NCBI GenBank assembly: GCA_018304545.1 | Contig: JAGVVZ010000003.1 | Location: 96,987 to 160,986, forward strand | Reading direction: 5' to 3' | From: Candidatus Aenigmatarchaeota archaeon | GTDB lineage: Archaea; Aenigmatarchaeota; Aenigmatarchaeia; CG10238-14 | DNA length: 64,000 bases | Part shown: positions 1 to 64,000 of the stretch, in pieces | Numbering within the stretch: position 1 is the first letter of the stretch | Layout of the letters: each line of letters starts with the position of its first letter | Translations under genes and position numbers: made by a program | The notes under the pieces: generated by a model | What the model was told of the DNA's origin: nothing | Databases searched by the model: none | What the model saw: only the letters and a program-made list of their open reading frames with translations

Positions 1-1
1 A

Positions 2-271
2 GCTCTAATAATATATTCCCTGCTAACTTTCGTGGGAATAATATTCGTGTTACTATTTTCTAAAATGTTTCTTGAAACGTTTGCTCCGCGATACATGCCA
101 GGATTATTCATGTTCAAAATTATAACCATTTTAGGGTTATTACTAGGTTACTTCACTATAGCTATATCGTATTACAGCGCACTGGCAAAGTTTAAGCAAA
201 CTGCTATTCTGACTGTTGTAGAAAATCTGATACTTTTCATTGTCTGCTATTTCCTCTTAGCAACTTTTTAG
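2..271 (+). CDS. C-terminal fragment of a polytopic membrane protein (5' partial)
   Basis: The frame is open to the left edge, so the start lies outside the window. About 89 residues are visible and they are strongly hydrophobic, with about three membrane segments (the strand starting ALIIYSL, the [21 protein letters not shown] stretch, and a final [24 protein letters not shown] helix). It ends 3' to 3' against cysN with a 4-nt overlap. Next to a surface-glycan cluster, the C-terminal end of a polysaccharide flippase/MATE-type transporter would fit, but no diagnostic motif is visible and the family is a guess. Confidence 0.6.
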
Positions 272-1503
272 TTTAAAACTTCATCTATGATACCGCCTGC
301 TATGGTATTATTATTTTTAACAAGGACAAATCTCCCAAGCTCTGGTATATCTTTGAACTTCTCTACAACCACGGGATTTTTCGTTCTTATGACAACTTCT
401 CCCGCTTCCGTTTCTCTTAACGTATTTTTATCGTCAATCATCTCTAGAGTAGATGTATTTATCTTTCTCAGGATTTCTCTTATCGAACATTTAACTTCCT
501 GTGTGGAACAGCGAAGAATTATATCATTGCTTATATTAAATGGCTCATTGGACATCCAAAATATTTGTGCCTTGAATTCATTGACTGGCTTCTGCACATT
601 ATCGATCTTGGATATAACCTCTCCTCTTTCAACGAAAAGTTGATCTTTTGTTGTTATGCCAATGCACTCTCCGGCTTCTGCCATTCTTTTCTCCTTTTCA
701 AAAACTTCAATGGATCTCACTTCAGTTTCTTTTCTTGATGGAACAAATAATATTCTATCACCAACGGATATTTCACCGCTCTCTATCCTTCCCACAATGA
801 TTCTTTTGTCATCTATTTTGTATACATCTTGAACGGGAAGCCTCAAAGGTTTTTCTGACGGGATTTTTTGTTTTTTAAATGTATCCAAAGCCTCCAGTAT
901 GGTTTTTGCATTGCACCATTTCATGTTGTCAGATTTCCTTGCTACATTATCGCCCATTTTGGCGGATATCGGAATCACATAAGACGGGATTATATCAATT
1001 TTTTTTAGAAATTCCGAAATTTCTTTTTTCAATTTGTTGAACTTTTCCTCATCATAATTTATCATATCCATTTTGTTTATGACTACTATTATTTGATTCA
1101 AACCCAAGAAACTGAGAACGTAAGCGTGTCTCCTCGTCTGTTCTTCTATTCCTTGATTTGCGTCTATTATCAATATGGCAGCTTCTGCTTGGCTAGCACC
1201 GGTCATCATATTTTTCAGAAATTCTTTGTGACCTGGCGCATCAATTATTACATAGTCTCTTTTTTTAGTTTTAAAAAATGTCTGAGTAGTATCAATTGTT
1301 ATCCCTTGATCTCTTTCTTCTTCAAGATGATCCATTACAAAAGAGAATTCCACATCTTTGCCTTGATCTTTGCAAATACTTTCTATCTCTCTCTTCTTCT
1401 CTGCAGGCAGCGAGTCTGTATCAAAAAATAGTCTGCCTATCAAACTAGACTTGCCGTGATCCACATGCCCTACTATAACAATTTTCATGTCTTCTCTTTC
1501 CAC
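268..1503 (-). CDS. cysN: Sulfate adenylyltransferase GTPase subunit (CysN-like)
   Basis: EF-Tu-like GTPase that, with CysD, drives formation of adenylyl sulfate (APS) from sulfate and ATP. The G1 loop GHVDHGKS, G3 DAPGH and G4 NKMD are all intact. The GTPase domain is followed by two beta-barrel domains, about 411 residues in all, which fits CysN without a fused APS kinase. The frame opens further up (1524), but GGTGAT followed 3 nt later by a GTG at 1503 matches the RBS spacing of other genes here; an ATG at 1488 is the other candidate. It directly follows cysD (stop at 1525). CysN and EF-1A share the fold; the cysD partner decides the assignment. Confidence 0.88.
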
Positions 1504-1524
1504 ATAATCACCTAAATAATACAC

Positions 1525-2328
1525 TCACATATATCCCAATGATCTCAGCTTTTGCATGATGTATGCCTTCTCTTTATCTTGTGCTCTTCCACTTCTTTCT
1601 GCTGTCTTTGTTGTTTTCAGTTCTTCTATTATTTTATCAAGTGTGTCAGCATCCGAATTTACAGGAACTGTGGCTCTCGTGCATCCCAAACTTCTGTATC
1701 TTCTGCCGTTCTTCGCAAAATAAAGTTTGTTTATTGGAATATTTTCCTGCCTTATATACTCCCATATATCAAGCTCGGTCCAGTGTAAAAGTGGATGGAT
1801 TCTTATGTGATTATCTTCCTCTCCTTTCGATTTAAACTGATCCCAAAGTTCTGCAGGTTGGTTTTTATAATTCCATCTAAATTCTTCATCTCTGGGAGAA
1901 AAATATCTTTCCTTCGCTCTCACTCCGTGTTCATCTCTTCTTATCCCAACTATCAATGCCTTAAATTTGTTTTTCTCTATAACCTTCTTCAGTGATTCTG
2001 TTTTAAGATGTTTGCAACACGTCATCTGATCGTCCATGCAGCATGTAATACCATTGTTCAGGGCTTCTTCGTTTTTGCCTACGATCAAATTGATTCCAAG
2101 TTTTTTAGTCCACTCATCCCTGAACTCATACATCTCAGGAAATTTGAATCCAGTGTCAATATGAATTACGGGAAAAGGAATCTTGCCATAGAACGCTTTT
2201 CTGCACAACCACAAAGTCGTAGTCGAATCTTTGCCAATAGACCATAATAAAGCTATATTCTTGAACTGTTTGTAAGCTTCCCTTATTATGTATATACTAA
2301 GATTTTCAAGTTTCTCTAAGTGATTCAT
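1525..2328 (-). CDS. cysD: Sulfate adenylyltransferase subunit 2 (CysD-like)
   Basis: PP-loop ATP pyrophosphatase of the PAPS reductase/CysD family. The PP-loop SIGKDST lies near residue 30, and the family block GCTRATVPV is near residue 215. At 267 aa it is slightly shorter than the bacterial protein (about 300). It makes APS together with CysN, encoded directly downstream. No APS kinase or reductase is seen nearby, so the product may be used elsewhere or passed to a sulfotransferase outside the window. The C-terminus ends in QKLRSLGYM, resembling the end of two unrelated proteins of this locus. The start ATG overlaps the stop of the upstream phosphatase-like gene by 4 nt, which suggests translational coupling. 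Confidence 0.9.
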   Translation of the reverse strand: MNHLEKLENLSIYIIREAYKQFKNIALLWSIGKDSTTTLWLCRKAFYGKIPFPVIHIDTGFKFPEMYEFRDEWTKKLGINLIVGKNEEALNNGITCCMDDQMTCCKHLKTESLKKVIEKNKFKALIVGIRRDEHGVRAKERYFSPRDEEFRWNYKNQPAELWDQFKSKGEEDNHIRIHPLLHWTELDIWEYIRQENIPINKLYFAKNGRRYRSLGCTRATVPVNSDADTLDKIIEELKTTKTAERSGRAQDKEKAYIMQKLRSLGYM

Positions 2329-3101
2329 TTAAACACCTCTTTGATAGCCTTAAAAACGTCTCTCAGGTTGTTAATTTCTGTCTTGATATTTTTTGTAATA
2401 AGAACTGCGTTTTCGTGATGATCTCCTTTTAGTTCAGTTCCGTCTTTTGTTATTCTGGGCAAAGTCTGGATTTTAGCTTCACCAAATGCACAAAAACCAT
2501 GATCAGAAATTATTATCAGTTTTTTACCAAAGCTTATTAGTTTATCAATAGTTTCATCTATCTTTTCATAATATTCTTCAACGATTTTCTCACCCCAATG
2601 GAAATGTTGAAGCTTATCTAAACTCACATAGCAGACAACGAATAAATCTAAATTTTCATTCCTCAATGTTTCTATAGCTCTGTTAGTTACTTCCGCAATC
2701 TCGGCATCCCATTCTTCTCTGTTGCTTGGTATGCCTAATCCGGGAGCTTCAAAATTAATATTAAAATTATATGGTGGAACTATGAAAGGCACGTTCAATG
2801 CCTTCACTTTTTTGCCCGTTCTTTTTAATATATCCCAAATGAAATCTACTTTTATATCATCTCTGGTTTGTATCTCATTATCAACAACAAATTCATGATG
2901 TCTATGCTCTTCTTCTGTCTTCCCGCTGAATATTGATACCCAGCAAGGAGCACTATAGGGTTTCTGGTCCAATGTCAATACTTTTGACTTGTATTCTTTA
3001 TGCGTCTTTAACATTTTGAAAGTTTTCAGTTTATCTAGATGCCTGTCTATAATAGCCCACGTGGCTGCATCAATTCCTATGACTAACAATTCTGCTCCCA
3101 T
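2325..3101 (-). CDS. Alkaline-phosphatase-superfamily phosphodiesterase/sulfatase-like protein
   Basis: 258 aa with the metal-binding signatures of the AP superfamily. An early Asp sits in VIGIDAATW (residue about 10), the nucleophile region is SAPCWVSIFSG (about 50), SDHGF is near 200 and GDHH near 228. This resembles archaeal type I phosphodiesterase/nucleotide pyrophosphatase proteins, though it is compact. The usual Thr nucleophile position is Ser/Cys-rich here, so specificity cannot be read. It sits between an RHH-type protein and cysDN; a role in processing sulfo- or phospho-sugars of the envelope is inference from context. TTGATC precedes the ATG. Confidence 0.75.
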   Translation of the reverse strand: MGAELLVIGIDAATWAIIDRHLDKLKTFKMLKTHKEYKSKVLTLDQKPYSAPCWVSIFSGKTEEEHRHHEFVVDNEIQTRDDIKVDFIWDILKRTGKKVKALNVPFIVPPYNFNINFEAPGLGIPSNREEWDAEIAEVTNRAIETLRNENLDLFVVCYVSLDKLQHFHWGEKIVEEYYEKIDETIDKLISFGKKLIIISDHGFCAFGEAKIQTLPRITKDGTELKGDHHENAVLITKNIKTEINNLRDVFKAIKEVFK

Positions 3102-3110
3102 ATGATCAAC

Positions 3111-3341
3111 TTATTTTATGTATCCTAGTGCCTTCAATCTCTGCTTCACTTTTTCCTCTTCCTTTTTAGAAAAAACCTGCCCTTTCTTTTCCTCCTCCTC
3201 CAAACTAGCAGTGACTTCTCTCATCACATAAGTCACATAATCGGAAACTGATGTGAAGCCGGTGTTCTCAATCCTTTTTTGGATTTTTTCAAACAGAATT
3301 TTAGGAATAGTTATTGACGTATGTTGTCTTTTATTTTTCAT
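3111..3341 (-). CDS. Small RHH-like (CopG-type) protein with C-terminal RLKALGYIK tail
   Basis: 76 aa. The N-terminal strand HTSITIPKILFEKIQKRI followed by two helices fits a ribbon-helix-helix dimer. A charged Glu/Lys-rich stretch follows, and the chain ends in KQRLKALGYIK. That terminal signature recurs at the ends of CysD and of the 549-aa AP-superfamily protein at 11419-13068. It begins the run RHH, phosphatase, cysD, cysN on the minus strand, with a 9-nt gap to the next gene. It could be the local repressor of that run or an adaptor; only the RHH-like pattern is seen directly. Confidence 0.7.
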   Translation of the reverse strand: MKNKRQHTSITIPKILFEKIQKRIENTGFTSVSDYVTYVMREVTASLEEEEKKGQVFSKKEEEKVKQRLKALGYIK

Positions 3342-3363
3342 ATATTGTAATGTATTGACATTG

Positions 3364-5385
3364 TTATATAAAAGGTCTCTTTATTTTTTTCAGTTTCGGT
3401 TTGATCAAAACAATGATCAAAATCAAAAATGTTGTTGCTGAGATAATATATCTAATCAGGAAATAACTAAATTCTTTATATCTAATCACGTTATCGTCCG
3501 ATGAATCAAACAAATTTAAAGTGTCTAAATACGCTTTTGGTTTTTGATTATCGTAACTCCAGATATTTGATAGAACCTCTGTGAATATCAAATACTTCTT
3601 ACTGGGTTTTTCTTTAATAATATAATTGAATAGCAGTTTGTCCGACTTCACAGATTTTATGTTCAACAAAGAGTCGTCATTAATTAGCTTGCTCCAATCA
3701 TCCTTTGTCAAAATTTTATCTGTTTCATAAATCTTGGATGTATTATGCTTATTCTTGAAAACCAGTACGTCTTCATTATCGACAACCAATTCAAGATCGG
3801 TTTGATTTTTTAAAAATCCGTACTGCATCCAGTCGGTGTCTTTTGCTAATATTATGTATTTAACATTCAGAACGGAAACTGTTTTTCCGAAATTTTTTAT
3901 TCTATCACGACTGAACAGCATGTATTCAATATACTTGGATATGGGATTCAGAGATCTGGAATAAATACCGCCTGCTTCTATATTATCCCCTTGTATCACG
4001 GGTTTTGAGAAGAAATCTGCTGCTGGGTTAGCAAGTCTCTGTCTGGAACTAAATTTAAAATCCATGTATGCATGCCATGGCAAGAAGAGAATATTGAAAT
4101 CCTCTTTGTCTTCTCTGAGATATTCGTCAACATCATACCATGTTTTTGGATATTTTACAGATTCTAATTGGCCATAAAAACCAAAGAACATTGTATAAGA
4201 ATATACGATAGGCGTAAGAAGAGATAATACCACAAAGGCTGCCAAAAAATATCTAGATTTGTTTTTTGATTTTTGGAATTGTTTTACAAAATCCCCGAGT
4301 CCGACACCACCAAAGAACGAATAGAACAGACACAAAATAGCTATGAATTTTTGTGGCTCGCGATAACCTTTGAAGAACGGTATATTTTCAAAAAAGAAAT
4401 TAAACATTTTGGAGAAAATAGGATGCGTCGTTCCTGTAGCTAAAATTAAAGATATTATAGCAGATGCGACCAGAATTTTAGCATATGCACTATATTTTTT
4501 GTTCTTATTGAGAATGAGGAATCCATGCACGGATAGGAACAATATGAGGAAAAATAATAAATACCATAAGTTTATGTGAATTTTAGCATAATCATATCCC
4601 TGCCTCCAAAAACCATGCATTGATGCGAGGTTGAAAAATGTATTGAAGTCGAGTGATGACTTGGATTTGAATATGTCAAGATCCTCCGGTCCGACCCATC
4701 TCTGAAAAGTGATCATATAAGCATCCTTATTTATAACCCACGAAAGAATCCAGTAAGAGTTAATTAAAAAATAAAGCATTAGAACTATACCGAATGGTTT
4801 CAGAAATTTTGAGATGTTCTTCCTGAATAAGTGAACAATAAAAAACAAGAAGAATATGCCGAATATCACCGGTATGAAATGACGGAATATACTAGCAAGA
4901 GTGAGGATAAGTGTTGTCTTGATAATTCTCTCTGTCGTCGGTTTTTCGAAAAATCTCATGAATGTGTTTACAAGCAGAGGCAGAAAGGCATAGCCGATGA
5001 GAAGAAGCAAGTGGCCTGCTAAAAATCTTACAAAAATGAATGGATTTATCATGTATATTAACCCTGCAAAAAATTTACCGATCTTGTTATCAGAAGGACA
5101 TAAGTTGTATGCAAAAACACCGCTGAAGAAGATAATGGAAAATAGAATGATTTTTTGAATTATCCACATTGGCATCAACAATGAGGAAATGAAGATTGCT
5201 GTATGCAAAAGTATTGATGGATTAGGATCTTGAAATGCAGAAATGTAATTACGGAGCTGTGATTTATCCGAGAAAACCATATCCAGAGTCAGCACATAAC
5301 CTGGAAGTAGTAAATTCCACAAAATCAGTATAGAAATTGAAAAAAATAATAAATAAGAAACATAATCATAATTGAACCTTTTCAT
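3364..5385 (-). CDS. Large polytopic membrane protein, GT-C/YfhO-like
   Basis: 673 aa with a hydrophobic N-terminal two thirds (about 12 predicted helices), an extracytoplasmic segment (residues about 400-640) and a final membrane helix before a basic tail. The architecture resembles YfhO- or arabinofuranosyltransferase-like GT-C proteins, which move sugars from lipid carriers on the outer face of the membrane. The soluble region contains blocks such as VLNVKYIILAKD that recur, differently spelled, in the 947-aa protein at 14974-17817 (ILNIKYVIVNYD), so the two appear to be paralogues. It is divergent from the gene at 5429, sharing a 40-nt intergenic region. Substrate unknown. Confidence 0.65.
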   Translation of the reverse strand: MKRFNYDYVSYLLFFSISILILWNLLLPGYVLTLDMVFSDKSQLRNYISAFQDPNPSILLHTAIFISSLLMPMWIIQKIILFSIIFFSGVFAYNLCPSDNKIGKFFAGLIYMINPFIFVRFLAGHLLLLIGYAFLPLLVNTFMRFFEKPTTERIIKTTLILTLASIFRHFIPVIFGIFFLFFIVHLFRKNISKFLKPFGIVLMLYFLINSYWILSWVINKDAYMITFQRWVGPEDLDIFKSKSSLDFNTFFNLASMHGFWRQGYDYAKIHINLWYLLFFLILFLSVHGFLILNKNKKYSAYAKILVASAIISLILATGTTHPIFSKMFNFFFENIPFFKGYREPQKFIAILCLFYSFFGGVGLGDFVKQFQKSKNKSRYFLAAFVVLSLLTPIVYSYTMFFGFYGQLESVKYPKTWYDVDEYLREDKEDFNILFLPWHAYMDFKFSSRQRLANPAADFFSKPVIQGDNIEAGGIYSRSLNPISKYIEYMLFSRDRIKNFGKTVSVLNVKYIILAKDTDWMQYGFLKNQTDLELVVDNEDVLVFKNKHNTSKIYETDKILTKDDWSKLINDDSLLNIKSVKSDKLLFNYIIKEKPSKKYLIFTEVLSNIWSYDNQKPKAYLDTLNLFDSSDDNVIRYKEFSYFLIRYIISATTFLILIIVLIKPKLKKIKRPFI

Positions 5386-5428
5386 AGTGAGTTATTATCA
5401 AAATAAAAATAAAAAGTGAGTGATGATA

Positions 5429-6088
5429 TTGAAGGATATAATAAAAGACGTGTTCCTGAATATATTTCTTCTTTTGATTTTCTCAACAATTTTCTTTTAC
5501 ATATACAACAAAATAAACAGTTTCGATTTTCCGGGTTTGAAGGAAAGATTGTTGTTGTTTTCTGGAATTTTCGGTGTTTTAAGTTTTGTAATGAATTTTG
5601 AAGATTTGATGCTGTTCGCTAAAAATTTGAGAAGTGAAATCATAATTTACAAGATAAGACTCAAATACAGAAGAAATATTTTCGATATAAGATTCAACTT
5701 GCCTAAATTAACGATAAAGAAAATAGATATGGGACAGTGGAATCAGCATGTTATTATCTTCGGGCTCGTGCCGTATCTGGCTTTGCTTGTTGTGTTGTTC
5801 AATTTTTTAAAATTCAACGATTTCATGTTCTTCATACTGCTATTATACATTCCAATATCATTTAAACTAAGGCTGAATCCAAAAATTCCTTTGATATCAG
5901 CACTGCTCTTATTACTGCTCAGCGGCCTTATATTCTCGCAAGGATTTGAGAGCTATGCAAATGTTATTTCTGTTTACGCTTATTATTGCTTGGTCATCGG
6001 CATATCAGTCATTTTTATAGATTATATAAGAAACTCTAGAGAAATTTTTAATTATTCCGATCACAAATATAATCATCCTATGAGGTAA
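5429..6088 (+). CDS. Hypothetical membrane protein at head of sugar operon
   Basis: About 220 aa. Hydrophobic segments lie near residues 10-30, 45-65, 110-130, 135-150, 155-172 and 180-200, separated by a basic loop. No family is recognised. The frame is open from 5420 (GTG), but GTGAT at 5420-5424 followed by a TTG at 5429 matches the RBS-to-start spacing used by neighbouring genes, so the TTG start is preferred; ATG 5423 is also possible. The stop TAA abuts the ATG of the UDP-sugar dehydrogenase, so they are almost certainly co-transcribed. A role in glycan assembly is inferred from position only. Confidence 0.7.
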   Translation: MKDIIKDVFLNIFLLLIFSTIFFYIYNKINSFDFPGLKERLLLFSGIFGVLSFVMNFEDLMLFAKNLRSEIIIYKIRLKYRRNIFDIRFNLPKLTIKKIDMGQWNQHVIIFGLVPYLALLVVLFNFLKFNDFMFFILLLYIPISFKLRLNPKIPLISALLLLLLSGLIFSQGFESYANVISVYAYYCLVIGISVIFIDYIRNSREIFNYSDHKYNHPMR

Positions 6089-7435
6089 ATGTCTATAACC
6101 AATATTTCTGAAAACACAGTTGGTATTTTTGGTTTAGGTTACATAGGCTTGCCGTTCACAGCGGCTTTGGCAAGCGTAGGATTCGATGTCATAGGATGCG
6201 ACGTGGATAAGGAGAAAATAAGAAATTTAAAAAAAACATACAGGGTAAATATACACGAACCCGGGCTTAATGAAACTTTTGAAAGATTCAAAGACAGAAT
6301 AAAATTCACTACCGATGAAAAAGAATTGATGAATAATACGTCAAAAATTTTAGTTACTGTCGGTACGCCTCTGAAAAATGACAGAACTCCCGACTACAAC
6401 TCAATCAACTCCTGCATAGAATCGATAGGCAAAAACCTGAAGAAAGAGCAGCTAATAATTTTCAAATCAACTGTAGTTCCTGGGACCACAGAAGAATATG
6501 TCGCACCTAAATTAAAAGAACTATCTGGCCTAGAACCAGGTAAAGATTTTTATTTGGCATATTCTCCTGAGAGAACCATTGAAGGGATGGCTCTTTATGA
6601 GATATACAATCTGCCCAAAATAGTTGGAGGGATAAATCAAGAAAGCACGAACAGGGCTGCGTCTGTTTTGGAGAAACTTGGTGGGAGTGTAATAAAGGTC
6701 TCTTGCACAAAAGTTGCTGAGATATGCAAAATAACAGACAATTTGTATAGAGCAACAAATATCGCATTGGCTAATGAGTTGGGAATGATATGCGAGAAAA
6801 ACAATATAGATGCTCATGAGGTTGTCAATGCTGTGAATAATGCGTATGAAAGAACGAAAATATTTACTCCGGGACTGGGCGCGGACGGACCATGCCTGAC
6901 TAAAGATCCTGAGATATTAAGATATCACGCCCTTCAGAAAAATGTTGAAATACCGATCATAGAGCACGGCATAAAAATGAACAACTATGCAACGTTGAGG
7001 ATAGCGGACATCGTCTCGGATTTCATAGAAAGAAATAATAACAAAGTGGACAAAATTTCATTTTTGGGCCTTGCATTCAAGGGGCATCCTGAAACGGATG
7101 ATGTCAGAGGATCGCCAGCTATTAGCATATACAACAAACTAAAGGATAAGATTGATAACATGAATGTAGGTCTCTACGATCCTTTAGTTAAGAGAGTTTT
7201 CGATAAAGATACGCATGAAAGATTTGAAGACTCTATCAATGATGCAAACATCGTGATGCTTCTGACCAATCACAAGAAACTCATGAATATAGACGTAAAA
7301 GAAATTTTAGAAAAAACAAAAAGACCGTTGCTTATCGTGGACTGTTGGCACAATCTTAAAGGAGTAGAAAATTTGAACGAAGAAGGAGTTGAAGTATTCA
7401 GAATCGGACATGGTTGGATGAAAAACAACAAATGA
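6089..7435 (+). CDS. UDP-sugar 6-dehydrogenase (UDP-GlcNAc/ManNAc or UDP-Glc type)
   Basis: Four-electron NAD-dependent oxidation of a UDP-hexose (or N-acetylhexosamine) to the uronic acid. The Rossmann motif GLGYIGLPF is at residues 14-22; VGTPL and STVVPGTT blocks follow. The central AEICK...ANELG helix is present, and the catalytic Cys lies in GPCLTKDPE (near residue 268). A C-terminal UDP-binding domain follows. At 448 aa it is full length. The proline/glycine-rich Cys region is closer to WecC-like UDP-N-acetylmannosaminuronate dehydrogenases than to UGDH, but substrate is inference. GAGGTAA precedes the ATG. The downstream aminotransferase and epimerases suggest an amino-uronic sugar pathway. 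Confidence 0.9.
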   Translation: MSITNISENTVGIFGLGYIGLPFTAALASVGFDVIGCDVDKEKIRNLKKTYRVNIHEPGLNETFERFKDRIKFTTDEKELMNNTSKILVTVGTPLKNDRTPDYNSINSCIESIGKNLKKEQLIIFKSTVVPGTTEEYVAPKLKELSGLEPGKDFYLAYSPERTIEGMALYEIYNLPKIVGGINQESTNRAASVLEKLGGSVIKVSCTKVAEICKITDNLYRATNIALANELGMICEKNNIDAHEVVNAVNNAYERTKIFTPGLGADGPCLTKDPEILRYHALQKNVEIPIIEHGIKMNNYATLRIADIVSDFIERNNNKVDKISFLGLAFKGHPETDDVRGSPAISIYNKLKDKIDNMNVGLYDPLVKRVFDKDTHERFEDSINDANIVMLLTNHKKLMNIDVKEILEKTKRPLLIVDCWHNLKGVENLNEEGVEVFRIGHGWMKNNK

Positions 7436-7473
7436 GAATATATAATTTGCAATTCAAAATTATAAGTGATCAA

Positions 7474-8568
7474 ATGAATGTTCCCCTGGCGAATGCATTT
7501 ATCGGAGAAGAAGAAGCTAAGGCCGTTTATGATGTTGTCAAATCTGGATGGATAAGCCAAGGAAAGAAGGTTGAAGAGTTCGAGAATGATTTTAAAAGAA
7601 CGGTAGATGCGAAGCATGCCATAGCTGTTAATAATGGCACGTCAGCTTTGCATGTCTGTTTGATGGCTCTGGGAATAGGACCCGGCGATGAAGTTATTCT
7701 GCCTTCACTAACATTTATTTCTACTGCTAGCGTTGCCTTGTTTCAGCATGCTACACCCGTGCTAGCAGAATGCAATCCCAAAACTTATAATGTTACTGGG
7801 AAGGATATTGAAAAACTGATAACGAAAAAAACAAAGGCAATTATTCCTGTCGATATGAATGGCATGCCAATAGATTATGATGAAATACTAGAAGTGGCAG
7901 AGAAACATTCTTTACCAGTAATTGCTGACAGTGCAGAAAGCCTCGGTGCAACATATAAGAAAAAGAAAATAGGATGTATTGCGCCGATTCATTGTTTCAG
8001 TTTTTTCCCAAATAAAAATGTAACGACGGGAGAAGGCGGAATGGTAACGACAGAGGATGATGAACTAGCAGTGAAAATGAGAAAGATCAGAAGCCACGGG
8101 CAGGAGTGGAGATATCATCATGTCATGTTGGGAAACAATTATAGAATGACTGAGATGCAAGCAGCTTTGGGTATAGTACAATTGAGAAATCTTGATAATG
8201 TTTTAAAGGCAAAGGAAAAAATTGTCAGAAGATATAACGAGGCATTCGCTGATAATAAACATATTCAAACTCCATATGTGCCTGATTATGTGACACGACA
8301 TGCGTGGTATATGTATACTATATCTGTTGACAGAAAGATGAGAGACCAAATTGTTCAGAAACTGAAAGAACATGGAATTGACACGAGATTATCCTTCCCT
8401 CCAATCCATGCACAACCCTTATTCAAAGAAAAATTTGGTTTTCATGAGGAATATTTACCTATAACATTTGATGCGTGGTCTAAATTAATTAACATTCCGA
8501 TAGGACCTAAGATGACTAATGAAGAGCAGGATTATGTAATAAATAATTTAGTTGAGTTGTCCAGATAA
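7474..8568 (+). CDS. DegT/DnrJ/EryC1/StrS family PLP-dependent sugar aminotransferase
   Basis: 364 aa, the usual length. It transfers an amino group from glutamate to a keto-sugar nucleotide. Visible features are the phosphate-binding loop NNGTSALH, the Asp of DSAESLG that contacts the PLP ring nitrogen, and the Schiff-base lysine in FSFFPNKNVTTGEGGM (near residue 180). The frame opens earlier (7414) and overlaps the upstream dehydrogenase, but GTGAT followed 3 nt later by ATG at 7474 gives the family-typical start MNVPLANAFIGEEE. It probably works on a product of the dehydrogenase and epimerases in this cluster. Confidence 0.9.
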   Translation: MNVPLANAFIGEEEAKAVYDVVKSGWISQGKKVEEFENDFKRTVDAKHAIAVNNGTSALHVCLMALGIGPGDEVILPSLTFISTASVALFQHATPVLAECNPKTYNVTGKDIEKLITKKTKAIIPVDMNGMPIDYDEILEVAEKHSLPVIADSAESLGATYKKKKIGCIAPIHCFSFFPNKNVTTGEGGMVTTEDDELAVKMRKIRSHGQEWRYHHVMLGNNYRMTEMQAALGIVQLRNLDNVLKAKEKIVRRYNEAFADNKHIQTPYVPDYVTRHAWYMYTISVDRKMRDQIVQKLKEHGIDTRLSFPPIHAQPLFKEKFGFHEEYLPITFDAWSKLINIPIGPKMTNEEQDYVINNLVELSR

Positions 8569-8593
8569 AAGAACCTAGAAATAAGTGATTTTT

Positions 8594-9604
8594 ATGAGGA
8601 AATTAATAGGAAAAAACATTCTAGTAACTGGTGGCACGGGTTTTATAGGATCACACCTATGCGAGAGGCTTGTTAAGCTAGGCGCAAATCTAACTATATT
8701 GGACAATTCTTTCCGTTCTAGCAAAAGAAATATAGAATCTATTCTAGATAAAGTCGAACTAGTAGAAGCTGACGTCAGAAATTTTGACATTATAAAAAAA
8801 TCTACAAAAGATAAGGATATAGTAATTCATTTAGCAGCAATTCAAGGCACTCAAAACTTTTATGATTATCCTGATTTGGTTCTAGATGTGGGAGTAACAG
8901 GAACACTAAATATTGTAAAATCGGTCGTAGAAAATAAAATAAAACATCTGCTTGTTGCATCTTCGTCCGAGGCTTACAGCACACCACAATATTTTCCAAC
9001 ACCAGAAACGCATCCACTAATAATACCTGATCCCGCTAATCCGAGATTTTCTTATTCTTCAACTAAAATTATCAGTGAGATGTTAACAATTCATTTCGCA
9101 AAAAAGAAAGGATTTGACTACACAATATTCAGACCACATAATGTATATGGACCAAGACTCGGATGGAAACATATAGTTCCAGAATTTATTAAAAGAATCG
9201 TTCTAAATGAAGAATTTACAATTCAGGGAGATGGGTCACAAACTAGAAGCTTCTGTTATATTGACGATGGGATAGACCAACTTATTTTATACCTAACAAA
9301 AGACAAAGCAAAAAACCAGATTTTCAATCTAGGAAATCAGAAAGAATCGACAGTAAATGATATTATTAGACATTTGGAAGAGATATGTGGTAGAAAATTA
9401 AATCCTAAATATGTTGAATTACCTGCAGGCGGAACAACAAGAAGAAACCCTGACATGGTAAAGGCTGAACAAATCTTGGACTATGAACCAAAAGTTGGTA
9501 TAAAAGAAGGTTTGAAGAGAACGTATGACTGGTATAAGAAAGAAATAGAATATTGGTTGAAAAATGCTAAATCAGAAGAATATCCTTGGAATTTAAGAAG
9601 ATAA
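8594..9604 (+). CDS. NAD-dependent sugar-nucleotide epimerase/dehydratase
   Basis: Extended SDR fold. The NAD motif TGGTGFIGSHL is at residues 11-21. The catalytic YxxxK sits in YSSTKIISEM near residue 154, with an upstream SSSEAY element. The C-terminal half has the sugar-nucleotide binding block GDGSQTRSFCYIDD. ATG 8594 preceded by GTGAT is preferred over the GTG at 8585, which overlaps that RBS. It is similar to UDP-glucuronate decarboxylases, GDP-mannose dehydratase-like and UDP-glucose 4-epimerase-like enzymes; the exact reaction cannot be told. About 25 nt separate it from the aminotransferase. Confidence 0.88.
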   Translation: MRKLIGKNILVTGGTGFIGSHLCERLVKLGANLTILDNSFRSSKRNIESILDKVELVEADVRNFDIIKKSTKDKDIVIHLAAIQGTQNFYDYPDLVLDVGVTGTLNIVKSVVENKIKHLLVASSSEAYSTPQYFPTPETHPLIIPDPANPRFSYSSTKIISEMLTIHFAKKKGFDYTIFRPHNVYGPRLGWKHIVPEFIKRIVLNEEFTIQGDGSQTRSFCYIDDGIDQLILYLTKDKAKNQIFNLGNQKESTVNDIIRHLEEICGRKLNPKYVELPAGGTTRRNPDMVKAEQILDYEPKVGIKEGLKRTYDWYKKEIEYWLKNAKSEEYPWNLRR

Positions 9605-9627
9605 AAATTAGTAAATTTTCTATCTAC

Positions 9628-9652
9628 TTTATATAAAAAAATTCTTTTAAAG
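9628..9652 (+). promoter_or_regulatory. TATA-like boxes upstream of cupin gene
   Basis: TTTATATAAAA (9628-9638) and TTTTAAAG (9645-9652) precede the ATG at 9674. The second is about 25 nt from the start, as expected for a leaderless transcript. The cupin therefore probably has its own promoter, distinct from the upstream operon. Confidence 0.5.
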
Positions 9653-9673
9653 TTTAAAAATTATGTTTGATTA

Positions 9674-10144
9674 ATGAATTATACAACCCTGATATTAACT
9701 GCGACAAACTATTATCTAAAATTATTAGATGTTTCTAACTTTGAATTAGAGATGGGCCCATTTAAAATATTGGGAAGAGTTGATAAGAGAGGACCGTTAT
9801 ATGTATTCCAGTATCTAGATGATAAACTAGGTTCATATGCGGACTTATTAACTGCTGAAGGTTATTCTAAAGGTACAAAAAGGGCAGGACATTCTCACCT
9901 AGATGAGTTAACAAAATATGTTGGTTTAGGTAGAATAGCACATCATGTTATTAAAGATCCCGCAACAGATGAAGTAACTATAGAAACATATGATCAAGGA
10001 GAAATGATACATATCCCGGCTGGAGTTCCGTATATGGAAGAGGGTTTGGGTGATTTAAATGTACTTCTCGCTCTGAAATTTGGAAAACCATACAAACCAA
10101 TATCACATCCTGTGTTAAGAAAAATAGTTGAAGAACAGATCTAA
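9674..10144 (+). CDS. Cupin-fold protein
   Basis: 156 aa. A single cupin barrel is suggested by RAGHSHLDELTKYVGLG (first cupin motif, His-x-His plus Glu), followed by a G-x-x-I-H-I-P-A-G-V-P second motif. Cupins of this kind near sugar genes are often sugar isomerases or epimerases, or sensors; no substrate is evident. It has a TATA-like promoter of its own and is followed by a second, unrelated-looking cupin (10210), also with its own box. Confidence 0.7.
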   Translation: MNYTTLILTATNYYLKLLDVSNFELEMGPFKILGRVDKRGPLYVFQYLDDKLGSYADLLTAEGYSKGTKRAGHSHLDELTKYVGLGRIAHHVIKDPATDEVTIETYDQGEMIHIPAGVPYMEEGLGDLNVLLALKFGKPYKPISHPVLRKIVEEQI

Positions 10145-10209
10145 ATAATAAGTTTTTTATTAGTTTTGAATTATTTATATAGATATTTGAAAAATAATGG
10201 TAGATTATT

Positions 10210-10608
10210 TTGAACGAAAACACTAAATTAAAAATTGAGTTAGTTCATGAAGATGCACGAGGACAGATATTTACTATAGAAGAGAATGGAAAGGAAATAT
10301 CCAGCATTGAGGGTTATAAAAAAGGTGCTCCAAGAGGAGGGCATTTTCACCCATATCCAGAAGAGAAAAAAATTCTTTCAGGAAGCATTAAATGCTATGT
10401 GCTAAATCCAAAAACCAAGAAAGAAAAAATTGTAATTCTTAAAAATGGGGATAGAATCGTAATACCACCAAATTTTCCACACCTGTTTCTAGGTGTCTCT
10501 AAAAACTCTGTATTTTTAAGTATTATAAACTCAGATTCTAAAAAATACAAAGCAACGGATTATGAACCTTATAGAAAGAAAGTTGACAAATTTTTGAAAA
10601 ATATATAA
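10210..10608 (+). CDS. Cupin / WxcM-like sugar 3,4-ketoisomerase or epimerase-like protein
   Basis: 132 aa single-domain cupin. EDARGQIFTIE near the N-terminus resembles the start of dTDP-4-dehydrorhamnose 3,5-epimerase and WxcM/FdtA-like proteins. PRGGHFHPYPEEKKILSG is the first cupin motif, and NGDRIVIPPNFPHLF is the second. The only in-frame start is TTG (10210), about 30 nt after a TTATTTATATAG box. It may isomerise a keto-sugar nucleotide for the neighbouring aminotransferase; this is inference. Confidence 0.72.
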   Translation: MNENTKLKIELVHEDARGQIFTIEENGKEISSIEGYKKGAPRGGHFHPYPEEKKILSGSIKCYVLNPKTKKEKIVILKNGDRIVIPPNFPHLFLGVSKNSVFLSIINSDSKKYKATDYEPYRKKVDKFLKNI

Positions 10609-10636
10609 CTAGTATATCACAATCGTAGCAAATAAT

Positions 10637-11419
10637 CTATTTTATTAGAATAACACTCCATCCAGAAACCATTTTTTTTGATAAGAGTTTACCGATTTGA
10701 AGATCTAAAATTAATAGAAGTCTATTTGTCCCAACACTCAAAGAAGGCAGACCGATTTGAATTAGTATTGGATCAAGTATTCTTAATATGCCAATCTCAC
10801 CGATATAATATTTCATCTTAAAATCGTTAGAGTTAACATCTTTCCTTAACTCGTTCCACGTAAACATATTAGGTCTATCGTAGAACTGTAATCTTCTCTT
10901 TGGAATTACACCAATACTAGAAAGCATTCGGTGAACAACGCCAAACATATATATAGAAAATCTCTGAAAGCCATGCCTGTTAGGAGTGCTTAACATGAAA
11001 TAACCGCTTTCTTTCATAACTCTATTTGCTTCGCTCAAAAATTTCTGTGGTGAAGACAAATACTCTATAGTTTCATTGCTCAATATTAAATCAAATGAAT
11101 CTCTCTTGAATGGAAGGTTGTGGGCATCTGCCTTTATTCTAAAAGAATTTTCATGATTTTTTATTTTATTAAATGCCATTTTGACAACAGATGAAGAATA
11201 ATCCAAACTGAATACTTGGAAACCTTCTTTAAGCAGAGGCAATGACATCTTGACATTGCGTCCGCATCCAGCATCCAATATTTTAGGCTGTCTTTTCTCT
11301 TTAGTAAATATTAAAGAAATAAGGATATGCGTGGGATAGTGGATATTTTTTATGTGTTTTATATTATTATCAAATTCCTCTAGAATTTTTTTTATCAGTT
11401 TTGCATTATCTATATTCAT
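10637..11419 (-). CDS. Class I SAM-dependent methyltransferase
   Basis: 260 aa. Motif I is ILDAGCGRNVKMSL (residues about 44-57), with the acidic end of strand 2 at FSLDYS, and LPFKRDSFDLILSNETIEYL as motifs II/III. This is a UbiE/type-11 methyltransferase pattern. The start ATG overlaps the stop of the upstream AP-superfamily gene (TAATG), implying coupled translation. The likely acceptor is a sugar, lipid or polyprenol intermediate of the glycan pathway, but the sequence does not say. Confidence 0.82.
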   Translation of the reverse strand: MNIDNAKLIKKILEEFDNNIKHIKNIHYPTHILISLIFTKEKRQPKILDAGCGRNVKMSLPLLKEGFQVFSLDYSSSVVKMAFNKIKNHENSFRIKADAHNLPFKRDSFDLILSNETIEYLSSPQKFLSEANRVMKESGYFMLSTPNRHGFQRFSIYMFGVVHRMLSSIGVIPKRRLQFYDRPNMFTWNELRKDVNSNDFKMKYYIGEIGILRILDPILIQIGLPSLSVGTNRLLLILDLQIGKLLSKKMVSGWSVILIK

Positions 11420-13068
11420 TAAAGATAACCCATGCGTTTCAATCTTTCAAGCATATCTTTCTTGTCCTTCTCCGATGCTTTGTAATCCTTCCTCTTGTCT
11501 TCTTTGTATTCGGCATAAGTAACTTTCGACTTTGTTTTGATGATTTTTGATAAAACTTTTCCGTCAACATCCGTAGGTATTGGCACGCCAAAGAGATTCA
11601 GGACAGTGGGAAATATGTCAATAATATCAGCATTTATCCTCTCTTTAGTTTTCTCTATATCAGGACCAGCAACAATAAAGATTCCGTTCATATTATGTGT
11701 GGCTCTGTCCGGAGCCAAATAATTTTTGATGACAATCTTATTTGACAAAAATATAGTTGGATGATTATACGTCAGCCCCTTGAAGCTTGATTGAAAGGCA
11801 GCTATATCTGGCAATTGCTTACAATGATCACCGCTATAAATTTCCTTCTTTATATAAATCTCATCAAATACATTTATCTCCTCGATTTCTTTACCCATGC
11901 TTTTCGGATTTATTTCGGAATTTTCATTCATCATTTCAAGATTAAGAAATATGTTGGCGATGCCCGTGCTACCATAACAATATGCCCTGGTCTTGCTCCA
12001 CTCAACATCACTCACCTTGTTTAGAAATATCTTATCTGACAGACCTAACAGCTTGCCTATTATGTTAGTTTTCTTTGAATCTTTCTCAGAATAATATTTC
12101 TCATCCTCCACTTCAAGCATTTTGGACTTTAGTTTCACTGGCAAATACCTGAAGATGTTGATCGGCGTCAAACCCAGTTTAAATAAGAAATATTTCATTT
12201 TTGTGAAAAAGTTATCTTTCAGTTTTATGTATCCTTTTTTCAAAAGCCATGCATCAAGAAATATTAAATTCTCATTGGGAGAAAAGCCATGATCGGAAAC
12301 GATGAAAACATTCGTCTCTTTTAGATCTATCTTCTCTAACAATCTGCCTATAACTCTGTCCATTGATATGTAGAAATTTTTTACAACATCTTTGTATTTT
12401 TTGAAAGAATTTTCATCCACTATCCCTCTGTATTTGTAATTAAGAAACTCGTGTTGTACTTTGTCTGTTTCAAAATAATGAACGACAAACAAATCCCAAT
12501 CATGTTTTTCTAACAAATGCAAACAGGCTTGTGTTTTTTCTTCGATTCTCTTATGTAATTCCTTCAAAAATTCCGGAAGCTTATCTCTCGAGTAAGAAGC
12601 CGTAGGTAAATCAGCAAAATTCCATCCTTTGCTTATAAATTCTTTCACAAGTTCCCTCGGATAGATATAATCGTCTGCGTCATGGGGAAGAGGAAAACCA
12701 CCTATTAAAATGCCATTTACTCCTTCAGGTGGATATGTCAAAGGAACGCCAAAAACTATACACTTCTTCTCTTTCTGGCTTAAAATTTTCCACATACTTG
12801 GACCTTCTAATGATATAGAATTTACAGGAGTGCCAAGATCGGTAGGCGAATCTCTCGTTACAAAATCAACGATGCCGTGCTTTCCTGGGTTTTTACCTGT
12901 GAGAAAAGATGCCCATGCAACCGTGCTGGCATTGGGTATTGAACTTCGAAGAATCGAGAACATGCCATTGTTGATTATTTTATTTATATTTGGAAGGTCT
13001 TTTCTGAACTCGTTCATCAACTGAAAATCAGCACCATCCAAACCTATTATGAATACTTTTTTTGACAT
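11419..13068 (-). CDS. AP-superfamily type I phosphodiesterase/phosphotransferase
   Basis: 549 aa. The N-terminal metal site VFIIGLDGADF, the nucleophile block NASTVAWASFLTGKNPGKHGI (Thr/Ser), SDHGFSPNE (residues about 255-263) and a late His in RATHNMNGIF together define the alkaline phosphatase superfamily. The central insert has no membrane helix. The chain ends MLERLKRMGYL, the same terminal pattern seen on the small RHH protein and CysD of this locus. AGGTG precedes the ATG. In glycan clusters such proteins may transfer or remove phosphoglycerol, phosphoethanolamine or sulfate groups; the actual substrate is unknown. Confidence 0.82.
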   Translation of the reverse strand: MSKKVFIIGLDGADFQLMNEFRKDLPNINKIINNGMFSILRSSIPNASTVAWASFLTGKNPGKHGIVDFVTRDSPTDLGTPVNSISLEGPSMWKILSQKEKKCIVFGVPLTYPPEGVNGILIGGFPLPHDADDYIYPRELVKEFISKGWNFADLPTASYSRDKLPEFLKELHKRIEEKTQACLHLLEKHDWDLFVVHYFETDKVQHEFLNYKYRGIVDENSFKKYKDVVKNFYISMDRVIGRLLEKIDLKETNVFIVSDHGFSPNENLIFLDAWLLKKGYIKLKDNFFTKMKYFLFKLGLTPINIFRYLPVKLKSKMLEVEDEKYYSEKDSKKTNIIGKLLGLSDKIFLNKVSDVEWSKTRAYCYGSTGIANIFLNLEMMNENSEINPKSMGKEIEEINVFDEIYIKKEIYSGDHCKQLPDIAAFQSSFKGLTYNHPTIFLSNKIVIKNYLAPDRATHNMNGIFIVAGPDIEKTKERINADIIDIFPTVLNLFGVPIPTDVDGKVLSKIIKTKSKVTYAEYKEDKRKDYKASEKDKKDMLERLKRMGYL

Positions 13069-13080
13069 GAGACACCTATT

Positions 13081-14208
13081 TTATTGTGTAGCCTTTTTAT
13101 AAACACCTACGATCTTCTTTGCACATTTGTCCCAAGAATATGTTTTGCTCCATTTTGTTCCTTTAGGGATCAACTCGTCTCTGAGTTTTTTATCAGTCAA
13201 TAATCTCTTAATTGCATTAGCATAACCATCCACATCCATAATATCTACATAAATAGGCGATTCACCGGCTATATCTTTGTGACCGGGCGCATTACTAACA
13301 ACCGACGGACAGCCAGATGCCATTGCCTCAACTGGTGTCCAAGCCGTTCCCTCCTCCAATGACGACAACACACATACATCAGCAGAGTTGTAAACCCATG
13401 AGAGCATTTCATCACTTATGCTGGTAAAATATTGAACATTTAAATTCAGTTTATCTATTATTTTAGCCACTTCGTTCGTTTTGAATCCAATCCTTACTAG
13501 GAGTGTGTTATCCAAATCTTTCTGAACTTTATGATACGCTTTTAATAAAGTTTCAATATTTTTTCTGGGATCTCTTTCATTGCCGACATGCAATATAATT
13601 TTTTTATCTGCATCTAAACCCAGTTTTTTTCTAATTTTTTCCTTGTCTCTTGGTTTAAACAGGTTGTGATCCAAACCTTCATTTATCACGTGTGTCTTCT
13701 CTCTATCCACACCTGCTAAGCTCACAGTCTCGTCCTGAACCATTTTGGCCAAACATATCACCTGATCAGCATATTTTATCGAGTAGATACTCTGCTTTAC
13801 GAAATGACTGTAGATATTTCTCATCATCACGCTTTGCAGACCTGCCTCTTTAGGTAATTTCTCTCTTCTTTTCAGAGGTATTACATCATATACAGAAATC
13901 ACAGACGGATGTAACTGCTTGCCGAATATACCCAATGCCTGATTCGCATGATATACATCAAAATTTTTGGGTATTTTTAAATGTGTATAAAAGTATGTGG
14001 ATAACCTGTTGATAAAAAATGATTTGCTTTTAGTTAAAAAAATTATATCATCTTTTTCATTTTTATCAATACCATCTAAATTTAAAGGATAAGGACAAAG
14101 CATTTTACAATCCATATTCTTCATCTTTCTCAATTCTCTGAACACGGAAAAAGCATATCTACCAACACCTGTTCCTGGTGGAAAATTATTTATCAAAGCA
14201 ACGTCCAT
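13081..14208 (-). CDS. Glycosyltransferase family 4 (GT-B)
   Basis: 375 aa. The N-terminal PPGTGVGRYAF loop and C-terminal nucleotide-sugar site, seen as HVGNERDPRKNIETLL and the E-x7-E block SLEEGTAWTPVEAMASGCP, are typical of GT4 enzymes such as mannosyl- or N-acetylglucosaminyltransferases. ATG 14208 directly follows a TTG and fits better with the upstream GATGAT. It probably acts on the cytoplasmic face, extending the lipid-linked oligosaccharide. It lies between a methyltransferase and the AP-superfamily gene in a same-strand run. Confidence 0.88.
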   Translation of the reverse strand: MDVALINNFPPGTGVGRYAFSVFRELRKMKNMDCKMLCPYPLNLDGIDKNEKDDIIFLTKSKSFFINRLSTYFYTHLKIPKNFDVYHANQALGIFGKQLHPSVISVYDVIPLKRREKLPKEAGLQSVMMRNIYSHFVKQSIYSIKYADQVICLAKMVQDETVSLAGVDREKTHVINEGLDHNLFKPRDKEKIRKKLGLDADKKIILHVGNERDPRKNIETLLKAYHKVQKDLDNTLLVRIGFKTNEVAKIIDKLNLNVQYFTSISDEMLSWVYNSADVCVLSSLEEGTAWTPVEAMASGCPSVVSNAPGHKDIAGESPIYVDIMDVDGYANAIKRLLTDKKLRDELIPKGTKWSKTYSWDKCAKKIVGVYKKATQ

Positions 14209-14245
14209 CAAAAATCATCTTCTTTAGTTAATGCAATTAAACAAA

Positions 14246-14992
14246 TTAATTCTTTTCAACAACAACAGCAACCGTCCATCCCGTTCTTAAATTTTTAAAT
14301 CCATAATCCAAGGCTGTGATTTTCCTCCATAATTTTGACTTTTGTCTCTTTAAACTAGGAAAAAAGGAACAGAGTACGTCTTGTATTAATTTTATCGCAT
14401 GCGTGTAATACAAAAGATCAACAAATCTGAAATTTTTCTCTCTGAAATATTTTATAATATCTTCGTGCATGTAACCTCTCACATGACCCGCTTTTTTTTC
14501 ATGGATATAAAATAGTGGTTTCAGAGGCAACAATATGTTTTTTATTGAGTTTATGGTAGAAAGAAATATTCTGCATTTGTGTTTAGATATTCTTATCATT
14601 TCACCCATAGCTTGAGTATCATTCTCTATATGTTCTAAAACTTGCACATTGCTTATTTTAGAAAATGTTTGAGATTTAAATGGTAAACATTCGGCGTTAG
14701 ATATGATATAATACACATTCCTATCAATCACGCGTCTTGAAAACTCTTTAGCCTTTTTAATACCTTCTCCAGAAAGATCTATACCCACTGAGAATATGTC
14801 TTTCTTTGCTGCTTCTATTATGTTATAACCGGAGCCACAGCCTATGTCTAAATATACATCTCCCTTTTCCATTCTCAGCAATCGAAGTATTGCCTGAATT
14901 AGATATTCCCTCCATATTTCGAGATTATATTCTTGACAGGAGTATATTTTCCTGAAAATATTTTTCTGCGTTTCTAATATTTTGTTTGCCAT
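14246..14992 (-). CDS. Class I SAM-dependent methyltransferase
   Basis: 248 aa. YLDIGCGSGYNIIEAA is motif I (near residue 45), VGIDLSGEG ends strand 2, and LPFKSQTFSKISNVQVLEHIEND covers motifs II/III. This is a type-11-like methyltransferase with a C-terminal region containing aromatic and basic residues. The start overlaps the end of the 947-aa membrane protein by 19 nt. It may methylate the product of the adjacent transferases; acceptor unknown. Confidence 0.82.
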   Translation of the reverse strand: MANKILETQKNIFRKIYSCQEYNLEIWREYLIQAILRLLRMEKGDVYLDIGCGSGYNIIEAAKKDIFSVGIDLSGEGIKKAKEFSRRVIDRNVYYIISNAECLPFKSQTFSKISNVQVLEHIENDTQAMGEMIRISKHKCRIFLSTINSIKNILLPLKPLFYIHEKKAGHVRGYMHEDIIKYFREKNFRFVDLLYYTHAIKLIQDVLCSFFPSLKRQKSKLWRKITALDYGFKNLRTGWTVAVVVEKN

Positions 14993-17817
14993 GAAAATGA
15001 TTCACTTTTTCTGTCATTTTTTAATATCCACAAGAAATATGATATGCAAATAATAGATGAAACAAGAGAAATTATAACACAATAATAAAATAATTTTTGA
15101 AGCCAGAATTCAATTTTAATTTCGTAAGATCCTGGCTTGTCAATATACCATGCGTTTGCATAGCCATTCACTATGAAATGTTTCTCAATCTTCTCTCCAT
15201 TTATATATGCATCCCATGAAGGATGATAAGTCTCACTGAAAACTAGAAAGTATGGGCTTTCAGCATCTTGTATGTTAACACTATATGTAACTGGATCTAT
15301 TCTTTCAAATTCAACTGATGGTTTAGATAAACTTGTTATGTCTATCTTTCTTAAGTTTTCTCTCATGGATTCTGTCAGTTGATTTTCAACGAATACCAGA
15401 TTTTTCCCTGGAGTAAAGCCGCTAGATTCGATGACGCCGAGCATCATACCTAAATCACTGGCAATAGTCATTTCGTTTGCTGTATAGAATTTATCTAAAA
15501 AGTATTTGTCCTCTAGTTCGAAAATTTTCAGGTTCCCAAAAACTAATTCATTTTTTATATATGGTCTAGGTTCGAGACTGGGATAAAATACCATTAGTCC
15601 ATCTATCCACCATTCAGTATTAATGTGTACATCAAGATCGGAAACGAAAGAAATGTATATTTTACGTATTTGTGATAAATCCAGTTTTTCTTTGGAAGTG
15701 AAGTCGGGGTTTTCTAACAAAACAAATGTGTCCTGCCATTCATCTTTCTTTGGAGGAGATGGATCCCAAAGATACCAGTTATCATTGATGTCAAATATTT
15801 TGACCCGCACTTGACCAATTCCTGTAGTATCTTTGATTTTTAGTTTGAACGTTAAATATTCTTGTTTGGAAAAATCAATCGGTTCAGGTAAAGTATACTT
15901 AACTCCGCCCTCAAACCCACCTTTCTTTATTCTTGAATCTATTTTAAGAAAAATTTCTTTCTCTTCCGATTTCTCTTGAAAATGAATAAATATATCTCCT
16001 GCACCCTCAGCCACCCAGTATTCTGAAAGGTCTTCAGCGCCTATTTTATTTGTTTTGTTAAGATCTATTATAGTCTCGTATTTCATTCTTCTCGCAAAAA
16101 AGTCTGGTGAATTGGTAGTTAACAAAAAATCGTTTGTGTCATAGTTTACGATCACGTATTTTATATTGAGAATAGAGAAAATTTTCCACAATTTTATATT
16201 TGTCGGTTTTGTTATCAAATCAGGGATTTTTCTTATTGTGATATCGTCTACAAGATTGTTATACGTGCGCATAGACACTGTGGGTTTATCAAAAAATAGG
16301 AAACTCGGCTCCTTGCCAGAATAGCCGTGTTCCCAATTATAATATGCACTGTCTCCTCCGCTTAAAGGCAAAACCAAAATTCTGAATTCATCTTCTTTGG
16401 AGTTTATATAATTGTTTGCCTCTTCATAATATTTTGGCACTTCAACATACAAGTTGCTTTTGTCAACGCCCTGTGGATCTCGGATAAACAATTCGCCTGT
16501 CCACATGGGCCATACGTAAACGACTAAAATCAAAATACATGACAACAAAACAAAAAATTTCGCGATCCATTTGCTTAATTTTTTATTCAACAACAAGCTG
16601 TTGTTTTCCTTTATTGTTCTATACAATAATATTGTTCCCGTGCTAAACAGAAGAGAATAGCCTAACGTTACGAGTATTCCTGCTTTCTCAAATGGGTTTC
16701 TGAAAATTATGAATCCTGGTATATTCTGAAATAACCACTTAGAAAATTCGCCGAATGGCTGCTGTATACCCTTGCCTATGAAAAGTCCTATAATGACCAA
16801 AAAAGTAAAGAAAAAAATATGTCTGCTCTTATAATTCGTTATGACTGAAATAAAAGATATTATAGGTATCAAAAATCCTATGAAAATTAAATTTGTAGAG
16901 TATGGAAACAACCAATTCAACATGTCTTTTCTAAGCAGTCTTACAATGAATCCCAGATCATAGAGTTTGCTCAAAATTTCATAATTGTCATAGGACGGTA
17001 CTGTGACTAATTGGGATTCATAAGACGATTTAAAGGAGAATAACCAAGGAAAAAGCCACCAAAAATTCAAAGCGACAGATATCAAGACTATCAATACGGA
17101 CAATTTTATTGAACTGTAAACTTCCTTAGGATCATTGATATTCCAAAATATGTGAACGATAAAATACAAGAAGAGAATAAAAGCTATCATGAAATCAAAT
17201 GCCGGATTTGGAAAAGAACTGGAAAAAAGTAATGTAGTCAGACCAAATAATAAAGCATATTTGACGCTTCTCTTTTCGAGAGTGTTTATATATAATGCCA
17301 ATAGAAGCGGTATCAGAGACAAAGACCAAATCGTGGAATTGAATTTAATCCACACATTAAAAAGCACATAAGGATTAAACATATAAAATAAAGCGGCCAA
17401 CAAAGAAATCCATGATTTATCCTTATCCTTTATCACGGTGGACGAAAGATAATACATAGATAAACCGTTCATTAAAAAAGAAAAGTAAAAAATTGTTTCC
17501 TGAACGGAAACGGGAGAAAATCCTATATTATACAAAACAGTCATTAAGCCTCCGATAGGAATAAACATAAGCTGAGGAAAGAAATGTCCCGTGCTTTGAA
17601 GATCAAACCACACATATCTCACAATATCAAACCATTTCTGAGGATCGTACATTATCAATCCTAGATCTGTGTAAGCTAGTAACAGTCCGCTACGAAACCA
17701 AATAAAAACTATTATCAGAGGCAATAGAAAAATAATTAACAAATTTATTATATCCTGTTTTAACATGTTACTGTTCTCAATTCTTTCCATTATCTTGGTA
17801 AAATTCATGTAAAACAC
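14974..17817 (-). CDS. Giant polytopic membrane protein, GT-C/YfhO-like
   Basis: 947 aa. About twelve hydrophobic segments fill the first 450 residues, a long extracytoplasmic region follows (residues about 460-900), and one membrane helix precedes a short basic tail. The N-terminal AYTDLGLIMYDPQKW loop places acidic residues after the first helix, as in GT-C glycosyltransferases. The soluble part includes a jelly-roll-like stretch (residues about 640-760: YLTFKLKIKD, WWIDGLMVFYP) that may bind carbohydrate. Similar in layout to the protein at 3364-5385 but with the inserted beta domain. The first codon is GTG (17817); ATG 17808 is an alternative. Likely transfers sugars outside the cell; donor unknown. 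Confidence 0.68.
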   Translation of the reverse strand: MFYMNFTKIMERIENSNMLKQDIINLLIIFLLPLIIVFIWFRSGLLLAYTDLGLIMYDPQKWFDIVRYVWFDLQSTGHFFPQLMFIPIGGLMTVLYNIGFSPVSVQETIFYFSFLMNGLSMYYLSSTVIKDKDKSWISLLAALFYMFNPYVLFNVWIKFNSTIWSLSLIPLLLALYINTLEKRSVKYALLFGLTTLLFSSSFPNPAFDFMIAFILFLYFIVHIFWNINDPKEVYSSIKLSVLIVLISVALNFWWLFPWLFSFKSSYESQLVTVPSYDNYEILSKLYDLGFIVRLLRKDMLNWLFPYSTNLIFIGFLIPIISFISVITNYKSRHIFFFTFLVIIGLFIGKGIQQPFGEFSKWLFQNIPGFIIFRNPFEKAGILVTLGYSLLFSTGTILLYRTIKENNSLLLNKKLSKWIAKFFVLLSCILILVVYVWPMWTGELFIRDPQGVDKSNLYVEVPKYYEEANNYINSKEDEFRILVLPLSGGDSAYYNWEHGYSGKEPSFLFFDKPTVSMRTYNNLVDDITIRKIPDLITKPTNIKLWKIFSILNIKYVIVNYDTNDFLLTTNSPDFFARRMKYETIIDLNKTNKIGAEDLSEYWVAEGAGDIFIHFQEKSEEKEIFLKIDSRIKKGGFEGGVKYTLPEPIDFSKQEYLTFKLKIKDTTGIGQVRVKIFDINDNWYLWDPSPPKKDEWQDTFVLLENPDFTSKEKLDLSQIRKIYISFVSDLDVHINTEWWIDGLMVFYPSLEPRPYIKNELVFGNLKIFELEDKYFLDKFYTANEMTIASDLGMMLGVIESSGFTPGKNLVFVENQLTESMRENLRKIDITSLSKPSVEFERIDPVTYSVNIQDAESPYFLVFSETYHPSWDAYINGEKIEKHFIVNGYANAWYIDKPGSYEIKIEFWLQKLFYYCVIISLVSSIICISYFLWILKNDRKSESFSWQTKY

Positions 17818-17821
17818 GCAA

Positions 17822-18970
17822 TTACAAGTTATTATCTAATATATTTTTTAGTTTTCTCGTATGATCTTCCCATGTATTTTTGTTTGCTATATTCCATGCC
17901 CTTTTTCCTATTCTCCATGCATATCTTTCATTTTTAACTAATTTATTTGTATACTCTATAAAAGATTCTACATTATTTTCCTGTGGTGAAAATGCTGACT
18001 TCTCGTGTTCAAACAAATCCATAACTCCGGATTTTTCAGGTATTATGAAAGGGCAACCGTATGCTGCTGCCTCTAAACACATCATGCCAAAGGCTTCAAA
18101 AAGCGGATGCATCAAGACACGAGCGTTTGAATAAAGATGCTTCAACATTTGCTTATCAGCTGGTCCTCGGATTTCTATATATTTTTCCAGATTTTCCTTT
18201 TTCACTTTTTTCTCGAACTCCTCTCTGGAATTACCCAACCAGAAACCGGCAACTATTATTTTCATTTTTTCATCCATATTTTTGCAAATATCGATGAGTA
18301 TATCCGGCTTCTTATTAACCCCCCATTTAGTGACAGATAAAATAAAGTTACCTCTTCTTTTGGGGATTTTTGGAGAGGAGTAGCAACCCGGATGCACAAC
18401 AAATGTGTCTTTGCCGGACATACTTTCAAGTGTTTTTTTGTGGACCGTTGAAGGTGTTATTACAAACTCACAATTTTGAAGAATATTTCCATCTAAATAT
18501 TTGCCTAAGGGCTTGAAAAACGGGAGTGCATATTTAAGGTTTGTATCAGAATACACCTGAGGCAATATGAAAGATATAGGATCCCATACAAAAGGCACGT
18601 AATTAATAGAGAATTTCTTACAAAGTTTCTTCGCAGTAAAACATGTATATGTGCCATGAGAAACTAAGACGTCGCAATCCGTGTAATTCTTATCGTTTAT
18701 TAAAAACGGACTAATGACATGGAAACTTGAAAAAAATGTGAATCCAGGAAATTTGAAAGATTTTTGAAATACTTTAGGAAATGCATCAGAAATATAATTG
18801 ACTTTCGTACCTTTTCTCAAGTCCTCATATCTATATTCTCCTTCGTCTTCTCTTGTTATCACCAATAGCTCTGAATCATCTCCCATTCTCCGCAGGCATC
18901 TCGCTTCTTCCAAACAAGCTTTGGGGACACCGCCTTGAACTATTTTATCCAACATTATTCCTATTTTCAT
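17822..18970 (-). CDS. Glycosyltransferase family 4 (GT-B)
   Basis: 382 aa. MKIGIMLDKIVQGGVPKACLEEARCL is the N-terminal Rossmann region; SVTKWGVNKKPDILIDI begins the donor domain, and LMHPLFEAFGMMCLEAAAYGCP is the E-x7-E nucleotide-sugar site. The frame opens at TTG 18979, but ATG 18970 gives the usual GT4 start. It overlaps the end of the upstream GT2 gene by 26 nt and ends 4 nt before the 947-aa gene, so all three are probably one transcript. Confidence 0.87.
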   Translation of the reverse strand: MKIGIMLDKIVQGGVPKACLEEARCLRRMGDDSELLVITREDEGEYRYEDLRKGTKVNYISDAFPKVFQKSFKFPGFTFFSSFHVISPFLINDKNYTDCDVLVSHGTYTCFTAKKLCKKFSINYVPFVWDPISFILPQVYSDTNLKYALPFFKPLGKYLDGNILQNCEFVITPSTVHKKTLESMSGKDTFVVHPGCYSSPKIPKRRGNFILSVTKWGVNKKPDILIDICKNMDEKMKIIVAGFWLGNSREEFEKKVKKENLEKYIEIRGPADKQMLKHLYSNARVLMHPLFEAFGMMCLEAAAYGCPFIIPEKSGVMDLFEHEKSAFSPQENNVESFIEYTNKLVKNERYAWRIGKRAWNIANKNTWEDHTRKLKNILDNNL

Positions 18971-19838
18971 TATTCCCAACTTTAGATTTATACGGAAAAT
19001 CTACATTTCTAAAAACATTCAATTTTGACAAGAAAAACATTCCACCAATAAAAAATCTCAGTCCAAACATCAACGCAGCAAGAATTGGATGCATCAAAAG
19101 TTTTCTCCATTTACCATTTTCAACAAAAACAAAAAAAAATCTGTATTTGAAATCCGTCTGCATTTTGGCTCTCTCATCATTCTGATATTTTTTAACATAG
19201 ACCTGATTCATGTTTTTTATATAGTACAATTTCTTTTTTAGATATTTCTGTAAAGTAACACTTTCTTCGTGATGAGATAAAGACGAAGTTATTATACCTA
19301 TATTTCCAAACTTTCTGATTTTTCTATCTAAATCCCAGTCTTCAGCGGCGTACATTTCAGAATCAAAACCACCCACTTTCAAGAAAATATCTTTTCTCAT
19401 AAACCTGACTGCATCCACAGATGTATTATCGTAAAAACTTCTTTCAAAATTTCTTACCTTTCCAAATAATCCCTTCCCAATTATTCTTTCAGGAATATTG
19501 AGTCCAACTAACTTTTTATCATTTAAAATTTTTTTGCAACATTCCTCAATAACATTTTTAGATAAAGTCATATCGCAATCCAAGAATAGTATATATTCCC
19601 CTTTAGACTTCTGCACACCAAAATTTCTTTGTATTTGCCTTTCGGGACCCTTTGAAAAAATTTTATTCGTATATTTTCTGGCCATTTTAATAGTGTTATC
19701 TGTGCTGTATTTATCTACAACTATTATTTCAATTTTGTTTGAAGGGTATGTTTGATTTTTTATCGAATTCAGACACATACTAACAGTTTTTCCAGAATTT
19801 ATGGTAGGAATAATTACAGATACAATAGGCTGCTTCAT
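18945..19838 (-). CDS. Glycosyltransferase family 2 (GT-A) with C-terminal membrane anchor
   Basis: 297 aa. Starts MKQPIVSVIIPTINSGKT; the Asp of IIVVDKYSTDNT and the DxD-like LFLDCDMTLS are the donor/metal residues, and AAEDWDLDRKIRKFG is the downstream ED motif. Hydrophobic residues near the end (ILAALMFGLRFFIGGMFF) probably lie in the membrane. The open frame extends to 19979, but that would run into the divergent epimerase and gives no GT2 sequence, so ATG 19838 is chosen. Confidence 0.86.
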   Translation of the reverse strand: MKQPIVSVIIPTINSGKTVSMCLNSIKNQTYPSNKIEIIVVDKYSTDNTIKMARKYTNKIFSKGPERQIQRNFGVQKSKGEYILFLDCDMTLSKNVIEECCKKILNDKKLVGLNIPERIIGKGLFGKVRNFERSFYDNTSVDAVRFMRKDIFLKVGGFDSEMYAAEDWDLDRKIRKFGNIGIITSSLSHHEESVTLQKYLKKKLYYIKNMNQVYVKKYQNDERAKMQTDFKYRFFFVFVENGKWRKLLMHPILAALMFGLRFFIGGMFFLSKLNVFRNVDFPYKSKVGNNENRNNVG

Positions 19839-19893
19839 GTTAAAAAATATTGTGAAATAAAAAGTTAAATTAGAAAAGGTCCAAATAATCATC

Positions 19894-20916
19894 ATGAAAA
19901 AAATATTGATTACTGGTGGTCTGGGTTTCATTGGTTGTAATTTAGCTGATTTCTTTCTCCAACACGGAGATGAAGTCATAATATTAGATAATTTTCTAAG
20001 AAAAGGATCTGAAAAAAATCTTTCTTATCTAGTTGATAAATACAAAAAACTTGAAATGGAATCAGGTGATGTGAGACATATCAACGATATAAGCAAAGTA
20101 CTGGAGGAAAAAAATATAGACGTCATATTGCATACGGCTGGCCAAACAGCTGTGACCACTTCCGTCATTAACCCGCAGAAAGATTTTGAAATTAACGCTT
20201 TGGGAACTTTCAACGTGTTAGAGGCTGCAAGACTATCAAAGAACGATCCAATAATAATTTTCACTTCCACGAACAAAGTTTACGGCGATAATGTAAATAA
20301 AATCCCATTAATAGAAAAGAAAAGTAGATATGAATTCTCTGATGAAAAATTCAAACACGGCATACCCGAAGATTTTCCGACAGATGCTGAAGAGCATACT
20401 CCATATGGAAGCTCGAAATATAGTGGCGACATATATACAAGAGATTACTCCAGAATATATGGTCTAAAAACGGTTGTGTTTAGAATGTCTTGCATTTACG
20501 GATTCAGACAAAATGGGAATGAAGATCAAGGATGGCTGGCACATTTCTTAATTTCAGCAATGAACAATAAACCTATAACAATATTCGGTGATGGTAAACA
20601 AGTGAGAGACGTATTGTTCATAAGCGATTTTGTAGAATTATTCGATATATGCTTGAAAAAAATAAACAAAACCAGAGGACAGGTATACAATATTGGTGGC
20701 GGACATGAAAACACGATCTCATTATTAGAACTGCTGGATTTGATGAAAAAATGGGGTTTGAGTCCAAAACATTCATTCTCTGACTGGAGACCAGCTGATC
20801 AGAAAGTATATGTTTCTGATATAAGGAAAGTAGAAAAAGAAACGGGATGGAAACCGAAAACAAATCCGGATACAGGCGTAAGAAAATTGCTCGAATGGGC
20901 TAAAGAAACAATATAG
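19894..20916 (+). CDS. CDP-paratose 2-epimerase-like NAD-dependent epimerase
   Basis: 340 aa extended SDR. TGGLGFIGCNL is the NAD loop at residues 7-17, and YGSSKYSGD holds the catalytic YxxxK (Y near 170). The blocks TSTNKVYGDNVN and GFRQNGNEDQGWLAHF are characteristic of CDP-paratose/CDP-tyvelose 2-epimerase relatives (RfbE type). It is the only plus-strand gene in this part of the cluster. About 55 nt separate it from the divergent GT2. The sugar actually epimerised in this archaeon is not known; CDP linkage is inferred from family resemblance. Confidence 0.85.
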   Translation: MKKILITGGLGFIGCNLADFFLQHGDEVIILDNFLRKGSEKNLSYLVDKYKKLEMESGDVRHINDISKVLEEKNIDVILHTAGQTAVTTSVINPQKDFEINALGTFNVLEAARLSKNDPIIIFTSTNKVYGDNVNKIPLIEKKSRYEFSDEKFKHGIPEDFPTDAEEHTPYGSSKYSGDIYTRDYSRIYGLKTVVFRMSCIYGFRQNGNEDQGWLAHFLISAMNNKPITIFGDGKQVRDVLFISDFVELFDICLKKINKTRGQVYNIGGGHENTISLLELLDLMKKWGLSPKHSFSDWRPADQKVYVSDIRKVEKETGWKPKTNPDTGVRKLLEWAKETI

Positions 20917-20919
20917 TGT

Positions 20920-21708
20920 TTATTTGTAACCTCTCCTTCTCCGTATAACTCTTTGAATCCATCTAAACAAGTTAGGAAAAACATATTTTCCTTTCAAGAA
21001 AACTGATTCCAGAAAACCTATATTAACCTCGAACTTATTTTTTTCAATTGCATCTATAATGGCATTAGCAACTGTTTTTGGATCAGTAAGTTTTTTTGGA
21101 AATCTTCTATGATAATGATTTTTAAATGACGGATGATCAAAGAAGTTAGTATTAGTTCCAGACGGACAAATCAAATGCACTTTCACTCCTGTATCATATA
21201 ATTCTTCATTCAAACTTTCAGTAAATCCTGATACAGCAAATTTGGAAGCGCAGTATCCACTATATCCGGCAAAACCTATTCTGCCAACCATTGACGAAAC
21301 ATTAACTATGTGACCGTAACCTTGTCTTATCATGATAGGAACCACTTGCCTGCAAGTATTCACTATGCCAAAATAGTTAACCTCCATCAGTCTTCTTACA
21401 TCGTCATCTTTTTGCTTGATGAATGGTTCATAAATACCAAATCCTGCACAGTTAATCAGTATGTCTATCTTTCCAAACTTGTTTGTTACAGAAGAAATGA
21501 TAGATGATATCTTCTCATTATCTACTACATCGCACGGATAAATTGAAGTGTTCTTATTCTTAATTTCTTTTCTTATTTTCTCCAGTTTTTCCTTTGATCT
21601 GGAAATCAGAATAAGAATAACGTCTCTCTCCGCTAACTCAATTGCTATTGCTTTGCCGATTCCAGAACTAGCTCCAGTAATCAGGCATACTTTATCAGTA
21701 AAATCCAT
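20920..21708 (-). CDS. Short-chain dehydrogenase/reductase
   Basis: 262 aa classical SDR. TGASSGIG (residues 12-19), NCAGFG, the Ser of VNVSSM, and the catalytic YCASK are all present. The C-terminal extension IQRVIRRRRGYK is strongly basic. It may reduce a keto intermediate of a sugar or lipid. The gene is convergent with the epimerase, 3 nt apart. Substrate cannot be assigned; SDR identity is secure. Confidence 0.88.
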   Translation of the reverse strand: MDFTDKVCLITGASSGIGKAIAIELAERDVILILISRSKEKLEKIRKEIKNKNTSIYPCDVVDNEKISSIISSVTNKFGKIDILINCAGFGIYEPFIKQKDDDVRRLMEVNYFGIVNTCRQVVPIMIRQGYGHIVNVSSMVGRIGFAGYSGYCASKFAVSGFTESLNEELYDTGVKVHLICPSGTNTNFFDHPSFKNHYHRRFPKKLTDPKTVANAIIDAIEKNKFEVNIGFLESVFLKGKYVFPNLFRWIQRVIRRRRGYK

Positions 21709-21730
21709 GAATAAATTAATTCAAGAAAAA

Positions 21731-23203
21731 TTAAATTGCTAATTGTTTGGGATTAAAATCTTTCAAATGACCAAAAACTCCTTTAGCAGCTCTCATTATG
21801 AATCTCAAATCATCTGTATTTCTAATCGATGTTAATTTTCTATAAATTAACTCTGGATGGAATGCAACATTATATAAAGCCTGCACACATTGCATTACTT
21901 CCTCTCTTTTCATATACGGCGTCTTCAACACCGGCTCGCGCATATCATATCTATCCCAGTCTTCTGTCAGTAACCAACCGTTTTCTTTAGCTTGTCTAAA
22001 TAATGAAGTGCCTGGATATGGAATCATGATCGTTGCTTGTAATGTTTTTGCATATGCCTTTCTCATCATCAGCCTGACCATTTTGACAGTATTCATTGCG
22101 TCTTGCCTGGTTTCCCAAGGATAACCAAACATCACAGTAAGATGAGGATCCAGTCCTGCAATTGATGCTTTTCTACATGATACAACCTGTTGTTGCGAGT
22201 TTACACCTTTATTAAGCATGTTAATTGACTTTTGATTAGCAGATTCTAAACCATAAAGGACGAAACGAAAGTTAGCCTTTTTCATCAAATTATATTCCTC
22301 TTGTGAAAGAACACCAAATCTCATGTTGCATCCCATATAAAGCTCTTTATTCAATCCTCGCTCAATCATACCTTCACAAAATTTTTTTAACCACGGACCG
22401 ACCGGGAATGTACCTGTATCATCAAATATTTCTCTTATTCCCAAACTTGCTATATGTTCTACTTCATCTAGAGCTCTTTCTGGACTGACACATTTAAACG
22501 TTGGATATGTTGTTGTCCACGAACAAAATGTGCAGCCGCCGCCTGCCCTATACCAGCAGTCCCTCCCAAACATCGTGTAAGTGCCGGGAGTGACTTTATA
22601 GTTCCCGTTATAAACAGAATATAATTTCCATTTAGTTAGCTCGCGATCAATCATTGGCAAAGCATTCAAATCAATAAACTTAGTTTCAAATTTACCTGTA
22701 TTCTTTATTCCGCCGTTCTCTCTCCAATAAACGCCTGATCCTAATTGGCTCTTTCCTTCTAAATATTCAACTAAATTATTTATTAGCAGATCATAATCTC
22801 CGCCTGTGAGAACATAATCTACGTTAGAATTATGCAAAGATTCTTCTGGCATTGCTGTGACATGATCACCATATATTACTGCTGTAGTTTCAGGACTAAT
22901 TTCTTTTATATCATCGATAACTTTCCAATACCATTTTACGGTTGGCGTTTTTGTTTCAATCGCTATTAAATCCAAATTCCTTTTCGACATCTGCCTCAGC
23001 CATTTCTTATAATCTTTCTGTTCAGATACAGCATCATCCCAAATAACATCATGTCCTTTAGCATGTAGCAACGTAGCGGCTGCTGCCGGAATCATTGGAT
23101 AAATGAATGTAGGAGCATTGAAATATTGGAACTGTCTGTTCTGGGATAATAAAGGAACACCTTTTGATGTAGGTATCGGAGGATAAGATATAGCTACTTT
23201 CAT
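21731..23203 (-). CDS. B12-binding-domain radical SAM protein
   Basis: 490 aa. An N-terminal cobalamin-binding Rossmann domain (residues about 1-140) precedes a radical SAM domain whose cluster-binding cysteines are in GRDCWYRAGGGCTFCSW. The spacing is Cx7CxxC instead of the usual Cx3CxxC. Downstream IFDDTGTFP and GLESANQKS are SAM-contacting strands. Members of this family methylate unactivated carbons or rearrange skeletons in lipids, hopanoids, pigments and antibiotics. Here the target may be a sugar, polyprenol or archaeal lipid. The ATG follows a TATA-like stretch about 25 nt upstream. Confidence 0.85.
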   Translation of the reverse strand: MKVAISYPPIPTSKGVPLLSQNRQFQYFNAPTFIYPMIPAAAATLLHAKGHDVIWDDAVSEQKDYKKWLRQMSKRNLDLIAIETKTPTVKWYWKVIDDIKEISPETTAVIYGDHVTAMPEESLHNSNVDYVLTGGDYDLLINNLVEYLEGKSQLGSGVYWRENGGIKNTGKFETKFIDLNALPMIDRELTKWKLYSVYNGNYKVTPGTYTMFGRDCWYRAGGGCTFCSWTTTYPTFKCVSPERALDEVEHIASLGIREIFDDTGTFPVGPWLKKFCEGMIERGLNKELYMGCNMRFGVLSQEEYNLMKKANFRFVLYGLESANQKSINMLNKGVNSQQQVVSCRKASIAGLDPHLTVMFGYPWETRQDAMNTVKMVRLMMRKAYAKTLQATIMIPYPGTSLFRQAKENGWLLTEDWDRYDMREPVLKTPYMKREEVMQCVQALYNVAFHPELIYRKLTSIRNTDDLRFIMRAAKGVFGHLKDFNPKQLAI

Positions 23204-23351
23204 ATCACATTATTTGTTTTCTGTTTTATATAAAAATAACGGTGTTATAAGAAATTTTTCTTGAAGAAAATAGATTGAAGGGAGAAATAAAAGTTACCAA
23301 TTAATTGGTTGTCCTAACTCTGATAGTCCTTTTCATTTTATTGACTCCCAC

Positions 23352-24326
23352 CTATAAAATCCTTCTAACCCTGCTTAAATCCTTATTAAGAATACCGTGG
23401 ATAAACGCAATGCCATACCATAGATGGGTCAGAAAGGTTCCAGTAAAAACAAATGGTATCAACATAACATTCTTCGAAAAAACAGAATTAATAAATATGG
23501 TTAAAAAATATAGAGAAACTACGACAGCATATGCTTTGAATAAAAACGGATGCATAAAATAAGAAACCCAACCAAAAACGAGTCCCAGAACAAATAATGA
23601 TGGTAAGAAATAAACAAGACGGAAAGATGTTTCTGGAAATTTTTTAGCGAACAAACCTCTGTGCATCCCATAGCTTTTTATCTGTTTCAAGTGCTTTCTG
23701 AAAAGAGGTCTTCTATGATGATATACAACCACATCAGGCGCATAGATAATTTTTTTGTTTAATTTTTTTGTTAAATCCAGACAAAATTTAGTATCTTCGC
23801 CTGGCCAATATTTTGTATCGAACCCGCCAATTTTTTTGAAAATATTCTTTCTTACAATGAAATTACAGGTGGCATAATCATCTACTTCCCTTTCTTTAGA
23901 CTGGATATATCTATATCTCATAGATGGACTGGCACCAAACCAAGACGAATAAATGTATCCACCTGCCTTTTGCAAAATATTATCTGAATGTGGAGTAACT
24001 CCGGGACCACCAATAGCAGCTACTTCTTCACTCCCGAAATATTTTTCTGCTTTTTTTAACCAGTCTTTTTTTGGATAAGCATCGTCATCAATAAAGGCAA
24101 GGATTTCTCCCTTAGCTATCTTTGCACCGATATCTCTTTTCTCTGAAGGCGGTATATCGCCCACTGCATGAATCTTCACTCTCTTATCCCAATTATCATT
24201 TTCGTTGGATATTGCAATTATTTCAAAGCTTGGACAATCTAATTTCAGACAATGCTCTATACACTCCTCTGCAAACTTGTTTTTCTTCTGGTATACAACT
24301 ATTATAGAAAATTTAGATTTCTTCAT
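23352..24326 (-). CDS. Glycosyltransferase family 2 with C-terminal membrane segments
   Basis: 324 aa. The GT-A core starts FSIIVVYQKKN; AFIDDDAYPKKDW is the DxD element, and GGFDTKYWPGEDTKFC is the ED acceptor block. The last 100 residues are hydrophobic (LVYFLPSLFVLGLVFGW, AVVSLYFLTIFIN) and form about three helices, anchoring the enzyme. The start overlaps the stop of the upstream GT2 by 14 nt. Confidence 0.86.
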   Translation of the reverse strand: MKKSKFSIIVVYQKKNKFAEECIEHCLKLDCPSFEIIAISNENDNWDKRVKIHAVGDIPPSEKRDIGAKIAKGEILAFIDDDAYPKKDWLKKAEKYFGSEEVAAIGGPGVTPHSDNILQKAGGYIYSSWFGASPSMRYRYIQSKEREVDDYATCNFIVRKNIFKKIGGFDTKYWPGEDTKFCLDLTKKLNKKIIYAPDVVVYHHRRPLFRKHLKQIKSYGMHRGLFAKKFPETSFRLVYFLPSLFVLGLVFGWVSYFMHPFLFKAYAVVVSLYFLTIFINSVFSKNVMLIPFVFTGTFLTHLWYGIAFIHGILNKDLSRVRRIL

Positions 24327-25056
24327 TTATTTTCCTCGTATAATATCTCAATATTTTTAATCTGTAAGCGATTGCTAATGTATCCAAAAACATATTATAA
24401 ATTGCTTTCAGACCAATAGCACTACCAAAACGACGAAAGTTAAGATCAATCGGTGCTTCAACTATCTTAAATTTCCGAATATTTGCGTTGAGCAACAATT
24501 CGACATCAAATGCCCATCTTTTAACTAAAACTTTCGGGAAAATTTTTTTTAATACTTCTCTTTTGAAGAGTTTCATACCACTCTGAGTATCTCCAACTGG
24601 TAGCTTGAAAAAAAGTTTTGTGAATATATGATACATCTGGCTGAAAATTCTTCTTCTTAGAGGAAATATTATCCTTGACTGTACGTGTCTCTTAGATCCT
24701 ATTACAACATCTGCTTCATGATCATTCAGATGCTGCATAAAAACATTGAACTGCCGCGGGTGAATATCTAGATCAGCATCAAGAAACAATATCAGGTCAC
24801 CTGTTGTATATTTGAACGCCTCTCTTAAAGCATGACCTTTGCCATTGTTTTTTTCTGTTCTTTTTACAATTACATTATCATATTTTCTAGCCGTCTTCAA
24901 GGCCTCTTCATAAGTGTTGTCATTAGAACCGTCATCCATTACAATTATTTCAAAATCGGACTTATTTTTACGAAAAACGTTTTGTGTCTCCTCTATTGTC
25001 TTTGATACGACTTCCGCTTTGTTATAAGCAGGAATAGTAACAGATATTTTCGTCAT
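24313..25056 (-). CDS. Dolichyl-phosphate sugar synthase-like GT2
   Basis: 247 aa. KISVTIPAYNKAEVVSKTI, VMDDGSNDNT, LFLDADLDIHP and KNNGKGHALREAF match polyprenyl-phosphate glucosyl/mannosyltransferases (DPG/DPM-synthase-like), and VGDTQSGMKLF is the typical family block. It would load a polyprenol phosphate with hexose, supplying lumen-facing GT-C enzymes such as those in this cluster. An ATG 18 nt further upstream (25074) also exists; the second ATG gives the usual family start. Confidence 0.88.
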   Translation of the reverse strand: MTKISVTIPAYNKAEVVSKTIEETQNVFRKNKSDFEIIVMDDGSNDNTYEEALKTARKYDNVIVKRTEKNNGKGHALREAFKYTTGDLILFLDADLDIHPRQFNVFMQHLNDHEADVVIGSKRHVQSRIIFPLRRRIFSQMYHIFTKLFFKLPVGDTQSGMKLFKREVLKKIFPKVLVKRWAFDVELLLNANIRKFKIVEAPIDLNFRRFGSAIGLKAIYNMFLDTLAIAYRLKILRYYTRKINEEI

Positions 25057-25095
25057 TTGTATAATAAATTTCAAAAAAGGTATCTTTAAAAATTT

Positions 25096-25863
25096 CTAGA
25101 ATTTACCAGATATAAAATTAATGAGTTTTGCGAGCATATTCTCTCTTGTTCTGTAACTCATACCTAATAAATGACCGGCTATTTTCGTATACTCCTTTGC
25201 TGTTTTTGATCTTTCATTGTAAAATACCAACGGTTGCTTTGATATCAAACTAGCTAGAATATCTTTATCGTAATTTATCGTGCCTAGAACGGGTAATTGA
25301 GTAAAATTTTCTATCTGGCTTTCTGTTAGTTCAGAATGTTTCTCATGTTTCATGTTCACAACAACCCCTATTATTTCTTTGTTCAATTCCTTTGCCACTT
25401 GTTTAGTTCTTAGAATGTCGGATAATGAAACAAGATAAGGCGTGGAGATAAAGACGAGTTGATCGCAGGCTTTAATAGCACTAATTGCTTCCCTGCCCAA
25501 GCCAGGTGCAATATCCAATAGCACTATATCCTTATTCTTCAATTCTCTGACAACATCATTCAATCTATCTAAATCCAAGGACTTTAAGTCCTGAAGAGTC
25601 AATGATGAAGGAACGATGCTAAAACTGGAACTGTAATTATGTTCTATATCCTGTGTATTTCTCTTATCTTTCAACGACTCATTTAAAGTATTTACAGAAT
25701 CATGGACCAGACCCAGGGACAATCCCAAATGAGGTGTTGTGATATTACAATCAACGACTGTCACATTCTTGTTGAATCTGCTGCTAAGCACAGCACCCAA
25801 ATTGATTGCAGATGTCGTCTTGCCGACACCGCCTTTACCTGAAACTATTCCTATAACTCTCAT
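25096..25863 (-). CDS. MinD/ParA-family ATPase
   Basis: 255 aa. The deviant Walker A motif GKGGVGKTT (residues 9-17) and switch II region DIAPGLG are typical of the MinD/Mrp group. The C-terminus has an amphipathic helix (NMLAKLINFISGKF) like the membrane-targeting sequence of MinD, which supports a membrane-associated positioning ATPase. No MinE- or FlhF-like partner is seen. Its place at the edge of the glycan cluster may mean it localises the assembly machinery, but it could equally serve cell division or an appendage. Confidence 0.87.
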   Translation of the reverse strand: MRVIGIVSGKGGVGKTTSAINLGAVLSSRFNKNVTVVDCNITTPHLGLSLGLVHDSVNTLNESLKDKRNTQDIEHNYSSSFSIVPSSLTLQDLKSLDLDRLNDVVRELKNKDIVLLDIAPGLGREAISAIKACDQLVFISTPYLVSLSDILRTKQVAKELNKEIIGVVVNMKHEKHSELTESQIENFTQLPVLGTINYDKDILASLISKQPLVFYNERSKTAKEYTKIAGHLLGMSYRTRENMLAKLINFISGKF

Positions 25864-25945
25864 TCAATCAATATTATTATCGAATCCTAGTTTATATTGT
25901 ATATTGATCTGTATAGCAGTCACCAATCTACAACGAAGATCAATA

Positions 25946-25956
25946 ATTATTTAAAG
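25946..25956 (+). promoter_or_regulatory. TATA-like box for leaderless gene at 25979
   Basis: TATTTAAAG centred about 27 nt before the ATG at 25979. With transcription starting about 25 nt downstream, the message would have almost no leader. Confidence 0.55.
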
Positions 25957-25978
25957 AAAGGTTTTGCTTCTATAGTTC

Positions 25979-26353
25979 ATGAATTGGAAAGGTGTCGTAA
26001 TTGAAGAAAGTTTAGAGGATAAAAAACTGTTAAATTTGGTTAATATAGTTAATACGAAAAAATCTGCTTTGGAAAATGAAGGAGACAGGGGTGTTTTACA
26101 CTTTCATGAAATTGAATTGTCGGATAAGAAAAGAAGTGAATTTATCAACAAAGCAAAAAACTCGATAAAACAAAGCTGGTATATTCACATTTGTAAAAAT
26201 GAGAAAATGGTAGTAATATTCAGGAATAAAATATTTGAATTCAGTGATCAAGAGATGAACAAACTTAATGAAGCTAGAAATTACGGATTATCTATTGGCA
26301 TCATCCGAGAACAAATGCCTTTTGAAAAACTGATAACTGACCTATATTCGTAA
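25979..26353 (+). CDS. Hypothetical protein (124 aa)
   Basis: No family recognised. Soluble, mixed alpha/beta appearance: MNWKGVVIEESLEDKKLL at the N-terminus, a central FHEIELSDKKRSEF stretch and SWYIHICKNEKMVVIFRNKIFEF, which looks like a beta hairpin. A TATA-like box at the right distance supports it as a real leaderless gene. It ends 1 nt before the convergent DUF302 gene. Divergent from minD with about 115 nt between. Confidence 0.7.
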   Translation: MNWKGVVIEESLEDKKLLNLVNIVNTKKSALENEGDRGVLHFHEIELSDKKRSEFINKAKNSIKQSWYIHICKNEKMVVIFRNKIFEFSDQEMNKLNEARNYGLSIGIIREQMPFEKLITDLYS

Positions 26354-26354
26354 T

Positions 26355-26744
26355 CTACTTCGCGCCATCTATAATTTCTTTTAATTCAGATTCCACTTCC
26401 TTGCTTTCACTTTCGCTTATTTCCTCAAAAAATTGAACCATTATCGAGGGTCTCATTCCAACTATTCTAACAGAATCCTCATATTCTAAAACATTTATTT
26501 TGCATGGCATACATAGCGATACTAACTTATTTTTCTTTAGAAATCTGTCAGCATATTTGGCAGAACATATTTCTATTATTTTCATCCTTTCATGTTCAAA
26601 TCCTTTTGCTGCTAATCGTTCTTTCAAATCATAGATGTTAAATATGGACCATCCCTTCTTCTCAATACTCCTTAACACTGAAACAACGGTTTCTTCAAAA
26701 TTTTTCCTTGTATCAACGACGTATGCAAAGTCTTCTACATTCAT
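26355..26744 (-). CDS. DUF302-domain protein
   Basis: 129 aa. Residues about 15-110 match the DUF302 pattern: VDTRKNFEETVVSVLRSIEKKGW, the KIIEICSAKYADRFLKKN helix and LCMPCKINVLEYEDSVRI. The Cys pair in CMPC is often present in the family. GGTGAT followed 3 nt later by ATG at 26744 fixes the start; the open frame extends to 26771, overlapping the upstream gene. Function of the family is unsettled. A Glu-rich C-terminal helix follows. Confidence 0.8.
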   Translation of the reverse strand: MNVEDFAYVVDTRKNFEETVVSVLRSIEKKGWSIFNIYDLKERLAAKGFEHERMKIIEICSAKYADRFLKKNKLVSLCMPCKINVLEYEDSVRIVGMRPSIMVQFFEEISESESKEVESELKEIIDGAK

Positions 26745-26754
26745 TATATCACCT

Positions 26755-27429
26755 TTAATGATTTTTCGCAAAATCAGTTATTGAATTTAATTGTTGATTT
26801 AGATTTGTTTCATTACTATATGAAATTAAAATTTTATCCAAGTCTTTGAATATGTAGTTTTCATATTCATTGTTCAGTTTTCTATTCACATAAAATTTCG
26901 GTACGCTTTTATTATCACTGCAAAAACTATCTGTATTATCTAGCATAATACATGTTTTGTTAAATTTCATTTCAATGCTATCAAAGAATACCCATAAAGG
27001 TATACCTGTCGCATGCATGTGTAGTACATCACCTGTTTTTTCTGGTTGTGGTGATCCAGAATCTACATGAATAAAACTACTAACAGACATATTTTTCTTC
27101 ATTCTATCCATATGTGATTTATCAGACAAATCTAGCTTTATACCATTAATGTAAATTCTCCAATCTGCATGTATATGTTGAGAACCCAGAATACCCATAG
27201 TTGTTTTTTGAGAGCCCATATTACATTGTAATTGACCTGATGATATGCACATCTCCGCAGACATACCACAAATATCACATTTACCATCATGGTTCTTATC
27301 CATTAATTTTGTTGCAAGCTCTTTATCATAAGATGTCATTTTTGTTGTTGATGTAACGGTGGTTTTAATCTGCTTTTTTGATAATAGAAATAGTTTATAC
27401 ACCGAAAATCCAGTAGCGATAATTATCAA
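26755..27429 (-). CDS. Membrane-anchored, His-rich extracytoplasmic protein
   Basis: At least 224 aa. One N-terminal membrane helix is followed by KNHDGKCDICGM (Ca- or Zn-like loop) and a His-rich domain with HIHADWRIYING, HVDSG and VLHMHATGIPLWVFF. That domain recurs in many archaeal envelope proteins, whose function is unknown to me. The first usable start in frame is TTG at 27429, which truncates the membrane helix. The frame stays open about 100 nt further up, encoding a Lys-rich N-tail with no ATG/GTG/TTG, so a non-canonical start (ATT or ATA) is possible. It runs into the DUF302 gene downstream. Confidence 0.65.
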   Translation of the reverse strand: MIIIATGFSVYKLFLLSKKQIKTTVTSTTKMTSYDKELATKLMDKNHDGKCDICGMSAEMCISSGQLQCNMGSQKTTMGILGSQHIHADWRIYINGIKLDLSDKSHMDRMKKNMSVSSFIHVDSGSPQPEKTGDVLHMHATGIPLWVFFDSIEMKFNKTCIMLDNTDSFCSDNKSVPKFYVNRKLNNEYENYIFKDLDKILISYSNETNLNQQLNSITDFAKNH

Positions 27430-27629
27430 AATAGCAAAAATCAGAATTCCGTATAAGATAAATTTATCATAATTCTTTTTCTTTGAATTTTTTGTTTTAT
27501 ATCTAATAGTATCACTTTTTATTCTAATGATATTTTATATCTCTGTTTGTTTCTAAACTTTATAAACATTTACAAATTATGTAAAGATTAATAGTCTAGA
27601 AAATTTCTATATTATATAAAATCCGTATT

Positions 27630-27662
27630 TTTTTGTGTATAAATAAATATTTTTGTGTATAA
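27630..27662 (+). repeat. Direct repeat TTTTTGTGTATAA x2 at promoter
   Basis: The 13-nt unit occurs at 27630-27642 and 27650-27662, a 20-nt period (two helical turns). It overlaps the TATA-like GTGTATAAATAAATATT before the ATG at 27673. This could be a doubled TATA element or a tandem operator. Confidence 0.5.
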
Positions 27663-27672
27663 TAAATCCAAT

Positions 27673-28212
27673 ATGAAAGAAAAAATTCTGTTAATTATTA
27701 CGATGTTTTCGATAATTCTTTTATTTACATCTCTAGTATTAGCAAAACACCCGCCACGAGAATATCAATATAACATTGGAAAGGCAAACGAATCAGCAGT
27801 TGCTATGGCCTCTAATGGGGAAAAAATTGAAGTGACCGGTAACGGAACTTTTGTTATTGAATCCAAAACAATTACTGGTAGTGGCAGATTTCTGCATAAG
27901 GATAAAAATGGAAATATTCTAGGCAATGGAACTTGGACAGCTAAGTCATTGTTATCTTTTGACTCGTGGAGCAGCGTGACATCTCAAGAACTTACTAAAG
28001 GACCTGAAGGAGGTCGCGCTTTCATTCTCATACGTTTATCACCAAATTCTGGTGGACCTGCACTTGATGGAATTTTAATGCTCGAACATGTACTCGGAAA
28101 ATCACCTAAAAACTCAACCGAAGGAATAAGACTGAATATCAAATTAGAACCCGGATTACAACTTAACTTCTTTAAGAAAATAGGCGGACAGACACTATTT
28201 ATCAGAAAATAA
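27673..28212 (+). CDS. Secreted protein with signal peptide, unknown
   Basis: 179 aa. MKEKILLIITMFSIILLFTSLVLA is a clear Sec signal with an A-K cleavage after residue 24. The mature part is rich in Gly/Asn/Thr and looks all-beta (VTGNGTFVIESKTITGSGRF, NGTWTAK). No family recognised. ATG 27673 is preferred over GTG 27655 because the TATA-like element is about 25-30 nt upstream and the signal then begins cleanly. Confidence 0.72.
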   Translation: MKEKILLIITMFSIILLFTSLVLAKHPPREYQYNIGKANESAVAMASNGEKIEVTGNGTFVIESKTITGSGRFLHKDKNGNILGNGTWTAKSLLSFDSWSSVTSQELTKGPEGGRAFILIRLSPNSGGPALDGILMLEHVLGKSPKNSTEGIRLNIKLEPGLQLNFFKKIGGQTLFIRK

Positions 28213-28294
28213 ATCTATTCTAAATACACTAGATCCTTAAAACAGTAAGTTTTATAAGTTTTTAGTAATATATTTTAGATCAATTAAACACTAA

Positions 28295-28633
28295 ATGATA
28301 TTCATGAGAGAGCGAGCGATAATGATAACATTTAGTGTCAAATGCAAAGAATTTGATGGCAACTACGAACGAAACAAATTTTTCAGAGAACTATATGGAT
28401 GGAAACAAATAATAAGGAAAGAAGACAAAAAATATGAATATAGAAGAGAAGGTTTATTGGATGAAATTCCAAATATTAGAGTGGATCAATCCATGTTCAT
28501 AATAATGAAGGAGCATATGGAGAGAATGAAAGAATTCTTAGAGGAATGGGAGGATAAAATAAACTGGAATGAGTTTGACGTTTTGCTTAATGAAAAACAA
28601 TCTAAATTACTAAGGGAGTGGTTGGATGAGTGA
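28295..28633 (+). CDS. Small hypothetical protein upstream of cdc48
   Basis: 112 aa, charged and mainly alpha: [17 protein letters not shown], then Glu/Lys-rich helices. An ATATATTTT box about 25 nt before ATG 28295 supports a leaderless start there; ATG 28322 is an alternative. Its stop overlaps the start of cdc48 by 8 nt, so the two are co-transcribed and perhaps translationally coupled. It could be a regulator or cofactor of the ATPase, but nothing in the sequence shows that. Confidence 0.65.
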
Positions 28634-30932
28634 AATAAAAGATAGCGATAAAGATGCTGAATTAAGAATTGGTGAACTAACAGCCAGAGAAGAATTTGGC
28701 AGAGGCATTGTTAGAGTAGATGCTAACACCATGCAAAAAATAGGCGTGAAAGAAGGAGATGTTGTAGAATTAGAAGGTTCGAGGAAAGTAGGTGCGATTG
28801 CAATAAGATCGTATCCATCTGACGCAGGATTAAATGTAATAAGAATGGACGGTCTTGTTAGGAGAAATTGCGGCGCAGGTGTCAGCGAAAATGTCAAAAT
28901 CAGGAAAGCAGACGTAAAGGAAGCCAGAAATATCACGTTAGCGCCGGCACAAAAAAATGTTTTTATTCAAGTTCATCCAAACATCATCAAACAGAATATT
29001 TACTACAGACCTGTTTCTCAAGGAGATATCATAGTACCTAGTCCTGTAGTTAGAAGAAGCGACAGGGCTCCTAGCATATTCCAAGAGTATTTTGGTTTTG
29101 ATTTCGAAGATTTCTTTTTCTCACCAACAGGAGAAACAAGATTTGTTGTTACAAGCACAAACCCGAAAGGTATTGTAAGGATAACAGATGCGACAGAAAT
29201 TGAAATATTGACTCACTTACCCAAAGGGTTTGAATTGGAAAAGAGAAAGATACCTACAGTTACATATGAAGATGTCGGTGGCATTCACCCAGCAATCCAT
29301 AAAGTAAGAGAAATGATCGAGTTGCCGTTGAGACATCCCGAACTATTTGCCAGATTAGGTATAGAACCCCCGAAGGGTATTTTACTCCACGGACCACCTG
29401 GCACAGGAAAAACTTTATTAGCGAGAGCAGTTGCCAACGAAACTGGAGCAAATTTCTATTCTATTAGTGGACCGGAGGTATTTTCGAGATGGTATGGCGG
29501 TACAGAACAGAATCTGAGAAAGATATTCGAAGAAGCTGAGAAGAGTGCACCGTCAATTATATTTATTGATGAAATTGATGCAATGGCGCCTAAGAGAGAA
29601 GAGGTTGTGGGCGAAGTTGAGAAAAGAACTGTCTCACAGCTGCTTACGCTAATGGATGGATTAAAGAAACGTGGCAAAGTAGTTGTTATCGCGGCAACTA
29701 ACAGACCGAATGCTTTAGACCCTGCATTGAGAAGACCTGGGAGATTTGATAGGGAAATTGAAATACCCGTACCTGATAAAAGAGGTAGAAAAGAAATTTT
29801 AGATATACACACCAGAAATATGCCAATGGAAAAAGATGTTAATTTAGATCAGGTTGCAGAAATCACCTATGGTTTTGTTGGGGCTGATATGGAAGCGTTG
29901 GTCAAAGAAACTGCCATGTCTGCATTAAGAAGAATACTACCCAAAATCAAATGGAAAGAACAAGAAGAGCTACCTAAGGATATTCTAGAAAAATTAATTG
30001 TTACAAAAAAAGATTTTCAAGAAGCTATGAAGATGGTCGAACCTTCTGCAATGAGAGAGGTTCTAATAGAAATACCTGATGTCAAATGGAGTGACATAGG
30101 AGGTTTGGAAGATGTCAAACAATCATTGAAAGAGGCTATAGAATGGCCTTTGACAATGAGCGAAAACTTTGCAAAGTTGGGAATAACACCGCCTAAAGGC
30201 ATATTACTTTACGGTCCTCCGGGATGTGGCAAAACAAATTTAGCGAAAGCCATTGCATCGGAGAGTAATGCTAACTTCATTTCTGTTAAAGGACCTGAAT
30301 TGCATTCAATGTGGTTTGGCGAGAGTGAAAGAAAAGTTAGAGAATTATTCAAAAGAGCTAAACAAGTTGCACCAACAATAATTTTCTTTGATGAAATAGA
30401 TGCTTTAGTTCCCAGAAGAAGTACAGGCAGGGGTGAAGATGCAACAGAGAGAATAGTTGCGCAGTTATTATCTGAGATGTCAGGATTGGAAGATTTAAAA
30501 GATGTTGTTGTTATTGCAGCAACGAACAGACCTGATATGCTTGACACAGCTTTACTAAGGCCGGGAAGATTTGACAGATTAATATTGGTTCCGCCACCAG
30601 ATGAAAAAACCAGATTAAAGATACTTGAATTGAAAACAAAAAACATACCGTTAAAAGGTGTGGATATAAAAAGATTAGCAAAAGAAACCGAGGGATATTC
30701 GGGTGCTGATCTGGAATCACTAGCAAGAGAAGCGGCTATGATGGCATTAAGAGAAAATAAAAAAGTCAATGAAGTTACAATGAAGCATTTTGAAAAAGCA
30801 ATGAAAGATTTCAAAGCGAGTATCGATAATAAAATAATAGAATTTTATACAAAATTCGATTCAAGACATAAAAGAAAGTTATTGACAGAAGCGAAAGGAA
30901 CAGAAGACAGAACGATGAGTTACGTTGGTTAG
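28626..30932 (+). CDS. cdc48: CDC48/VAT AAA+ ATPase
   Basis: 768 aa, standard length. The N-domain (residues 1-185) is a double-psi barrel plus four-stranded half ([16 protein letters not shown]). D1 has Walker A GPPGTGKT near residue 255 and Walker [10 protein letters not shown]2 has GPPGCGKT near 530 and IIFFDEID, each followed by arginine-finger blocks ALRRPGRFD and ALLRPGRFD. It unfolds ubiquitin-like-tagged or native substrates, often feeding the proteasome. The extreme C-terminus (TMSYVG) lacks a classic HbYX ending. Its ATG overlaps the upstream small ORF. Confidence 0.97.
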
Positions 30933-31189
30933 TTGTAGGGGGCTTTTTGTTTTCTTATTTCTTCCAATAATATTTTTCTTCCCATTTTCCTCAACAATTT
31001 TCCTTCATAATCTCTTATTTGTGCACTTAGAACATAACTCAATAAAATATCATTATCACCGGCTAAAAATGCAACACCATTATCCAATTCATAATCAGCA
31101 AAACTCTCGTTGTATCGTGGATCTGTGTTTATTATTCTGAATTCGTAGCCCGATTCTACAATGTAGATTATAGCCACATATCTAAACAT
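30929..31189 (-). CDS. Small hypothetical protein (86 aa)
   Basis: Unrecognised. Starts [19 protein letters not shown], with beta strands up front and a basic helix at the end ([19 protein letters not shown]). Its stop overlaps the cdc48 stop by 4 nt, convergently. An AAATATAAAT box about 25 nt upstream of the ATG suggests a leaderless message, which supports a real gene. Confidence 0.55.
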
Positions 31190-31249
31190 AATCAGAAATT
31201 GAATATCAAATTTATATTTTCTTCTGTAACTTTATGAATGAACACTGAA

Positions 31250-31636
31250 CTATTTTTTGACTAATTTCAAATTTGGAAAATGACCAATTAAAGATCTTTC
31301 TATGTAAGTATCACTCGCTTCAAATTCAGGACCTGTTAGTTCAATTGTTATTTCGTATTTTCCTTGTTCTTTTCCCATTTCGACAATAACTTTACACCAC
31401 AGCGAATCTTCTGTCATACGTCTTTTATCCGATCCGTGATATGCATAAATTCTAAACGGTGCATTTACTCCATAAAAAACATCGCCCGTTATTAGGTGTT
31501 GATGATTCGAACCATTAGCACCTGCAGTAACTGCACCATACGCTCTTAACAAAGGCAAAATTCTACTTAAAGTCAATAAAATGTTGAATGCTTCATGCCT
31601 GCATGTATATGTTCTACTATAGGATCGATCGGACAT
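31250..31636 (-). CDS. Orphan hypothetical protein (128 aa), Lys-poor
   Basis: No family recognised. Contains a His-rich loop GANGSNHQHLITGDVFYG and aromatic strands; soluble. Arg slightly exceeds Lys, unlike the Lys-rich typical genes around it. A TTTAAATAG box about 27 nt upstream indicates its own leaderless promoter, within a pair of direct repeats (31655-31689). Confidence 0.55.
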   Translation of the reverse strand: MSDRSYSRTYTCRHEAFNILLTLSRILPLLRAYGAVTAGANGSNHQHLITGDVFYGVNAPFRIYAYHGSDKRRMTEDSLWCKVIVEMGKEQGKYEITIELTGPEFEASDTYIERSLIGHFPNLKLVKK

Positions 31637-31654
31637 AGTTCACTACTAAATAGA

Positions 31655-31689
31655 AATAACTATTTAAACTCTTATGAATAACTATTTAA
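31655..31689 (-). repeat. Direct repeat AATAACTATTTAA x2 (plus-strand reading), promoter-associated
   Basis: Copies at 31655-31667 and 31677-31689, period 22 nt. The proximal copy contains the TATA-like box of the minus-strand gene starting at 31636. A tandem operator or duplicated promoter is plausible. Confidence 0.5.
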
Positions 31690-31826
31690 GATACAAAATT
31701 TTAATTAAAAATAAGTTAATTCGTATGGGGTGCAGGCTTTAAAGAAACATCTTATTCTTTTGAATTATATACTCAAAAAATTTGATTGAGCATCTTTTGA
31801 AATAACTTATTAAGGAGGTTAAATAT

Positions 31827-32216
31827 ATGGAAAGAAGATCTGGTGGAAGAGATTTCCGCAGAAGAGATGACAGAGGAGGAAGATTTGGAGGCGGCTTTAG
31901 ACCAAGAAACGATTTCAATAGAGATGACAATTTTGAAAAACCAGTAAAAGTCGGCGAAAAATACGACGTAGAAATACAAGAAGTTGGTTCTAAAGGCGAC
32001 GGTATAGCAAGAGTAAAAAATTTCGTTATTTTTGTTGCTAACACGCAAAAGGGTGAAAAATGCAAGATAGAAATAAAGCAGGTTAGTAACAAATTCGCAA
32101 TAGGTGAAAAGGCTGGTGAAGGATCAGCAAGCGAACCTGTTGGCGACGAAGAAGAAACGGGAGACGAATCTGAAGACTCTGACGAAGAAGAAACGGAAGA
32201 AGAGGAAGAAGTATAA
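31827..32216 (+). CDS. TRAM-domain RNA-binding protein with RGG-like head and acidic tail
   Basis: 129 aa. Residues about 1-35 are Arg/Gly/Asp-rich (GGRDFRRRDDRGGRFGGGF). Residues about 37-90 form a TRAM OB-fold (VGEKYDVEIQEVGSKGDGIARVKNFVIFV, then KGEKCKIEIKQV). The last 35 residues are mostly Glu/Asp. Archaeal stand-alone TRAM proteins act as RNA chaperones, sometimes in cold response. The strong SD GGAGG lies 8 nt before ATG. An Arg-rich head with an acidic tail is the kind of composition linked to condensates; that is inference. Confidence 0.88.
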   Translation: MERRSGGRDFRRRDDRGGRFGGGFRPRNDFNRDDNFEKPVKVGEKYDVEIQEVGSKGDGIARVKNFVIFVANTQKGEKCKIEIKQVSNKFAIGEKAGEGSASEPVGDEEETGDESEDSDEEETEEEEEV

Positions 32217-32243
32217 TTAAATTATAGATTTTTTATTTTCTTT

Positions 32244-33491
32244 TTATTTTATAAATTGGTTTATTTTCTTTTGGTGAAACATTGAATCCAATATTTTGCT
32301 ATGTTTTTTCCATGTATTACTTTTTGTAATGAACATCGAATCTATTCTTCTGATCACCTGGTTAATATCATCACACACAATAGGCTTGTTCCTTAGTGCG
32401 TCTCTTACAATTTCTCTAACTTTCCATACACCTATTGGAGCATAATATTCTGGCCTGATTTCTCTAACAATCAATATACCAGCTTGCCTCTTTATAGAAT
32501 TCAAATAATCTAAAACTGCTATTTCAGCAGCATAATAACCACCAGCAACATTCGTTGCATAAGTTTTCCTACCCCAGTAAAACTCATGATCAGCCGTTAT
32601 TATTGGTTCAGATTTTTCTTTAGTCCAAGGACCACCAGCAACGGCCATCTCTATCTGTTCAAACATCCATTGTGTTGGCACCAAGATGATCTCAAAATAA
32701 TTGCCTAAATAATTGCCTTCGTATATTCTGAGCTCATTTATAAGATTATTTTGCCTAACTTCTTTCAGTAAGTTATTGATTATAATGGAATCTGTTGCTG
32801 TTATCGACCATTTTGTTGGAACTAATTTTCTTTGTATTTTCATTCCCAGTAAACCAACAGATAAAATTTTAGAGATTTGATAAACGTCATATCCGTCCTT
32901 ATATAAGCTTATGACAGCCTTAGTTGCCTTAAGATCTGCGTCTGAAATTATATAATCGACTTTTCTCTCTATCTTAGGATTTTCTGTTATTCTAGCCTTT
33001 TCTATCAATCCTGTCGGGCCGTGAGGCGGGGCATGTGGATCAAAATACAATGCTATACGGGGTTTGTTTTTTAGAACTACTTCAGTATCTAAAGATAAAG
33101 ATGATGCCGCTATCTCTTGAATCATAGACAAATGTCTATCAGGATTTTTTGCTGACGTAGTTTCAAATCTTTTTTTAGCATTTACCAGAGATACTCTGTA
33201 TTGAAAAATATCTTCTAAACCCATTTTGTTTTGATACCAAGTTTTGGGCGCATCAAAAATTGCTGTGTTTCCTGTTTCAGGTGGCAATAAAACACCTGCA
33301 TTTATTTTGGGATATTGATCTTCCCCGACAAGAACAGAAGGTGGGCTGGATCCGAAAATTTCATTCGAAGTTATGAGACTTTTTATTTGTAAATTAGAAA
33401 GGACTCTCTTTAAAACGGGACAGGATGATTTATGTCTCCAAACCAGGCTACCACAAGAAGGGCACAAATTAGAATTTCTAAAGGAAAACAT
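32244..33491 (-). CDS. nreA: DNA repair protein NreA
   Basis: About 415 aa. The N-terminal zinc finger LCPSCGSLVWRHKSSCP precedes the archaeal Nre domain (SSPPSVLVGEDQYPKINAGVL is typical). The extreme C-terminus QKKINQFIK resembles a PCNA-interacting peptide (Qxx[ILM]xx[FY]), a known feature of NreA. The open frame begins at TTG 33551, but GTGAT exactly 3 nt before ATG 33491 gives MFSFRNSNLCPSC. It acts in alkylation/crosslink damage tolerance with PCNA, whose gene lies about 8 kb away. Confidence 0.88.
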   Translation of the reverse strand: MFSFRNSNLCPSCGSLVWRHKSSCPVLKRVLSNLQIKSLITSNEIFGSSPPSVLVGEDQYPKINAGVLLPPETGNTAIFDAPKTWYQNKMGLEDIFQYRVSLVNAKKRFETTSAKNPDRHLSMIQEIAASSLSLDTEVVLKNKPRIALYFDPHAPPHGPTGLIEKARITENPKIERKVDYIISDADLKATKAVISLYKDGYDVYQISKILSVGLLGMKIQRKLVPTKWSITATDSIIINNLLKEVRQNNLINELRIYEGNYLGNYFEIILVPTQWMFEQIEMAVAGGPWTKEKSEPIITADHEFYWGRKTYATNVAGGYYAAEIAVLDYLNSIKRQAGILIVREIRPEYYAPIGVWKVREIVRDALRNKPIVCDDINQVIRRIDSMFITKSNTWKKHSKILDSMFHQKKINQFIK

Positions 33492-33551
33492 AGAATCACT
33501 TAGAATATTAGCCGAAGTTGAGATTAAAGAGAATTTGTATTGTATTACCAA

Positions 33552-33821
33552 TTATTTTTTCTTCAATTTTTCTACAACTATTTTCTCATTACATTTAGAG
33601 CAATTGAATTTTGGCTCAAGAAATTTTTTCCCGGATTTGTTTCTCTTTAACTCGATATTTTTTACTTCATAGAACTTGCATTTAGGACATTCATACTCAA
33701 CGATTGGATCCTGGCCTTTCATTTTAGCAACAAGGGCAAAGTCTCTTTTTGAGAAAAGATCAAAATCTCTGGATATACTCAATCCTTTGCTGACCCATTC
33801 TTTTATTAGTTTACTTTCCAT
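33552..33821 (-). CDS. Zinc-ribbon protein (89 aa)
   Basis: Two CxxC pairs (CPKC near residue 45 and CSKC near 74) form a zinc ribbon; the rest is basic. It lies between the L40e gene and nreA, 10 nt after the former, with AGAGG before the ATG. Probably part of an archaeal information-processing operon. No specific family name is recognised. Confidence 0.75.
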   Translation of the reverse strand: MESKLIKEWVSKGLSISRDFDLFSKRDFALVAKMKGQDPIVEYECPKCKFYEVKNIELKRNKSGKKFLEPKFNCSKCNEKIVVEKLKKK

Positions 33822-33831
33822 TTTAAAACCT

Positions 33832-34008
33832 CTAAGCTTTCTTTTCTTTGCGTTTAGGCCTCAAAGCTCTCGAGTTGCAACTTCTGCACTTAATCTTCCC
33901 GGCTCTAACTTTGGCTGGATCAGCCCTTATCTTGTGTTTACATCTTCTGCAGACAAACACTCTATTGTACAGTCTTGCCATGGTCTCTGGGAATATTTTC
34001 TTAACCAA
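33832..34008 (-). CDS. rpl40e: Ribosomal protein eL40 (L40e)
   Basis: 58 aa. The sequence from residue 2 reads VKKIFPETMARLYNRVFVC, then C-x2-C (CRRC) and C-x2-C (CRSC), ending NSRALRPKRKEKKA, the L40e pattern of a zinc-binding large-subunit protein. The start is TTG at 34008, preceded by AGGTGA with 5-nt spacing; an internal ATG (33981) would lose the conserved FPE. Head of the operon L40e, Zn-ribbon, nreA on the minus strand. Confidence 0.85.
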   Translation of the reverse strand: MVKKIFPETMARLYNRVFVCRRCKHKIRADPAKVRAGKIKCRSCNSRALRPKRKEKKA

Positions 34009-34084
34009 CTAATTCACCTAGATTAAAATAAACTAATAAGATAAGAATTTAAGTGTTTAATAAAGTTATCGCCAAGTAAACTTT

Positions 34085-34375
34085 TCATTGCTCATTTGTG
34101 ACTTGTATATAACGTCTTTCTACCACAACCAAAGCCAAAAATCCACCAACATTTGATAATGCTGGAATTCTTTCTCCTGGATTTGAGCTTACAAATTTCC
34201 TAGGCATATATCCTGCTCCACCATTAGGTAAAGTAAAAACAATTTGAACATAATCATTTTCTCCCCATCTAACCTCATCAGGATAACAGAATTCAACGCC
34301 TAATACACTTTCAGAAGCACGTCTTATAGCATCATTTTGTTGTGTTCTAGGTAGAAAATACCTTGGTTTAGTCAT
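34085..34375 (-). CDS. Orphan hypothetical protein (96 aa), Lys-poor
   Basis: No family recognised. Contains about 9 Arg and only 2 Lys, in a genome whose ordinary proteins are Lys-rich. Predicted beta-rich (VQIVFTLPNGGAGYMPRKF, GGFLALVVVERRYIQV). TTTATATCC lies about 30 nt before the ATG, suggesting a leaderless gene. Confidence 0.55.
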   Translation of the reverse strand: MTKPRYFLPRTQQNDAIRRASESVLGVEFCYPDEVRWGENDYVQIVFTLPNGGAGYMPRKFVSSNPGERIPALSNVGGFLALVVVERRYIQVTNEQ

Positions 34376-34482
34376 AAAAACATTGATTTTTTAAAGGATA
34401 TAAACATATTGGCCTTTTTCTGTGATGACTTTAATAGGTATAATTAGACAACAATTTCTTAATTAAATCGAGAATAATAAGG

Positions 34483-35070
34483 ATGAGAACAATAAAATCA
34501 GAAATACGAATAGTGGGGTTTGATGACGGTCCTTTCACACCTAGAAGTAAAGGGAATGCTATTGTTGTAGGAGTTGTTTATCGCGGAGGAAACTTTCTTG
34601 ACGGTATATTGAAAACAGAAGTTGAAATAGACGGGTTAAACGCGACAGAAACTCTGGTAGACGTGGTGAATAAAACAAAGCATAAAGAACAGTTGAGGGT
34701 AATAATGCTAAAAGGCATCACTATCGCAGGCTTCAATATTATTGACATAAAACGGCTGTGTAAAGAAACTAATTTGCCTGTAATAGCAATAAACCGTAAA
34801 AAACCCAATTTAGATAACATAAAATTGGCTCTTGCTAAATTCAAAGATTTTAAAAAAAGATGGAACCTCATTAAAAGTGCTGGAAAAATTAATGTTTACA
34901 GAATAGAAAACAATAAAAACCTTTACTACCAATTTAGTGGTTTAGTCAAAACCGACGTAGAACGAATAATAGAGTTGAGTTGTACAAGAAGTTTAATACC
35001 TGAACCCTTGCGTGTGGCTCATCTGATAGCATCCGCGCTAATAAAGGGAGAAAGTGGTGGAAGGCCTTGA
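34483..35070 (+). CDS. DUF99 family protein (endonuclease dU type)
   Basis: 195 aa. RIVGFDDGPF near the N-terminus, VEIDGLNATE and the C-terminal PEPLRVAHLIASALIKGES match the archaeal DUF99/UPF0215 family. Members include an enzyme described as a deoxyuridine-directed endonuclease with an RNase H-like fold. It overlaps the signal peptidase gene by 4 nt. Its place amid repair and replication genes is consistent with DNA maintenance. Confidence 0.86.
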   Translation: MRTIKSEIRIVGFDDGPFTPRSKGNAIVVGVVYRGGNFLDGILKTEVEIDGLNATETLVDVVNKTKHKEQLRVIMLKGITIAGFNIIDIKRLCKETNLPVIAINRKKPNLDNIKLALAKFKDFKKRWNLIKSAGKINVYRIENNKNLYYQFSGLVKTDVERIIELSCTRSLIPEPLRVAHLIASALIKGESGGRP

Positions 35071-35570
35071 AAAAAAAAGAACTGATAGAAAATATAAAAT
35101 ATATAATATTTGGAATATTGGCAGCATATTTGCTCAATTTACTAATAGGTCTGATTTTAGGAACAAGTCTACCAGTAGTAGCTGTAGTTTCGGAATCAAT
35201 GACACATGATGCTCTTACACCACTCAACCATTACAAGTTTTTACAAGAAAATTACAACTTCACTGAGGACCAGATAAATTCGTGGCCGATAAACAACGGT
35301 TTTAGAAAGGGAGATGTGTTAGTCATTAAAGGAATTGAAGAGAGCGAACTAAATGTAGGAGATGTTATTGTCTATAATATAAAAGGTCAAAAAATTCCGA
35401 TAGTTCATAGAATAGTTAAAATCAGTGATAAAATAGTCACGAAGGGCGATCATAACCCCGTGGCTGATGGCTGGACACCGTATAAGATCCATGGAAAAAC
35501 TATTTTTGTTGTACCTTATCTGGGCTGGCCAAAGCTGCTGCTCACAGAGCTATTAGCGAGGTTGTTCTAA
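35067..35570 (+). CDS. Archaeal signal peptidase I (Sec11-like)
   Basis: 167 aa. An N-terminal membrane helix (IIFGILAAYLLNLLIGLI) leads to the catalytic serine in VVSESMTH (box B). IVHRIV supplies the His of Ser-His-Asp signal peptidases, and TKGDHNPVADGW gives the Asp. A C-terminal hydrophobic strand follows. It cleaves Sec signal peptides such as those of the 1110-aa and 179-aa secreted proteins here. Start TTG 35067 overlaps the DUF99 stop. Confidence 0.87.
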   Translation: MKKKELIENIKYIIFGILAAYLLNLLIGLILGTSLPVVAVVSESMTHDALTPLNHYKFLQENYNFTEDQINSWPINNGFRKGDVLVIKGIEESELNVGDVIVYNIKGQKIPIVHRIVKISDKIVTKGDHNPVADGWTPYKIHGKTIFVVPYLGWPKLLLTELLARLF

Positions 35571-35902
35571 TGATATTTTGCGATAAATGTAGCAATCTGA
35601 TGATATCAGAAAAGAGAGATGGTAAACTAAAAAATGTGTGCAGAAAATGCGGGTATGTTTCGAGAGATAAAAATGTTCATGCTACAAATATTTTAGAAAA
35701 AATTGAAACTAGAAATGACAAAATAAATATTATACTAGAAGACACAACTTTGGAACAATATCCGATTGACAAAAAAATGGTTTGTCCTAAATGTGATAAC
35801 AAAGGTGCTTACTGGTATATGCAACAAACAAGAGCCGCAGATGAACCGCCAACAATGTTTCTATGCTGCACGAAATGCAAGCACAAATGGAGGGAATATT
35901 AA
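35570..35902 (+). CDS. Transcription factor S (TFS, RNA polymerase cleavage factor)
   Basis: 110 aa. An N-terminal zinc ribbon (CDKC...CRKC) is connected by a linker to a C-terminal ribbon, CPKCDNKGAYWYMQQTRAADEPPT...CCTKCKHKW. The acidic tip residues of AADEP (Asp-Glu) are intact, so it should stimulate transcript cleavage by arrested RNA polymerase, as TFIIS and archaeal TFS do. It overlaps the signal peptidase gene by 1 nt. Confidence 0.9.
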   Translation: MIFCDKCSNLMISEKRDGKLKNVCRKCGYVSRDKNVHATNILEKIETRNDKINIILEDTTLEQYPIDKKMVCPKCDNKGAYWYMQQTRAADEPPTMFLCCTKCKHKWREY

Positions 35903-35905
35903 TTT

Positions 35906-36427
35906 ATGTCCAAAGTCTGCCTCCTGGTTGATCTAGAAAACGAGTGGACTGACACTAATTCGGAATATTATTTGGGTAATCTATCAAAACTAAAAAGAAA
36001 CATCAAAAAGCTGAGTGATATTTGTAGGTCTCATAATATACCTCTTATTTTTACTCGACATATAGAAATCGACTCAAAAACGTTTTTTGCAGAGAATTCA
36101 AAGAATGTGGAATTGTTTGTTGAGAAAGAAAATGATGAAATTTTAATTACCAAAAATAAAATTAGTCCGTTTTATAACACAAGCCTAGATAACATTTTAA
36201 AAGAAATGAAAGCAGACGAACTAATAATAGCCGGTATAATGACGAACCTTTGCGTAAGAAGTGCCGTTTCTGATGCTTATGACAAGAATTATAAAATCAC
36301 CGTTATAAAAGATTGCTGCGCATCAAATTCCATAGAAATAAACAATTTCACTTTTAAAGATCTGAAAAATACGAGACCTGAAATAGAATTTTTAACTGTT
36401 GATGAATTCATCTCAAAGAATATTTGA
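35906..36427 (+). CDS. Isochorismatase-family hydrolase (nicotinamidase-like)
   Basis: 173 aa. LLVDLENEW provides the Asp (residue about 8), a Lys lies mid-chain in ILITKNKISPFYNT, and GIMTNLCVRSAVSDAYDKNY holds the nucleophile Cys. This catalytic triad and cis-peptide region define the isochorismatase superfamily, including nicotinamidase. It probably recycles nicotinamide or a similar amide; substrate uncertain. 3 nt after TFS. Confidence 0.85.
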   Translation: MSKVCLLVDLENEWTDTNSEYYLGNLSKLKRNIKKLSDICRSHNIPLIFTRHIEIDSKTFFAENSKNVELFVEKENDEILITKNKISPFYNTSLDNILKEMKADELIIAGIMTNLCVRSAVSDAYDKNYKITVIKDCCASNSIEINNFTFKDLKNTRPEIEFLTVDEFISKNI

Positions 36428-36431
36428 AATA

Positions 36432-37136
36432 TCAGACGTATTCCTCTTTATGAGTATTATCTTTATCAAAACCTATTTGGTCAGCCAATTTAATAACATC
36501 CAAAACCATTTCTTTGATACCGCAAATGTAAATATGTTTATTTTTAGCATCTGTTACATATTTCTTAATAGCTTCTTGCACATGTCCCTTTTCTCCTTTC
36601 CATAATGAAGAAGGTCGTGATAAGGTAATTATGCAGTGAAAGTTTTTGTGTTTTTTCGTCAACTCTTCAAACTCTTTTTTGTATATTATTTCCTCTTCAT
36701 TCCTAACACCAAAGAATAGCCACACGTCATAACTCAAATTCATATCAAGCAATGCTTCTATCATGGACCTGAATGGAGATATACCCGATCCTGTAGCAAC
36801 AAATATAACATCACTATCAATAGGTTCATGTAAATTGAAATGACCATTTGGTCCAAATATCATTAATTCTGTTCCTGGTTTTATGTCACATAGAAAATTA
36901 GATGCATATCCACCCTGAACTCTTTTTATACAGAGTTCAATATACTTCTTTTCTTTTGGAGAACTTGAAATAGAGTACGGTTTTACTATTTTACTATTAT
37001 CTTTATCTACAAAAACAGAAATGAACTGTCCAGCTTTAAATTCAAATTCATCACTTTCATTAAACTTAAATCGAATTAAATTAACTGTCGGGGTTGCGGT
37101 AATATTCTCAAGCACTTTCACTAGATATCTTCTCAT
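36432..37136 (-). CDS. Ferredoxin/flavodoxin-NAD(P)H reductase-like protein
   Basis: 234 aa. KPYSISSSPKEKKYIELCIKRV is the FAD-binding RxYS-type motif, here K-P-Y-S, and GPNGHF precedes the pyridine-nucleotide domain with VFVATGSGISPFRSMIE. HIYICGIKEMV ends it. No iron-sulfur domain is attached. It shuttles electrons between NAD(P)H and a carrier. Convergent with the isochorismatase, 4 nt apart. Confidence 0.86.
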   Translation of the reverse strand: MRRYLVKVLENITATPTVNLIRFKFNESDEFEFKAGQFISVFVDKDNSKIVKPYSISSSPKEKKYIELCIKRVQGGYASNFLCDIKPGTELMIFGPNGHFNLHEPIDSDVIFVATGSGISPFRSMIEALLDMNLSYDVWLFFGVRNEEEIIYKKEFEELTKKHKNFHCIITLSRPSSLWKGEKGHVQEAIKKYVTDAKNKHIYICGIKEMVLDVIKLADQIGFDKDNTHKEEYV

Positions 37137-37228
37137 TGTGACACCAAATAGAATTAATCTAGGAATGTTATACTTTTAATATTTATGCAATAATAGTCTA
37201 GAACTAAGGTTATTATCATAAACGTTCA

Positions 37229-37248
37229 GAAAAAAACAAAAAAAATAA
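37229..37248 (-). terminator. T-rich terminator-like tract
   Basis: On the minus strand the sequence after the 14-aa ORF runs into a T-tract with two runs of seven or more T. Archaeal termination relies on such tracts. It would close the short transcript started at the TATA box near 37390. Confidence 0.45.
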
Positions 37249-37267
37249 ATAATTTATTAAGTTAGTC

Positions 37268-37312
37268 TTATCTTCTAGCTTTCTTTTTCTTAGCTGCTGC
37301 TCTAGCTGCCAA
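37268..37312 (-). CDS. Putative 14-aa basic micro-protein
   Basis: TTG start (37312) preceded by AGGTGA with exactly 5-nt spacing, the same arrangement as the L40e gene. Product MAARAAAKKKKARR, half Lys/Arg. A GTG at 37321 would give 17 aa. A TATA box (37384-37395) and a downstream T-tract frame a short transcription unit of its own. It is too short for homology judgement; it may be a tiny ribosomal or nucleic-acid-binding protein like eL41, or the unit may be an RNA. Confidence 0.4.
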   Translation of the reverse strand: MAARAAAKKKKARR

Positions 37313-37318
37313 TTTTTT

Positions 37319-37383
37319 CACCTTATCTCTTTTATAAGAATAGTAAACAATACTATCCTGATACTCTATATTATGGGAATTTT
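37319..37383 (-). promoter_or_regulatory. Leader of micro-ORF with hairpin
   Basis: This is the expected 5' untranslated part downstream of the TATA box. It includes a hairpin of about 6-7 bp (GATAGTA pairing with TACTATT, loop TTGTT). The structure is just upstream of the SD-like AGGTGA. Confidence 0.4.
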
Positions 37384-37395
37384 TTTATATAAAAT
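37384..37395 (-). promoter_or_regulatory. TATA box of micro-ORF unit
   Basis: TTTTATATAAAA-type element in the 427-nt gap between the FNR-like gene and the winged-helix gene. It reads as TATA box for the minus strand, with start expected near 37360. The palindromic core could also serve the plus strand. Confidence 0.5.
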
Positions 37396-37486
37396 TATCA
37401 TAAATTTCTAATGAAAATTATTGCGAGAATCTAAAAAGTCTGGTACAAATCCGTTATAAAATTTTTCATTATAATCGTTTCTTATT

Positions 37487-37540
37487 GGTACCAAGAGTAG
37501 TACAAATATAAACACCAAAACTATTTAAATTTTAGGTACC
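37487..37540 (+). promoter_or_regulatory. GGTACC palindromes flanking a TATA-like box
   Basis: GGTACC occurs at 37487-37492 and 37535-37540, with related TGGTAC at 37441 and AGTAC near 37499. The TATTTAAAT box near 37523 lies between them. This is a likely operator for the following winged-helix protein. Regulation itself is inference. Confidence 0.45.
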
Positions 37541-37564
37541 AGATAAAAGAGATGGGAGGGCTAT

Positions 37565-37837
37565 ATGTCCGCACGAATAATTGATGTGTTGATTAAAAAT
37601 AATGCCGTCAATCAAGTTTTGAAAACAATTTTCAAGGAAAAGAGTCAAGGAAAGCCTGGGGTTACTATATCAGAACTCTCGGAAAAAACTGGTATTGAGA
37701 GACACAGACTCGCTGGAATTTTAGAGGTTCTTGTTGTTTTAGGTATATTAGTTGTCTTTGAAATGGGCATGATGAAGTTGATAGCGCCAACTGAAACACT
37801 GTTAAAGGCGAAAAGTATCCTTAGCACCTTGAAATAG
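37565..37837 (+). CDS. Winged-helix DNA-binding protein
   Basis: 90 aa. GVTISELSEKTGIERHRLAGILEVLVVLGIL is a helix-turn-helix followed by a hydrophobic wing strand (VVFEMGMMKLIAP). It has the layout of small archaeal transcription regulators of the ArsR/MarR-like class. A strong GGGAGGG precedes the ATG. GGTACC palindromes near its TATA box suggest autoregulation. Confidence 0.75.
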   Translation: MSARIIDVLIKNNAVNQVLKTIFKEKSQGKPGVTISELSEKTGIERHRLAGILEVLVVLGILVVFEMGMMKLIAPTETLLKAKSILSTLK

Positions 37838-37853
37838 AAATATATTTTATTTT

Positions 37854-38984
37854 TTATCTTGACTTAACCTTGTTTAGCTTTAAAACTCTCTTGACAATGT
37901 CAAGTTTCCACATAAGATAAATTATTATTCCAACGACAATAATCATAGTCCAATTGAATCCATTTGATTTGGGTTTATCCCAAACCACTACTTCTTCTTT
38001 GGCATATTGGATGTTATCAGGTCCTTTATAGCTCAGCTTCAATATCGCAGATTCTGTCTGCGGTATTTTAAATTTAAATGATGCGCTCTTGTCTATTTTA
38101 ATTTTGGTAACATAATCTACATCGAATGTCTTGTTATTGATAATCAATTCGCTTTTAATAGCATCTGCTTCTGCTGTTCCGAGATTGTTAATTTCTATAG
38201 TTAACTTTTGTTCCACTATATCTGCTTCTGTTTTTAAAATATACAAATCAGGTTTACCGTTAATCAAAACACCAATATCAAATTTATCAGATATAACATT
38301 ACCTGACTCGTCTTCATAGGTGATGTTAATAATTCCAGGATAAACACCATACTCAGCATCAGAGCTGGCATGAAGGTTGAATTCTATCAATTTATTTTCG
38401 TTTGAATCAACATCTCCTATATAAACTATTCCACCCGACAATACGGGAGATATTTCTTGTGATGACGATTTAAACGTGGCTACTGTTCTTTTGGCTTTAC
38501 CCGTTCCTAAATTCTGTATAGCTGCTCTTATATCCTCAGTTTCACCTGGGTTGAACTCATCGCTTTTAACTGAAATAAGTTTGAAATCAGGCACTCCTTG
38601 AACTCTTATATTAATATTTTTCGTTAAATTAATTGTTGTATCATAACTAATTCTCAAAGGTATTTGGTAGACCGCAGAAACTGCCGAGCTGTTTACAAAC
38701 AAGTTATATTCGATTATTTTCGTTTTGCCTGATTGTAGTTCGTTAATTTTTTCTGTAGAACTTTCTAGTAAAACAAACTGCTCCGGGGGAAGAAGTTCGA
38801 CACTAATATCTTTTGCGGCTTTATTGCCGTTGTTCGATAATGACAATGACAAAACCAAATTCTTACCTGGTTCTACTGGATATGGATCTGTAAACGAAGT
38901 TTCGATATTAAGTAAGGCAAAATCTTCTGCTAAAACTATAGGAATAAGCAGTGCCATTATTAATATCATTATTTTACTTTTCAT
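37854..38984 (-). CDS. COG1361-type surface protein with CARDB/NEW3-like repeats
   Basis: 376 aa. Signal peptide MKSKIMILIMALLIPIVLA, then three or four immunoglobulin-like beta domains (e.g. VEPGKNLVLSLSLSNNGNKAAKDISVEL; NPGETEDIRAAIQNLGTGKAKRT), and a C-terminal membrane helix (NWTMIIVVGIIIYLMWKLDIV) with basic tail inside. It overlaps the ABC ATPase gene by 11 nt. Such proteins are found next to MacB/Lol-like transporters in archaea and probably act as the periplasm-like domain of the complex. Confidence 0.85.
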   Translation of the reverse strand: MKSKIMILIMALLIPIVLAEDFALLNIETSFTDPYPVEPGKNLVLSLSLSNNGNKAAKDISVELLPPEQFVLLESSTEKINELQSGKTKIIEYNLFVNSSAVSAVYQIPLRISYDTTINLTKNINIRVQGVPDFKLISVKSDEFNPGETEDIRAAIQNLGTGKAKRTVATFKSSSQEISPVLSGGIVYIGDVDSNENKLIEFNLHASSDAEYGVYPGIINITYEDESGNVISDKFDIGVLINGKPDLYILKTEADIVEQKLTIEINNLGTAEADAIKSELIINNKTFDVDYVTKIKIDKSASFKFKIPQTESAILKLSYKGPDNIQYAKEEVVVWDKPKSNGFNWTMIIVVGIIIYLMWKLDIVKRVLKLNKVKSR

Positions 38985-39657
38985 GATTATCCACCTTGCC
39001 GTCTCTCATATATACTTTTTTGCTTGCAAATTTTGCAATTGAAGCATCATGCGTGACAACCACAATTGTATATCCTTTAAGATTTAAATCCTTTAATAGT
39101 TTTACGATTTCTTGACTTGTCTTGGAATCTAGATTTCCCGTTGGTTCGTCTGCTAATATTATATTAGGATCGTTTGCGAGTGATCTTGCTATGGCGACTC
39201 TTTGTTGTTGACCACCGCTTAATTGGTTTGGAAAATGATCTCGTCTATTCTCCAAATTTACGATTTTCAACAATTCCAATGCTCTGCTTGACGATTTTGT
39301 TTTGTCTTTTCCAGATAACTGAATAGGCATTTCAACATTCTCGATAGCCGTCAATAACGGGATTAGATTAAACTGCTGAAAAACAAATCCTATTTTTTCT
39401 CTTCTTATTTCGGTTTTTTCATCATCAGATAATTCAGAAACATCAATATCATCTATTATCACTTTACCTGAAGTCGGCTTATCAAGAACACCCAACATGT
39501 GTAATAATGTACTTTTCCCACTTCCAGAAGGTCCTGTTATTGCAACAAAGTCTCCTTTTTTTATTTTAATATTGACCCTATCTAATGCTATAACTTCATT
39601 ACTCATTCCTTCATTGTACACTTTCAACAGGTTTTCAGTTCTAATAACTTCATTCAT
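38974..39657 (-). CDS. ABC transporter ATPase (MacB/LolD type)
   Basis: 227 aa. Walker A GPSGSGKST (near residue 40), Q-loop FVFQQFNLIP, signature LSGGQQQRVAIARSL and Walker B IILADEPTGNLD, followed by the H-loop His in VVTHD. Closest in layout to the MacB/LolD lipoprotein or antimicrobial peptide exporter ATPases. Overlaps the permease stop by 8 nt. Confidence 0.95.
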   Translation of the reverse strand: MNEVIRTENLLKVYNEGMSNEVIALDRVNIKIKKGDFVAITGPSGSGKSTLLHMLGVLDKPTSGKVIIDDIDVSELSDDEKTEIRREKIGFVFQQFNLIPLLTAIENVEMPIQLSGKDKTKSSSRALELLKIVNLENRRDHFPNQLSGGQQQRVAIARSLANDPNIILADEPTGNLDSKTSQEIVKLLKDLNLKGYTIVVVTHDASIAKFASKKVYMRDGKVDNHEK

Positions 39658-40777
39658 ATCTCAGCGCCTCTATAGGACTTAAATCAGCAGCTTTTTTAGA
39701 CGGATATAATCCCCCTATCACTCCTAAACTAATGGCAAAAATCAAAGAATATATGATTAGATTAGGTGTTATAATTGCAATAGCCGTACCTTGGCTAACG
39801 GTCTTCATTAAAAAGGTTGATACAAATCCAACCATGACTCCAAAAATACCACCAACCAAACTAATCAAAGATGATTCGATCAAAATCAATCTCATGACAA
39901 ATTTGTTTGTCGCTCCCAGTGCTTTCAATATTCCTATTTCTTGTCTCCTCTCAAGAACTGACATTATCATCGTGTTCATAACACCTAATCCACCAACTAT
40001 TGCTGATATGGCAGCTATGCCAACTGTGAAAAACCGGACGTTATTTATTATGCCGGAAGCTTGCTTTGCTATGTCTGCCGTTGTCCTAGCAGAAAGATCA
40101 GTAAACTCTTCATTTATTGTCTCTGCTATTGAATCCATTTTTGAAACATCATCAGGAATAACATAAACGGCCCTATAAGTATCAAAATCATACACATCGT
40201 TCATCGTATCCAAAGGTAAAAAGATAATATCATCTGTGTCACTCTCAGTTTTTTCTAAAATACCTACCACTTCAAACTCTTCATCTTCTAATTCGATAAA
40301 GTCACTTAGGGTGATATGTCTAGTCTCTGCATAATTAAAACCTATCACAGTTACAAACTCATCTGATGATTCTAATCTTCTCCCAGATTCAAGATCAATA
40401 TCCTTCCCTTCAAAATATTCGTTCTTATCAGGATCAAAACCATAAACAATATATTCAGGGCCATGAAACGGTATGATCGGACCTGTAGCCAAATTAAATG
40501 GTACTACGTCTTTTACTCCTGATACATCTAAAAGTTCATTAGCTTCATCTTGTGTTATTTCAGACCCAAGGTAACCAACAAAGAACGTGCTAGCATCTTT
40601 TGAAGTTACAGTAATAAATCCGCTCAAAAATTCTAGGTCGCTGTTAATTGTTTGAGTTAAACCTTCCGAAATAGAGCCAAGAGTTATAATAGCTGCTATA
40701 CCTATAGTTATCCCTATTATCGTCAGTATTGTCCTTGTTTTCTGCCTCAGAATGTTTTTTAGTGCTAGATCTAACAT
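39650..40777 (-). CDS. ABC transporter permease (FtsX/MacB type)
   Basis: 375 aa. An N-terminal helix (TILTIIGITIGIAAIITLGS), a large extracytoplasmic domain (residues about 45-240) and three C-terminal helices ending in PIEALRYE, the MacB/FtsX topology and signature. The frame starts at 40798, but GGTTGAT just before ATG 40777 supports the shorter form. With the ATPase and COG1361 protein it makes a three-gene operon. Confidence 0.9.
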   Translation of the reverse strand: MLDLALKNILRQKTRTILTIIGITIGIAAIITLGSISEGLTQTINSDLEFLSGFITVTSKDASTFFVGYLGSEITQDEANELLDVSGVKDVVPFNLATGPIIPFHGPEYIVYGFDPDKNEYFEGKDIDLESGRRLESSDEFVTVIGFNYAETRHITLSDFIELEDEEFEVVGILEKTESDTDDIIFLPLDTMNDVYDFDTYRAVYVIPDDVSKMDSIAETINEEFTDLSARTTADIAKQASGIINNVRFFTVGIAAISAIVGGLGVMNTMIMSVLERRQEIGILKALGATNKFVMRLILIESSLISLVGGIFGVMVGFVSTFLMKTVSQGTAIAIITPNLIIYSLIFAISLGVIGGLYPSKKAADLSPIEALRYE

Positions 40778-40927
40778 AATCAACCGGTTGTTTATCAAGA
40801 ATTAAAAATAAAAAGCTAACTGATATCATGTCAACAATCCTAAAAATGCCAAATTGCAAATAAAATAAATTTCTCTTTTATAGAAAAGGGAAATTATATT
40901 AAAGTATGAAATCTTAATTATTTTTTA

Positions 40928-41257
40928 ATGCCTAATAAAAATCATTATCCTTTAAGAAAAATAGTTGAAATAAATCCGGAAACTGATTTTAGAGTGAAAA
41001 TTATGGGTATTGTAGTTGATAAAAAGGACGATACAATTGTCGTGGATGATGGCACAGACAAAGTAAAGGTATTTGTTGATCTGCCATCTATTCTAGATAA
41101 GGTAAACGTCAATCATTTAGTTGCTGTTTTTGGAGCAACAATACCAACAGATTTAGGAATAGATATCAAAGCGAATGTAATTCAAAATCTTACTGGCTTG
41201 GATATAAATCTTTATAAAAAAGTAGAAGAATTGTATAACAAGTGGGGTGTTAATTAA
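40928..41257 (+). CDS. OB-fold nucleic-acid-binding protein (RPA/Stn1-like)
   Basis: 109 aa. FRVKIMGIVVDKKDDTIVVDDGTDKVKVFVD fits the strands of an OB-fold, as in small RPA2-like archaeal proteins. Its stop overlaps the PCNA ATG by 1 nt, which points to replication or repair. It could bind single-stranded DNA or a clamp partner. Confidence 0.75.
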   Translation: MPNKNHYPLRKIVEINPETDFRVKIMGIVVDKKDDTIVVDDGTDKVKVFVDLPSILDKVNVNHLVAVFGATIPTDLGIDIKANVIQNLTGLDINLYKKVEELYNKWGVN

Positions 41258-42006
41258 TGTTCAAAGCAACAATATCTGACACGAATTTATTAAAAGATTC
41301 TATATCAACAATCGGCGAACTTATCGACGAAGGTATTTTTAAAGTAAATAAAAACGGATTGAGTTTAGTTGCAGCTGACAGAGCAATGGTAGCTGTTGTA
41401 GAATTTAAACTTCCTCCAACTGCTTTCGAACAATTTGAAGTTCAAGATGAAAAGCTAATTCCTGTGAATGTCACAAATTTTGTGTCTGTCCTGAAAAGGG
41501 CCACTGGTGACGACAAGATTTCAATGGAACTCAAGGACAACAAACTAGATATTGTTATGAAGGGATCTTCAACTAGAAAATTCACTGTTCCTTTACTTGA
41601 TATATCTCAAGATGAAATCCCACCCATAGATCAACTAGATTTCAAAGTGAAAGCTAAATTAAAGGCAGATGTTCTAAAGAATGGAATTGATGATGCAGAA
41701 GTTGTATCTGATTCTGTAGTTTTTGAAGCGAATAAAGAATTCTTTATCATCAAAGCTTCTGGCGATGTGAGTTCGACAGAATTGACGCTAAAAAAGGATG
41801 AAGAATCGCTACTGGACTTACAAACAAAGGAAGGTGCTAGAGCAAGATATCCAATTGACTATTTAAAAAAAATGATGAAAGCATCAAAACTTACAAATGA
41901 AGTAATAGCTATGTGGTCTAAGGACTATCCAATGAAATTAAGCTTCAAAGATTTAGATAAGGTAGAAATTAATTTCATTTTAGCACCGAGAGTGCAGGAA
42001 GAATAA
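41257..42006 (+). CDS. pcn: PCNA, DNA polymerase sliding clamp
   Basis: 249 aa, the expected length. Two-domain clamp with family features including RAMVAVVEFKLPP, the interdomain connector (ISQDEIPPIDQL), and APRVQEE at the C-terminus. It forms a ring on DNA and recruits polymerase, ligase, FEN1 and NreA. It follows the OB-fold gene with a 1-nt overlap. Confidence 0.96.
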   Translation: MFKATISDTNLLKDSISTIGELIDEGIFKVNKNGLSLVAADRAMVAVVEFKLPPTAFEQFEVQDEKLIPVNVTNFVSVLKRATGDDKISMELKDNKLDIVMKGSSTRKFTVPLLDISQDEIPPIDQLDFKVKAKLKADVLKNGIDDAEVVSDSVVFEANKEFFIIKASGDVSSTELTLKKDEESLLDLQTKEGARARYPIDYLKKMMKASKLTNEVIAMWSKDYPMKLSFKDLDKVEINFILAPRVQEE

Positions 42007-42034
42007 ATTTATTGCATTTAATCGATAGATATCA

Positions 42035-42889
42035 ATGGAAGTAAAAGAAATACAGACAAAATCAATTCTTACTTTATCCAAGCTACCTGATACAGATTAT
42101 GTAATCAATCCTTATGTTGGATGTAGATTTGGTTGCACATATTGCTATGCAAGCTTCATGGGAAGATTTGTTAGCAAACAAATTAATGATTGGGGAGAAT
42201 ATGTATATGCGAAAATTAATGCCCCTGAGCTTCTTAGAAATGAACTTAGGAAATTAAAAAATAAGGGAAGAAACAAAAGTGTTTTATTCAGTTCTGTTAC
42301 AGATCCTTATCAAGGACTTGAAGCAAAGTACAAAATTACAAGAAAATGTTTAGAAATTTTACTGGAATATGGATTTGAAGGAACTATTAGCATTTTGACT
42401 AAATCCAATCTGGTGTTAAGAGATGTCGATCTGCTGAGTAAATTCAGACATGCTGAAATCGGCATGACCATAACTACGACTAACGATGACATATCAAGAT
42501 ATTTCGAAAAATTTGCACCTGCGGCAAGTGTAAGACTGGAAGTTCTTCAGAAATTAAATCAAACCGGGTTAAAAACGTATGTTTTTGTTGGTCCATTATT
42601 ACCCCACTTTGTAGCCAAAAAAGAAGAATTAGACAGTCTATTCAAAGCTATAACGAAAACAGGTAATAAAGAAATTTATGTTGAGCATATCAACTTAAGC
42701 AAGTATATTTTAGAACGCTTAAAAAAAGAATTGAAAGGCTTGGATATTTCTATTCTCAAGCAATTTTACTATTCTAAAAACAAATCTTATCGTGACGAGC
42801 TAGACAATATTATAATGGAATTGGTTAGAAAGTATAAATTGAAACTCCGAATGGGATCAACAATATATCACGATGAGTTGAAGAATTAA
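42035..42889 (+). CDS. Radical SAM protein (SplB-like, COG1533)
   Basis: 284 aa. NPYVGCRFGCTYCYA carries the Cx3CxxC iron-sulfur motif, and the SSVTDPYQ and TKS...RDVDLL stretches are family blocks of the spore-lyase-like group. Found widely in archaea with unknown substrate; DNA damage repair has been suggested for the group. Its end overlaps the DUF3419-like gene by 4 nt. Confidence 0.85.
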   Translation: MEVKEIQTKSILTLSKLPDTDYVINPYVGCRFGCTYCYASFMGRFVSKQINDWGEYVYAKINAPELLRNELRKLKNKGRNKSVLFSSVTDPYQGLEAKYKITRKCLEILLEYGFEGTISILTKSNLVLRDVDLLSKFRHAEIGMTITTTNDDISRYFEKFAPAASVRLEVLQKLNQTGLKTYVFVGPLLPHFVAKKEELDSLFKAITKTGNKEIYVEHINLSKYILERLKKELKGLDISILKQFYYSKNKSYRDELDNIIMELVRKYKLKLRMGSTIYHDELKN

Positions 42890-43863
42890 TATTTTCTTTG
42901 GCCTGCAAAAGGAACTTGTTGTTTCTCTGGAAAAGCACCTAGGACTTCATCTTTCAATTCCGACCATTGTTTTTCATTTAATCTTAGCATTTTTCTTACC
43001 TGACTTTTTACTCTTTCTGTTCTACGATTAAACGGAAAATACGTGTCAAATTCACCTAACTGTTCAACAACTCTTCTAAATTCTTCGTCTCGTCTTCCAT
43101 ATTCAATAAATCCTACACAATCTGAACCGAAAAACGCACTTTGAAACCAACCACCAGGAGCAACTAATTTTGATAAATTGCGAGCTAGTTTTCCTCTGTC
43201 GGCCCACGCATGAGTGTCAGACAAATAAACCACGTGATATTTTTCTTCAGTTGCGGGTGATAAACCCTCTATTTTATCACAGTAAAAATGAAAAACTCCT
43301 CTCATTGCTGTGTCTCTTAAAGATCTGTACCACGGTTCATATTCTAGAAAGAAGTGCCTTAAATTGTATGGAGTTAAAAATTCTTGTGAAAATCTATCTT
43401 TACCTCTTGCATCTTTTCTACATACAAAAAAGTTTGCTACTTCTCTAACATCTATGCCATACGTTTCTGGATATCTAAGAAGTTCAGGAAAAAACATCAT
43501 TGCATGATTCAAATCTCTCACAACACCATCAGTATCTGCATTTAATAAACGTCCAAAAAATTCTTGGGGGGTTCTGCATCTACAAACATTTGCTAGTTTA
43601 TATGCGACATATAGATTTTGACCTGGTTTAAAATCAACAAAATCAACTCTTCCAACTCTTCCGTATAGTGATGCTACCCAATCTAAAATTTGACCAGAAG
43701 CTGTTATAGCAAGTACTTTTGGATACTTAATACCTTGATTAGCAAGATCTACTAGTGTTGGAAGTATTTCAAGAGGATAAACACCTTTTTCTGTTGTCCA
43801 AAGAAAATTAACTAGTTTTCCATATCTTTCTTCAGGTGTAGTTGGTTCTGCTCTTTTATACAT
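42886..43863 (-). CDS. DUF3419/BtaA-like putative aminocarboxypropyl transferase
   Basis: 325 aa. The block VLAITASGQILDWVASLYGRVGRVDFVDFKPGQNLYVAYKL looks like SAM-binding motifs I/II of DUF3419 (BtaA-type) proteins. HVVYLSDTHAWADRGKLARNLSKLVAPGGW resembles their later motif. Those enzymes transfer 3-amino-3-carboxypropyl from SAM. The assignment is by eye and moderate. Arg (about 29) exceeds Lys (about 19), unlike neighbours, which hints at a different origin. Confidence 0.5.
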   Translation of the reverse strand: MYKRAEPTTPEERYGKLVNFLWTTEKGVYPLEILPTLVDLANQGIKYPKVLAITASGQILDWVASLYGRVGRVDFVDFKPGQNLYVAYKLANVCRCRTPQEFFGRLLNADTDGVVRDLNHAMMFFPELLRYPETYGIDVREVANFFVCRKDARGKDRFSQEFLTPYNLRHFFLEYEPWYRSLRDTAMRGVFHFYCDKIEGLSPATEEKYHVVYLSDTHAWADRGKLARNLSKLVAPGGWFQSAFFGSDCVGFIEYGRRDEEFRRVVEQLGEFDTYFPFNRRTERVKSQVRKMLRLNEKQWSELKDEVLGAFPEKQQVPFAGQRKY

Positions 43864-43937
43864 GAGTTATGAATAAATCTAAAGAATAAATGCCTAACTA
43901 ACAGCAACATCTTTATCCAAAAAATGATATTATAATT

Positions 43938-45263
43938 ATGGATCGAGAAGAATGGGGTAGTAGGCTGGGATTCATTGCTGCGGCTCTCGGCTCGTCTATA
44001 GGCATAGGGAATATATGGAGATTCCCTTACGTTCTAAGTTTAAATGGCGGCGGAGCATTTTTAATACCTTATATAATTGCTGTGGCATTTTTTGGAATTC
44101 CTTTATTGCTTATAGAATTATCAACAGGTAGAAGATTTAGAGAATCGATGGTAACAGCTTTTAAAAAAATAAACCCAAAAATGAAAATGCTAAGATGGAT
44201 ACCTACTATAACCATATTCTTCATTTTAAGTTATTATATAGTTGTTGTTGGATGGACGTTAACTTACTTTATCAATGCTTCTTTAGGACAATTTTTAGAA
44301 TTTCAAGATTTTTCTTCTAGTCACCTACCGTTATTAGCGACAATCGTTAGTTTGACACTTGTGTTGCTAGTATGCAAGAATAGCATAAAAGATGGAGTAG
44401 AAAAAGTGTCAAAAATCATATTACCTATCCTTTTCATATTACTACTCCTGCTGATAATCAAAACACTGTCTTTTCCAAAATCATTGGAGGGAATAAAGAA
44501 TTATTTCACTCCAGACTATTCAAAGATTTTTGATTTAAAGGTGTGGTTACACGCTTTCGGACAGGCGTTGTTTTCAATTGGTGTTGGTTATGGAATAATG
44601 ATTACATATGGAAGTTATCTTAATAAAAAAGAGGACATACCACATCTCACAAACCTAATAGTATTCTCTGATACGCTCATAGCATTAATAGGAGGACTAA
44701 TAATATTTTCTACCATCTATTCGTTCAGCCTTCCTATATCCGAGGGGCCCCATCTTGCTTTTGTTGTCTTAGTAAAAGTTTTTGAGGAAATACGTTTTGG
44801 TTTCGTCCTAGGATCAATATTTTTTGCTCTTTTATTTTTGGCTGGAATTACATCCGCAATATCCATGATGGAAACTTTGGTTTCAAATTTAGTTGATGAG
44901 TATAATTTTAAAAAAGAAAAGGCTAGCTTATTAATATTTTTCTTAATATTGCCAATAAGTGTTTTAGTTTCTTTGTCATACACCAATTTAATGAAAATCA
45001 ATTTGTTAGAAATAATGGATTTCTATTTTGGAACATTGTTGACATTATTATCAGGAGCGATAGTGGCATACATCATAGGATGGTACTGGAATCCTAAATC
45101 ATTGTTGACTGAAATGAATATAAGATTCGAGCTCGGCCTGAAAAAAATAGGATATTACATCGATCACTTTGTAGAGTATATCATAGTGATTAATCTGGTG
45201 AAATATGTAATACCTTTCACTTTGTTGCTAATTTTTGTTTTGAAAGTTGTTGGAGTGATTTGA
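43938..45263 (+). CDS. Sodium-dependent symporter (SNF/NSS family)
   Basis: 441 aa, about 11-12 membrane helices. SSIGIGNIWRFPYVLSLNGGGAFLIPY is the helix-1 signature that binds sodium and substrate in LeuT-like transporters. It probably imports an amino acid, in line with limited biosynthesis. Its stop ends immediately before the convergent SDR gene. Confidence 0.92.
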   Translation: MDREEWGSRLGFIAAALGSSIGIGNIWRFPYVLSLNGGGAFLIPYIIAVAFFGIPLLLIELSTGRRFRESMVTAFKKINPKMKMLRWIPTITIFFILSYYIVVVGWTLTYFINASLGQFLEFQDFSSSHLPLLATIVSLTLVLLVCKNSIKDGVEKVSKIILPILFILLLLLIIKTLSFPKSLEGIKNYFTPDYSKIFDLKVWLHAFGQALFSIGVGYGIMITYGSYLNKKEDIPHLTNLIVFSDTLIALIGGLIIFSTIYSFSLPISEGPHLAFVVLVKVFEEIRFGFVLGSIFFALLFLAGITSAISMMETLVSNLVDEYNFKKEKASLLIFFLILPISVLVSLSYTNLMKINLLEIMDFYFGTLLTLLSGAIVAYIIGWYWNPKSLLTEMNIRFELGLKKIGYYIDHFVEYIIVINLVKYVIPFTLLLIFVLKVVGVI

Positions 45264-45995
45264 TTATTTTAAAGAATATCCTCCATCTACGACTAATACT
45301 TCTCCAGTAATATAACTCGCATCATCTGATGCTAGAAAAAGAATGGCTTTAGCTAATTCTTCAGGTTCCGCAAGCCTTTTTAAGAGAGTATTTTGCTTCA
45401 TTCGTTCAATTAATTCTTCTCCGGCGCTTTTGGTCATATCAGTCAATACATTACTTGGAGCAACTGCGTTGACCCGAATGTGTGGAGCTAATTCTTTCGC
45501 AAATGATTTTGTGAGCGCCACGATAGAGTTTTTTGCACACGAATATGCAAGAACATATTGGGATCCTAATAATCCTACGGTAGAAGTCAAATTTACTATC
45601 GCCCCCTGTTTTTGTATGATAGGCGCTACTTCCTTCGTCATTAACCAAGCACTAGTGAGGTTAGCGTCAATTGTTTTTTTCCATGTATCTATATCAGATT
45701 TCCAATCACCTGGCCTAATAATTTCACCTGCGTTATTGACTAAGATATCAATCTTCCTAAATTTATCTACAGTTTCTTTAATTAATTTTTTTACATCTTC
45801 TTCTCGAGATACATCAGCCTGAACCACAATACAATTGTCTTTACCTATTTGTTTAGAAACATTCTCAGCGTCTTCTTTTCTGGATTTATAGTTTACAACT
45901 ACTTTGCACCCTTCTTTTGCAAACAGCAAGGCTGTTGCTTTGCCGATGCCTCTACTAGAACCAGTAATAATTGCGACTTTATCTTTAAGTTTCAT
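45264..45995 (-). CDS. Short-chain dehydrogenase/reductase (FabG-like)
   Basis: 243 aa. TGSSRGIG (residues 11-18), NNAGEI, the Ser of NLTSTVG, YSCAK and the closing VVDGGYSLK are characteristic. It is FabG/glucose-dehydrogenase-like. Archaea do not generally make fatty acids this way, so an alcohol or sugar substrate is more likely. Isolated gene. Confidence 0.88.
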   Translation of the reverse strand: MKLKDKVAIITGSSRGIGKATALLFAKEGCKVVVNYKSRKEDAENVSKQIGKDNCIVVQADVSREEDVKKLIKETVDKFRKIDILVNNAGEIIRPGDWKSDIDTWKKTIDANLTSAWLMTKEVAPIIQKQGAIVNLTSTVGLLGSQYVLAYSCAKNSIVALTKSFAKELAPHIRVNAVAPSNVLTDMTKSAGEELIERMKQNTLLKRLAEPEELAKAILFLASDDASYITGEVLVVDGGYSLK

Positions 45996-46038
45996 GAAAT
46001 AATATTATATTCAAGAAATTTATCATTAACATAATGAA

Positions 46039-46530
46039 CTATGTTGAAATTTTCTGTCCAAATACTTTGTGGAATGCGTTAGCAAATGGTAGTGGAATAA
46101 ATCTAGGGAGTTCTGCGTGTTTCTTTTTAAAAGTTAAAAATAACCATTTATGAACTGTTATATCAAAAGCTGCACAAATATCCCATAGCGGGGGTATGAC
46201 CAAAACTACATTTTTTCCTACTCGTTTAAGTTCTTTATAGAATTGTATCGGATCATCAACATGTTCAATCGTGTGGGAGCACAAAACATAATTAAATTGT
46301 TTATTTTTAAACGGGAGTTTGTATATATTCTTAATTAAAATGAAATTAGGGAGATTTTTATGCTTCTTAATATCTGCGTTAATTCCGCCTCCATTTGTTT
46401 TCCCGCAACAAATGTTAAGATCCCATTTTCTGCTTTTCAATATTTTATTTTTTAGAATTTTGTAACTCAAAAGGTGAGCGAAAATCAAATAAAATACGAA
46501 TCCTAGAAAATAAGTTAAAAAAGACATCAT
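46039..46530 (-). CDS. Short membrane-tethered methyltransferase-like protein
   Basis: 163 aa. An N-terminal membrane helix (SFLTYFLGFVFYLIFAHLL) is followed by a compact type-11 methyltransferase core: DLNICCGKTNGGG in place of the usual GxGxG, YKLPFKNKQFNYVLCSHTIEHVDD as motif II/III, and VLVIPPLW. It is short, so the C-terminal part may be reduced. SAM binding by the atypical motif I is uncertain. Confidence 0.7.
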   Translation of the reverse strand: MMSFLTYFLGFVFYLIFAHLLSYKILKNKILKSRKWDLNICCGKTNGGGINADIKKHKNLPNFILIKNIYKLPFKNKQFNYVLCSHTIEHVDDPIQFYKELKRVGKNVVLVIPPLWDICAAFDITVHKWLFLTFKKKHAELPRFIPLPFANAFHKVFGQKIST

Positions 46531-46542
46531 AAAACACTTATT

Positions 46543-46983
46543 CTAAATTATATTCACATGTGATTTCCTCATCTCATCAATAAAAAGTCTGTGCGTGGGT
46601 TGCATTATATTTGTTTTGAATTCGTTCTCCAACGAGGATATCATTTCAAAACCTTGAGCGTTCAATATCATGTCAATCATTTTCCTTCCAGACTTTTTAA
46701 CAACACCTACATCAGGAGAGTATGTCTTTCCATATCTTGCCTCAACTAAAGCAATAATCTTGTCTATGTTACTAGCAACTATAGCTTTGTATCCCTCCAA
46801 AAATTTTAGTTGTGATCTAGACAATTCTTTTCTAAATTCGTTTATTCTATTAACTAAATTTTTGTCGTCCCCTTTGATGAGTTGTCCGTCGCAATAATTC
46901 AATAAAAATTTCCTAGTGTCAAAAAGTTCAAGCGTGCTGACGCATAGGCCAATTGGTTTAATATCATGCATAGTTATAGTCAT
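46543..46983 (-). CDS. Hypothetical protein (146 aa)
   Basis: No family recognised. Helical and charged: LSRSQLKFLEGYKAIVASNIDKIIALVEARYG, then SGRKMIDMILNAQGFEMISSLENEF. The track frame extends to 47058, but ATG 46983 is chosen because the upstream part lies in the aIF5B promoter and GTGGTAGAT precedes this start. Divergent from aIF5B. Confidence 0.65.
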   Translation of the reverse strand: MTITMHDIKPIGLCVSTLELFDTRKFLLNYCDGQLIKGDDKNLVNRINEFRKELSRSQLKFLEGYKAIVASNIDKIIALVEARYGKTYSPDVGVVKKSGRKMIDMILNAQGFEMISSLENEFKTNIMQPTHRLFIDEMRKSHVNII

Positions 46984-47002
46984 ATCTACCACTAATATAT
47001 TT

Positions 47003-47020
47003 GATATTTTAAAAATATTA
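47003..47020 (+). promoter_or_regulatory. TATA-like element upstream of aIF5B
   Basis: The AT palindrome GATATTTTAAAAATATTA is centred about 27 nt before the aIF5B ATG (47039), giving a near-leaderless transcript. It lies between aIF5B and the divergent gene at 46983. Confidence 0.55.
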
Positions 47021-47038
47021 AAGTGTAAAGTGACTGAT

Positions 47039-48796
47039 ATGGCAATAAGACAACCCATTGTGTCGGTCCTCGGACATTAGTCAATATCGAAGCTAACCGA
47101 AAATGTCGACCATGGGAAAACTAGTTTATTAGATTCAATTAGAGGTAGTGCTGTAAATCTCAGCGAACCTGGGAAAATAACGCAGCATATAGGGGCAAGC
47201 TTTGTACCCATAGAAAACGTCAAAAAAATATGCGGCAACTTACTAGAAAAATTCAACATTGACATAACTATCCCGGGTTTGTTGTTTGTAGATACACCTG
47301 GTCATGAAGCATTCACTACACTAAGAAGAAGGGGTGGATCTGTGGCTGACCTTGCAATTCTTGTAATAGACATCAATGAGGGATTTCAACCACAAACAAA
47401 TGAAAGCCTTAATTATCTAAAACAATTTAAAACGCCCTTTGTAGTAGCTGCAACTAAAATCGACTTAATTCACGGATGGCATCAGAACAAAACGTCATGC
47501 TTTTTGGAAAGCTTTCAGAAACAAAATCCGAAGATACAAGATGAAACTGAAAGACAATTATATAATGTCGTATCTCAACTTGCAGAAAGAGAATTTGAAT
47601 CAGAAAGATTCGATAGAATTTCAGACTTTAAGAAGCAAGTCGCTATCGTGCCATGTTCAGGAAGAACTGGAGAAGGTATTGCAGAATTACTTATGACCCT
47701 AGCTGGATTAGCACAGAGATTTTTAAAGGATAGGTTGACGTTGTCAAAAGACGGAAGAGGCACAGTTCTCGAAGTTAAGGAAGTAAAAGGATTGGGGACA
47801 ACAATCGACGTTATTGTCTATGACGGAAGAGTAGAAGTCGGTAATTATATTGTAATTGGTGGGCAAAAACCACTGATAACCAAAATCAAGGCCTTACTCC
47901 GACCACCTGCATTAAAAGAATTAAGAGTAGAGAAGAAGTTTGACAGTGTGAAAGAAGTTCATGCTGCGGCGGGGATAAAGATTTCTGCTCCGGATTTAGA
48001 AAATGTAATTTCAGGGAGTCCCATAATTTTCGTTTCCTCTGAAAAAGACTTAGGAAGAGCTAAAGAAATGGTTCAAAAAGAAGTACAAATTGTCGATTTC
48101 AAGAAAGATGTCGATGGTGTTATTGCTAAAGCTGACACGCTAGGCAGTTTGGAAGCTCTAATAAAAATTTTAAATGATAATGAAATACCAATTAAAAAGG
48201 CAGAGATTGGAAATGTCAATAAACAAGATGTTATAGAACTTACGGCTGGCAGCAGTGAAATCAGAAAAACTATTTTGTGTTTTAATGTTGATTTGCAACC
48301 CGAGGCAGAAATTTTAGTAAGAGAAGGCAAAATACCAATATTCAAAAGTAATATCATATACCGGATAATCGAAGACTACAAAAAATGGGTTTATGATAAA
48401 ACAGAAAGAGAAAAATCAGAGAAATTAGAATCTGTTATTAGACCGTGCAGAGTAAGGATAATTCCTGGTCTTGTTTTCAGAAAACATAAACCAGCTATTT
48501 TTGGCGCAGAGGTCACTGAAGGTGTTTTGAAAGTTGGAACACCGATGAGTTTAGAAAATGGAAAGGATGTTGGAAAAGTTAAACAAATACAAAAAGACGG
48601 CAAGAATGTGGATATGATTAGAACGGGAGATAAAGCCGCCATATCCATAGACGAACCAACTATTGGAAGACAAATAAATGAAGGTGACATACTAATTTCA
48701 GTTATGACATCACATAATTTGAATTTAATAAAAGAGATATGGGATAAATTACAGGATGATGAAAAATCATTGCTTGCTAAATGGAAAGTGATTTAA
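47039..48796 (+). CDS. infB: Translation initiation factor aIF5B, interrupted by a putative 27-nt intron
   Basis: Joining 47039-47075 to 47103-48796 gives a 576-aa GTPase that delivers/positions initiator tRNA and joins subunits. It begins MAIRQPIVSVLGH and then, after the join, VDHGKTSLLDSI, forming the G1 loop GHVDHGKT. G3 is DTPGHEAF; the expected G4 NKID reads TKID. Domains II-IV follow to the end. Unspliced, TAG at 47078 stops translation after 13 codons. The open frame resumes cleanly and is intact to the stop. The gene end overlaps a convergent Nudix gene by 30 nt. Confidence 0.92.
47076..47102 (+). other. Putative BHB-type pre-mRNA intron (27 nt) in aIF5B
   Basis: It starts A-TTAG and ends A-A. 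Pairing: TCGG (47070-47073, exon) with CCGA (47097-47100) is the 4-bp central helix; ACA (47074-47076) and AAA (47101-47103) are the two 3-nt bulges; TTAG (47077-47080) with CTAA (47093-47096) is the inner helix; the loop is 12 nt. Cuts after the second base of each bulge give AC|A and AA|A, and joining restores GGA-CAT-GTC-GAC. The outer helix is weak (GGTC/GACC with an internal loop), so it is a relaxed HBh'-like motif. No longer element is present. Confidence 0.82.
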
Positions 48797-49198
48797 TAAT
48801 TTTTTTATTGTATCTTTTTCATCTTTATATTTCAACAGTCTGTAAGCCAATTTAAGACTAACCCATTTAAAACCGACAATACCTTCTTTTTTATCTGGAA
48901 TTATTTTGTCATTTTTGTCAGCAAAAACAATATAGCATCTGACTTTCATTTTAATGTTTCTAGGATCAAAATAAATATACTCATGAATTTTTTTGGAAAT
49001 TATAATTTTTTTTAAGCCCGTCTCCTCCTTAATTTCTCTTCTTAAAGCCTGTCTAGAACTCTCATTTTTTTCTACCCCACCTTTAACAAGTCTCCAAAAC
49101 GGCTTCTTTTTATAATAATAATCATAACGTCTCAGTAAAAGAATTCTATTTGAACTTTTATCCAAAATTACTGCTTGAACTTTTTGTTCTGTTTTCAT
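48767..49198 (-). CDS. Nudix hydrolase
   Basis: 143 aa. The Nudix box GGVEKNESSRQALRREIKEE continues TGL (Gx5Ex7REUxEExGU, residues about 38-62). It hydrolyses nucleoside diphosphates linked to another group. Convergent with aIF5B, with a 30-nt 3' overlap. Confidence 0.9.
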   Translation of the reverse strand: MKTEQKVQAVILDKSSNRILLLRRYDYYYKKKPFWRLVKGGVEKNESSRQALRREIKEETGLKKIIISKKIHEYIYFDPRNIKMKVRCYIVFADKNDKIIPDKKEGIVGFKWVSLKLAYRLLKYKDEKDTIKKLLNHFPFSKQ

Positions 49199-49224
49199 TG
49201 AATAAAATTAGATTCGGAAGATAA

Positions 49225-49764
49225 TTAAGCTAAAACCTTTTCCGGTTCCGTGTCTCCCAATAAATATCTTATTTTTTGTTTAGATCTTTCTATTATTTCA
49301 TCTAATTTCTCATTTCTTTCTAATTCTGGTAGTTCCTCTAAATCTTCTACCTGAATTAAAGTTCCTTTTGCAATTCTTGATAAATAATTTACTCTCCTAT
49401 ATCCAGTTAGAAATGTTGAACTTCCATTCGCACTGTTATCAGAATATATTTGGTTCGGCTTTAATGTACAACCATCTATTGCCATTCTTGAAAGAATAAA
49501 TGCAAAAAATTCCGATGGTTTTCCATATGCTTCTGGATACAATCCTCTGTGTTTCAAATAGTATTTATCTAATTTTCGTGGAAATTCTGATCTCGTAATT
49601 TCTCCTATTCCTAACGAATACATAATAGCTGCATTGCAATAAAAAAGTAGAAATCTTATACTTGATTCATCGTCTGGCAATCGTGCATATCCCAGAACAT
49701 TCACTAAAGCTTTTTTATATTCCACAATTGGTTTTTTTCCGTTAGTTCTACTAATCATTTTCAT
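49225..49764 (-). CDS. Orphan hypothetical protein (179 aa)
   Basis: No family recognised. Soluble, alpha-rich; FLLFYCNAAIMYSLGIGEI is the most hydrophobic part but has charged neighbours. Its start overlaps the stop of the 331-aa gene by 4 nt (ATGA type), so the two form a unit. Confidence 0.6.
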   Translation of the reverse strand: MKMISRTNGKKPIVEYKKALVNVLGYARLPDDESSIRFLLFYCNAAIMYSLGIGEITRSEFPRKLDKYYLKHRGLYPEAYGKPSEFFAFILSRMAIDGCTLKPNQIYSDNSANGSSTFLTGYRRVNYLSRIAKGTLIQVEDLEELPELERNEKLDEIIERSKQKIRYLLGDTEPEKVLA

Positions 49765-50756
49765 TCAACTTTTATTTCAATTGTACCTTCATTATTCCAT
49801 CCATATGGATCATCACACACAAGCTCTCTTAACGCTCTAAAGTTACTATTTAAAACCAGATTTATCCCGGAAAAATCACGTTGCCGCCAATCAGGCAAAC
49901 ATGCAAGTTTTACGCATTCGCCCATAGATCTTCCATTAATACCATCTATTGCTGGAATCCATACTACAGGATATCCATCAAAGTACCAATTATCGTTGAA
50001 AGGTAATAAATACCCTGGAATTTGAAGTTGATGAGAATGTATATTAACTTTTAGTCTATTTCCTCTCAGTGTACTTGTATTCAGAACGCCTGCTGCCAAA
50101 TTGTATTCAAATAAAACTGGTAGAGATTGTTGTTCCCTACTTAAACCATATCTACTCAAATCTCTTTCTACCCCAAATATTTCGACTGCTCGACAATATT
50201 TATCTGCTATAGACTTTGGATCAGACGTTCTAGCGCCATTTACGCTTTTTATTGCTCCTCCTGGTTGAAATTCTTCTGATATTGTTGTATCTACATTTGT
50301 AAAATCATCTGTTGTAATAGAAAAATCATCGTCTACTGCGAATACCAAACCTGGCTTTGAATATATCCATATACCAAAAATTCCGTAAATGGATTTAATA
50401 TATTCAACTAGTTTAGCACGTGCATTCTCTCTTGCTGTCGAGTAAGGTTCTTCTGCTTCAGGTATAAGCGTTACAGATTTTCCTTTAGTTAACCAACTCT
50501 GAAGATCCTCTAAACCTACTAAATCAAGCAGTGTCGTGTATCTGTAAGTTTTTAGTCTATCCAGAGAAGAACCATATAAATCATATTTTACTCTATTTCT
50601 CGTTCCCATCACAATTAGTTCTGGTAAACCGTATAGTATTTCTTTGGCTTTACTGAAAATATACCTTACATCAGGATCTTGTTCCGCTGCCAAGCTATAT
50701 GGAGAAGTTGGAACTCTATATAAGATTTTTCGTGCAGGTGCAACGCTCGATGTCAT
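49761..50756 (-). CDS. Orphan hypothetical protein (331 aa)
   Basis: No family recognised. GLVFAVDDDFSITTDDF has an acidic cluster reminiscent of a GT-A metal site, but no other glycosyltransferase motif is convincing. Arg exceeds Lys (about 21 to 16). TTAAATCC lies about 27 nt before the ATG, so it is probably leaderless. Operon with the 179-aa gene. Confidence 0.6.
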   Translation of the reverse strand: MTSSVAPARKILYRVPTSPYSLAAEQDPDVRYIFSKAKEILYGLPELIVMGTRNRVKYDLYGSSLDRLKTYRYTTLLDLVGLEDLQSWLTKGKSVTLIPEAEEPYSTARENARAKLVEYIKSIYGIFGIWIYSKPGLVFAVDDDFSITTDDFTNVDTTISEEFQPGGAIKSVNGARTSDPKSIADKYCRAVEIFGVERDLSRYGLSREQQSLPVLFEYNLAAGVLNTSTLRGNRLKVNIHSHQLQIPGYLLPFNDNWYFDGYPVVWIPAIDGINGRSMGECVKLACLPDWRQRDFSGINLVLNSNFRALRELVCDDPYGWNNEGTIEIKVE

Positions 50757-50797
50757 AGCTACGATATAGAAATAAAGGATTTAAGAGTTTCTAGGAC

Positions 50798-51553
50798 TTA
50801 TAAGTCATGGAATTTACCTAAAAATGTGCCGTCTAAGAGATATATTTCCGCTTTCTTAAGATCTATAAAATCGTTTTTCATGAGTGGGCCTAGAAATTCA
50901 ATCATGCCTGTGTTTTTATTTTGAACATTTATCGGACTTCCTGATATGAGTTTGTTAAACGATGGTATAACCACTACTTTCAGTTCTTTTATTTGTTTTT
51001 TATACTTTTCAAAAATTTTTTCAGATCTAACGTTAGATTTAATCCAAATTGGTTTAACAATCCTATATCCTAGTTTGTCCTTAAATTCAATCGCAGGATG
51101 TATATGACTGATTATTATGCAATCAGATGACAGCAAACTCTCAGCCGGCCAAGCATGACCATGCAAGAAACCATATTTCTTTATTTTGAAACCTTTTGAA
51201 CTATGGATTTTAATGCCTTTGGGAACTATATTTTTTAAAAAAGTATCGTGATTTCCTATGCATATATCTATTCTCGCTATTTTTGAAAGTTCTTCTAAAA
51301 ATACAGGAATCTCTCTTTGTTCTTGAAAACTTATGCCTGGGACTTCATGTTTAATGTCTCCCAATAGTACAAGCCTCTTCGCTCCAGTCTTCTTTATCAA
51401 TTTTTCTATCTGGTTTCTCATTTTGTTGATTTGTGTGGGTATGTTAATCCCTGACTTGTAAAGCTCGTGTTCTATTCCTATATGTAGATCAGCGAGAACT
51501 AATGCAGAAATTTCATCTATGAATAAAACTGGTTGATTATGAATAAACCTCAT
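50798..51553 (-). CDS. Metallophosphoesterase (COG1407 ICC-like)
   Basis: 251 aa. The calcineurin-like metal motifs DLHIG, GDIKH, GNHD, HGH and SHIHP occur in order. The family is commonly linked to archaeal DNA repair helicases of the Lhr type, but no such gene is next to it. Probably a nuclease or phosphodiesterase. It starts MRFIHNQPVLFI. Confidence 0.87.
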   Translation of the reverse strand: MRFIHNQPVLFIDEISALVLADLHIGIEHELYKSGINIPTQINKMRNQIEKLIKKTGAKRLVLLGDIKHEVPGISFQEQREIPVFLEELSKIARIDICIGNHDTFLKNIVPKGIKIHSSKGFKIKKYGFLHGHAWPAESLLSSDCIIISHIHPAIEFKDKLGYRIVKPIWIKSNVRSEKIFEKYKKQIKELKVVVIPSFNKLISGSPINVQNKNTGMIEFLGPLMKNDFIDLKKAEIYLLDGTFLGKFHDL

Positions 51554-51589
51554 AAAATCTAAATCGATTTCAAGTTTAAAACAATAATA

Positions 51590-51844
51590 CTACCCCAATC
51601 CCTTATCAATCTCTCCTAATCTAGATTTAATATCATCCACGTTCGTGCTAACTTCTGTCAACGACTGGCTCACCTGTTCTTCTGTTTTAATAGGTTTTAC
51701 ACCAACCTCTGTTTTTCCTTCATTTAAAATTCTTATAGCACCATAAACGACAAAAGCAACTATAGCGAGACCAACCAGAAATTTTAACCAAAAAGGTATA
51801 TTGAAACTACTTCGTATTTGCGGATTCATTTGTCTTGTTATCAT
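51590..51844 (-). CDS. Small single-pass membrane protein with coiled-coil-like tail
   Basis: 84 aa. One membrane helix (FWLKFLVGLAIVAFVVYGAI) and a polar, possibly coiled-coil tail (SQSLTEVSTNVDDIKSRLGEIDKGLG). The start overlaps the stop of the 1110-aa secreted gene by 4 nt, suggesting a partner that anchors it or assembles with it. Confidence 0.75.
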   Translation of the reverse strand: MITRQMNPQIRSSFNIPFWLKFLVGLAIVAFVVYGAIRILNEGKTEVGVKPIKTEEQVSQSLTEVSTNVDDIKSRLGEIDKGLG

Positions 51845-54800
51845 TTATTAACCTCCTGAGTTTTACCATATTCATATTTCATTTCCATAAATTTGACCAG
51901 TGGACCGTCACATAAAGATAAGAAATCTTCTTTATTTCTCATATCTTCAAATCCTAAAGCATAATTATCAAATTTGCATGTCATTGACGCAAAACCATCT
52001 GGTATGCCACTGCCTTTCATTGTAACTTTCATTACACATTTATTATCTTCAATTCCATCTATTGTAACTTGCGGTTCATTTTCGCCTTCTGGAGCAAAAC
52101 TAATTTTTTTACATATCCTGAATGCTCTTTCAAAACAGTTCCCATCATTCTTGCAATCAGTCAACAAGCCTTCAGTTATTTCCTTGGCATCGCTGCCAGA
52201 GCTTAACATTAAATATAATATGTCTTTTAACATAACTTCCTTGATATACTTAACATCTCCTTTAATTTCTACGACATCATCTATTGTCATCTTATCGATC
52301 CTTGATTTAATTTTAGATTTTATTTCGTCCACTTTTTCTTTAGCTGTCTCAAACATCGACGAAACTCTTCTGTATTTTTCTTCCTCAGGGGATTTTATCG
52401 ACGCATAATAATCAGCTATTGCGTTTGTTTCTTTAGATAACTTATCCAACTCTATCTTAAGAGCATCCAACTTCAATGCCAATGACAACAACCCAGATGT
52501 GTCAGGAACTTTTTCAACTTTTTCAACATAAGTATTTCTGTCATCTCCCCTGGTTAGGCAGTCATGAAATACCACGCATCCCTGCTCGTTCTTTTTTACT
52601 ATCAACTCTCCGCCTTTCTCTTTGCACTCACTATAAACCTTTTCAGGAACATCATTATAACAAGATTCTTTTTCACCGCACTTTAATACAGGACAACCTG
52701 TTTGAGAATCGAAATCTTTGATCACTTTTAGCCCCTGCATCTCACACTCCTTTCCTATTGCTTTAGTAGGCGGAGTTATCTCTGAGCAACCTATTCTCTT
52801 CTCTTCATGAATACATTTAGGAATCTTGCAGTTATTTTCAAAATTAATGAAACTCTTACCACCAACCTCTTCGCATTTTCTTAAAGCCGATTTTATTTCT
52901 TCATCGTTGGGACATGAACGGGACTCAAACTGAACAGGGTACATGGAGATAGGAGCAATAGAAGCCGGGGTTGCACTCGTGCTACTTGTTTCAAATGAAC
53001 ATTCGACATACTCGCAACCGCTAAAATCTTTTCTAACTACAATATTGCCACCGTTGTTTAAACACTTCTCTTTTAAATAAGGTGGGTTTTGAGGACATTT
53101 CTTCTCACAATTGACCTTAACAAATCCGCTTTCGTCTATTTCTCTTTTACATTCATTCGATGTTACTACCATCTCTCCACCACATTTGTCAAATTTGATT
53201 AAATTACCTGTACAAGAATCATACCACCCTTCCCTTTCAGTTCCTATATCTCTACAAGTTTTCTTGCAATGATAGGCACATTCTTTACAAGTACATGTAT
53301 CACCTGATTCATAACATGGGTTTTTAGTTCCATCCGGGCACATGACATATTCCGGACATTTTCTTACAGGTGTTTTCTCGCATTCATAGCCGACAGCACA
53401 TCCCTTATCATTATAAATGGTTTTCATTCTCCCATCCTTGCAATAGTCAGATGGAGGAGAGGTTAATCTGGGACACTCTTCTTGACTCTTGCATACAGAT
53501 GAATCACAAGGCACTTGATATTGATTTGGTAAATTGCACCCGCCCTTATAGCATAATCTAGAAAATGTATCAAAGCAGCATGTGTCTTCCGATCTGCATT
53601 CATTCCACACTCTGAAGGAGTTTACTCCACATTTCGCGATGTCTCTTCTCACGTCCATAGTGGCAGAAATTCCATCTACATTAACTAATAGTGCTCCGGC
53701 TGAACCCACGTTTTCAAGTTTAAGAGTTTTCAAACCCACTTTTGTAGAATCTCCGGCATTTAGCGAAATCTCTCTACTTGTTTGGGGATTGCCCTCTTCA
53801 TAAACAGTTAAAGTGGCCTTTCTTTCTGAGAAACTATCTGAATATCTTGCCTCTTTACTTGTTATACCCACGCCATTGATTATTTTTGACTCTCTTATTT
53901 CGTTATTTACATTACATCTTTTAGAACATGACTCATCGGCATACTTGCGCCAAACTTCATTAGATTTGCATGATGTAGAATCGCCTTGATCTTCTGAATA
54001 ACCGTCATAGCATTGCCAATAGGCATTTCTATAGTTCATGCCAGAACGCAGAGTAGTTGTTGTCGACGGTGTTGTTAATGGACAATCTTGAGGGCACTTT
54101 CCGATCGTACAAGGAGCTAGAGGGCATATTTCGCCAGTACAAGGTGGGCAATACGCAGCTTCGCCTTCTTCACAAACACCGTTACCACATGCTGATTGAA
54201 TGGTGGTTGTCGTTTCGCAGATTAATTTACCACAGGACTGGCAGCTGCTGCCTTCATATTTACACCCAGAAGGAGGAGCAGGACAACTAATACAAGAAGT
54301 GATTGTTGGGTTATTACATGGACTTGCACAGTTAATACATCCGTTAGCATCTGGTAAATGATTATCTGGACATGGGTCCCAGACACATGCGATATCAGCA
54401 CATTTTATTGTAGTACTAGTCGGAGACAAACAAGCACCGTCTCTACATCCATTAGGACATTCATAAAAATCAACATATCTATATCCGTCTTGACAATAAA
54501 ATTCTTGCAAAGAGTTTTGTGTTTGCGGCGTACCGCCAACATTTGCACTAGTGCCACATATATCTGTTACATAAGTGGATATCATACAATTAGACTGATC
54601 AGCACATTTAGTCACTCCCGCTGTTGTTCCTTTAACATGATAGTTCTTACCATTATCAGAATCTTTGCATGATGGAATGATCATTGTCGTGGTAGTGATT
54701 GGCCTAGCCACACACTGTCCGTTTTCTTCAACGCATTGCTTGTCTGAAGGCGATGCCACTAGAGCACAAGCAGTATCTGGATAAATTCTAGCACAAGTAA

Positions 54801-55173
54801 AACCACACCACCCGCAATATCCTTTTAAAGTGGTTGTTGTAGATAATGTTGCAGTTGTTTCGCAAATCAAAGTACCACAAGATTCACATGAACTGCCCTC
54901 ATATCTACAACCTATTGACGTCGATGGACAACTAACACACGCTTTTAGAGTTGTAGTAGTTGAGGGAACGCATGAAGGTGATTTATTACAAACACATGTT
55001 GTTCTATCAAAACCCCCATTGTTGCATCCTCCTCCCACATATCCTGGTGCACAATCGGTACAAACAGGTGGACAATCTGCATCCGTGAGCATGCAACCAA
55101 TACTAGTCTCGTTTTGAGCACTTACAACCGTAATTAAACTTAAATATAATATTACAGCCAACAAAAACCGCAT
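51841..55173 (-). CDS. Large secreted Cys/Thr-rich surface protein
   Basis: 1110 aa. Signal peptide MRFLLAVILYLSLITVVSA. Residues about 20-430 consist of Cys-rich modules separated by Thr-rich linkers (STTTTL, TTTTM, STTTTL). CVSCPSTSIGCRYEGSSCESCG and CISCPAPPSGCKYEGSSCQSCG are a duplicated unit; ACGNGVCEEGEAAYCPPC resembles archaeal metal-binding repeats. A middle beta-domain follows, then more Cys modules. Residues about 880-1000 are a coiled coil (LDALKIELDKLSKE). No C-terminal anchor is seen; the 84-aa gene may provide it. Likely a stalk or adhesin-like protein. Confidence 0.8.
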   Translation of the reverse strand: MRFLLAVILYLSLITVVSAQNETSIGCMLTDADCPPVCTDCAPGYVGGGCNNGGFDRTTCVCNKSPSCVPSTTTTLKACVSCPSTSIGCRYEGSSCESCGTLICETTATLSTTTTLKGYCGWCGFTCARIYPDTACALVASPSDKQCVEENGQCVARPITTTTMIIPSCKDSDNGKNYHVKGTTAGVTKCADQSNCMISTYVTDICGTSANVGGTPQTQNSLQEFYCQDGYRYVDFYECPNGCRDGACLSPTSTTIKCADIACVWDPCPDNHLPDANGCINCASPCNNPTITSCISCPAPPSGCKYEGSSCQSCGKLICETTTTIQSACGNGVCEEGEAAYCPPCTGEICPLAPCTIGKCPQDCPLTTPSTTTTLRSGMNYRNAYWQCYDGYSEDQGDSTSCKSNEVWRKYADESCSKRCNVNNEIRESKIINGVGITSKEARYSDSFSERKATLTVYEEGNPQTSREISLNAGDSTKVGLKTLKLENVGSAGALLVNVDGISATMDVRRDIAKCGVNSFRVWNECRSEDTCCFDTFSRLCYKGGCNLPNQYQVPCDSSVCKSQEECPRLTSPPSDYCKDGRMKTIYNDKGCAVGYECEKTPVRKCPEYVMCPDGTKNPCYESGDTCTCKECAYHCKKTCRDIGTEREGWYDSCTGNLIKFDKCGGEMVVTSNECKREIDESGFVKVNCEKKCPQNPPYLKEKCLNNGGNIVVRKDFSGCEYVECSFETSSTSATPASIAPISMYPVQFESRSCPNDEEIKSALRKCEEVGGKSFINFENNCKIPKCIHEEKRIGCSEITPPTKAIGKECEMQGLKVIKDFDSQTGCPVLKCGEKESCYNDVPEKVYSECKEKGGELIVKKNEQGCVVFHDCLTRGDDRNTYVEKVEKVPDTSGLLSLALKLDALKIELDKLSKETNAIADYYASIKSPEEEKYRRVSSMFETAKEKVDEIKSKIKSRIDKMTIDDVVEIKGDVKYIKEVMLKDILYLMLSSGSDAKEITEGLLTDCKNDGNCFERAFRICKKISFAPEGENEPQVTIDGIEDNKCVMKVTMKGSGIPDGFASMTCKFDNYALGFEDMRNKEDFLSLCDGPLVKFMEMKYEYGKTQEVNK

Positions 55174-55294
55174 AATACTAAAATAGATTTCTAGTTATTA
55201 AAAAACTGTGTTATTACTTTTATGGGACTAAAATAACGTCCTTATAAATATTACTATTCAATAGTAAATTACTTTAAAGTGGTGAAGTGATTTA

Positions 55295-56626
55295 ATGAGT
55301 ACCAATGATCAATCTGTTCTACTAAGTAGATTATTTGGAATTTTTATAGATCAAGGAATGAATAGAGATACTGCAAGAGTATTTGTATCACCCCATACAT
55401 CAGCTGGATTTAACGGCATAAATCATATTCCTTACACAAATGGTCAAAAAATATCACTAGGTGTTTTAGATCCACAAACTGCAAGAGATGTTGTTGAAGC
55501 AATAAAAATGTCGGGGGGGAATATTGTTAGATATCCCGGTCCCAGAATAAATTCATTTGATATAACTACAAGCTCAGCGGAGGCTACTTTGGATGATTAT
55601 TTAATAGAAGCTGCATATAGACTAGAAGTTAAGCATCCAACTCCGTATGGATTTGATATTTATACCTTTGACAATGCTATTGTAAGACCTGATAAACGTA
55701 TTATTCACATCAATATGCATGACCGATCTGTCCCTGTTTTTTCTAGATATGATGAAAATGCTATTAGAAAAATTATCTCACTTAGTATGGATGAGGAACA
55801 GCATTTAAAAAGAAGAGATGAACCATCGGATGAAAGAGACTCTTTAGTTCAAGCATTGATTAGTTTGGGAAGATCAACTGATTATTCCAGAAGAGATATA
55901 TTGGCAGAGTTAGGTGTTGATAATCTTACATTTTACAGAACATTTTATGCAGTGAAAGAATTAAAACGTAATCAAAATGGTAAATTTTATCATCATTTTG
56001 GACATTTCATTAGATGCGTCGATGATTCGCTATTTTTAACAATGAAGTTAATAGAAGCCGGGTATAGACCTGACGTTAATGTCGTAGCGAATGGTGCAAT
56101 GACACACGATGCTGGAATTGGTAATTCAGATCATGAAGAAGTCGGAATTAAAATAGTTGAAGAATGGAATTGGTTAAGACCATATATTCATGATATTGGA
56201 AAAACTATTTTAGGAACTAGAGTTATAGGCTCTCCACCAAAATATCCGCCAGAATCATTAGAAGCTCAAATAGTCAGAGACTCTGACCAAAGATCATTTA
56301 GTGATGAAAAATATTTCTTATTAGGAAATTTACAATTAATAGCAGAATTCGGGGCCAGAGATCCTGAAAAATGGTATAATGGTACACTAGAAATGCTCCA
56401 AAGTCATGCAACAGCATTAGCAGAACCAGCAAAAGGGGCCAGAAACGTATGTTTTGCATATTGTACAGAACCAGCAAGAAGTCTTTGGGATGCGGGTGTG
56501 TACGAAAATACTCGATTATGGTTGAAAATAGGAAAATCTTTCTCTAGAGATGCTATAAGTTATATAGAAAATGGCGGGGATATAAGATTTTTCCCTGTTC
56601 ACCGTTATATGACAACTGATAGTTAA
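55295..56626 (+). CDS. HD-domain-like protein, orphan (443 aa)
   Basis: Residues about 240-350 contain FYHHFGHFIRCVDDS, AMTHDAGIGNSDHEE and RDSDQRSFSD, matching the H...HD...D order of HD phosphohydrolases. The N-terminal half is unrecognised. GTGAT followed 3 nt later by the ATG fixes the start. Its substrate is unknown; cyclic nucleotides or nucleotide triphosphates are typical. Single gene between divergent neighbours. Confidence 0.65.
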   Translation: MSTNDQSVLLSRLFGIFIDQGMNRDTARVFVSPHTSAGFNGINHIPYTNGQKISLGVLDPQTARDVVEAIKMSGGNIVRYPGPRINSFDITTSSAEATLDDYLIEAAYRLEVKHPTPYGFDIYTFDNAIVRPDKRIIHINMHDRSVPVFSRYDENAIRKIISLSMDEEQHLKRRDEPSDERDSLVQALISLGRSTDYSRRDILAELGVDNLTFYRTFYAVKELKRNQNGKFYHHFGHFIRCVDDSLFLTMKLIEAGYRPDVNVVANGAMTHDAGIGNSDHEEVGIKIVEEWNWLRPYIHDIGKTILGTRVIGSPPKYPPESLEAQIVRDSDQRSFSDEKYFLLGNLQLIAEFGARDPEKWYNGTLEMLQSHATALAEPAKGARNVCFAYCTEPARSLWDAGVYENTRLWLKIGKSFSRDAISYIENGGDIRFFPVHRYMTTDS

Positions 56627-56628
56627 TA

Positions 56629-56742
56629 TCATAATTTACTAAATAAAAATATCAAAGCCAGAACTACGATTATTATAACGATTATTATTTTTCCGTATGT
56701 TTTCCAATACTCTAGTATTGAGTTCCCACTTGATTTCTCCAT
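56629..56742 (-). CDS. 37-aa single-pass membrane micro-protein
   Basis: Small ORF: MEKSSGNSILEYWKTYGK followed by IIIVIIIVVLALIFLFSKL, one clear membrane helix with a polar head. It begins 18 nt after the stop of the MgtC-like gene on the same strand (AGGTAA nearby). No homology can be judged. Probably a small subunit or regulator of a membrane protein. Confidence 0.6.
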   Translation of the reverse strand: MEKSSGNSILEYWKTYGKIIIVIIIVVLALIFLFSKL

Positions 56743-56760
56743 AATTTGGTATATTTCGTT

Positions 56761-58008
56761 TTACCTGTTAATAAAAACAGTTGTTACAAATCCAACAACA
56801 ATTAAAAGTAAAAATAATATTCCAATCTTCTTAGAGAAATCTTTTGATCCAAAACTGTACGCAATGAAAAATTTAACAACAGTGTTTGATAACAAGGCGA
56901 GTAGTATGGCAAATATGCCTGTTTGATAATTGATTGATTTACCGACCGAAGAAGAAACGGAAAGTGTTATCGCATCAACGTCTGCAAATCCTGAGATGAT
57001 GCTGGTCGTAAATAAACCCAAATTTCCCAAATATAATACCGAGATTTTAGATAAAAACAATATCAATACATAAAACAAACCAAACTTGAGTGCAGGCATC
57101 AGTGTAAATGGGCTCTTAAGCTCTACCTCAGCATTTATGTTTGATTTTTTGTGCCATATTATCAGAGATCCTATAATTCCGGTAAGAGCCATCATAGACA
57201 AAGGTATGAATAAAAAACCGGAGAATTCTCTGTTTACGAAGTAAACTTCTATAAAAACTCTTATGAACATGACCGATGATGCAAGAATAGTAGCGAATAC
57301 AAACGGATTCGTGTTTTTCTCTTTCTTAGACAAATTAGACATTGTTGTAGTCACGGCTGTACTTGAAACTAATCCACCAAGCAAACCCGTAACACCCACT
57401 CCCTTCTTGGTCCCAAAAATTCTGGTTAAAACGTACCCGAAAAAGCCTATACCTGATACAAAAACGACCATAAGCCAAATATTATAAGGGTTCAAAACGT
57501 CGAACTTGTCATAGGAGACTCTTGGGAGGAAAGGTAAAATTACAAACGCTATTATGGCAAATTTCAATGTGTCTAAAAGCTCTTCGTGTTGTATGTTGCC
57601 AACAAAAGAATGCAGTTTATCTCTCAAAGATAGAAACACCGCCATAGAAATTGTGAATGCAATCGCGATGTTCTCTGGTCCGAAATAAACCAGAACTCCC
57701 ATTAAAAATGATAACAGAACACTTATTTCAGTAGTCATACCAAAATCTTTGTTGAAATAAGAAGTCACTAGATATCCTGCGATGGTCAGAAGTACGATTC
57801 CTATAAGCATGACTGGCAAGAAAGCAGGACTAAAAGTATCTGATATGTATGCAGTGAAAGTTCCTAGAACTGTTATGAGCATGAACGTCCTTAAACCAGC
57901 AAAGTTTTTTTTGTTGGACATTTTAATTGAAAGTTCTCTTTCCAAACCAACCAAAGCCCCAAGAACAAGAGATAGAATAATTTTTATGGCAAAGATAATT
58001 TCAGTCAT
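56761..58008 (-). CDS. MgtC/SapB-DUF4010 family membrane protein
   Basis: 415 aa with about 12 hydrophobic helices. The N-terminal half has LVLGALVGLERELSIK, the MgtC/SapB signature, and KKNFAGLRTFMLITVLGTF; the rest is the DUF4010 part, e.g. GLLGGLVSSTAVTTTMSNLSKK. Role in ion (Mg) homeostasis is suggested for relatives. It is 31 nt downstream of rad50 on the same strand. Confidence 0.85.
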   Translation of the reverse strand: MTEIIFAIKIILSLVLGALVGLERELSIKMSNKKNFAGLRTFMLITVLGTFTAYISDTFSPAFLPVMLIGIVLLTIAGYLVTSYFNKDFGMTTEISVLLSFLMGVLVYFGPENIAIAFTISMAVFLSLRDKLHSFVGNIQHEELLDTLKFAIIAFVILPFLPRVSYDKFDVLNPYNIWLMVVFVSGIGFFGYVLTRIFGTKKGVGVTGLLGGLVSSTAVTTTMSNLSKKEKNTNPFVFATILASSVMFIRVFIEVYFVNREFSGFLFIPLSMMALTGIIGSLIIWHKKSNINAEVELKSPFTLMPALKFGLFYVLILFLSKISVLYLGNLGLFTTSIISGFADVDAITLSVSSSVGKSINYQTGIFAILLALLSNTVVKFFIAYSFGSKDFSKKIGILFLLLIVVGFVTTVFINR

Positions 58009-58039
58009 TACAATTTATTTGGTGATTGCAATAATAAGT

Positions 58040-60412
58040 TTATATCATTGTTACTCTCTCGACTGTCGTGCTTCCACCCAACATCTTATCCCTATTTAAT
58101 CTGTACAGCTCGCCTGTCACCGCGCCTTCTAATGTTTTATCGTGAGTAATTATGAACACTTGTTGTATATAATCTCCAATTTTATTTCTCAGTGTTTCCG
58201 ATAAATCTTCCACTGCTTTCATATCAAGATTATGCGTCGGTTCATCCAGAATTAGCCACTTCAATTGCGGAGCTAGTATCAAAGAAAAAGCTATTCTAAG
58301 AACTAATGAAGATATGCTTCTCTCACCACCGGATGCTATGCCATCCACATCTATCCATTTACCAGATCTGTCTCTGAGTTGTAATACATAATCTCCCTCT
58401 TCTATGTTCAAACGTATATCCGAAAAATCTGTGTATGGATAAACATCTGGCCATATCTGATTCATTGTATAATTGACGGTACCTATGAACTCTTCTCGCA
58501 ATTGAACTTGTGTTTTTTCTAGGGCTCTTTCAAAAATGGAAATATCTGAAATTAATTTATCCAATTTTGCAATTTCGTCATAATGTTTCCTAGCTGAATT
58601 CAATTCGTTTTCCAACTCTTCTAATCTTTTTTCCTTTTCGAAAACTAATTGATTTGAACTCGAGATTTTTTCCTTTAATTCAGATTGCCTCATTATGAGT
58701 TCTTCATACCTTCTTCTGGTATCTATCACGTTGTCTTTACCTATTCCGTTATAAACGACTATCAACTGAGACTCTAAAGTGTTAAGCAGCGAAGATAGTT
58801 CGTGAATTTTATTCTCTCTTTCTTGGAGCTCAGAAATTCTAGAAAACAATATTTCGTACTCCTTCATCTCGTTTTTCATGTTTTTGCTCAATATCTGAAG
58901 TTCATTTGTTTGTAATTTTATTTCCTCCATGTTTTTCTCTATATCCTCTTTTTTGGAGGCTAAATCAGGTAAAGATTGCTCTATCTCTGACAATTCTTTA
59001 ACCAAAATTTCAAAACTCTCTAATTCTAGAAGTATTTTATTATATGTATTAAGAGCCCTTTCCGAGGAGTTTAACCTATTTAAAACGTCGGTTTTTATTT
59101 TCTTCTTTTCATCTAATTCTTTATTTAGATTATCTACTGTTTTTTGTCTCTCTTCTATAAGATGCTGTTTCTTATCTGTATCTATTTTAGAATTACATAT
59201 GGGACATTCGTCTTTTAGTTCTTCCACTTTTAAAATCAATTCATTTAACTGATTGAGAGAAGAGTTTATCTGTATTATTCTTTCATCTATTTCATTGATC
59301 TTATTTCTTTCTTGCTCAAATAATATTCGAGGGTTATCACCATACAACCTCTTTATCTCCCCTAATTCGTTTTTCAAAATTTGCTTTTTATCAATTTCCT
59401 CTTTCTTTTTAGTTCTATCTCTCTCAAGATAGTAAATTTTAATTTTATATTCAGAAACCAGTCCTGTATACTTATTCAGATTGTTCGTTTTTTCGTTTAA
59501 AAATTTGTCAACTTCTTCTAATTTACTTTGTAACTCTGTTAATTTACTTTTTATTTCATTTGCATTAACATCCTTGAGTGTTTTTCTAATCTCAAATATC
59601 GATCTTTGGTTCTCTTCCTTCGTGGCCTCCAATGATTTTTTATTCTGTTTAAGCTCGCTTAATTTTTTATCTAGTTCTTCCAATTCATGAAGTTTTTCTT
59701 CCCATTCCTTGCATTTTTTAGTATGAAACTCATAGTCACTAGATAAAAAAGATTTATTTTCAATCAACCCTTTTAGATTCTTTTTAATATCCGAAATTTT
59801 ATTTTCTATATCCTTTATATCTACTAGACTTATTACGCTCTGCTTACCCAGCTTTCTATCAACGATCTTATTCTTCAGTGAAACTGCTGATGATCTTGCT
59901 TTTTCAAATTTATCAATCATCAACATGTTGTCTATCTTTTTCATTCTCTCTCCTTTGGACAAACGTAGAAAGTAGTCTAGCCCATTTTGCTCAGAATAAA
60001 TAGACCTGCAAAAAAGCTCGTAATCAACTTTCAGGACTTTTTCTATCATATCATTGACTCTTTGAGTATTGGGAGCTTCGAGAAGTTTCTCCTCCTCCTT
60101 TATTTCGCAATAAGTAGTGCCTTTTCCTCTTTCAATAACTCTCATGACCGAATATTCCTTGTCGTCGATAACAAAATTAATGATTACATTTGACTCGTTT
60201 TTAACATACGGTCTGCTCATTATTAAATCGTCTAATTTTACTTTTTTTGATTGTAAATTAGGAAACGTGCCAAATAAACCAAATGATATAGCGTCTAAAA
60301 CACTACTTTTCCCGCAACCTAAAGACCCTGTAAACACATTTGTTCCTGGACTAAAACTTAACGTGGAATCTAAATGCGATTTCCAGTTTATCATCTTTAT
60401 TTGAGTTATCAT
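58040..60412 (-). CDS. rad50: Rad50 ATPase
   Basis: 790 aa. N-terminal Walker A GSLGCGKSS (near residue 33) in an SMC-like ABC head, two coiled-coil arms, a zinc hook CPIC (near 402-405), signature SGGERS (near 694) and Walker B LILDEPTHNLD (near 719). It works with Mre11 to process DNA ends. The coils are shorter than in larger homologues. It lies between a Nudix gene and the MgtC-like gene. Confidence 0.94.
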   Translation of the reverse strand: MITQIKMINWKSHLDSTLSFSPGTNVFTGSLGCGKSSVLDAISFGLFGTFPNLQSKKVKLDDLIMSRPYVKNESNVIINFVIDDKEYSVMRVIERGKGTTYCEIKEEEKLLEAPNTQRVNDMIEKVLKVDYELFCRSIYSEQNGLDYFLRLSKGERMKKIDNMLMIDKFEKARSSAVSLKNKIVDRKLGKQSVISLVDIKDIENKISDIKKNLKGLIENKSFLSSDYEFHTKKCKEWEEKLHELEELDKKLSELKQNKKSLEATKEENQRSIFEIRKTLKDVNANEIKSKLTELQSKLEEVDKFLNEKTNNLNKYTGLVSEYKIKIYYLERDRTKKKEEIDKKQILKNELGEIKRLYGDNPRILFEQERNKINEIDERIIQINSSLNQLNELILKVEELKDECPICNSKIDTDKKQHLIEERQKTVDNLNKELDEKKKIKTDVLNRLNSSERALNTYNKILLELESFEILVKELSEIEQSLPDLASKKEDIEKNMEEIKLQTNELQILSKNMKNEMKEYEILFSRISELQERENKIHELSSLLNTLESQLIVVYNGIGKDNVIDTRRRYEELIMRQSELKEKISSSNQLVFEKEKRLEELENELNSARKHYDEIAKLDKLISDISIFERALEKTQVQLREEFIGTVNYTMNQIWPDVYPYTDFSDIRLNIEEGDYVLQLRDRSGKWIDVDGIASGGERSISSLVLRIAFSLILAPQLKWLILDEPTHNLDMKAVEDLSETLRNKIGDYIQQVFIITHDKTLEGAVTGELYRLNRDKMLGGSTTVERVTMI

Positions 60413-60420
60413 AGCTCATC

Positions 60421-60855
60421 CTATCTAATTTTTTTAAAAATTTCATTACGTTTTGATCTTAGAAATTCTTTATCCTTGTTACTTGTTATCCTAGATATAG
60501 CGTCATCAAAACTGAACCATTGAGCGCTAGTGTTTCCAAGGATATTTCCTGGTAAAGGGTTGAGTTTTGTCTCAACTGATTTGAATAAAAATATGTGTAT
60601 TTCTTTTTCTATAAGGGAGAATACGTTACTTGGCCTTCTAATTACACCTAATTTTTCAATTAAAGATAAATCTTTTAATCCTGTTTCTTCATAGATTTCT
60701 CTTCTAGCTGTTTCTATTAAACTTTCTCCTTTTTTAATTCTCCCTTTAGGCAATGACCATGAGCTGATTCTAATACTCTTATCGTTAACCAAACAGATTT
60801 GCTTTTTTTTATTTAAAATGACTCCACCAGCAGTAACACTAACAAATATTTTCAT
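60421..60855 (-). CDS. Nudix hydrolase
   Basis: 144 aa. PKGRIKKGESLIETARREIYE continues EETGL, the Nudix box (residues about 40-65). GGTGAT with a 3-nt gap fixes the ATG at 60855. It sits between mre11 and rad50, 4 nt after the first and 8 nt before the second, so all three are one operon. It may sanitise nucleotides, or its role may be unrelated. Confidence 0.88.
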   Translation of the reverse strand: MKIFVSVTAGGVILNKKKQICLVNDKSIRISSWSLPKGRIKKGESLIETARREIYEETGLKDLSLIEKLGVIRRPSNVFSLIEKEIHIFLFKSVETKLNPLPGNILGNTSAQWFSFDDAISRITSNKDKEFLRSKRNEIFKKIR

Positions 60856-60859
60856 AATA

Positions 60860-62098
60860 TCACCTTGTAAAAGACGTAAGTGTATTCTGATCACCTGTCA
60901 AAATATCCAGAGTTTTATCAACTTGCCCTTCAGACAATAATCCAAAAACGTAGTTAGCATCAAAATGTTTGGAAAATTTCATCTCAGATAAGATTTCGTT
61001 CATTACTTTTAATCCCAGCTCTTCTATAGGAATGTTTTCACCGCTTCTCATTTTCTTAAGCAGTTCTATTTTATTTGCAATATCTTCAGATTCTATTTCT
61101 TTAACAAATTTGAGTATAATCTTGTTCTCATACTCGTCATTTATTTTTTTCAATTCTCTGTCAACAACATCAAACCTTTTGCCTTTAATTTTAAATCTCA
61201 CTATAGGAATTTTTTTGTAATTGTTTTGTAGGATAGAATTGAGTTTTCTGCGTATTTGATCTGGAAACGTCTTCTTTTCATCTTCCACTGTCTCCTCATA
61301 GAAAAACCTTCTAGTATTATCCAAAGGAACAAAATCGAATTTATTTTCAGGTAAATATAAATTGTGTATTCCTTTAGGATTGATGGCTTCTTCTTTTTTT
61401 AATTGGGTTACTATAGTACTACCAGTCAACAAAATATTTGTCTTGCCGACTTTGTCAACAATGGAACTGTGTATATGACCGTTCACTATCAAATCAAAAC
61501 CCTGAGGTAGGTTAGATGTATTAAGAGATGGTGGCTCTAAAGGTGAATAAACATATGGATCAATGCTCTGATGCAACATGAGGATGTTGTAGCAGTCTTT
61601 TATTGGCTGTGGATTCCATCTATCCATGACCTGTTTTGCGTATCTTTCAGGCACACCAGACATTCCCTGAATTGCCACTTTAATTCCATTCTTTTCAAAA
61701 ACCAAGCCATTCATATGCAAATGAAAAACAAATCCAGTCAACTCCAATGCTTCTATAGCATTATGGTCCTTACCCAATCTTTCATGTGTTCCGTGCAAAG
61801 TCAATACAGGAATCCCTTTTAAGGCTCTTTCAGAAATTTTATTCATATTCTTGTTTATCGGCTCAATTAATTTGATGCCGGAATCTTCTTGCATAGTTGG
61901 TTTCGATAATATCTTCAATACCTTTGCCCACACATCGGGTTTAGGAAATCTGTTATCGAATATATCACCAGCTATCAAAATAAGATCTGATTGCAGACTC
62001 TTCTCTACAGCCTCCTCTGCATTATCGAAACTGTCGTTTTCCAGTTTTGAATTTGAATTGCACCCAAAATGCAAATCGGAAAAAATAGAAATTTTCAT
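60860..62098 (-). CDS. mre11: Mre11 nuclease
   Basis: 412 aa. Phosphoesterase motifs SDLHFG, LIAGDIFDN, LHGTHER, LMLHQS and NGHIHSS are in order. A capping domain and C-terminal Rad50-binding helices follow. It nicks DNA ends with Rad50. First gene of the mre11-Nudix-rad50 run; ATG at 62098. Confidence 0.93.
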   Translation of the reverse strand: MKISIFSDLHFGCNSNSKLENDSFDNAEEAVEKSLQSDLILIAGDIFDNRFPKPDVWAKVLKILSKPTMQEDSGIKLIEPINKNMNKISERALKGIPVLTLHGTHERLGKDHNAIEALELTGFVFHLHMNGLVFEKNGIKVAIQGMSGVPERYAKQVMDRWNPQPIKDCYNILMLHQSIDPYVYSPLEPPSLNTSNLPQGFDLIVNGHIHSSIVDKVGKTNILLTGSTIVTQLKKEEAINPKGIHNLYLPENKFDFVPLDNTRRFFYEETVEDEKKTFPDQIRRKLNSILQNNYKKIPIVRFKIKGKRFDVVDRELKKINDEYENKIILKFVKEIESEDIANKIELLKKMRSGENIPIEELGLKVMNEILSEMKFSKHFDANYVFGLLSEGQVDKTLDILTGDQNTLTSFTR

Positions 62099-62178
62099 GA
62101 ATATGATGTCGATTAATAAATTTAAATGATTTAAGTTAAGTGTATTGCCCTAAATTAATGTTCTCCATGTAATTTTTC

Positions 62179-62754
62179 TTAAAATATGTTAGCAATTAAA
62201 TCTTTCACTCTTTCTGTAACATCTTTTTTAGAACCATTAACAACAAAAATGGGTGCATCGTAATTGACCTTGAATTTCTCAACAATTTCGCTTATTCTGT
62301 CATGCATTTCATCTCTCCATACAGGATCTATCGATCTAAATTTATCATCAGCAATTCTGCCCATAAAGGGTTGCAAAAAAATAATCATATTATAGCTTTC
62401 AGAATGTTCAAAAACTTCTTTTTCCTTTTCTTCGATGATTTTTTCAGATAAATTTACTTTTTCTGCCACTCTTTTCCAATATGCAAAATTATCTATAACA
62501 CCTCTATCCATTAGAATTATGTCATGTTTCTCCCCTAGCTCTATCTCCATTTTTTTCTGTTGATTTAGTATCCAATCTTGAGCCTTCACTGTTGCCATTT
62601 CATTAACTGGATATGGGCAATCCCTGACTACTTCCGTTAGCATTCCGACATTATGACCTTCCCTGCTCAGATAATCAAAAAGGTTTTCACAAACCGTAGT
62701 TTTCCCGACGAAATGTGTTCCTATTATAGCAATTTTTTTAGCTTTAGAAGTCAT
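62179..62754 (-). CDS. NadR/AAA_28-like nucleoside or nucleotide kinase
   Basis: About 191 aa from ATG 62754. Walker A GTHFVGKTT (near residue 11), DRGVIDNFAYW as the Lid/DRx motif, and IVEKFKVNYD near the end. Resembles the NMN-adenylyltransferase-associated ribosylnicotinamide kinase (NadR C-domain) or thymidylate-kinase-like enzymes. The frame extends to 62811 without a good start context. Confidence 0.8.
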   Translation of the reverse strand: MTSKAKKIAIIGTHFVGKTTVCENLFDYLSREGHNVGMLTEVVRDCPYPVNEMATVKAQDWILNQQKKMEIELGEKHDIILMDRGVIDNFAYWKRVAEKVNLSEKIIEEKEKEVFEHSESYNMIIFLQPFMGRIADDKFRSIDPVWRDEMHDRISEIVEKFKVNYDAPIFVVNGSKKDVTERVKDLIANIF

Positions 62755-63020
62755 CACATAAATTAGAATTTTAATTATTAAACAATTGCGCTTTTTTTCT
62801 ATTTTTTCCAAAATTCTATCTAGTCTAATTTTAGAACCGTTACTCCAGTCACTAAGCCTAATAACAACCGAACAAAAGGCTTATAAGTTCTACATATTAT
62901 ATTTTTTCAAGTGAAAAAAATGGGTGAATACCTTCCACTTGTTGAATGAGTTCTTCTTTTTATATAGTTCTAATTCTAATAAAAATAATTTTGACTTATT
63001 AAATGAGAAAATGAATACAT

Positions 63021-63095
63021 GGGGCAGTGGTCCAGTTTGGTCTACGATTCTAGCCTTGGGAGTTAGCGACCCGAGTTCAAATCTCGGCTGCCCCA
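63021..63095 (+). tRNA. tRNA-Pro (anticodon TGG)
   Basis: Acceptor GGGGCAG (63021-63027) pairs with CTGCCCC (63088-63094). The anticodon stem CTAGC/GTTAG has loop CTTGGGA with anticodon TGG at 63057-63059-type positions 34-36. The T-arm is CCGAG-TTCAAAT-CTCGG. Discriminator A, no encoded CCA, no intron. It lies 20 nt before a tRNA-binding-protein gene and 371 nt before proS. Confidence 0.96.
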
Positions 63096-63115
63096 CTTAG
63101 AATTGGTGGTATGAT

Positions 63116-63457
63116 ATGTCAGAACAAATAACATTTGAAGATTTTGAGAAAGTCGATATTAGAATCGGCAAGATCATAGAAGTGGAAGACTTCCCTGAAG
63201 CTAGAAAACCATCCTATAAGTTGACAATTGATTTCGGGAAAGAAATAGGAATGAAAGGATCAAGTGCTCAAATTACAAAATTATATAAGAAGGAAGAGCT
63301 GATAGGAAGAGAGGTAATAGCAGTAGTCAACTTTCCAAAAAAACAGATAGCAAACTTTATGTCAGAGGCGCTTACATTAGGTGTGCCTGATAAAGACGGC
63401 AATGTTGTATTATTAAAACCAGAAAGAGATGTGGAATTAGGAGTGAAAATGTTTTAG
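63116..63457 (+). CDS. CsaA-like tRNA-binding-domain protein
   Basis: 113 aa, one EMAP-II/Arc1p-type OB-fold: VDIRIGKIIEVEDFPEARKPSYKLTIDFG, then VIAVVNFPKKQIANFMSEALTLG, the tRNA-binding block. Stand-alone forms bind tRNA or act as chaperones. GGTGG lies 9 nt before the ATG. Between tRNA-Pro and proS, 9 nt before the latter's ATG, it may assist prolyl-tRNA synthesis. Confidence 0.88.
   Translation: MSEQITFEDFEKVDIRIGKIIEVEDFPEARKPSYKLTIDFGKEIGMKGSSAQITKLYKKEELIGREVIAVVNFPKKQIANFMSEALTLGVPDKDGNVVLLKPERDVELGVKMF

Positions 63458-64000
<543 letters not shown>

What the first reader, a model, noticed from the sequence alone, without database searches (positions are those of the whole stretch)
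47039..47130. 27-nt BHB-like pre-mRNA intron splitting the P-loop of aIF5B
Seen: the essential GHVDHGKT motif is cut between H and V by 27 nt that begin with an in-frame TAG. The insertion and its edges form TCGG/CCGA (4-bp central helix), two 3-nt bulges ACA and AAA, and TTAG/CTAA (inner helix). Cuts at the canonical bulge positions precisely restore GGA-CAT-GTC-GAC and an uninterrupted 576-codon frame. Known: archaeal tRNA endonucleases cut BHB motifs; protein-gene introns of this type are known in only a few genes, mainly cbf5. I know of none in aIF5B. Inference: an aIF5B message must be spliced before it can be read, linking splicing capacity to translation initiation. The intron is among the shortest imaginable for this class.
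Basis: partly seen in the sequence, partly recalled or inferred. Interest (0 to 1): 0.93.

Follow-up and report, generated by a model that had tools for sequence, protein, structure and literature searches.

The report
Recurrent micro-introns in archaeal initiation-factor P-loops
In a tiny archaeon the gene for a core protein-synthesis factor, aIF5B, is broken by a 27-letter insert that is predicted to be cut out of the RNA by the cell's tRNA-splicing enzyme, and relatives carry similar inserts at the same spot, some in the gene of a sister factor, so these messages would need splicing before they can be read.

Summary
Window 47076-47102 (27 nt, in-frame TAG) splits GH|VDHGKT of the only aIF5B gene found in an Aenigmatarchaeota (DPANN) genome. 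Cutting after the second base of each bulge (AC|A, AA|A) restores 576 codons. Of 134 Aenigmatarchaeota genomes with an aIF5B match, 12 carry an insert at this exact site, in five families; 2 carry one at a second P-loop site, 1 an intein, 114 are uninterrupted, 5 could not be read. Lengths (18-32 nt) and loops vary; the helices are kept by compensatory changes (94 of 95 cells paired; covariation matched by 0 of 500 shuffles); some inserts shift the frame. A model of them also hit the homologous codon of aIF2-gamma in five genomes; further inserts lie in aIF2-gamma and Alba. The genome encodes EndA, RtcB and a tRNA-Phe with two BHB introns, one with the same ACA/AAA bulges. Folding energy gives no support, and excision is not shown: there is no RNA data. 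Coding-frame BHB introns in print are those of cbf5; aIF5B, aIF2-gamma and Alba appear new in the library searched.

The parts
47039..47075 (+). aIF5B exon 1 (codons 1-12 and the first base, C, of His13)
   Evidence: across 12 intron-bearing relatives 4 of 10 codons (R, P, I, G) vary only synonymously, the other six also change residue
47076..47102 (+). 27-nt intron ATTAGTCAATATCGAAGCTAACCGAAA (excision predicted)
   Evidence: core model R2, built with this sequence among 18, E 2.2e-9, next hit in the window E 3.5
47103..48796 (+). aIF5B exon 2 with stop codon
47070..47073 (+). central helix, 5' strand UCGG (exon)
   Evidence: fold; C-G to U-A change on both sides in 2 of 12
47074..47076 (+). 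5' bulge ACA, predicted cut after 47075
   Evidence: same bulge in tRNA-Phe intron 1 of this genome
47077..47080 (+). inner helix, 5' strand UUAG; 47078-47080 is the in-frame TAG
47081..47092 (+). intron loop, variable among relatives (its first base is also paired in the minimum-energy fold)
47093..47096 (+). inner helix, 3' strand CUAA
47097..47100 (+). central helix, 3' strand CCGA (intron)
47101..47103 (+). 3' bulge AAA, predicted cut after 47102
47062..47066 (+). predicted outer exon-exon helix, 5' strand (pairs with 47106-47110); not flush with the 3' bulge
   Evidence: register differs among relatives
47106..47110 (+). predicted outer exon-exon helix, 3' strand

Best explanation
A 27-nt insert with an in-frame stop splits the P-loop codons of the only aIF5B gene found in this Aenigmatarchaeota genome, and it is predicted to be a bulge-helix-bulge intron that EndA cuts out of the mRNA and RtcB likely seals. 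Shown: insert, helices and bulges in the sequence, frame restoration, same-site homologues with compensatory changes, and EndA and RtcB genes in the genome. Inferred: excision at AC|A and AA|A, ligation, and that aIF5B is made only from spliced mRNA. The insert belongs to a set of micro-introns that sit at the same codon of aIF5B and, in other members of the phylum, of the paralogous GTPase aIF2-gamma. Their patchy spread implies repeated gain and/or loss at one conserved motif.
For: (a) All 17 same-site introns (12 aIF5B, 5 aIF2-gamma) give GHVDHGK (GHVAHGK in G027) when cut by the canonical rule; all 17 hold an in-frame stop when unspliced; 7 of 17 are not multiples of three. (b) Covariation: 94 of 95 cells paired, 13 cells changed on both sides, 0 of 500 shuffles as high on these and on the covariation score (on the two other measures 26 and 471 of 500 shuffles were as high); with 18 introns of three genes 138 of 144 and 22 (6 of these were found with a model of the first 12). 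(c) The insert is in the named GenBank records of G002, G006, G008 and G091, and a database protein of a 97% identical relative on another contig starts with its reading. (d) Between the TAG and TTG 47279 the exon-2 frame has no ATG, GTG or TTG, so without excision no aIF5B with a P-loop is expected. (e) Exon 1 is still under coding constraint: within family f1 five of ten codons vary only synonymously, two change residue (I/L, S/V), three are fixed (my reading of the sequences). (f) EndA, RtcB, and tRNA-Phe(GAA) with two BHB introns, intron 1 with the same ACA and AAA bulges. (g) One full-length aIF5B match in the genome; of the other four, three are listed, at E 4.5e-11 or weaker, in other GTPase frames, and one falls below the listing.
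Against: No RNA or peptide evidence was available. Folding energy is not better than shuffles. The outer helix is imperfect, and published work links pre-mRNA introns with relaxed motifs to hetero-oligomeric EndA (PMC2738675, passages), while this genome shows one EndA frame (180 aa from its ATG) that aligns over residues 4-176 with M. jannaschii 1a79. Whether such an enzyme cuts this motif is untested.
Confidence: 0.94

Rival explanations
1. The insert is retained and the stop is read through (for example TAG as an amino acid), adding about nine residues inside the P-loop.
For: In the window the insert is a multiple of three with a single TAG.
Against: Homologous inserts carry TAG, TGA or TAA, several with two stops, and 7 of 17 shift the frame. 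The insert would break a P-loop that is uninterrupted in 114 relatives.
Confidence: 0.01
2. Assembly error, decaying pseudogene or contaminant copy.
For: The genome is a draft in 11 contigs, and only one gene copy was found.
Against: Inserts at the same base in 12 genomes; the rest of the 576-codon frame is open; helices covary.
Confidence: 0.01
3. Translation starts downstream and makes an aIF5B without the first half of the P-loop, as several database entries imply.
For: 7 of the 120 listed database proteins begin with what looks like intron reading (such as MLKLTENVDHGKT), and others begin after the P-loop.
Against: In the window no ATG, GTG or TTG lies in frame between the stop and 47279; such a protein would lack the P-loop; exon 1 stays under coding constraint. 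The database starts are most likely gene-caller choices.
Confidence: 0.03
4. The insert is removed from DNA rather than RNA in some cells, or acts as a switch whose retained form is regulatory (aIF5B made only when splicing capacity is high).
For: aIF5B and aIF2-gamma are both initiation factors, and both carry such inserts in this phylum.
Against: Relatives without the insert are the majority (114 of 129 readable), also within one genus (G010 against G005 and G008). No search for a recombinase or for excised DNA was made.
Confidence: 0.03

Closest known systems
cbf5 pre-mRNA introns of Desulfurococcales and Sulfolobales (PMC2738675: start of abstract and passages)
   Same: Short (16-44 bp) BHB introns in a protein gene, predicted cuts between the second and third bulge bases, variable inner region, lineage-specific loss.
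   Different: Other phylum (Aenigmatarchaeota), other genes (aIF5B, aIF2-gamma, Alba); the site falls in P-loop codons and recurs at the homologous codon of two paralogues; one short EndA frame found rather than a hetero-oligomer; splicing not yet shown.
BHB intron in the 5' UTR of HVO_1309 mRNA, Haloferax volcanii (PMC7714728: passages)
   Same: An mRNA as substrate of the splicing endonuclease.
   Different: Lies in the 5' UTR; here the insert breaks the coding frame.
tRNA intron transposition in Thermoproteales (Fujishima 2010, not read; as summarised in PMC4090602, passage)
   Same: Very similar BHB introns at many sites, proposed to have moved between genes.
   Different: tRNA genes; here two paralogous protein genes share site and intron type.
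Inteins at GK|T of translational GTPases (judged here by a long frame ending in HN before T; the name is recalled)
   Same: Same P-loop interrupted; seen in aIF5B of G022, L055 and L060 and in aIF2-gamma of G046.
   Different: Protein splicing of a long in-frame element, not RNA splicing.

Membership tests
Archaeal BHB pre-mRNA intron | 4-bp central helix with a 3-nt bulge on either side | tested here: met
Archaeal BHB pre-mRNA intron | Cut between second and third bulge base restores the coding frame | tested here: met
   17 of 17 same-site introns
Archaeal BHB pre-mRNA intron | Flanking helices on both sides (strict hBHBh') | tested here: inconclusive
   Inner helix met; outer exon helix predicted but separated by an internal loop and in varying register; energies no better than shuffles
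Archaeal BHB pre-mRNA intron | Host encodes splicing endonuclease EndA | tested here: met
   (PF01974 E 3.7e-27)
Archaeal BHB pre-mRNA intron | Host encodes RNA ligase RtcB | tested here: met
   (PF01139 E 1.4e-164)
Archaeal BHB pre-mRNA intron | Hetero-oligomeric EndA, as linked to cbf5 introns in print | tested here: inconclusive
   One EndA match in 10 of the 12 family f1 genomes, none in 2; a diverged partner cannot be excluded
Archaeal BHB pre-mRNA intron | Excision and exon ligation seen in RNA | not testable with these tools
   No transcript data held
Intein | Long open in-frame element | tested here: not met
   27 nt with a stop
Group I intron | Match to a curated RNA family in the region | tested here: not met
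   Only one tRNA in the window reaches an Rfam gathering score
Stop-codon recoding | Insert stays in frame in homologues | tested here: not met
   7 of 17 introns shift the frame

The most novel reading that the evidence does not exclude
Aenigmatarchaeota harbour a mobile family of BHB micro-introns whose homing site is the DNA of the GHVDHGK(T/S) codons: it has spread by transposition (reverse splicing or recombination between paralogues) from one initiation GTPase gene to the other, so two factors of translation initiation depend on the tRNA-splicing enzyme before they can be translated. The phylum would be the first known with recurrent introns in several unrelated protein genes other than cbf5.
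Probability: 0.45. Interest if true: 0.9.

Novelty: new variant of a known kind. Interest (0 to 1): 0.82.

Why it matters
A 2020 paper states that, besides its own 5'-UTR case, the only further BHB intron reported in archaea was that of cbf5 mRNA (PMC7714728, passage). Here at least 25 inserts in three other genes, in 19 of 156 genomes, point to a lineage in which mRNA splicing by EndA would be routine. It offers a natural experiment on intron gain and loss at a single conserved codon, and on whether a short EndA handles mRNA.

Tried and rejected
Folding energy as proof: no better than shuffles. ARAGORN with introns allowed gave intron calls on the tRNA loci that I did not trust; I relied on tRNA-Phe, spliced by hand and then recognised as tRNA-Phe(GAA) by ARAGORN. 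R1 over 156 genomes at E up to 1 gave 36 matches: 12 aIF5B, 5 aIF2-gamma, 19 weaker. Of the 19 I opened 15: one intron-less aIF5B (G155), one real intron (Alba of G027, E 0.034), 13 that show no interrupted gene I recognised. The other four (G068, G007, G041, G102) were not opened as hits but lie at the P-loops of intron-less aIF5B genes. R2 over the 36 genomes of the order: 9 hits at E 2.2e-6 or better, all at sites already known; next E 0.079. It did not return the known aIF5B intron of G005, nor the second-site introns; weaker hits were not opened, apart from two also seen with R1 (G006, G033). G029 aIF5B: exon 1 not found beside exon 2, counted as unread. G081 Alba looks interrupted but no canonical cut pair could be fitted by eye; not counted. 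aIF2-gamma was found in 129 of 156 genomes; only the frames with late starts or stops were opened, and starts cut by contig ends (such as G006, G101, G102, G121) were not resolved. cbf5 of the class: several matches with stops inside were not opened; no conclusion. Other phyla could not be searched: the centre must be a genome handle, and the phylum held equals the class. Gene tree: a quick tree of 67 chosen rows (47 loci, 20 of the 120 database proteins, whose intron state was read from their N-termini); G026 left out (partial gene), L041 left out (no long frame); rows L032 and L059 are long. The label is clustered (9 changes against a shuffled mean of 12.9; 3 of 500 as low); changes cannot tell gain from loss. 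The script tally called 15 genomes unread; 11 of these are seen uninterrupted stay unread, and G109 was never fetched.

Full report
WHAT IS THERE. The aIF5B gene starts at ATG 47039. After 12 codons and one base of codon 13, 27 nt intervene (47076-47102), with an in-frame TAG at 47078-47080. With the 27 nt removed the frame runs 576 codons to the stop at 48796 and scores as archaeal aIF-2/aIF5B (TIGR00491, 720.9 bits, cut-off 554.75). Read through, the P-loop GHVDHGKT becomes GH*SISKLTENVDHGKT. Between that stop and TTG 47279 no ATG, GTG or TTG lies in the exon-2 frame; the unspliced frame listed there (505 aa from 47279) lacks the whole P-loop.

STRUCTURE. TCGG pairs with CCGA, TTAG with CTAA, with bulges ACA and AAA. 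Folding of the 92-nt and 53-nt pieces finds this shape and an exon-exon helix outside it, but the energies are no better than shuffles (z -0.31, -0.22), and a 57-nt piece folds otherwise (z +0.52). Energy therefore proves nothing. On the exon side the AAA bulge lies in a larger internal loop, so the motif is canonical in its centre and on the intron side and relaxed outside. A random 27-mer forms both 4-bp helices here in 87 of 200,000 trials.

ORGANISM. The window's genome has 960 kb in 11 contigs, 92% complete.

SAME SITE IN RELATIVES. Class and phylum, as held, are each 156 genomes. 134 have an aIF5B match at E 1e-60. Reading the P-loop (stretches): 12 have an insert between H and V at the same base (G000, G002, G006, G009, G011, G008, G005 in family f1; G026 in f6; G063 in f16; G116, G118 in f32; G091 in f26). 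2 have one inside the Lys codon of GK(T) (G035, G074). 1 has an intein (G022). 114 are uninterrupted. 5 could not be read (G029, G033, G131, G138, G109). In family f1, 7 of 11 readable genes have the insert; within genus g6 two have it and one does not. With the five in aIF2-gamma below there are 17 same-site introns of 18-32 nt. All 17 hold a stop in the unspliced frame, 7 are not multiples of three, and all 17 give GHVDHGK (GHVAHGK in G027) when cut after the second base of each bulge.

COVARIATION. On the 12 aIF5B introns 94 of 95 cells are standard pairs and 13 cells are changed on both sides; none of 500 shuffles reaches these or the covariation score, though for the number of pairs with a two-sided change 26 of 500 do and for further pair types 471 of 500 do. 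Sliding the partner drops pairing to 48.4% or less. Examples: TTAG/CTAA to GTGA/TCAC in G005, TCGG/CCGA to TTGG/CCAA in G091. One strand of the central helix is coding exon. 9 of 12 intron-bearing genes read TCGGACA there, against 2 of the 107 uninterrupted genes that the script's pattern caught (of 114; Fisher p 1.2e-9). Relatedness inflates that p value, and the bias may be a preferred insertion site or selection for the helix.

EXON 1. Across the 12 genes the codons for R, P, I and G vary only synonymously; the other six also change residue. Within f1 five of ten vary only synonymously, two change residue (I/L, S/V), three are fixed (my reading). Exon 1 behaves as protein-coding.

OTHER GENES. 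A covariance model of the 12 introns (R1), run over the 156 genomes, matched 17 genomes at E 0.001: the 12 it was built from, and five whose match lies in aIF2-gamma at the homologous codon (G047, G110, G074, G087, G027). aIF2-gamma was found in 129 of 156 genomes; one more insert sits between D and H of GHVDHGKS in G061. The profile matches of the window genome's own aIF2-gamma (3-406) and Alba (1-65) show no interruption. A weak R1 hit (E 0.034) led to Alba of G027, which has two inserts; Alba of G047, G061 and G063 has one each, at another codon; Alba matches were found in 110 of 156 genomes and only those with late starts, and G087, were opened. Frames restored by canonical cuts: 14 aIF5B, 6 aIF2-gamma and 5 Alba inserts, in 19 of 156 genomes. 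Weak points: the central helix of G035 has one mismatch, those of aIF2-gamma in G074 and G087 one non-pair each; the inner helix of the G047 and G063 Alba inserts is poor as I aligned it; for Alba of G061 the script checked only the restored frame.

MACHINERY. EndA: one match in the genome, 180 aa from its ATG; it aligns over 4-176 with M. jannaschii 1a79 (E 1.7e-29; the lowest E, 3.9e-32, is the fused 5x89). 10 of 12 f1 genomes have exactly one match, two have none; other families have frames of about 364-435 aa as well or instead. That it is a homotetramer is inference. RtcB: one match, open frame 491 aa. tRNA-Phe(GAA) at L001 448-570 becomes a standard 74-nt tRNA after removal of inserts of 18 and 31 nt; intron 1 is GAGC[ACA]TAC..GTA GCTC[AAA], the same bulges as in aIF5B. 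So this genome has BHB introns of the same build elsewhere, at unusual tRNA positions.

DATABASE PROTEINS. Several others begin after the P-loop.

HISTORY. On a quick maximum-likelihood tree of aIF5B exon 2 (67 chosen rows) the H|V intron needs at least 9 changes, 7 forced by starred branches (shuffled mean 12.9), the GK|T intron 2. The direction is not known. Shared features not dictated by the exon (UU..AA at the base of the inner helix, AA at the intron's 3' end) fit common descent or a shared enzyme preference.

COMPARISON WITH PRINT. cbf5 introns: 16-44 bp, mostly unconventional BHB, gain and loss, link to hetero-oligomeric EndA (PMC2738675: start of abstract and passages). PMC7714728 (passages) says only cbf5 had been reported as a further BHB intron, plus its own HVO_1309 5'-UTR case. 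In the passages shown for my search words, PMC6379350, PMC12397907, PMC4090602, PMC6125680 and PMC13149111 name no aIF5B, aIF2-gamma or Alba intron. Ten searches of the open-licence PMC library listed no such paper by title or start of abstract; several lists were cut (20 of 196 and 20 of 253 shown), and subscription papers and preprints are not held. Putative introns in other protein genes cited there (Peng 2004, Brugger 2006) were not read.

VERDICT. The finding is real and larger than stated: a predicted pre-mRNA BHB micro-intron, one of a recurrent set at P-loop codons of initiation GTPases in one archaeal phylum. Excision remains to be shown in RNA.

Noticed in passing
L211, L212, L213, L214, L215: aIF2-gamma of G047, G110, G074, G087, G027 is interrupted by a BHB-like insert at the codon homologous to the aIF5B site; G074 adds a likely intein right after GK.
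   Followed up: yes
L255 (G061): aIF2-gamma interrupted by a 31-nt BHB-like insert between D and H of GHVDHGKS, a third P-loop site.
   Followed up: yes
L251, L252, L253, L259: Alba genes of G047, G061, G063 (one insert each) and G027 (two inserts) are interrupted; splicing by the canonical rule restores GKKP/GRKP and VITQF.
   Followed up: yes
L254 (G081): Alba appears interrupted near GK/P, but no canonical cut pair could be fitted by eye.
   Followed up: partly
L001 448-570: tRNA-Phe(GAA) with two BHB introns at unusual positions (anticodon stem and T arm), about 690 bases upstream of the EndA start codon.
   Followed up: yes
L032, L055, L060, L256: Intein-like long frames ending in HN before T of GKT in aIF5B (G022, a Thermoproteota MAG, a Thermococcus MAG) and in aIF2-gamma (G046): the P-loop is a target of both kinds of element.
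   Followed up: partly
families f8, f9, f15, f32: EndA frames of about 364-435 aa, some with two PF01974 matches in one frame, beside or instead of the short type: several EndA architectures within one phylum.
   Followed up: no
G064, G058, G062, G088, G091, G027: cbf5 matches with stops inside (some may be the natural end), and in G027 a split match with very long open frames (intein-like); possible further interruptions.
   Followed up: no
L033 (G029): aIF5B exon 2 present but no recognisable exon 1 directly upstream; truncation, misassembly or a larger interruption.
   Followed up: partly
window 46543-47058 (-): A 171-aa reverse-strand frame overlaps the first 20 bases of aIF5B exon 1; its true start may lie further in.
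   Followed up: no
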